A stretch of DNA of 20,394 nt, taken from positions 1 through 20,394 of IMG/VR virus record IMGVR_UViG_3300024344_000163; one strand, written 5' to 3'. This DNA comes from a virus. Below the pieces are notes generated by a model that worked only from the letters and a program-made list of their open reading frames with translations, had not been told where the DNA came from and searched no databases. The position numbers were made by a program, and so were the translations under genes. Shown here in pieces: positions 1 through 20,394 of this stretch (positions within the stretch are counted from its first letter, which is position 1; the number at the start of each line of letters is the position of its first letter).

Positions 1-1617
1 GCCGCTCCTGAAAGTAATCTAGAATTTAAGAATTTTCAGGATTTTTTCGGCTCATTAGAGTATGGGGATTCCTACTTACCTGACGACACAAGAGATGCTG
101 GTAATACATCAGGAGGTACAGGTACAGGGGCGCAATCAAGAAAAATTGCCTACAACACTAAGGTTGACTGGGTAGTACCAAGCGGAGTTAGTAAAGTTCG
201 TGTTACGGCGATAGGAGCTGGCGGTGGTGGTAGTACTAGAAATTCGAGTCATTACCAAGGCGGTGGCGGTGGTCAAGGAGGTGGATTTTCTTCTGGAGAA
301 TATACTGTTACAGCAGGACAAACCTTAGAGATTTACGTAGGTAGAGGTGGTAGAGCATATAGCAGTAATCAGGGTGGTGGAGCCGGTTCAGATAGCACTG
401 TGCAGTTGAAGTCTTCGGACGGTGGTACGGGAGCAATGAACGTCTACGCATATGGTGGCTATGGAGGAGAAATGAATGGAGGTTTGCCTCCCAACCCAAG
501 AGGTGGAACACTATCAGGTAGTGCATTAGCAGCAAATAATCAGTTGAATTATACGGGTGGGCAAAGCGGAAAAGGATCTAATAGATCATTCGGCTTTGGA
601 CCAGAAGGTTATGGTGGCGGTGGAGGTGGCTCCGCAGGAAGTTATAAGGGCAATGGGTATAGGGGTGGCAATGCGGTAAATAGTGCAGGATATTCTTGGA
701 CTTCAGGTGGTGGCGGTGGAATAGGTGGACGAGGTGGAGATGCTTCTAGTGACAATAGTACAGGTCACGGTTGGTGGCAGTCAGGTGCTGGGGGTGGAAC
801 AAGAAGTGACGGAGGTGATGGAACACAAACATCTAACAATGGCGGTTGCAATGGAGGTCAAGGTTGGTTAGACGTTAAGCTCGTTGACGGCTATGACACC
901 GATGCAGAACAGCAAGAACCCGGAAGTGGTTCTAGGAATAATAACTATCATTATGGATTCCAAACTACTGTTTCAGGAGACTGGTCCAGTCCTGACGGTA
1001 AATGGTTCTACGTCATGAAAGGTGTTCGTCATGGTGACGGTATTCATCCTGCTCCTTCTTTAGATAGTAGTGGTGGTGGTGGTGGAAACAGACAATCAAC
1101 TCTTGAATCAAGCGGAGGATCAGCCGGATCTTCATCCAGACCTATAGAAGGTCAGGCTAAAACATATAACGGAATACTGGGAAGATTAGTAGGCGGAGGA
1201 GGAGCAGGTGTAACTAGTGATAACAGCAACTTCGGTCATAACACTTATCCGGGTGGAGAAGGAGGGTCTGGCGCTGGAGGAGGAGGCGCTGCTACTACAA
1301 CATCGAATAACCGATACAATTCCTCTGGTAATTGGTGGTATACCTTCAAATGGGACGTAGCAAATTTAGCCTTCACTCTCTTCGGGGATAATGCATCAAG
1401 TAGTGTCAATGGTAGAAGTTACGGAGAAAATAATATGAGGATGCAAGGTAATGGTGGCTGTGGAGGAGCACTAGGAGGTGGCGGTGGTAGTGGAAACTAT
1501 GCAGTAGGTGGAATGGGTGGTATTGGCGGCGGCGGCGGCGGCGGTAACAACCAATTCAGTGGTTATGGTGGTTACGGGGGTCACGGTGGACCCGGTTATG
1601 TTCTTATTGAGTGGTAG
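1..1617 (+). CDS. glycine-rich phage tail adhesin (5' partial)
   Basis: The frame is open from the first base, so the N-terminus lies outside the window; 538 residues are visible. After about 60 ordinary residues comes a conserved block (VPSGVSKVRVTAIGAGGGG, then a TVTAGQ...EIYVGRGG segment), which is the hallmark of the glycine-rich domain of phage tail-tip and receptor-binding proteins. The rest is runs of Gly with Ser, Tyr and Asn, ending in GGPGYVLIEW. Such domains form polyglycine-II-like sandwiches in phage adhesins such as T-even gp38 (established knowledge). The protein is paralogous to the gene at 1929-3653: same domain order, same C-terminal block and a 39-nt identical stretch. The likely role is host recognition on the distal tail. 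A structural glycine-rich protein with another role cannot be excluded. Confidence 0.8.
   Translation, partial: AAPESNLEFKNFQDFFGSLEYGDSYLPDDTRDAGNTSGGTGTGAQSRKIAYNTKVDWVVPSGVSKVRVTAIGAGGGGSTRNSSHYQGGGGGQGGGFSSGEYTVTAGQTLEIYVGRGGRAYSSNQGGGAGSDSTVQLKSSDGGTGAMNVYAYGGYGGEMNGGLPPNPRGGTLSGSALAANNQLNYTGGQSGKGSNRSFGFGPEGYGGGGGGSAGSYKGNGYRGGNAVNSAGYSWTSGGGGGIGGRGGDASSDNSTGHGWWQSGAGGGTRSDGGDGTQTSNNGGCNGGQGWLDVKLVDGYDTDAEQQEPGSGSRNNNYHYGFQTTVSGDWSSPDGKWFYVMKGVRHGDGIHPAPSLDSSGGGGGNRQSTLESSGGSAGSSSRPIEGQAKTYNGILGRLVGGGGAGVTSDNSNFGHNTYPGGEGGSGAGGGGAATTTSNNRYNSSGNWWYTFKWDVANLAFTLFGDNASSSVNGRSYGENNMRMQGNGGCGGALGGGGGSGNYAVGGMGGIGGGGGGGNNQFSGYGGYGGHGGPGYVLIEW
1447..1485 (+). repeat. 39-nt direct repeat, copy A (in first adhesin gene)
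   Basis: This stretch is identical to 3480-3518 in the second adhesin gene. It encodes the C-terminal GNGGCGGALGGGG block. Neighbouring bases diverge between the genes, so it is a local patch of identity that could support recombination between the paralogues. Confidence 0.8.
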
Positions 1618-1627
1618 GTAACTAATT

Positions 1628-1867
1628 ATGGCTTATTGGGCATGCGTTATTCCAGCAGATGATGGTGATTTTGTAGCAAGCATAGTCACTAAAGACCCCG
1701 GTGGAGCACCCGGAAATTGGATTAAATGTACAAAAACAACAAAGGTTTTTGACAAATATAGTAGTTCAACTAAAAAATTTACTGCCTATACACCTCCAGC
1801 CGAGACATACACCCTTGGCGAAGATGTAAAAGCAAATGGAGAAGGTTACTTATTGCCTAAAGAATAA
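1628..1867 (+). CDS. small protein downstream of first adhesin
   Basis: A 79-aa protein starting 10 nt after the adhesin stop, with a weak AGGTAA ribosome-binding site. It has no recognisable motif and no membrane segment, and carries a GEDVKANGEGYLLPKE tail. I do not recognise the family. The same arrangement (long glycine-rich gene, then an 80-90 residue gene) recurs at 1929-3919, so the small genes may encode assembly chaperones or capping subunits for the adhesins, as phage tail-fibre genes often have. That role is inferred from position only. The 61 nt after it are AT-rich and hold no gene; they end in the AGGA ribosome-binding site of the next gene. Confidence 0.6.
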   Translation: MAYWACVIPADDGDFVASIVTKDPGGAPGNWIKCTKTTKVFDKYSSSTKKFTAYTPPAETYTLGEDVKANGEGYLLPKE

Positions 1868-1928
1868 TAGACGTTTAGGTTTTGTTTACAATAAAGAGTA
1901 GATAAGTAGATTAAAATTTAGGACCAGA

Positions 1929-3653
1929 ATGTCTTTACTTCTTTCAGCTCTGATCGATACTGGAGCAGCATCAGGTGGTAGTGCTCCTGACACGAGAACA
2001 TACAAGAAGTGGCAGGATTTCTACGGGGAGTCCATGCAAACTGTAGTCGGAACTCAACTGGTAACTGAAATTCCACAATCTCAGAGATCTATTGATGGTA
2101 CTGCTCAAAACAGAAGGGTTGGCAGTTCGGGTGTGGCATGGACAGTCCCAAGTGGAGTCTCAAAAATACGTGTAACCTGCCTCGGAGGAGGAGGTGGTGG
2201 TGGTAGAAGGGGAACTAATTATTATGGGTCTTCCGGTGGTGGCGGCGGTGCTTTCTCAACAGCAGAATATACAGTTACCGCTGGTGAAACACTAAACGTA
2301 AGACCCGGAAGATCAGGCGCTGGATATGACAGAAACTTTGGAAGTGGTAGTAGCAATGATGGATATCATGGCACTAATTCTTATGTCCATGGATCAGGAT
2401 CTCTAAGCCAAAATGAAATCAATATAGAAGCTGATTATGGTCGTGGAGGACCGCAACAAGGAGGCTCTGGAGGAGCGAAAGGGACAGCTAGTGCCTCCAC
2501 AACAAGTGGAAGTCGGTTAGTTAGTGGATCAGATGATAAGCAAGACGGTGGAATTGGTGGACAAGGAAACCAGAATGCAATTGGTTGGGGGCCAGAAGGT
2601 TATGCTGGTGGTGGAGGCGGTTCATGCGGATTCAAAGGTAGTCAAGGTACGAGAGGCGGTAATTCTGGCAACTCATACGGATATTCATGGACTGGAGCTG
2701 GCGGTGGCGGTATAGGAGGAAGAGGGGGAAATTCAGAAGGATCTCGAACATCTAGTGATTATTACAATTGGTCTGGAGCTGGCGGTGGTACTGGTGGCTC
2801 TACTCCTATTGGTGGCGATGGAGTTCATAACGATTCCAACCCTCCTAGCAGCAGTCATGAAATAGAAGGAGGAACAGCGTCTTACTCACCCTGCCCAGCA
2901 GGTGGATACAACGATCAATACGCAAGCGGTAACTCGGTAAGTGAAGGTCTAGGCATGTCAAGTGCATCAGGGAATCCAGTACCTCATTCGATGTTTCCGA
3001 GTGGTAGCGCTACTTGGAAGAGAGGTTGTGGAGCTAACTTTGGTGATGGAGAAGAGACAGGAGGAGCAAGCGGCGGCGGCGGTGCTGGATCAAGTCTTAC
3101 TTCGTGGAGTCCATACGAACAGAAATTTGGTATTGCATCATCATCTGGAGGTGGTAGTAGTTTAAAAGGATGGGCAGCAGGTGAAACGTCTACTGTTATT
3201 GGAGCAGCAATGTCAGGCGATATGTATAACGGTGTGTTAGGGAGATTGCAAGCAGGAGGAGGTGCAAGCGTTCCAACTAAAGCACAAGATAGTGGTAATG
3301 CTATGAATGCGACAGCATGTCCGGGGGGATCTGGTGCTGGAGGTTCAGGTGCATCTGGCTTTACAAGTAATACCGCACCTTGGAAAGATAAAAATGCAAC
3401 AATGGAATGGGTGCCTGCCCAAATGTGTTACAGACTAAAACAAGTAATTGTCGATGATAATGATCAGATGAATTACGGGGGTAATGGTGGCTGTGGAGGA
3501 GCACTAGGAGGTGGCGGTTCCTCATGTAATTATGGAATAGCAGGCCACGGAGGAATAGGCGCAGGCGGAGGAGGTGCTGGAGGTCATTACAACGGGGGCT
3601 ACAATGGAAGTGGCGGTGACGGTGGTCCCGGTTACATCCTTATAGAGTGGTAG
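1929..3653 (+). CDS. glycine-rich phage tail adhesin (full length)
   Basis: A 574-aa protein, the complete paralogue of the truncated gene at the left edge. The start is ATG preceded by AGGA at a spacing of about 5 nt. Residues 1-75 are ordinary sequence that may attach to the tail. From about residue 75 the motif WTVPSGVSKIRVTCLGGGGG begins, followed by TVTAGETLNVRPGRSG and then alternating Gly-rich and variable loops, with KGSQGTRGGN, GAGGGGIGGRGG and the C-terminal GGPGYILIEW. The conserved scaffold with variable inserts fits a receptor-binding protein under diversifying selection. Several Cys residues occur in the variable part. Role: host attachment (family knowledge plus inference). Confidence 0.8.
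   Translation: MSLLLSALIDTGAASGGSAPDTRTYKKWQDFYGESMQTVVGTQLVTEIPQSQRSIDGTAQNRRVGSSGVAWTVPSGVSKIRVTCLGGGGGGGRRGTNYYGSSGGGGGAFSTAEYTVTAGETLNVRPGRSGAGYDRNFGSGSSNDGYHGTNSYVHGSGSLSQNEINIEADYGRGGPQQGGSGGAKGTASASTTSGSRLVSGSDDKQDGGIGGQGNQNAIGWGPEGYAGGGGGSCGFKGSQGTRGGNSGNSYGYSWTGAGGGGIGGRGGNSEGSRTSSDYYNWSGAGGGTGGSTPIGGDGVHNDSNPPSSSHEIEGGTASYSPCPAGGYNDQYASGNSVSEGLGMSSASGNPVPHSMFPSGSATWKRGCGANFGDGEETGGASGGGGAGSSLTSWSPYEQKFGIASSSGGGSSLKGWAAGETSTVIGAAMSGDMYNGVLGRLQAGGGASVPTKAQDSGNAMNATACPGGSGAGGSGASGFTSNTAPWKDKNATMEWVPAQMCYRLKQVIVDDNDQMNYGGNGGCGGALGGGGSSCNYGIAGHGGIGAGGGGAGGHYNGGYNGSGGDGGPGYILIEW
3480..3518 (+). repeat. 39-nt direct repeat, copy B (in second adhesin gene)
   Basis: Exact copy of 1447-1485, in the same place of the paralogous reading frame near the 3' end of the gene. 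Confidence 0.8.
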
Positions 3654-3655
3654 TT

Positions 3656-3919
3656 ATGACACAATGGGTTCGCTACGACACGAGCGGTAACGTGTTGGAA
3701 TTTACTAAGGACGAAAAACTTGCACTACCTCTAACAGGTCGTGGACAGATAGTTTTTGGTGAAGTTGTAAATGAAGTGGAAGCTGTAGACCAGTGTCATC
3801 AATTCACTTACAACAAAGATTCAGGTATTGTCTCTCAAGTTGTTGTTGATATTCCAACTCCAACGTTTAATGCGGCTGATGGAATTACGGCTGAGAATAA
3901 AGGTACCTTCAAGGCATAA
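3656..3919 (+). CDS. small protein downstream of second adhesin
   Basis: An 87-aa protein beginning at ATG two nt after the adhesin stop. An upstream in-frame GTG at 3647 would overlap the adhesin and is less likely. The sequence opens MTQWVRYDTSGNVLEFTKDEKLAL and is mixed beta-like with an acidic middle. No family is recognised. It sits where the 79-aa gene sits after the first adhesin, which suggests a partner function, although the two small proteins share no clear sequence. It is probably translationally coupled to the adhesin. Confidence 0.65.
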   Translation: MTQWVRYDTSGNVLEFTKDEKLALPLTGRGQIVFGEVVNEVEAVDQCHQFTYNKDSGIVSQVVVDIPTPTFNAADGITAENKGTFKA

Positions 3920-3940
3920 ACGCAATAGATAGTTCTTTCT

Positions 3941-3955
3941 CTTACACTATGTAAG
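3941..3955. repeat. perfect palindrome upstream of oxygenase gene
   Basis: CTTACA-CTA-TGTAAG, with six-base arms and a three-base centre, lies in the 50-nt gap between the tail genes and the oxygenase genes. There is no T-run after it, so it is not a terminator. It could be an operator or part of a promoter for the genes that follow (inference). Confidence 0.4.
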
Positions 3956-3969
3956 ATTGAGAATTCATT

Positions 3970-4797
3970 TTGGATATAAGGTATTTCGAAGGCGAGACGG
4001 GAATTGGTCCCTTTAGAAGGGATATTTTTGCAACGCCTATTTTTGTTGGTCATACCAAGACAGATATAGCTCAAAGGGCTGAAAAATTAGCACTAAAATT
4101 TAGGGATCAAATAAATGGCAGAGAGGGCTTAGTAGGCGAAGAATGGAGTAAGGGTGCCTCAAGCGAAGATAAAAAAGACTTTGATAAATATGGTGTCACC
4201 TCTTTTTATTCAAGAAATCTTGTCAGAGAAGAAGAGTGGCAAGACATTAAAACAGAATTAGAAGACATCTGTAAACACATGTTGGGTACAAGTGTAGATA
4301 AAAGTACGACTAGATCATTCAAGGGAAACGATTGGTATGAGTTTGTAGACAGCATGAAAATTAGCAATATGTGGACGACTTTATATCCAGAAGAGTCGTT
4401 TATTCCGATGCATATCCATTCGAATTACAGATGGAGTGCTGTTTTCTATGCTAAAGCTGAGAAGAATTGTGGAGATATTGTTTGGCAAGATCCTAGTTGG
4501 ATAACTAAAACAATGACTCAAGGTTCTAATCCAGCATTAAATCCGTATTACACCACTTATCAAATAGCACCAGAAACTGGGACTGTATTATTATTCCCTG
4601 CTTGGTTGCCACATAGAACAATACCAAATAAATCAGGTGAGGACAGGATTATTATTAGTTTTAATTTATTCTTTGAAGACGAAGAGATTTGTTTTAAACG
4701 TAACAACGACTCACCAGAAGAAAGTAATTTCCAACAAAACAAAGGTTGGGTTTTAAAAGCAGATAAGTCAACAAAGGAAGAAAATCATGATTCATGA
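3970..4797 (+). CDS. 2OG-Fe(II) oxygenase family protein (PF13759-like)
   Basis: A 275-aa protein. The frame opens after a stop at 3958 and contains no early ATG; TTG at 3970 is the most likely start (ATT at 3967 is possible). The core is a double-stranded beta-helix dioxygenase pattern: H148-x-H150 in MHIHSNYRWSAVFY, then GTVLLFPAWLPH with H215, then R226 in DRIIISFNLFF, which would bind 2-oxoglutarate. The second ligand is His where the classical motif has Asp/Glu, a pattern I associate with the phage 2OG-FeII_Oxy_5-type family. A role as a protein or small-molecule hydroxylase is inferred; the substrate is unknown. The next gene overlaps it by 11 nt, so the two are likely co-translated. 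Confidence 0.75.
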   Translation: MDIRYFEGETGIGPFRRDIFATPIFVGHTKTDIAQRAEKLALKFRDQINGREGLVGEEWSKGASSEDKKDFDKYGVTSFYSRNLVREEEWQDIKTELEDICKHMLGTSVDKSTTRSFKGNDWYEFVDSMKISNMWTTLYPEESFIPMHIHSNYRWSAVFYAKAEKNCGDIVWQDPSWITKTMTQGSNPALNPYYTTYQIAPETGTVLLFPAWLPHRTIPNKSGEDRIIISFNLFFEDEEICFKRNNDSPEESNFQQNKGWVLKADKSTKEENHDS

Positions 4798-5335
4798 TTA
4801 CGCTTACATCGACGACTTGTTGAGTTGGGAGGAATGTAAATATATTAGAAATTATGGACATCGTAAATGTAAGGAATCACTAGTCGAGGGTGCTCAAGTT
4901 CACGACTCAAGGCAATCTAAAAATTGCTTTATCCAAAGCAATGTGAAAAACAAAAAAATAAAAAGCATTATGGAAAAAGTTGTGCGAATGTATTTTTTTA
5001 TAGCTACTGACTTTTTTAAATTTCCAATGGCAATAATTGAGCCGATCCAGTACGCAGAATATGACAAAGGAATGTTTTACAAAAAGCATGCAGATAGTGG
5101 ATTGGAAATTGATCGGGATATTTCGGCATCTGTAATTTTATCAGACAGAAAAAAATATGAAGGAGGTGAATTGAAATTCGGTCATATAAAAAGTCCTATG
5201 GAAGAAAAACTTGGAAGGATGATTGTCTTTCCTTCTGCTATGCAACATGAGGTTCTACCAGTAGAGAAAGGCAGAAGATCGTCGTTAGTCCTCTGGGGAA
5301 GAAGGGATCTTGCAGACGACAAGAAAGAAGACTAA
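4787..5335 (+). CDS. prolyl-4-hydroxylase-type 2OG-Fe(II) dioxygenase
   Basis: A 182-aa protein with a strong AAGGAAG ribosome-binding site. The canonical iron site is intact: H101-x-D103 in YKKHADSG, then distal H154 in FPSAMQHEV, with R163/R164 ten residues on as the 2-oxoglutarate-binding Arg. GGELKF between them is the usual strand of PKHD/P4H proteins. Length fits the family (about 180-220 aa). It should hydroxylate Pro or another residue using O2 and 2-oxoglutarate (family knowledge). The target is unknown; phage structural proteins or host proteins are both possible. It is coupled to the oxygenase gene upstream. Confidence 0.85.
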   Translation: MIHDYAYIDDLLSWEECKYIRNYGHRKCKESLVEGAQVHDSRQSKNCFIQSNVKNKKIKSIMEKVVRMYFFIATDFFKFPMAIIEPIQYAEYDKGMFYKKHADSGLEIDRDISASVILSDRKKYEGGELKFGHIKSPMEEKLGRMIVFPSAMQHEVLPVEKGRRSSLVLWGRRDLADDKKED

Positions 5336-5360
5336 GCTTTCAATATGCAAGAACAAGCAC

Positions 5361-5645
5361 ATGCCATCAACTGAACAACAAGAGAGAGTCAAGCGTGAGG
5401 TGCGGTTACAGAAAAACCGATGCGACTTTATGAATCATTTATATGATCGTTCTGGTCGCCACGATTTACCTCATGCTCATCCTCATGCAACCTTCACTGG
5501 TTTAGCAGATGAACTTGCATTAGAGCTTGGCAGGGAGATCGTTAGTGATATGGCTGAAAAATGGCACATTAAAAATGTAAGGGAGGGGTTAGAGATCAGA
5601 GACAACAGTAAAAAGGTGGAGATAAAGAATGAAGATAAGAATTAG
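5361..5645 (+). CDS. small hypothetical phage protein
   Basis: A 94-aa protein from ATG 5361. A TTG at 5310 in the same frame would add 17 residues and overlap the dioxygenase; the ATG start gives the more natural MPSTEQQERVKREVRLQKN beginning. It is charged and mostly helical, with a His-rich loop HDLPHAHPHATFTGLADELALELG in the middle. It resembles small proteins I recall from marine phages, but no function is known to me. The next gene overlaps its last 17 nt. Confidence 0.65.
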   Translation: MPSTEQQERVKREVRLQKNRCDFMNHLYDRSGRHDLPHAHPHATFTGLADELALELGREIVSDMAEKWHIKNVREGLEIRDNSKKVEIKNEDKN

Positions 5646-5826
5646 CAGCCCAGAAGATCAAACACGTTCCTTAATTGGAGTCAGGGATTTCCTAAGAAGG
5701 CTGACCGACACGAAGGAAACACCTCGCATACCAAGAGAAGTAAGGAGAGAGGCAAGGGCGATCATGAGACATTACCCACCAGAGCATGAGTTAAGACCTC
5801 TTTTAAATAAACTTTTAGGGAAATAA
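5629..5826 (+). CDS. BPSL0761-like small protein
   Basis: A 65-aa protein with a good GGAG ribosome-binding site inside the preceding gene. The pattern TRSLIGVRDFLRRLTD...TPRIPREVRREARAIMRHYPPEHEL matches the small BPSL0761-type family, found in bacteria and phages and of unknown function. It is predicted to be a compact basic helical protein, so a nucleic-acid or regulatory role is possible, but the sequence does not show one. Confidence 0.7.
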   Translation: MKIRISSPEDQTRSLIGVRDFLRRLTDTKETPRIPREVRREARAIMRHYPPEHELRPLLNKLLGK

Positions 5827-5842
5827 TTACCTAGAATAGTTA

Positions 5843-5850
5843 AATAAATA
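5843..5850 (+). promoter_or_regulatory. possible T4-like late promoter box
   Basis: AATAAATA fits the NATAAATA late-promoter box described for T4-like cyanophages and lies 30 nt before the next start codon, at a gap between gene groups. The motif is short and AT-rich, so chance occurrence is a real possibility. Confidence 0.3.
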
Positions 5851-5880
5851 CCGTTAGCAAGCAAGACAGCTATTGAAGTT

Positions 5881-6318
5881 ATGACGCAAATGGCTGGTGA
5901 AAGATTATTTGAACTCTTGGCTTTAGCTGAACAACAAAATGCAGACGTGAAAGGGAAGGGTGGTTTAGTTGTTAATCCATTCGAACAAGCTGAATCGGGA
6001 GGTATTACAAACAAGGTGTTTGATAAAAGCTTGACTAGGGATGGTGGTTACCAGCCGCCATTACCTAGCGATGACATGGATATCAGAGAAATCCTCAGAC
6101 GTAACGAAGAAAAATTCAAAGCAGGAGTTCCTGAATTAGAAGACCCCGATTTTGTTCAGGAGCTGCTCAACAAAGCAGAGGTTGCTGGGACTTGGAACGA
6201 AGGAACTGGAATTGAAAAAGGAGGATATGAAAATGCTCCTCAATGGGTAAAAGATCAGATGTGGAAACAAGATCTAAGGAGAAGACAAGAATTAGGTCTT
6301 GAGCCGGTAGCTTATTAA
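5881..6318 (+). CDS. hypothetical protein
   Basis: A 145-aa acidic, helical protein with no membrane segment and no recognised motif. It includes a linker-like central part (YQPPLPSDDMDIREILRRNEEKFKAG) and a C-terminal helix with basic residues. It follows a 54-nt gap holding a possible late promoter and is directly followed (stop then ATG) by the next gene, so the pair probably forms one transcription unit. A virion-associated role is possible but unsupported. Confidence 0.6.
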   Translation: MTQMAGERLFELLALAEQQNADVKGKGGLVVNPFEQAESGGITNKVFDKSLTRDGGYQPPLPSDDMDIREILRRNEEKFKAGVPELEDPDFVQELLNKAEVAGTWNEGTGIEKGGYENAPQWVKDQMWKQDLRRRQELGLEPVAY

Positions 6319-7143
6319 ATGGCTTATCCATACGATTACCTCAGTCCCAGAGATAGAGAAAGTGGAAAATATGATGATCCAAGTTACCTAGTTGGAAAAG
6401 GATCTGGGACAAAAAAAGTCGATGAAGCCTTAGAGCGAATCAGAAAAGAATTAAGAAAGTACGGAGAGGTCGTTGGGGGAGAAGCCAGAATGATCGATGA
6501 CAAAAAAGCAGTCAGCTATCCTGCATCACGCTATATAAATGAAGGTGTATATAACACTGCAAAAAGAGATCAAGATTTTGATACTGCTTATGTTCAGGCA
6601 ATCCAATTAGGACTCAGTGATCAAGATGCAAAGGCAGTTGCTCGCTTAAGAATTGGACAGGATGCAACTCAAGCGACTGTCGAGAATACGATGGTCAGAC
6701 AAGCAAGGCCAGATACTGAGCTCACTCCTCATCGAGAAGAGTTAATTAAAAGAGCTCTTGCAGGAATGGAACCCGATCATATTAATTACGATGCTCCTTT
6801 AGATGGTGTCCGGCATAAATTAGTTAGACCTGATTTGAATCTATCTCCAAAGGAAGAGATCGCTTTAATACAGGCAGAGGAATTGATGAAATATGGAGCA
6901 GCGTCAGGTGAAACATTTGATATTCCAGCGAATACTCCAGAAGTTAAAAAGGTGGTTCAACAGGTTAAATCAACACCAACGCCTCCAATTACTCCGACTG
7001 GAAGAAGTCAGTATGCAGGGAAATTAGCCAAGTTCTTAATACCTTTAATTACTGGATCTAGTGCTGGTTACTTGCTTAGCGATGCTCTTCAAGAAGCAGA
7101 AAAAGAGGAAGTTGCTGAACTATTAAACCAACCTATTAGTTAA
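6319..7143 (+). CDS. hypothetical protein with C-terminal hydrophobic segment
   Basis: A 274-aa protein starting immediately after the stop of the previous gene. Most of it is hydrophilic and helical (residues 1-230), followed by a Thr/Pro-rich linker and one hydrophobic segment (KLAKFLIPLITGSSAGYLLSDAL) near the C-terminus. The same design (soluble helical body plus C-terminal Gly/Ala hydrophobic segment) appears in the protein at 11043-11510. Both might be internal virion or membrane-inserted proteins; this is inferred from layout. No family is recognised. Confidence 0.6.
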   Translation: MAYPYDYLSPRDRESGKYDDPSYLVGKGSGTKKVDEALERIRKELRKYGEVVGGEARMIDDKKAVSYPASRYINEGVYNTAKRDQDFDTAYVQAIQLGLSDQDAKAVARLRIGQDATQATVENTMVRQARPDTELTPHREELIKRALAGMEPDHINYDAPLDGVRHKLVRPDLNLSPKEEIALIQAEELMKYGAASGETFDIPANTPEVKKVVQQVKSTPTPPITPTGRSQYAGKLAKFLIPLITGSSAGYLLSDALQEAEKEEVAELLNQPIS

Positions 7144-7289
7144 AAACTATCGAAAAACAACAACGCAAATTATTAAAGATAGCTGCTAAGGCGGCAGTTT
7201 GTACCTCAAGAAAAGAAGCCAAAAAACTATTAAAGAAAGAGTTAAAAGCTCAGAAGAAATTATCCAACGCTTATTTACTAAATGAATGA
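7140..7289 (+). CDS. lysine-rich mini-ORF without a canonical start
   Basis: An open frame of 49 codons, bounded upstream by a stop at 7137, encodes LKTIEKQQRKLLKIAAKAAV... and runs of Lys/Leu to a natural stop that overlaps the next start by 8 nt. Composition and coupling look like a real small basic protein, but there is no ATG, GTG or TTG near the beginning; the first codon is TTA, with ATC at 7149. It may use a rare start, be a decayed gene, or be chance. A -1 frame relation to the upstream gene exists, but no slippery sequence is evident. Confidence 0.3.
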   Translation, partial: LKTIEKQQRKLLKIAAKAAVCTSRKEAKKLLKKELKAQKKLSNAYLLNE

Positions 7290-7458
7290 ATTAGCAGACC
7301 CTGATGTAATTCAACTTGCATTTCTATTCCCTTTTATACCGATTATTGCAGTAGGAATCGTAACCTTTATACTGGGCTACGACCTCAGAGAGGACTCAGA
7401 AGATGACGATGACGACGATGATCGAGGGATGTTACAGCCAGCTTGGAACGGGTTGTAA
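7282..7458 (+). CDS. 58-aa single-pass membrane protein with acidic tail
   Basis: The ORF starts at ATG 7282 (MNELADPDVIQ), has one transmembrane segment of about 20 residues (LAFLFPFIPIIAVGIVTFIL), then LREDSE, seven Asp in a row, RG, and ends QPAWNGL. A single helix followed by a poly-Asp cytoplasmic or periplasmic tail is unusual. It is the last gene before the attachment region. A holin-like or regulatory membrane role is conceivable, but nothing in the sequence proves it. Confidence 0.55.
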   Translation: MNELADPDVIQLAFLFPFIPIIAVGIVTFILGYDLREDSEDDDDDDDRGMLQPAWNGL

Positions 7459-7469
7459 TATTTTCTCCA

Positions 7470-7501
7470 TGTCCAATTTGTCCAGTTCTCCATGTCCAGT
7501 G
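7470..7501 (+). repeat. left integrase arm-type repeats (three TGTCCA copies)
   Basis: Three direct copies start at 7470 (TGTCCAATT), 7479 (TGTCCAGTT) and 7493 (TGTCCAGTG). They lie 45-80 nt left of the tRNA-derived core and match the larger set to the right of the core. The geometry fits arm-binding sites of a heterobivalent tyrosine integrase. Confidence 0.6.
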
Positions 7502-7545
7502 ACAAAATGCGACTCAGTCATACCAAGGGATTTGGGGCATGCTCG

Positions 7546-7595
7546 AAGGGCTCATAACCCGAAGGTCGCAAGTTCAAATCTTGCCCCCGCCACCA
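7546..7595 (+). other. attP core: 3' part of tRNA-Met (CAT anticodon)
   Basis: This segment reads as the 3' half of an elongator-type tRNA-Met. The anticodon loop is CTCATAA (7551-7557, CAT at 7553-7555). The variable loop is AGGTC, the T-arm is GCAAG / TTCAAAT / CTTGC (7568-7584), and the acceptor 3' strand is CCCCGCC followed by A and an encoded CCA (7593-7595). The 5' half is absent: no GGCGGGG acceptor strand and no D-arm lie upstream. The anticodon stem is broken (AAGGG against CCCGA), so homology seems to begin at about 7548. It directly precedes the integrase, as expected for a phage attP that restores the host tRNA gene on integration. It is not a functional tRNA. Confidence 0.8.
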
Positions 7596-7603
7596 AATAC
7601 ATT

Positions 7604-7629
7604 AAGCCCGGTTGATACTGGGCTTTTTT
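7604..7629 (+). terminator. rho-independent terminator after tRNA fragment
   Basis: An 8-bp stem AAGCCCGG / CTGGGCTT (one G-T pair) with a TTGATA loop is followed by a T-run. It lies 8 nt past the tRNA CCA end and may be the host tRNA terminator carried along in the att identity segment. In the phage it would also shield int from upstream late transcription. Confidence 0.75.
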
Positions 7630-7640
7630 AGTGCTATAAA
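7612..7640 (+). promoter_or_regulatory. possible int promoter overlapping the terminator
   Basis: TTGATA (7612-7617) and TATAAA (7635-7640) are spaced by exactly 17 nt and point toward the integrase, giving a leader of about 150 nt. The -35 box is the loop of the terminator hairpin. The 60 nt after it hold a small hairpin (7642-7663) and nothing else recognised before the repeats. Confidence 0.4.
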
Positions 7641-7701
7641 GGGTTCTCAGAGACTAGAGAGCCATGGAAAATGCTTTGTCAGAGGTTGAAACAAGTGTTT
7701 T

Positions 7702-7803
7702 TAAGTGGACAAAAAATGTCCAGTTTTCATGTCCAGTTGGGTCAAATGTCCAGTTTTTGAATCTGGAAATGTCCAGTTTTTCAGGTCGGAATTTTGTCCA
7801 ATG
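7702..7803 (+). repeat. right integrase arm-type repeats (TGTCCAGTT array)
   Basis: Direct copies begin at 7717, 7730, 7747, 7770 (all TGTCCAGTT) and 7795 (TGTCCAATG, running into the int start codon). One inverted copy, TAAGTGGACA, lies at 7702-7711. Spacings are 13, 17, 23 and 25 nt. Placement between the tRNA core and int, with matching copies on the far side of the core, indicates P'-arm sites for the integrase. Integrase bound to the last copy would sit on its own start codon, which suggests autoregulation (inference). Confidence 0.65.
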
Positions 7804-9099
7804 ACTGTTTCAATCGATAATTACCTATCTGTCCAAAAAGAATTTACCTTTCGTTGGAAGTTATTTAAGAAGAGCGGAAGCCCATATATTTACGTCAGGG
7901 ATTCTTGGAAAGGTGCCGAAAGGATTTCCATCAAGCCTCTACGGATAGATGACGTTACTAATTGTCAAACAGCTTGGAGTATGGTCCAAGAAATTAAGGA
8001 CAAACATTGGTCGGATAATGTACAAAAAGTAGAGAAAGATTCGTATTGGAAATCTCATGAAGTTTCATTCAATGATTTTCTAACTAGTAAAAACAAAGCA
8101 TCAACAAATATTGAGTATTTCAGTCTTTGGAGAAATTTAAAAAGAAACGAAATTAAAAGAACATCTAAATCGATCCATAGATGGTTATGGGAAAAAACAT
8201 GTGGATCAAAACCATTTCAGAAAAGATTAGATTTTTTAAAACAAGTACAAATTTATGTTCGTAAACAGGAAGCAAAATATCCTACTTGGTTTACAGAAGA
8301 TGAATATCTAACGCAAAGAGGAATGCATAATGAGTATCGCAAGATGAGTGAAGGAAAGAAGAAGAAGAAAGAAATGCATCCACCTAGAGCAATTGTTTCT
8401 AAGAAACAAATGGAAGATTATCTCGATGCCAATATCGAAGAGTTTCCATGGCAGTGCTGGTGCCTAGCCATGATGATGAATTATGGATTACGCAACCATG
8501 AGCTTTGGTATGCCAAGCCACTTGAGAATCTATTTCTTCTTATCCCCGGAAGATTAACAAAATCACCTGAAGACCATAAGGTATGGCCTGCCTTTGCCGA
8601 TTGGGATAAGAGATACAATTTATTCCGTAATTTCAAGAAGCATCAGGGGCACTTAAGAAGCAAATGTAGACCGAAGATTACGAGTGCAACTCGAACTGGT
8701 GTGACTTATCAAGTAGAAGATAAAGCAGCTTATGACAATGGAATTGGTCAGAACAATTCTCAGCTTGGAGAATATATTACGAGAAATACTTTGGGGGCTA
8801 GTTACAAAACCAACGCAATAAGAGCATCCAAGTTAAGAACTGCATGCATGCCACCACTCTTAGCAAAATCAACTGATGGATTGGATCGGATGATCGAGGC
8901 ATTGCCATATGATTTACGCCACACTTGGGCTGTAACCATGCACTTAGAACCAGCCTTTGGAGATATTCCGATAGAACAATGTGCCGCAGCAATGGGACAT
9001 GGGGTCGGAGTTCACAAAGACAAATATCTCTTATGGGCTGATAATGAAAAACAAGAAGATCAATTTATAAAGAACTGGAAGCATCCATTCGCAGCCTAG
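7801..9099 (+). CDS. int: tyrosine recombinase (phage integrase)
   Basis: A 432-aa protein from ATG 7801. The catalytic set is visible: R231 in YGLRNHEL, a likely K254 in GRLTKS, Y370-D-L-R373-H374 (Tyr replaces the first His of HxxR, a substitution I recall from other cyanobacterial integrases), H400 in MGH, and nucleophile Y409 nine residues on in HKDKYLLW. Residues 1-60 form the likely arm-binding domain and about 85-190 the core-binding domain. A longer frame from GTG 7705 only translates the TGTCCAGTT repeats (KCPVF units) and is rejected. It should catalyse integration and, with a directionality factor, excision at a host tRNA-Met gene. Its stop abuts the stop of the converging gene. 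Confidence 0.92.
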   Translation: MTVSIDNYLSVQKEFTFRWKLFKKSGSPYIYVRDSWKGAERISIKPLRIDDVTNCQTAWSMVQEIKDKHWSDNVQKVEKDSYWKSHEVSFNDFLTSKNKASTNIEYFSLWRNLKRNEIKRTSKSIHRWLWEKTCGSKPFQKRLDFLKQVQIYVRKQEAKYPTWFTEDEYLTQRGMHNEYRKMSEGKKKKKEMHPPRAIVSKKQMEDYLDANIEEFPWQCWCLAMMMNYGLRNHELWYAKPLENLFLLIPGRLTKSPEDHKVWPAFADWDKRYNLFRNFKKHQGHLRSKCRPKITSATRTGVTYQVEDKAAYDNGIGQNNSQLGEYITRNTLGASYKTNAIRASKLRTACMPPLLAKSTDGLDRMIEALPYDLRHTWAVTMHLEPAFGDIPIEQCAAAMGHGVGVHKDKYLLWADNEKQEDQFIKNWKHPFAA

Positions 9100-9339
9100 T
9101 TATTGAAAGAAATAATCCCTGCGAACACATGAAGGTAATTGATCTATTTTGCTAACTGATATATCGTCGCCACACCAAAAACAATCTTGAATATCTCTGC
9201 ATGTATTCATGAATGAACGGTAGTAAAGCAGCTTTAGTACAAAGCTAAATATTGGGTTTTGCTGAGTCCTGATCATGAACTTGATATTCTCGGCCTTATT
9301 GATTAATGACCAAAGCCTAAATTCTTCATGTAGTTCCAT
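9100..9339 (-). CDS. hypothetical protein, third gene of xis cassette
   Basis: A 79-aa protein with a strong AGAGGA ribosome-binding site, overlapping the preceding gene by 14 nt. It has a helical N-terminal half and a Cys-containing C-terminal part (NTCRDIQDCFWCGDDISV...LPSCVRRDYFFQ) with four Cys that might bind metal. No family is recognised. Being co-transcribed with the excisionase-like gene and facing int tail to tail, it could take part in lysogeny control (inference from position). Confidence 0.6.
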   Translation of the reverse strand: MELHEEFRLWSLINKAENIKFMIRTQQNPIFSFVLKLLYYRSFMNTCRDIQDCFWCGDDISVSKIDQLPSCVRRDYFFQ

Positions 9340-9481
9340 TGTCTTCCTCTAAATCTTGTATTTCTTCTGGGAATTCCATAGCGAATTCCATGAACTGAAT
9401 GTCATCAAGCATGTGAAGGGGAATACCAGATTTAGAAAATTGCTTCTTATGCTTGTGGTCTTCGAAGTTTGAGCTGGTCAT
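9326..9481 (-). CDS. 51-aa hypothetical protein, second gene of xis cassette
   Basis: The ORF begins MTSSNFEDHKHKKQFSKSG and ends in an acidic stretch EFPEEIQDLEEDNGTT. Its ATG overlaps the stop of the excisionase-like gene as ATGA, and its own stop lies inside the next gene. This double overlap is good evidence that it is translated. No motif is recognised; it is a short acidic protein that could be a partner of the neighbouring DNA-binding protein. Confidence 0.6.
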   Translation of the reverse strand: MTSSNFEDHKHKKQFSKSGIPLHMLDDIQFMEFAMEFPEEIQDLEEDNGTT

Positions 9482-9693
9482 ACTTTCTTGATTCTTCGTC
9501 TGATGACATGGTCTGGAGAAGAAAGCATTTCATCCACAGCAGCTCGTCTCCAGATTTTTCCACTATTGGGGTTTAATGGGTCTTTGTATCTGTAATGAGT
9601 TCCTTTGGAAAAATATTTCTCATTGCGCTTTAGGGTTCTCGGACTGATACCCAAGTACTCGCTCATGGCGATATTCGAAATCCAAGGCTCCAT
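9478..9693 (-). CDS. excisionase-like winged helix-turn-helix protein
   Basis: A 71-aa basic protein from ATG 9693 with an AGG ribosome-binding site 6-8 nt upstream. Residues 7-27 (NIAMSEYLGISPRTLKRNEKY) form a helix-turn-helix. The following wing (GTHYRYKDPLNPNSGKIWRRAAVDEML) matches the pattern of cyanobacterial and phage excisionase/MerR-like wHTH proteins. It opens a three-gene leftward cassette converging on int, so it is the likely recombination directionality factor, or a repressor of the divergent promoter. A longer in-frame version starting at 9873 is a shadow of the Lys-rich gene on the other strand. Confidence 0.7.
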   Translation of the reverse strand: MEPWISNIAMSEYLGISPRTLKRNEKYFSKGTHYRYKDPLNPNSGKIWRRAAVDEMLSSPDHVIRRRIKKV

Positions 9694-9774
9694 GTGACCT
9701 AACCTGACGTGTGTTGTTAGTGTATGGCTTATCTTGCAACGTGCAACCTTCTTAATATATAAGTGTCTTGCAAA
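9694..9774. promoter_or_regulatory. divergent control region between xis cassette and rightward operon
   Basis: It contains the inverted repeat TTGCA-ACG-TGCAA (9734-9746) and two direct CTTGCAA copies (9733-9739 and 9767-9773). Leftward, TTGCAC and TACACT are spaced by 16 nt, a fair sigma70 promoter for the excisionase-like gene. Rightward, TTGCAA (9734-9739) and TATATA (9756-9761) are spaced by 16 nt. The repeats overlap both promoters, which suits an operator that switches between them. All assignments are from motif reading. Confidence 0.4.
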
Positions 9775-10257
9775 ATGATGATGACTGAAGTCGAAGAAAA
9801 AAAGAAACTCACAGAAGAGGAAAAGAAGAAAGCAGAAGCTGCTAAGAAAAAGAAGGAGAAAAAGGAAGAACACGACGAACCTCTGTGGCAGGAGGTTTTA
9901 ACGGCTAGTCTGAAAGTAGGTATTCTTGGGTGGTCCGTACTAATTCTCACTCTTTCATATTGCAGTCTTCCAGAAAAGTTGACGTTTGGTACGACAGTTA
10001 TCGAAATCCCAGAGCAAGGAAATATTGATCCAACTTTCCCGGCAAGTTTGCTCGGCGGAATCCTCTCATCGCTAGGGATTGCGACGGCTACTGCTAAGAA
10101 GAATGGCAATGGAAATGGTGGTGGTTTAACAGAAGAAAAGTTAATGAAAATACTTGCCACGATGAATAATAATGAGCAAGTTATTAGAGTTCAAACCCCA
10201 ATCCACATTGTTGGCGGAGAGTTACTAAAGTCAGAAAAGACTAGTAAGGATAGTTAA
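9775..10257 (+). CDS. Lys/Glu-rich membrane protein, possible holin-like
   Basis: A 160-aa protein. Three ATG codons in a row (9775, 9778, 9781) are possible starts and no clear ribosome-binding site is seen. Residues 5-40 are a highly charged Lys/Glu helix. A transmembrane segment follows (VGILGWSVLILTLSYCSL), then a second hydrophobic stretch (FPASLLGGILSSLGIATATA), an Asn/Gly linker and a soluble tail. The topology and the following small coiled-coil membrane protein (1-nt TAATG overlap) recall a phage holin or membrane-remodelling pair, but the family is not recognised. Confidence 0.6.
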   Translation: MMMTEVEEKKKLTEEEKKKAEAAKKKKEKKEEHDEPLWQEVLTASLKVGILGWSVLILTLSYCSLPEKLTFGTTVIEIPEQGNIDPTFPASLLGGILSSLGIATATAKKNGNGNGGGLTEEKLMKILATMNNNEQVIRVQTPIHIVGGELLKSEKTSKDS

Positions 10258-10466
10258 TGTCTGATTCTGGATTGAATCTAGATGCCTCTCAAGAGGTCAA
10301 GATCACAGTGATGCAGCTCAAGATAGAACGTCTGGAAGAGAAGCAGGCAGATCTTCGAGAACGCTTGAAAGTAGTAGAGAAATGGGTAATTGGTGCAGCA
10401 GCCGTGATAGCAGCAGGGACGACTGTTGTAGGATTCGCTACCAACATTAGTAAAGCGTATCTTTAG
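10257..10466 (+). CDS. coiled-coil plus single-TM protein (XhlA-like topology)
   Basis: A 69-aa protein. Residues 10-43 form an amphipathic coiled coil (KITVMQLKIERLEEKQADLR...VVEKW). A C-terminal transmembrane helix follows (VIGAAAVIAAGTTVVGFA) and a short tail. This is the architecture of haemolysin XhlA-type phage proteins that act with holins in host lysis (family knowledge; the assignment here rests on topology). The start codon overlaps the stop of the previous gene, so the two are probably made together. Confidence 0.6.
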   Translation: MSDSGLNLDASQEVKITVMQLKIERLEEKQADLRERLKVVEKWVIGAAAVIAAGTTVVGFATNISKAYL

Positions 10467-10510
10467 AAGTTCAAAATTCTCTACGATATAGGTAAATAAG
10501 CAATCAACTG

Positions 10511-11038
10511 ATGAAACGGTTCGCTGTTTTAATAGGATTATTGTCGCTGTGCGGACCAGCAGGAGCTTCAGTAAGTCACAGAATTCAAAGTAATGTGCAG
10601 CTCACTGTAGACGGTGCAAGCACAACGGCTACTAGGATAGGGAGTTCGGTGTCTGCCAGTGGCATAAATGTCAAAGTGGGTACTGGAAATAATGATACTT
10701 TTGCTGGACTAACTGGTGGTTCTGCCACCGCAGCAGCTACGGTTACGCCGGGAAATTTTGAAATCAATACAGCCGGACAAAATTTCAGCTTTACAAATAC
10801 GGCGATTCAAGGGGATCCAATATCTACTCTGGCAGCAGGTGTAGCGGTAAACGCAACCTCTGGGCAGGCAGCTTCACTCCCAGCTTACGGACAAGTGACA
10901 TCGTTTGCCGGAGGCTCAAAAGGCAGTCTTGGAGCGACTTTGACCAGCGTAGGAGGGGGCACGTTGACCATATCGGCTGGAAATTCGGGCACGACCAGCA
11001 TAGGACAGTTCACGTCTACTCTTGAAATCAATCGCTAA
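10511..11038 (+). CDS. secreted phage protein (VSHRIQSNVQLTVDGA family)
   Basis: A 175-aa protein with a clear signal peptide (MKRFAVLIGLLSLCGPAGA, cleavage before SVSHR). The mature part is Ser/Thr/Gly-rich and beta-like, without Cys. The VSHRIQS.VQLTVDGA start is one I recall from marine cyanophage proteins. It is probably exported to the periplasm or incorporated in virions; the function is unknown. A 44-nt AT-rich gap precedes it, with GTAAATA as a weak late-promoter-like box and no obvious ribosome-binding site. Confidence 0.7.
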   Translation: MKRFAVLIGLLSLCGPAGASVSHRIQSNVQLTVDGASTTATRIGSSVSASGINVKVGTGNNDTFAGLTGGSATAAATVTPGNFEINTAGQNFSFTNTAIQGDPISTLAAGVAVNATSGQAASLPAYGQVTSFAGGSKGSLGATLTSVGGGTLTISAGNSGTTSIGQFTSTLEINR

Positions 11039-11042
11039 GAAC

Positions 11043-11510
11043 ATGAATCCAGACAGTCAAGGTTTAAATCGAATACTTCAAGCTGCTGATGCGTGGGCAT
11101 CCTCTGGACATACAGGGTTTCAAAAACATATAGGACTTTTTAAAGTTGGATTAATAGGAGCAGAAGAAGCAGCTCGCAGGTCATTAAACGACATTAAAAT
11201 TCTTGCGGAAGCTGGAGACAACACAGCAAAAGCGCTTGTAAGAAATGTTTTATACAAGATGTATGGAGAAGATACTTATAACGAAATGGCAAAGATTAAT
11301 TTAGCTGAAAAAAACCAGACATCTCAAGAAAATGTAGCTTCATCTATAAAAAAGGCTAAAGAATTAACCAATAAAATTATCACTAGCAAACCTGTGGCTG
11401 GTCTCAGGGGAAATCGTATGGCAATGGCTGCCTTAGCAGGACTAGGTGGAGCAGCAAGTGGTGCGACATTAGCAAGCCTATTGAATAAGGGAACTAACGA
11501 AGACTTATGA
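11043..11510 (+). CDS. hypothetical protein with C-terminal hydrophobic segment
   Basis: A 155-aa protein from ATG 11043, 4 nt after the upstream stop. An in-frame TTG at 11022 would only read back into the previous gene. It has a helical body and a C-terminal Ala/Gly-rich hydrophobic helix (MAMAALAGLGGAASGATLASLL), the same plan as the protein at 6319-7143. It is followed with an ATGA overlap by a secreted protein. No family is recognised; membrane association is inferred. Confidence 0.6.
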   Translation: MNPDSQGLNRILQAADAWASSGHTGFQKHIGLFKVGLIGAEEAARRSLNDIKILAEAGDNTAKALVRNVLYKMYGEDTYNEMAKINLAEKNQTSQENVASSIKKAKELTNKIITSKPVAGLRGNRMAMAALAGLGGAASGATLASLLNKGTNEDL

Positions 11511-11947
11511 AACGGATATTAGGTTTATTAGTAGTCGTACTAAGCTGGCCTAATGTTAGTCATGCAGTCCCTATATCGCCAAATTTCTCTTCGGGAAAGC
11601 TCGACTCGACTACCACCCAACGGCAGGTGATTTCGGAGGTTATAGTATCAGAAGATTTCAATACAGGCTGGGTTCATTCTGTGTCTGGCACAGGGATAAA
11701 GCCAACAACAGGAGTAATTAATCCAACGTCTCATACTGAAATCAGACATACGACATTGAACGGTGGAACAAGTACATGGACAGGTTTGGATATAAATACC
11801 TCTCCCGACTTTTCTCTAGTGACAGAAGGAGGAGCCTTCCAATACACCTCCAGTTACCAAGGTCCGGGGCTTCGAAATCGCACCCAAATAACTCGCACCT
11901 CAGAAATCGAAACCACGATTTCGAGTTCAAGCGTGTTCAGCCAATAG
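11507..11947 (+). CDS. secreted phage protein
   Basis: A 146-aa protein with signal peptide MKRILGLLVVVLSWPNVSHA and a beta-rich, Ser/Thr-rich mature part containing repeated TTT/TST segments and no Cys. It overlaps the previous gene by 4 nt (ATGA) and is followed within 3 nt by the next reading frame, so it is the middle of a run of co-translated membrane or secreted proteins. The function is not recognised. A structural or envelope-interacting role is inferred from the signal peptide and neighbours. Confidence 0.65.
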   Translation: MKRILGLLVVVLSWPNVSHAVPISPNFSSGKLDSTTTQRQVISEVIVSEDFNTGWVHSVSGTGIKPTTGVINPTSHTEIRHTTLNGGTSTWTGLDINTSPDFSLVTEGGAFQYTSSYQGPGLRNRTQITRTSEIETTISSSSVFSQ

Positions 11948-11949
11948 CC

Positions 11950-12729
11950 ATAAACCCAGTCATACCAAAGGTTTTAGGTTTAATATTATTAGTGCCGCAT
12001 AGTGTATTAGCCAGTGATGTTGGTGGTGTTTCAGCCACCTCCAATCCGGTCGCTAATAGCAGTGGTCAAGCGACTGTGAATGCATATCAAGTATTGACTG
12101 GAAATTTTATTAACTCTGCTTTTACTAATGGAGTGCAATGTCAAGCAGAGACTGTAACGATATCGCCATATATTGGTAGGAGTAAAAATATTAAGTTACC
12201 TTTCGTCACTAGCTATAAGGATCCGGTCTACGACATGCGAGATATTGACGGGGATGGCGCTCCAGATAATCCGGGTGCCATCTTGTTTGAGAAGGATGTC
12301 CTCACACAACAGAAGGATAATTTCTCCTTAAATTATGGAGCTACTCTCCAATGGTCTAAGCCCTTAGATTCAAAGTTACAAGCGCTGTGCAAAGAAGCAG
12401 CCAGTACAGAGATTGCTCTGAGAAAAGCAAGCCTAAATTTGAAAATACTTGACTACGAAATTTCACGTTTAAAACACTGTGGGACATTGCGGAAGGAGAA
12501 TATATATTTCCGAAAAGGAACGAAGTACGCCCAGATATGCGAGGACGTTGAAGTTGGGGAACATCCGACTTCAGTACCTGATCATGCTCATAATCTAGAA
12601 CAAATTAGCAAGGCTACTTCTTCAGATTCCTCTGCTCCAATCGGCGTTCACGAACGGAAAGCACCTTGGGCTTCTTCTTCAGAAGGCGAGGTAAAACCTT
12701 CTTTAAAGTCTTCTTCACCAGAGGCTTAA
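11950..12729 (+). CDS. secreted cyanophage protein of the DVGGVSA family, no canonical start codon
   Basis: The frame encodes a signal peptide (VIPKVLGLILLVPHSVLA) followed by SDVGGVSATSNPVANSSGQATV. Further on are the block DPVYDMRDIDGDGAPDNPGAILF and two late Cys (LCKEAA, HCG and YAQIC region). I recall this family from marine cyanophages as a putative virion structural protein. The open frame reaches back to 11776, but upstream residues duplicate the previous gene in another frame. No ATG, GTG or TTG stands before the signal peptide; the first plausible initiator is ATA at 11950, 2 nt after the previous stop. Its last 116 nt overlap the converging gene. Product length is about 259 aa. Confidence 0.65.
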   Translation: MNPVIPKVLGLILLVPHSVLASDVGGVSATSNPVANSSGQATVNAYQVLTGNFINSAFTNGVQCQAETVTISPYIGRSKNIKLPFVTSYKDPVYDMRDIDGDGAPDNPGAILFEKDVLTQQKDNFSLNYGATLQWSKPLDSKLQALCKEAASTEIALRKASLNLKILDYEISRLKHCGTLRKENIYFRKGTKYAQICEDVEVGEHPTSVPDHAHNLEQISKATSSDSSAPIGVHERKAPWASSSEGEVKPSLKSSSPEA

Positions 12730-13429
12730 CAAGCTTAAGAATGTAGTCACTCACTGGCTTCATTAAGACTGAACTAGTAACAGCTACAGCCGCCACAGCT
12801 CCTGTTGTTAAAGCAACTGGTGGTGGAGGTAGATATGTAAAAGCTATATCTTGTGGCTTCTCAGATATCCAGTTGGTGACACATTCACCATCTTCATTGA
12901 GTTCATATGACTCAACACGTTTGGTGCCAAATTTACCTTTACTACCAACAGGGGGATCATCTGGTCTTGGACATGCAGGAGGTTCAGGTGGTGGTGGAGA
13001 TGTAGGGGGAGGTGTTGGAGGCGAGGCACCACCAAATCCACTCATGTCAGCTCCTGTACCTTTATCATCTGTGCTTTGACTTTTAGATTTAGGTTGCTCT
13101 AGTGGTGGTGGTAATTGAACATTTTTTGCTGGTTCAATAACTGGTTGTAAATTATTGGGGTTATAGTCAAAGGCTGGCATGACGGGTTGTGTGCCGTCGC
13201 AGAGGAGTAAATTTCCAAATGGATCGTCCTCTATCAAGTTGTTGTTTCCAGAGGTCTCACGAGCCTCTACACAGCCCGGAACATCGACGATAGGAAAACC
13301 TATTGGACCAGTTATTAACTCCTGCGTGATGGGCACTGCAAGAGGGATACTATTAGGTACTGCTATCGCCCAGTCAGGTACTTCAGGAACCCTGACATTC
13401 CAAACTCTTATATCCCTTATATCAACCAC
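12614..13429 (-). CDS. proline-rich cyanophage membrane protein (DIRDIRVWNVRVPEVPDW family)
   Basis: A 271-aa protein starting at GTG 13429, directly after the stop of the upstream gene. The N-terminus MVDIRDIRVWNVRVPEVPDWA is a block I recall from marine cyanophage proteins. It contains VDVPGCVEARETS, a long Pro-rich linker (residues about 110-155), a hydrophobic segment (ALTTGAVAAVAVTSSVLM) and a very basic Lys/Arg tail. It is probably virion- or membrane-associated; the function is unknown. It forms a two-gene unit with the next entry. Its 3' end overlaps the converging secreted-protein gene by 116 nt. Confidence 0.7.
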   Translation of the reverse strand: MVDIRDIRVWNVRVPEVPDWAIAVPNSIPLAVPITQELITGPIGFPIVDVPGCVEARETSGNNNLIEDDPFGNLLLCDGTQPVMPAFDYNPNNLQPVIEPAKNVQLPPPLEQPKSKSQSTDDKGTGADMSGFGGASPPTPPPTSPPPPEPPACPRPDDPPVGSKGKFGTKRVESYELNEDGECVTNWISEKPQDIAFTYLPPPPVALTTGAVAAVAVTSSVLMKPVSDYILKLVKPLVKKTLKKVLPRLLKKKPKVLSVRERRLEQRNLKK

Positions 13430-13705
13430 TTAGAGATTAAGCGGTACTACGCCTCCAGTAGAGCTAGGCAGGGAAGGAATATCGACTTTTGGTAATGAGC
13501 CAGACACACCTTTCGTTAGTGCTGGAGTTATTGCCTTGATTAATTTATCTTGTAAATGCTGCTGGGTTGATGGATTCTTGAGATAGAAATATCCAGCAAC
13601 TGTGCCCCCAACAATCGAGATACTTATACCGAAACTCGCTATCGCAAGAATATTAAAGATTTTCATTGCTAATGCAAAGCTATCTTTAATTTTATAGGTT
13701 TTCAA
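13430..13705 (-). CDS. small cyanophage membrane protein (KIKDSFAL family)
   Basis: A 91-aa protein with a TTG start at 13705. The conserved beginning MKTYKIKDSFALAMKIFN supports this start. One long transmembrane helix follows (ILAIASFGISISIVGGTVAGYFYL), then a short basic region and a Gly/Pro/Ser tail. I recall similar proteins next to the DIRDIRVW family in marine cyanophages. Its stop abuts the next start (TAAGTG), so the two are translationally coupled. The function is unknown. Confidence 0.65.
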   Translation of the reverse strand: MKTYKIKDSFALAMKIFNILAIASFGISISIVGGTVAGYFYLKNPSTQQHLQDKLIKAITPALTKGVSGSLPKVDIPSLPSSTGGVVPLNL

Positions 13706-13711
13706 AATGGA

Positions 13712-13747
13712 ACAGATTGATTCACTATTTGTAAGTAGTTAATCTGT
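13712..13747. promoter_or_regulatory. inverted repeat in divergent gap
   Basis: ACAGATT (13712-13718) and AATCTGT (13741-13747) are perfect 7-nt inverted arms 22 nt apart. They span the gap between the leftward KIKDSFAL gene and the rightward HNH gene, and the right arm covers part of the HNH GTG start. It may be an operator or a weak RNA hairpin hiding the start. Confidence 0.3.
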
Positions 13748-14297
13748 GGTTAATCGAGGTCAGTCATTGATACCAGAACGCTGGGAGAATTACCGATTTG
13801 GACTAGTTGAAATCTCTAAGGGGGCTGCCCTCAGAAGATTTAAACAATCAATTAAAGACGAATGGGGATGCTGCGCTTATTGCGGCAAGGTACATGCTAA
13901 TGACGTTAAGATTCACTTAACCATTGATCATGTTCGACCAAAGGCTCACGGTGGTAGCAGTTTAAGAACTAACTTAGTTCCAGCTTGCTTGCCATGTAAT
14001 TCAGCCAAGGGATCTACTCGTGACTGGATGGTGTGGTATGAGGCACAATCTTTTTTCTGCCCCGACAGAGCTGCCAGAATAAAGACATGGATCAAGCCAT
14101 TGAACAACGATCTCTTCGACTTATGGTGTTTATCAGGAGGTGTTTCTAGTGAATCCAGACTTGACTCCAGAACAGAAGTTCATGCTTCACAGGATTGCGA
14201 TAGAAACGAAGGATTTATCGAGAGACGAATTAATCGAGGCGTTACTAGGTTGCTGGGAGGGCAGATTTGTACAGAAGCAAGCCTTTCTTGCTGCTAG
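13746..14297 (+). CDS. HNH endonuclease
   Basis: A 183-aa frame from GTG 13746. The HNH/zinc-finger signature is complete: C43-x-x-C46 (CAYCG), D61-H62 in LTIDHVRPKAHGG, N76 and C81-x-x-C84 followed by NSAKGS. It resembles the free-standing HNH enzymes common in T4-like cyanophages, and should nick or cut DNA with one metal ion (family knowledge). Residues beyond about 130 overlap the next gene, have Arg/Ser/Cys-rich out-of-frame composition and probably do not belong to the ancestral protein, which suggests loss of the original stop. It could be a homing nuclease or have a packaging or DNA-processing role. Confidence 0.8.
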   Translation: MVNRGQSLIPERWENYRFGLVEISKGAALRRFKQSIKDEWGCCAYCGKVHANDVKIHLTIDHVRPKAHGGSSLRTNLVPACLPCNSAKGSTRDWMVWYEAQSFFCPDRAARIKTWIKPLNNDLFDLWCLSGGVSSESRLDSRTEVHASQDCDRNEGFIERRINRGVTRLLGGQICTEASLSCC

Positions 14298-14487
14298 TAA
14301 AGATGCTGGTTTTGTCTTCAAATTCAATGAAGGCTCTGCTTTTATTCCTCCTACAGAAGAGCAAGAATCTACTGATTCCTTCTTATGCCTGTTTGAAGAC
14401 GAAGAGGAAGATGAATTCGAAGAAGTATTTGAATCTCAAAGTTTTGAATTAGATATGGAAGCTATTGTCTTGGATAAGGAAGATTAG
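14149..14487 (+). CDS. hypothetical acidic protein, weakly NblA-like N-terminus
   Basis: A 112-aa protein. GTG 14149 is chosen because a perfect AGGAGG lies 8 nt upstream; an earlier GTG at 14140 has none. The N-terminus MNPDLTPEQKFMLHRIAIETKDLSRDELIEALLGCWEGRFV follows the spacing of NblA/Ycf18 phycobilisome-degradation proteins (MNP.L..EQ.F.L......LSR.....L). The remainder is a longer helix and a very acidic C-terminus (about 75-112) that NblA lacks. NblA genes are known in some cyanophages, but similarity here is partial and may be superficial. It overlaps the HNH frame by 149 nt. Confidence 0.6.
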   Translation: MNPDLTPEQKFMLHRIAIETKDLSRDELIEALLGCWEGRFVQKQAFLAASKDAGFVFKFNEGSAFIPPTEEQESTDSFLCLFEDEEEDEFEEVFESQSFELDMEAIVLDKED

Positions 14488-14534
14488 CAATTCAAGTTTG
14501 ATTGCGATATATTACAAAGTGAAAGACGAGGCTT

Positions 14535-15008
14535 ATGGAAGTATTAATCACAGGTGCAATGGCTGTTGTCGTTGGGCTTGCAACAGGACAATTTGTTTCG
14601 ATTGGTTTAAAGAATAAAAAAGGGGATCACTCAGAACTATTTCAGAAAATAGATGCTATCGAAAGGGTGATTCCTACATTAATTCCTCGCACAGAAGTTC
14701 AAGAAGTAATTAATAAAGTTCCACCTTTAGTAGCTCAGCAAGTTCAATCAGAACTAACAACAATGGCTACTCAACTCACAGCACAGATTCCTGTTCAGCA
14801 GCCACCCGTCTCAGCTCAGATACCACCAATGCCACCAGCATTTGAAGAGCAGCACAGGCAGAACTTAGCAAAAATGAAAGAGTTAGAAGCACGTATTCAG
14901 GAAGCTACTGCACCGATACAACAGCCAGCTCAGACACAAATGAGTCTTCCTCAGATGGAAGCATTAGCAAAACAAATGCCAAAGCGTGGACGTAAGCCAC
15001 GTCAGTGA
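14535..15008 (+). CDS. N-terminal membrane-anchored, Gln/Pro-rich protein
   Basis: A 157-aa protein with a GAGG ribosome-binding site. A hydrophobic N-terminal helix (LITGAMAVVVGLATGQFVSIGL) is followed by a helical region, a Gln/Pro-rich linker with VQQPPVSAQIPPMPP, another charged helix (EEQHRQNLAKMKELEARIQEA) and a basic end KRGRKPRQ. It looks like a single-pass membrane or spanin-like stalk protein, but no family is recognised. The stop overlaps the start of the next mini-gene (GTGA). Confidence 0.6.
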   Translation: MEVLITGAMAVVVGLATGQFVSIGLKNKKGDHSELFQKIDAIERVIPTLIPRTEVQEVINKVPPLVAQQVQSELTTMATQLTAQIPVQQPPVSAQIPPMPPAFEEQHRQNLAKMKELEARIQEATAPIQQPAQTQMSLPQMEALAKQMPKRGRKPRQ

Positions 15009-15088
15009 TCAGTTGGATTATTCCTAGCATTTGTTTATTAGTACTTGGAATTTACTGGTTGGTTTACATTTATCCAGAGCGAAATTAA
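15005..15088 (+). CDS. 27-aa single-TM micropeptide
   Basis: The GTG start overlaps the previous stop (GTGA) and the TAA stop overlaps the next start (TAATG). It encodes MISWIIPSICLLVLGIYWL followed by VYIYPERN, one membrane helix with a short polar end. Coupling on both sides suggests it is translated. The function is unknown; similar size and form to the peptide at 18755-18838. Confidence 0.5.
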   Translation: MISWIIPSICLLVLGIYWLVYIYPERN

Positions 15089-15234
15089 TGAATTGCTGGC
15101 ACTGTAATACTGAATTGATTTGGGGTAGTGACTCAGATCTCCCAATTCCTTCTGAAGAATTCGATTTCATAACCAATTTAAGCTGTCCTAAATGTGAATC
15201 AGAAGTAGAGGTTTATCACAGAAAAACAAATTGA
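15088..15234 (+). CDS. zinc-ribbon mini-protein (CxxC...CxxC)
   Basis: A 48-aa protein starting MNCWHCNTELIWGSDSD, with C3-x-x-C6 and C33-x-x-C36 (LSCPKCESEVEVY). This is a minimal zinc ribbon of a type I recall in marine phages (CWHC.TELIWG...NLSCP.C). Zinc binding is predicted from the four Cys; the partner is unknown, and nucleic-acid or protein binding are both possible. The longer in-frame ORF from 15031 reads through the micropeptide gene and is rejected. It overlaps genes on both sides by 1-4 nt. Confidence 0.75.
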   Translation: MNCWHCNTELIWGSDSDLPIPSEEFDFITNLSCPKCESEVEVYHRKTN

Positions 15235-15806
15235 TAGATGTTCCTTTTATTCATGATTTTTATTTAGAAAGTTTTCCTTCTAATAAAGATAAACTTATAG
15301 ATTTTATTGAAAACGGAGAAGAAGATAACACTCAGGATCTCAGTTGGACTGATCTATGTTCTCTTGAAGTACAAGGGATTACAGGTGACAATCCCTTTAA
15401 TTATCTAGCTCCAGTATTGAAAGAGTTTATTGGTGATTTAGGTCTAGATATTTCAAAAATAAATCTTCGCCTGATGGGCATATGGCGTAACACATATCGA
15501 AGAGGTGATTTTCAAGAAGTACATGATCATAATTATGATGATATCTCTGGAGTCATTTTTCTGACTGATGAACAAGAAGATGATGGTAAATTTTATTTTT
15601 TAAACAAAAGTGGAAACGAGATTCCTTTTTCTTGGGACAAACTAAGAAAAGATAATGAGAGGAAGATTCACGCACGTAGGCATTACATAAAAGCCGAGAG
15701 AGGCAAAGTAATTCTATTTCCTTCATACCTCCAACATGGAGTCACTGTTCACAAATCAGATAATCCAAGAAGAACAGCAGCGTTTAATCTTCGGTTTTTA
15801 GAGTGA
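15231..15806 (+). CDS. 2OG-Fe(II) oxygenase-like protein (PF13759-like)
   Basis: A 191-aa protein with a TTG start overlapping the previous stop (TTGA). Core motifs: H98-D-H100 in VHDHNYDDISGVIFL, GKVILFPSYLQH with H169, and R180/R181 in NPRRTAAFNLRF. This is the same pattern as the gene at 3970-4797 but shorter. The second ligand is again His rather than Asp. Hydroxylation of an unknown substrate is the family expectation. Its end overlaps the converging oxygenase-like gene by 23 nt. Confidence 0.75.
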   Translation: MIDVPFIHDFYLESFPSNKDKLIDFIENGEEDNTQDLSWTDLCSLEVQGITGDNPFNYLAPVLKEFIGDLGLDISKINLRLMGIWRNTYRRGDFQEVHDHNYDDISGVIFLTDEQEDDGKFYFLNKSGNEIPFSWDKLRKDNERKIHARRHYIKAERGKVILFPSYLQHGVTVHKSDNPRRTAAFNLRFLE

Positions 15807-16392
15807 CCAATTTATCTATTACTCCTTCGGGGATAGTTTTGTATGCTTTTTCACTAAACATATCAAAGGCAATAGTTATTCTTTCGCTATCTCCGTTGTA
15901 TTGATCAGTCCAGTGAGTTGTACCACTATTGAAGAAATGAAAATTGCCGGGAATATTTAATAGTTTTTCATCCTTGATAAATGTTCTGTAGTAAGTAGAA
16001 GTTGAACCATCGGCTTTAACAGTCAAGTGTCCACACAGAGAATCAAGAGGATCAACAATACCTCTGAAGTGTGCGTGGGGTTTTATTTGCTCACCCTTTC
16101 TTAGAACATTGGCCCAGCATTTGACATGTAATTGTTTAATCTTGGTCTCAGTGTAATTTTGATAGCCTTTTAGAATCCATTTACGTAAGGGCTCAGCCTC
16201 TTGCCAATTCAATACGTTGTACCAGAAATATCTAGAAGTTAGAGAGTTAGGACTTAAGCCAGTTCCACTGTTTCCATCATTGCCATCGTATGAAGTATTT
16301 GGAAATTTCTCGATAATTACTGGCTCTTCTTTAAGTATTTTCTGCTCCAGCGGATCGCAGTTAATGTCACTTTCGATAACAATTGTTTTCAT
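15784..16392 (-). CDS. 2OG-Fe(II) oxygenase-like protein partnered with halogenase
   Basis: A 202-aa protein from ATG 16392, which overlaps the halogenase stop as TAATG; the longer frame from 16416 lies inside the halogenase. Motifs: H106-x-H108 in IKPHAHFRG, GNFHFFNSGTTHW with H160, and R171 in SERITIAFDMF. The layout fits a cupin-fold Fe(II)/2OG enzyme, though the first half is not recognisable. Strict coupling to the halogenase-like gene suggests that both modify the same substrate, for example a halogenated or hydroxylated aromatic side chain (inference). Confidence 0.65.
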   Translation of the reverse strand: MKTIVIESDINCDPLEQKILKEEPVIIEKFPNTSYDGNDGNSGTGLSPNSLTSRYFWYNVLNWQEAEPLRKWILKGYQNYTETKIKQLHVKCWANVLRKGEQIKPHAHFRGIVDPLDSLCGHLTVKADGSTSTYYRTFIKDEKLLNIPGNFHFFNSGTTHWTDQYNGDSERITIAFDMFSEKAYKTIPEGVIDKLVTLKTED

Positions 16393-17528
16393 TATTTCTT
16401 CACTCCATCCATCCAATATTTGATACTCGTTGGAGCCCAGCAGCCGTACTCAGGTAATCGACCTTGCTGTTCAAAGGTCTTAACAACTGATATAGGTAAC
16501 GGCTCTAGGGTTTGAGTTAACTCATTAAATTTAGGGTCTATCTTTGTCCGTAGATTTCTTGCATGTTTCCAGAATTTAGTTTCAAATTTAGAACCGTTCT
16601 GATAATGCCAAAGAATAAATCTTTCTATCTCATGGATCTTATTATGAATCCACTTAGTTAAAGGTTCTGTTTTATTTTGTGGTCTAATTATTTGATCAAA
16701 GCATTGAACCACCCATTCCGTATGTATCCAACAAGCTGTTGCCTCTAAAGGTTCCAAGAAGTAAAGACGATTTCCATTAAGAAATACTCGCTTATCAATA
16801 ACAGGATTCTTTGCTATGTAGCTTTTAAATTCAAGATGACCTGTTATGTACGCATCAAATTGATCCTGTAAATTATGGATTGCTTCTTTTTTAGTAGTTA
16901 TATCTTTGTTGTATAAATAACCTAAAGCTCCTTGACTGCTTGGCAGGTCTGGTTTTGCAGGTAACACAAAACTCCAACCGTCAGAAGTTGCAACAGCTCT
17001 GGTATAAGAGAGAATTGATGTGTCCCATTTTGGCTTAGCTAGTAGACAAGAGTTAACTGGCGTAATCAGAGGTGAGTAATCGTCATCATCTTTAGGTCTT
17101 CCTCTGCAATCAAATATATAGTCAGCATCAACGTCAGAATAGTTATCTACGTTTTGGTGAATAATATTGAATTGTCCAGACTTAACTACTATTTCCTGTA
17201 ATTTTTTTGGGAAAAAATGCATCCCAACATTCTTAGGGGGAAACGGATGAAAGATTTCTTTCTTATGCCCCCAACCTTCGTAAAGGATTCCTGTCTTTAT
17301 GGTTGCGTCAATTTGATTCTTATACCAATTGAATTCTTCGTTTAAAACATTCCAAAGCAAATGTGGTTGGTGAGGAAAGGTAGCTTGACCAACTTTTTCA
17401 GCAGGAGTATTGGGGTCATAGATAATCGAAATCTCTATTTCAAGACCTGTGTCTTTAGCAAGATCACCTAGTTGAAGTGCTGTAAAACAACCTGCATTCC
17501 CAGCACCAATTACTGCTACTTTGATCAT
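16392..17528 (-). CDS. flavin-dependent tryptophan-halogenase-like protein
   Basis: A 378-aa protein. The N-terminal FAD motif GAGNAG (residues 8-13, GxGxxG) is followed by EKVGQATFP (44-52), the equivalent of the halogenase GxGEATxP segment. IDATIKTGILYEGW (73-86) places K78 where PrnA/RebH have the catalytic Lys79. The WxWxIP signature is altered to GWSFVLP (184-190). Bacterial Trp halogenases are about 500-530 aa, so this is a short phage-type member, and phage homologues are known in marine cyanophages. It might halogenate Trp or a peptide using FADH2, or be a halogenase-fold monooxygenase. It is coupled to genes on both sides by 1-nt overlaps. Confidence 0.8.
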   Translation of the reverse strand: MIKVAVIGAGNAGCFTALQLGDLAKDTGLEIEISIIYDPNTPAEKVGQATFPHQPHLLWNVLNEEFNWYKNQIDATIKTGILYEGWGHKKEIFHPFPPKNVGMHFFPKKLQEIVVKSGQFNIIHQNVDNYSDVDADYIFDCRGRPKDDDDYSPLITPVNSCLLAKPKWDTSILSYTRAVATSDGWSFVLPAKPDLPSSQGALGYLYNKDITTKKEAIHNLQDQFDAYITGHLEFKSYIAKNPVIDKRVFLNGNRLYFLEPLEATACWIHTEWVVQCFDQIIRPQNKTEPLTKWIHNKIHEIERFILWHYQNGSKFETKFWKHARNLRTKIDPKFNELTQTLEPLPISVVKTFEQQGRLPEYGCWAPTSIKYWMDGVKK

Positions 17529-17983
17529 TAATCTAAACCTAGATTTATTGGATCAACTTCTGATGATTTCCAATCGGTCGAAAACTTCAATGATTGGGAA
17601 TCATCTAACGGATGACATTTCAAGACTTCCTTATAAAGTTCGTGGTCAAACTCAAATGAATCAGATTTAAGACCATCGCCTTTAGTGAAAGCTTGTCCGT
17701 CTGGACCAGTAAAACGATCATCAGTTCCCCAGCTATTGCGCTGGTATTCCATTAAAAAGAGCAGGCAGCATCCAGCATGTGCGAGATGCGAGTATCCAGT
17801 TTCTTTGTCGTTATCTTCTCCTCTCCACCAAGCGAATATATGTCTGCATAAGGCTGCGAAATATCTTCCCCACTCGGTTCCTCTACACCAATTATTCGCT
17901 GAATACTTTGCGCTCCCATAGCTGAGAACGTCAGCGATGTCTGTAATAGAAGCCCAAGGCACGAGATCAAAACGAGTCTTCAC
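17528..17983 (-). CDS. DUF5664 / dATP-dGTP diphosphohydrolase-like protein
   Basis: A 151-aa protein with a GTG start at 17983. The core matches the phage DUF5664 family: LSYGSAKYSANNWCRGTEWG..YFAALCRHIFAW, then the acidic helix WRGEDNDKETGYSHLAHAGCC and FLMEYQ. RH, GE-xx-D-x-E-xG and SH-LAHA are the likely metal/nucleotide residues of a MazG-like all-helical NTP hydrolase. Databases label such proteins dATP/dGTP diphosphohydrolase, so nucleotide-pool control during infection is a fair guess. The C-terminal 50 residues are unassigned. It is the first gene of the halogenase operon. Confidence 0.75.
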   Translation of the reverse strand: MKTRFDLVPWASITDIADVLSYGSAKYSANNWCRGTEWGRYFAALCRHIFAWWRGEDNDKETGYSHLAHAGCCLLFLMEYQRNSWGTDDRFTGPDGQAFTKGDGLKSDSFEFDHELYKEVLKCHPLDDSQSLKFSTDWKSSEVDPINLGLD

Positions 17984-18005
17984 TTAATTAGCTTTCATTC
18001 TGCCT

Positions 18006-18034
18006 AGGATAATGTTAGTTGAATGAGAGGGCAA
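18006..18034 (-). promoter_or_regulatory. possible promoter of the halogenase operon
   Basis: Read on the minus strand, TTGCCC (18034-18029) and TATCCT (18011-18006) are spaced by 17 nt, about 22 nt before the GTG of the DUF5664 gene. Match to sigma70 is moderate. Confidence 0.35.
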
Positions 18035-18039
18035 GCGTA

Positions 18040-18294
18040 TTGAGTGATAACTCAGGCAAAGACAGACAAAAGCTTTTGACATGTGCCGTCATGGAGCGTC
18101 AGTTGCTTGAGGCTTTTGCTCTATGTAGTGCTCTTCTTAATGAATCGGATAAATCTTTAAATCCGACTCTTGTCATTGTCATGTTCACTTTGATCCATAA
18201 CTTTCACTTTTTTCTAATGGTGAAGTACGTACCAAAGGAGTTCTGGCCTAAAAAATTATTATTACTCGGAGCCGAATATGGGCCTAAGAAATAA
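18040..18294 (+). CDS. hypothetical hydrophobic helical protein
   Basis: An 84-aa protein if started at TTG 18040, favoured because GAGAGG lies 9 nt upstream; TTG 18019 would add seven residues. It has an amphipathic helix (AVMERQLLEAFALCSALL) followed by a hydrophobic stretch (LVIVMFTLIHNFHFFLMV) that could span or sit on the membrane. No family is recognised. The next gene starts 17 nt before its end. Confidence 0.55.
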   Translation: MSDNSGKDRQKLLTCAVMERQLLEAFALCSALLNESDKSLNPTLVIVMFTLIHNFHFFLMVKYVPKEFWPKKLLLLGAEYGPKK

Positions 18295-18535
18295 AAAGTC
18301 TGCATTAGTCAGAAAGCACTTAGCTAGAGCACGGAGAGCTAATCACCATGCACAGAACTATGGTGGAAGTACAGGCGGTAGGAAGAGTATTGATCGTGGA
18401 TCTGGTATCAGCGTATTGAATAGAAGATCTGCTGAGCAAGCTGCGGAGAGTCAAGTATTTAAAGATGATCTAGATCAATACGGTGCAAGGCGAGAAGCAT
18501 GGGAAGCAAGAAAGTTGCCTTCTCTAGGCACTTAA
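18278..18535 (+). CDS. hypothetical basic protein
   Basis: An 85-aa protein from ATG with GGAG at proper spacing inside the preceding gene. Its N-terminus is rich in Arg/Lys/His (KKSALVRKHLARARRANHHAQN), followed by a Gly/Ser linker and a charged helix. It could bind nucleic acid or the virion interior, but no family is recognised. Confidence 0.6.
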   Translation: MGLRNKKSALVRKHLARARRANHHAQNYGGSTGGRKSIDRGSGISVLNRRSAEQAAESQVFKDDLDQYGARREAWEARKLPSLGT

Positions 18536-18548
18536 CCAAATAACAAAA

Positions 18549-18758
18549 ATGAAAAAACTTTTACTAGTGTTGCCAATCCTTCTTGCCGGATGTGGTCTTG
18601 GAATGAATAACGGAGGAGGAGGTGGTGGTCGAGGATTAGACGCTTACTCTTTCATGAATACAGGTAGTGCAGACTCATACACATGCGAAGAAGTTGGAGA
18701 CCAGAGAGAATCATATTGTGCTACCGGCGAACATCCGAACTTGTGCAATTGTTCATGA
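18549..18758 (+). CDS. small phage lipoprotein
   Basis: A 69-aa protein. MKKLLLVLPILLAGCG is a lipoprotein signal peptide with lipobox LAGC (lipidated Cys15). A Gly-rich linker and a tail with four Cys (YTCEEV, SYCATG, NLCNCS) follow. Outer-membrane or periplasmic anchoring is predicted. Small lipoproteins beside a tiny membrane peptide recall o-spanin/i-spanin pairs of lysis cassettes, but the Cys-rich tail is not typical of spanins. There is no Shine-Dalgarno, only an A-rich leader. Confidence 0.65.
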   Translation: MKKLLLVLPILLAGCGLGMNNGGGGGGRGLDAYSFMNTGSADSYTCEEVGDQRESYCATGEHPNLCNCS

Positions 18759-18838
18759 CTACCTTTTTTCTACTGCTACTAGTAATAGCAGCTTATATCA
18801 ACTTATTCTTCACGTACAAGCGTAGAAAGGATCTATAG
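18755..18838 (+). CDS. 27-aa single-TM micropeptide
   Basis: It starts with an ATGA overlap on the lipoprotein gene and reads MTTFFLLLLVIAAYINLFF, then TYKRRKDL: one hydrophobic helix and a basic end, oriented by the positive-inside rule with its tail in the cytoplasm. The same length as the peptide at 15005-15088 but not similar in sequence. The function is unknown. Confidence 0.5.
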   Translation: MTTFFLLLLVIAAYINLFFTYKRRKDL

Positions 18839-18843
18839 AGTGT

Positions 18844-18895
18844 AGCCCGATAAGTGGACATTTGCCCCATCATCGGGCTGGTGACCCGAAGGTCG
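18844..18895 (+). other. tRNA anticodon-arm-like, att-like element in non-coding gap
   Basis: Within the 150-nt gap 18839-18987, bases 18875-18895 match the attP core 7548-7568 at 18 of 21 positions. The three differences lie in or next to the anticodon (CTGGTGA loop instead of CTCATAA). The stem TCGGG/CCCGA (18873-18877, 18885-18889) is perfect, but neither a D-arm nor a T-arm follows, so it is not a tRNA. Upstream lies TAAGTGGACA (18851-18860), identical to the inverted arm repeat at 7702-7711. AGCCCGAT (18844-18851) and ATCGGGCT (18872-18879) form an alternative 8-bp hairpin. A TGTCCA follows at 18958. Confidence 0.5.
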
Positions 18896-18938
18896 GAAAC
18901 ACGTTGTAGCAATGATTCTGGGCGTACATTAAAAGTAC

Positions 18939-18967
18939 TTGACAGAACTCTCGATTATGTCCATGAT
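18939..18967 (+). promoter_or_regulatory. possible sigma70 promoter
   Basis: A perfect TTGACA (18939-18944) and CATGAT (18962-18967) are separated by 17 nt and would start transcription about 15-20 nt before the small gene at 18991, giving a near-leaderless message. The -35 is strong, the -10 only four of six. Confidence 0.45.
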
Positions 18968-18990
18968 GATTTCACTTGCCTTAAACATTG

Positions 18991-19182
18991 ATGGATAACA
19001 TCATTAGAAACATCATCACAGACGTAGAGTATTTACTTGATGAAATTGCGATAAAGAAAGCAGATGAGTTTGAATCTGAGGCTGAATCTTTTTTAGATAA
19101 ATTAAATACCAATTATGAAATTGAGGATGTAAACGAAATTGATCGCAAGGTGACCTGTCTTATTTCTATTCCCCAGTCTTAG
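18991..19182 (+). CDS. hypothetical small acidic helical protein
   Basis: A 63-aa protein from ATG 18991, without a Shine-Dalgarno but just behind the only perfect TTGACA of the gap. It is strongly acidic and helical (NIIRNIITDVEYLLDEIAIKKADEFESEAESFL). No family is recognised; an early regulatory or inhibitor protein would fit the solitary host-like promoter, but this is inference. It converges on the next gene with a 17-nt overlap. Confidence 0.5.
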   Translation: MDNIIRNIITDVEYLLDEIAIKKADEFESEAESFLDKLNTNYEIEDVNEIDRKVTCLISIPQS

Positions 19183-19600
19183 GAGTAATAACTGCTTCCA
19201 CCATTCGAGTAGTCATTGGTTTAATCGTTAACTTATTGCCTTTCTTGACTGAGCTGTAGTATTCAATTTCTTCGGCAGTGAAATCATTAATCATGAATCT
19301 GCATTTCTTGCCTTGTTGCCAATCAGGATCTGGATCTAATGGATCCCACCACAACACGAATTCAAATGGAGATTCGCCTAGAGCTTTATATCCGGGCATG
19401 GATTGATGCATCTTATGCACCCTTGTAGCCAAATCAGTGATATTGGTATAGATATCTGGAGTTAGTAATTTCCTATATTCCCTTTCGAATGGCAAGGCAT
19501 CCTGCCAATTAATCCATGAGTCGTAGACGACTGATCGAATTGTTAGGTATGTCTCTCCATTAGGGGCAAGGAACTTATCCAATTCATCCTCTGTAGTCAT
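19166..19600 (-). CDS. hypothetical protein downstream of methyltransferase-like gene
   Basis: A 144-aa protein. ATG 19600 is chosen because a strong GGGAGGG stands 3 nt upstream; the frame extends to 19894, but that part is a shadow of the methyltransferase. The sequence has many aromatic residues (VVYDSWINWQDALPFEREYRKLL, FEFVLWWDPLDPDPDWQQGKK) and no recognised motif. It overlaps the preceding gene by 17 nt, so the two are co-expressed. The function is unknown. Confidence 0.65.
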   Translation of the reverse strand: MTTEDELDKFLAPNGETYLTIRSVVYDSWINWQDALPFEREYRKLLTPDIYTNITDLATRVHKMHQSMPGYKALGESPFEFVLWWDPLDPDPDWQQGKKCRFMINDFTAEEIEYYSSVKKGNKLTIKPMTTRMVEAVITPKTGE

Positions 19601-20210
19601 AATCCCTCCCGTATGAAGCTTTGTATGTTTCGGTCCAGTCAGCTTCTCCGCTGTATTCGTTGAAGACGACACGTCCCATTTGGCTGAATACGTTGTGGAA
19701 ACGAGACAGCATGGTTTGAAATTTGGAGGGATCAGTTGGTGGCAAATAACTAATTGCCGACCAATCAGATGGAGATACTCCTCGAAATGTTTCCAGCTCC
19801 TCGTCCCACCATTGAGGACGTAATCTTCTGAATGGAATACACATGGGAAAGTCCCATAGCCAAGGTGCTCGAATAATTGATTCGTTATGAGCAATCCAAA
19901 TCACACACTGCTCAATACGACCTTGCCGATACTCAGTCAGTGCTTTATTTAAAAGTCTTCTAGTAAGACCAGCTCCAGCAGGGGCACCAATAAAGACTCT
20001 GCGATCACCACTGATTTTCCAATCTTTATGGACAATATCTTCGAGAGTATCTTTGTCCCTGTCATAGAAACGAGATGCAATAACAGACCGATTAATATCC
20101 TTAGTGGAATATGGATCAAGATCAATAGTTCCTAATACGGAACGGGCTCCTCTTATGACTTCAGCCGGTGGAGCTAGGTCACATTTATTGACTCTCCTTG
20201 GCTCTGGCAT
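19584..20210 (-). CDS. phage N6-adenine methyltransferase-like protein (degenerate motif IV)
   Basis: A 208-aa protein. The layout follows phage DNA N-6-adenine methyltransferases (Dam-type, PF05869): IDLDPYS (residues 29-35), then W-K/I-SG..VF before the catalytic motif, then EQCVIWIAHNESI and a PWLWDFPMCIPFRRLR segment. Where active enzymes carry N/D-P-P-Y/F, this protein has GAPAG (75-79), lacking both the acidic/amide residue and the aromatic. It may be inactive, may bind DNA or SAM without methylating, or may use a variant site. Its start lies 3 nt after the upstream stop. Confidence 0.6.
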   Translation of the reverse strand: MPEPRRVNKCDLAPPAEVIRGARSVLGTIDLDPYSTKDINRSVIASRFYDRDKDTLEDIVHKDWKISGDRRVFIGAPAGAGLTRRLLNKALTEYRQGRIEQCVIWIAHNESIIRAPWLWDFPMCIPFRRLRPQWWDEELETFRGVSPSDWSAISYLPPTDPSKFQTMLSRFHNVFSQMGRVVFNEYSGEADWTETYKASYGRDYDYRG

Positions 20211-20213
20211 GAC

Positions 20214-20393
20214 TTATATCTCATCCATCATTGCTTGTATCCTTTTAGCCGGATGATCTCTGGGGATGATCGCAGCCGAGCCTCCTGAGTTATCAAGTAA
20301 AAGGATGCAAATCTCTTCGTCAAATTTGCATTTATTGACCTTGGCTAAAACGTCTTTAAGGAATTCAATGACAGTTGTATCTCCTTCTTTCTG
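20214..20393 (-). CDS. hypothetical protein (5' partial)
   Basis: The frame is open to the right edge; 59 C-terminal residues are visible (VIEFLKDVLAKVNKCKFDEEICILLL and then DNSGGSAAIIPRDHPAKRIQ). The stop lies 3 nt before the methyltransferase-like start, so it belongs to the same leftward operon. No family is recognised from this fragment. Confidence 0.6.
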   Translation of the reverse strand, partial: QKEGDTTVIEFLKDVLAKVNKCKFDEEICILLLDNSGGSAAIIPRDHPAKRIQAMMDEI

Positions 20394-20394
20394 A

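Follow-up and report, generated by a model that had tools for sequence, protein, structure and literature searches.

The window analysed here, a whole IMG/VR contig of 20,394 bp, carries a discrete cassette at 7459-9762 that combines P-arm repeats, the 3' half of an initiator tRNA-Met gene, a terminator, P'-arm repeats, a tyrosine integrase gene (int) and a converging excisionase-like gene (Table 1). With a probability of roughly 85%, we read this cassette as a module for site-specific integration that belongs to a temperate-type cyanophage in the S-EIV1 lineage. Phage modules that integrate at tRNA genes are an ordinary kind of system; this one lies in a lineage for which we found no earlier report of any, and comparing it with related modules gives an unusually clear picture of how arm specificity has been exchanged.

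Table 1. Features of the integration cassette and its two flanking genes (positions in the window).
Feature	Position	Strand	Remarks
Conserved small membrane-type gene	7282-7458	+	always 5' of the cassette; every S-EIV1-like module that includes this flank has a homolog
P-arm, three TGTCCA(G/A)T repeats	7470-7500	+	repeat search
GTCATACCAA element	7517-7526	+	34 bp before the anticodon loop; spacing kept in several divergent modules
attP core, initiator tRNA-Met 3' half	7548-7595	+	anticodon loop to CCA; about 30 modules have it exactly or nearly so
Intrinsic terminator hairpin	7604-7625	+	9-bp stem plus T run
Conserved element AGTGCTATAAAGGGTTCTCAG after the terminator	7630-7650	+	nine records have an exact TTTTTTAGTGCTATAAAGGG, although their int can be as little as 34% identical to that of the window
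P'-arm, five direct TGTCCA(G/A)T repeats and one inverted	7704-7802	+	last repeat overlaps the int start codon
Tyrosine integrase, 432 aa	7801-9099	+	N-terminal putative arm-binding domain about 1-50; fold match; catalytic residues R231, K254, R373, H400, Y409
Small conserved ORF, 79 aa	9100-9339	-	49-75% identity among related modules
Small conserved ORF, 51 aa	9326-9481	-	65-78% identity among related modules
Excisionase-like winged-HTH protein, 72 residues	9478-9693	-	converges on int; candidate recombination directionality factor
Conserved phage gene closing the cassette on the right	9763-10257	+	phrog_2714; syntenic in S-EIV1-like modules and G011

Anatomy of the attP site and its genes

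All six exact TGTCCAGT copies of the 20 kb window (at 7479, 7493, 7717, 7730, 7747 and 7770) fall within one 330-base stretch of the cassette, accompanied by copies with a single mismatch (7470, 7795) and an inverted copy at 7704; 7-mer enrichment reaches 6, while shuffled sequences gave 4 at most. The repeats flank the core on both sides, as an earlier note on this DNA had described, and the core itself (GGGCTCATAACCCGAAGGTCGCAAGTTCAAATCTTGCCCCCGCCACCA), a 3' tRNA-Met half as in that note, extends from the anticodon loop to CCA and has the CAT anticodon, an initiator-type GGG/CCC anticodon stem and a T arm. ARAGORN found no complete tRNA in the window, and the half scores 18.5 bits with the Rfam tRNA model against a cut-off of 29; its anticodon arm is identical in complete initiator tRNAs from other records. 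The arrangement, a partial tRNA beside int with arm sites on both sides, is that of an attP. Related attP sites with a tRNA half occur in about 30 records of S-EIV1-like and MED4-117-like phages, across which the tRNA core and terminator are kept and the arm repeats vary by lineage. In five S-EIV1-like modules (L128, L132, L133, L134 and G007), tRNA identity begins at the first base of the loop CTCATAA, and this seven-base anticodon loop (7551-7557) is the probable 7-bp crossover region because its size and place fit the overlap region of tyrosine recombinases. The terminator hairpin, which would serve the rebuilt host tRNA, has equivalents at the corresponding place in relatives and in phage P-SS2 that differ in sequence but keep the structure.

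The open reading frame of the integrase begins at 7705, but its first 32 "residues" are arm repeats and the likely start is the ATG at 7801. No match to the integrase was found among Pfam, PHROGs or PDB sequence profiles, while its predicted fold has lambda Int as top match (1z1g, E 2e-6, probability 1.00) at a modest model pLDDT of only 64. The catalytic residues, which the earlier note had called intact, are indeed invariant among 13 relatives at the five positions of Table 1; the histidine of the HxxR motif is, however, a tyrosine (Y370) in the window and all 13 relatives (YxxR). With this exception, the modelled fold and the active site are those of a tyrosine recombinase. Pfam PF00589 does not match the window protein, matches the relative in G007 at E 4.6e-5, which lies below the cut-off, and one of the 13 family members at E 0.002. 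Among named phages only P-SS2 has a matching integrase (26% identity), and a plasmid search for integrase relatives found none.

A profile search placed a homolog of the excisionase-like gene near int in most of the modules whose flank is long enough, and homologs converge on int in relatives, including gp100 of P-SS2, which overlaps the end of the P-SS2 int and matches the profile with E 2.8e-16; in the stretches of the MED4-117-like group that were read, none was found. Pfam matches among relatives are DUF1233 ("putative excisionase") and HTH_17, and structural neighbours include a putative excisionase from Klebsiella pneumoniae (2kvv), Pukovnik Xis and RdfS; their probabilities are fair to high, but the short length of the protein keeps the E-values weak. 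This small winged-HTH protein linked to int is likely the excision factor, judging from these similarities. The converging cassette of the earlier note thus holds for the gene itself, though two small ORFs that intervene before int had been omitted. The authors of the P-SS2 study judged an excisionase to be absent and possibly host-supplied (Sullivan 2009, PMC2784084); gp100 is now a candidate for this role.

S-EIV1-like modules with enough flank share one gene order, with the small membrane-type gene followed by attP, int, the two small ORFs, the excisionase-like gene and the phrog_2714 gene, and about ten distinct contigs of S-EIV1-like phages have the cassette between the same two neighbours. 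In the integrase-less sibling G011, the homologs of the left (18391-18564) and right (at 18752) neighbours enclose only one small zinc-ribbon gene. From the shared gene order and the absence of the block in G011 it follows that the coordinates given in the earlier note, 7459-9693, correspond to a real unit.

Arm type and integrase N-terminus

The arm repeats differ between lineages and comprise TGTCCAGT, TGTACACT, TGTCCGCT, GGCCCCGT, GGCCCACT, ATTCCCCT, TTCTACTC, GGCAGACT, TTACCCCC, ATCAACAG and more. Each is found in several copies in its own attP and mostly in zero to two copies in others, with the exceptions of the closely related GGCCCCGT/GGCCCACT pair and of L133, where the 7-mer enrichment is not above that of shuffles. 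Six more arm types are present on similar backbones in a siphovirus group that encodes a tape-measure protein and a terminase and whose DNA weakly matches MED4-117 and MED4-184.

Across these modules, the arm type tracks residues 1-50 of the integrase and not its catalytic body. Pairs with the same arms have N-terminal identities of 87-100% even where the bodies are only 47-52% identical (L284 versus L282, L291 and L294), whereas pairs with different arms reach at most 87% even with bodies of 95-99% identity. In L281/L287, the N-terminus is 52% and the body 96% identical, and in L133/L134 the values are 85% and 99%, with differences at 8 of 56 N-terminal positions versus 3 of 365 elsewhere (p = 7e-6). 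The latter two modules differ in P' arm and N-terminus within surroundings that are mostly 85-100% identical, and no such dip in identity is seen in L113/L114, which have the same arms. When arm labels were permuted after regression on body identity, the result was p = 0.0002, which is the floor of the test and indicative only because the sequences are related by shared ancestry.

These patterns suggest that the phages swap the part that recognizes their own DNA while the host target stays constant, with the arms and the putative arm-binding domain probably changing by recombination. We did not find wholesale arm/N-terminus exchange on such a scale described in the searchable literature. More tentatively, and with somewhat less than even confidence, we propose that many marine cyanophages of unrelated backbones share the anticodon loop of the initiator tRNA-Met gene as their target and avoid interference through linked exchange of arms and arm-binding domain. 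If true, the arm type would be a private key, and a resident integrase would be unable to excise or integrate a competitor sharing its attB. In any case, the modules form a large natural experiment in which the arm-site specificity of an integrase changes and the core is constant.

Phage backbone and integration status

The window is a fragment without terminase or head genes, and its lineage was placed via synteny with the PAJN contig, the only relative found in a scan of genome contigs, which is 93.6% identical across 5.85 kb. PAJN is filed under a Euryarchaeota MAG, presumably by misbinning, but is phage DNA: it carries the cassette together with terminase, portal-like, capsid-like and tail-type genes and psbA. 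A second relative, G007 (IMG/VR 3300030376_006394), is a single contig of 85,211 bp that is probably near-complete because both of its ends may fall within one gene, which is weak evidence; its cassette lies mid-genome at 41.3-42.9 kb beside terminase, portal-like, capsid-like, lysozyme and tail-type genes and a psbA that is 93% identical to the one of PAJN. Terminase and head genes related to those of S-EIV1 are present in G007, G002 and PAJN, with identities of the relatives' proteins to S-EIV1 of 49-52% (terminase), 45-49% (portal-like) and 70% (capsid-like). The portal-like protein of PAJN and G007 has 739 residues and matches phage records of S-EIV1 only. By its synteny with PAJN, the window phage belongs to the S-EIV1 lineage and is not T4-like. 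This lineage is widespread, with 279 terminase relatives in IMG/VR, and the S-EIV1 group was reported to make up about 3% of the marine cyanophage signal in a study that separately lists a psbA-bearing singleton (Nishimura 2017, PMC5332604). No psbA was detected in the other module-bearing fragments tested, which are incomplete and were searched without a positive control.

The earlier note had instead seen a T4-like neighbourhood and, in it, a possible integrating relative of T4-like cyanophages. The two gene families behind this idea, DIRDIRV and DVGGVSA, are indeed mainly known from T4-like cyanophages (201 and 411 phage records, respectively, mostly of this kind), but they are shared accessory genes here, and the packaging and head genes of the relatives are S-EIV1-like, not T4-type, at the identities given above, down to a portal-like protein that matches no other phage record. 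A T4-like cyanophage with an acquired integration module is therefore extremely improbable. Only marginally better is the case for a non-phage identity as an integrative element or satellite (tycheposon- or PICI-like), even though picocyanobacterial islands and elements typically carry tyrosine integrases directed at tRNA genes (PMC10187409 and works cited there). The 85 kb contig of G007 unites the cassette with terminase, portal-like, capsid-like and lysozyme genes and psbA, and PAJN has the same set, so this reading is already refuted for the relatives and very improbable for the window. Along the same lines, the earlier note was right to place the attP inside a phage genome and not at the end of an island, and neither of the outcomes it had named as contrary, host genes without virion core genes or a complete tRNA-Met, appeared.

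If active in the way that its parts suggest, the integrase of the window phage would bind the TGTCCAGT arms with its N-terminal domain and bring the phage core to the initiator tRNA-Met gene of the host, presumably a marine cyanobacterium, where strands would be exchanged across the 7-bp anticodon loop CTCATAA. The tRNA gene would then consist of the host's 5' half and a 3' half, CCA and terminator supplied by the phage, so that this essential tRNA would stay functional. The int gene would end up just inside attL, and the converging winged-HTH protein would likely drive excision. Across relatives, the host tRNA fixes the core, whereas the arms and the putative arm-binding domain vary jointly without following the catalytic body. 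The anatomy, the lineage, the occurrence or lack of the cassette between the same neighbours and the link of arms to N-terminus are read from the sequences; activity, crossover position, a role in directionality, lysogeny and host are deduced from them.

Intact sites in S-EIV1-like and MED4-117-like contigs are attP halves in every case. A search for the full tRNA returned 120 stretches from many bacteria, with no cyanobacterial attL among those inspected, and no repressor was identified, which we count against our reading. One contig considered as attL, G033, was rejected because the tRNA that it has between int and its excisionase-like gene is complete and of a different Met(CAT) type. Provirus callers trim at gene edges where host DNA adjoins. 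Three single-genome records (2716884763, 2716884731 and 2667527327) start exactly at the ATG of int, and the first (S-EIV1-like, 56 kb) and second (siphovirus-like, 42 kb) have a stop codon as their other end. Contigs from metagenomes, in contrast, continue through attP. Given how such records get trimmed, the starts at int are suggestive of provirus calls. The three records are probably from Prochlorococcus, judging from neighbouring IMG identifiers, which are those of the Prochlorococcus single cells AG-412 and AG-355 (PMC6581173). A caveat to the provirus reading is that virocells occur in that single-cell collection (PMC6122165).

The same data bear on the one rival that deserves some weight, though we consider it unlikely: a mostly lytic lineage could have kept the module but rarely or never use it, with the tRNA half and int being relics or serving other recombination of phage genomes. 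All metagenomic copies being attP halves would fit, as would the lack of an integrase of this family in the siblings G011 and G016 and in S-EIV1, which retains a weak excisionase-like relative without int just like TM4 among the Cluster K mycobacteriophages (PMC3203893). Yet in divergent genomes the integrase frames are open, the catalytic residues do not vary and each arm type goes with its N-terminus, which implies continued selection for function, and the three single-cell records end exactly at int.

Relation to known systems

The closest parallel is P-SS2 (Sullivan 2009, PMC2784084), with an initiator tRNA-Met half (36 bp exact to the host) followed by a terminator, a tyrosine integrase on the same strand and, from the present analysis, the excisionase-like gp100 converging on it. 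Its backbone, however, is that of a siphovirus without photosynthesis genes and its integrase is the distant one noted above. The idea of the earlier note, an attP at tRNA-Met in an integrating marine cyanophage, was in part already known from P-SS2, which has the same tRNA half (PMC2784084). S-EIV1 (KJ410740) shares terminase, portal-like, capsid-like and other head genes with the relatives but is a freshwater isolate in which we found no such integrase, attP or psbA match beside its weak excisionase-like relative. Among Cluster K mycobacteriophages, attP likewise lies 5' of a tyrosine integrase with a terminator between core and P' arms, a MerR-like Xis is encoded elsewhere in the genome, arm sites differ slightly with N-terminal changes, and TM4 has lost the cassette but kept Xis (Pope 2011, PMC3203893). 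They differ in using a tmRNA target and in arm differences at single positions rather than whole arm types exchanged with the N-terminal domain. Previously described psbA-bearing cyanophage contigs also unite psbA, integrase and a partial tRNA in one phage (Mizuno 2013, PMC3861242), but these are different phages with a tRNA-Leu target and no analysis of arms. A tyrosine integrase family of marine picocyanobacteria, cluster158946, is similarly dark to profiles and was modelled with lambda Int (1Z1B, 13% identity) as template, but by description adjoins tRNA-Phe or tRNA-Cys in host islands (PMC10187409).

Prochlorococcus and marine Synechococcus have long been suspected of harbouring lysogenic phages, but these have rarely been seen. 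The initiator tRNA-Met gene can now be named as a target, and the modules supply exact attL/attR probe sequences, e.g., AAGCCC..GGGCTTTTTTAGTGCTATAAAGGG after tRNA-Met, for a widespread uncultured lineage to search. The presence of psbA and integrase in one phage genome also bears on the proposal that lysogenic cyanosiphoviruses lack psbA (PMC6157547).

Conserved elements on either side of the attP core

The element GTCATACCAA (window 7517-7526) lies 5' of the anticodon loop at a spacing of exactly 34 bp that is kept in the divergent modules of the window and of the other records L005, L128 and L134, while the module of L133 and that of the S-EIV1-lineage contig G007 each carry it with one mismatch. 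It is possibly a host-factor or Xis site. Another element, AGTGCTATAAAGGG (window 7630-7650), is found 3' of the terminator and is strictly conserved in many S-EIV1-like modules, even where integrase identity to that of the window falls to 34%.

Excisionase-like genes in other phages

We found that gp100 of cyanophage P-SS2 (89040-89246), whose annotation is hypothetical protein, is homologous to the window's excisionase-like gene and converges on the P-SS2 integrase gene, making it a candidate for the excisionase previously believed absent from this phage. In a 106 kb record (IMG/VR 2910013374_000001, 16870-18687), an excisionase-like gene is followed directly by a Met(CAT)-type tRNA, here complete, and then by a distantly related integrase, possibly another att arrangement.

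Further recombinases and a putative repressor

Because tyrosine recombinases differing from that of the window occur in further S-EIV1-lineage genomes (G024, G026 and G028), this lineage has drawn on several integrases. A conserved HTH-like protein encoded next to the VapE-type primase in the S-EIV1-lineage genomes G007 and G002 (60% identity), and also found in some relatives without a window-type integrase, might be a repressor.

Recombinases and HTH-like proteins of S-EIV1-lineage genomes
Feature	Location	Orientation
Two tyrosine recombinases	G024:C1:27668-30486	
571-aa tyrosine recombinase	G026:C1:21616-22194	
571-aa tyrosine recombinase	G028:C1:2280-2855	
Conserved HTH-like protein	G007:C1:24187-24966	opposite strand to adjoining VapE-type primase
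Conserved HTH-like protein	G002:36882-37688	opposite strand to adjoining VapE-type primase

Other window genes and a related contig

The window, a single phage fragment, also carries four 2OG-Fe(II) oxygenase-like genes and one tryptophan-halogenase-like gene (3970-5332 and 15231-17528). The related cyanophage contig PAJN01000013.1 (39.6 kb), which carries psbA as well as genes for a terminase and an integrase, is filed within a "Euryarchaeota archaeon" MAG, where it was presumably misbinned.
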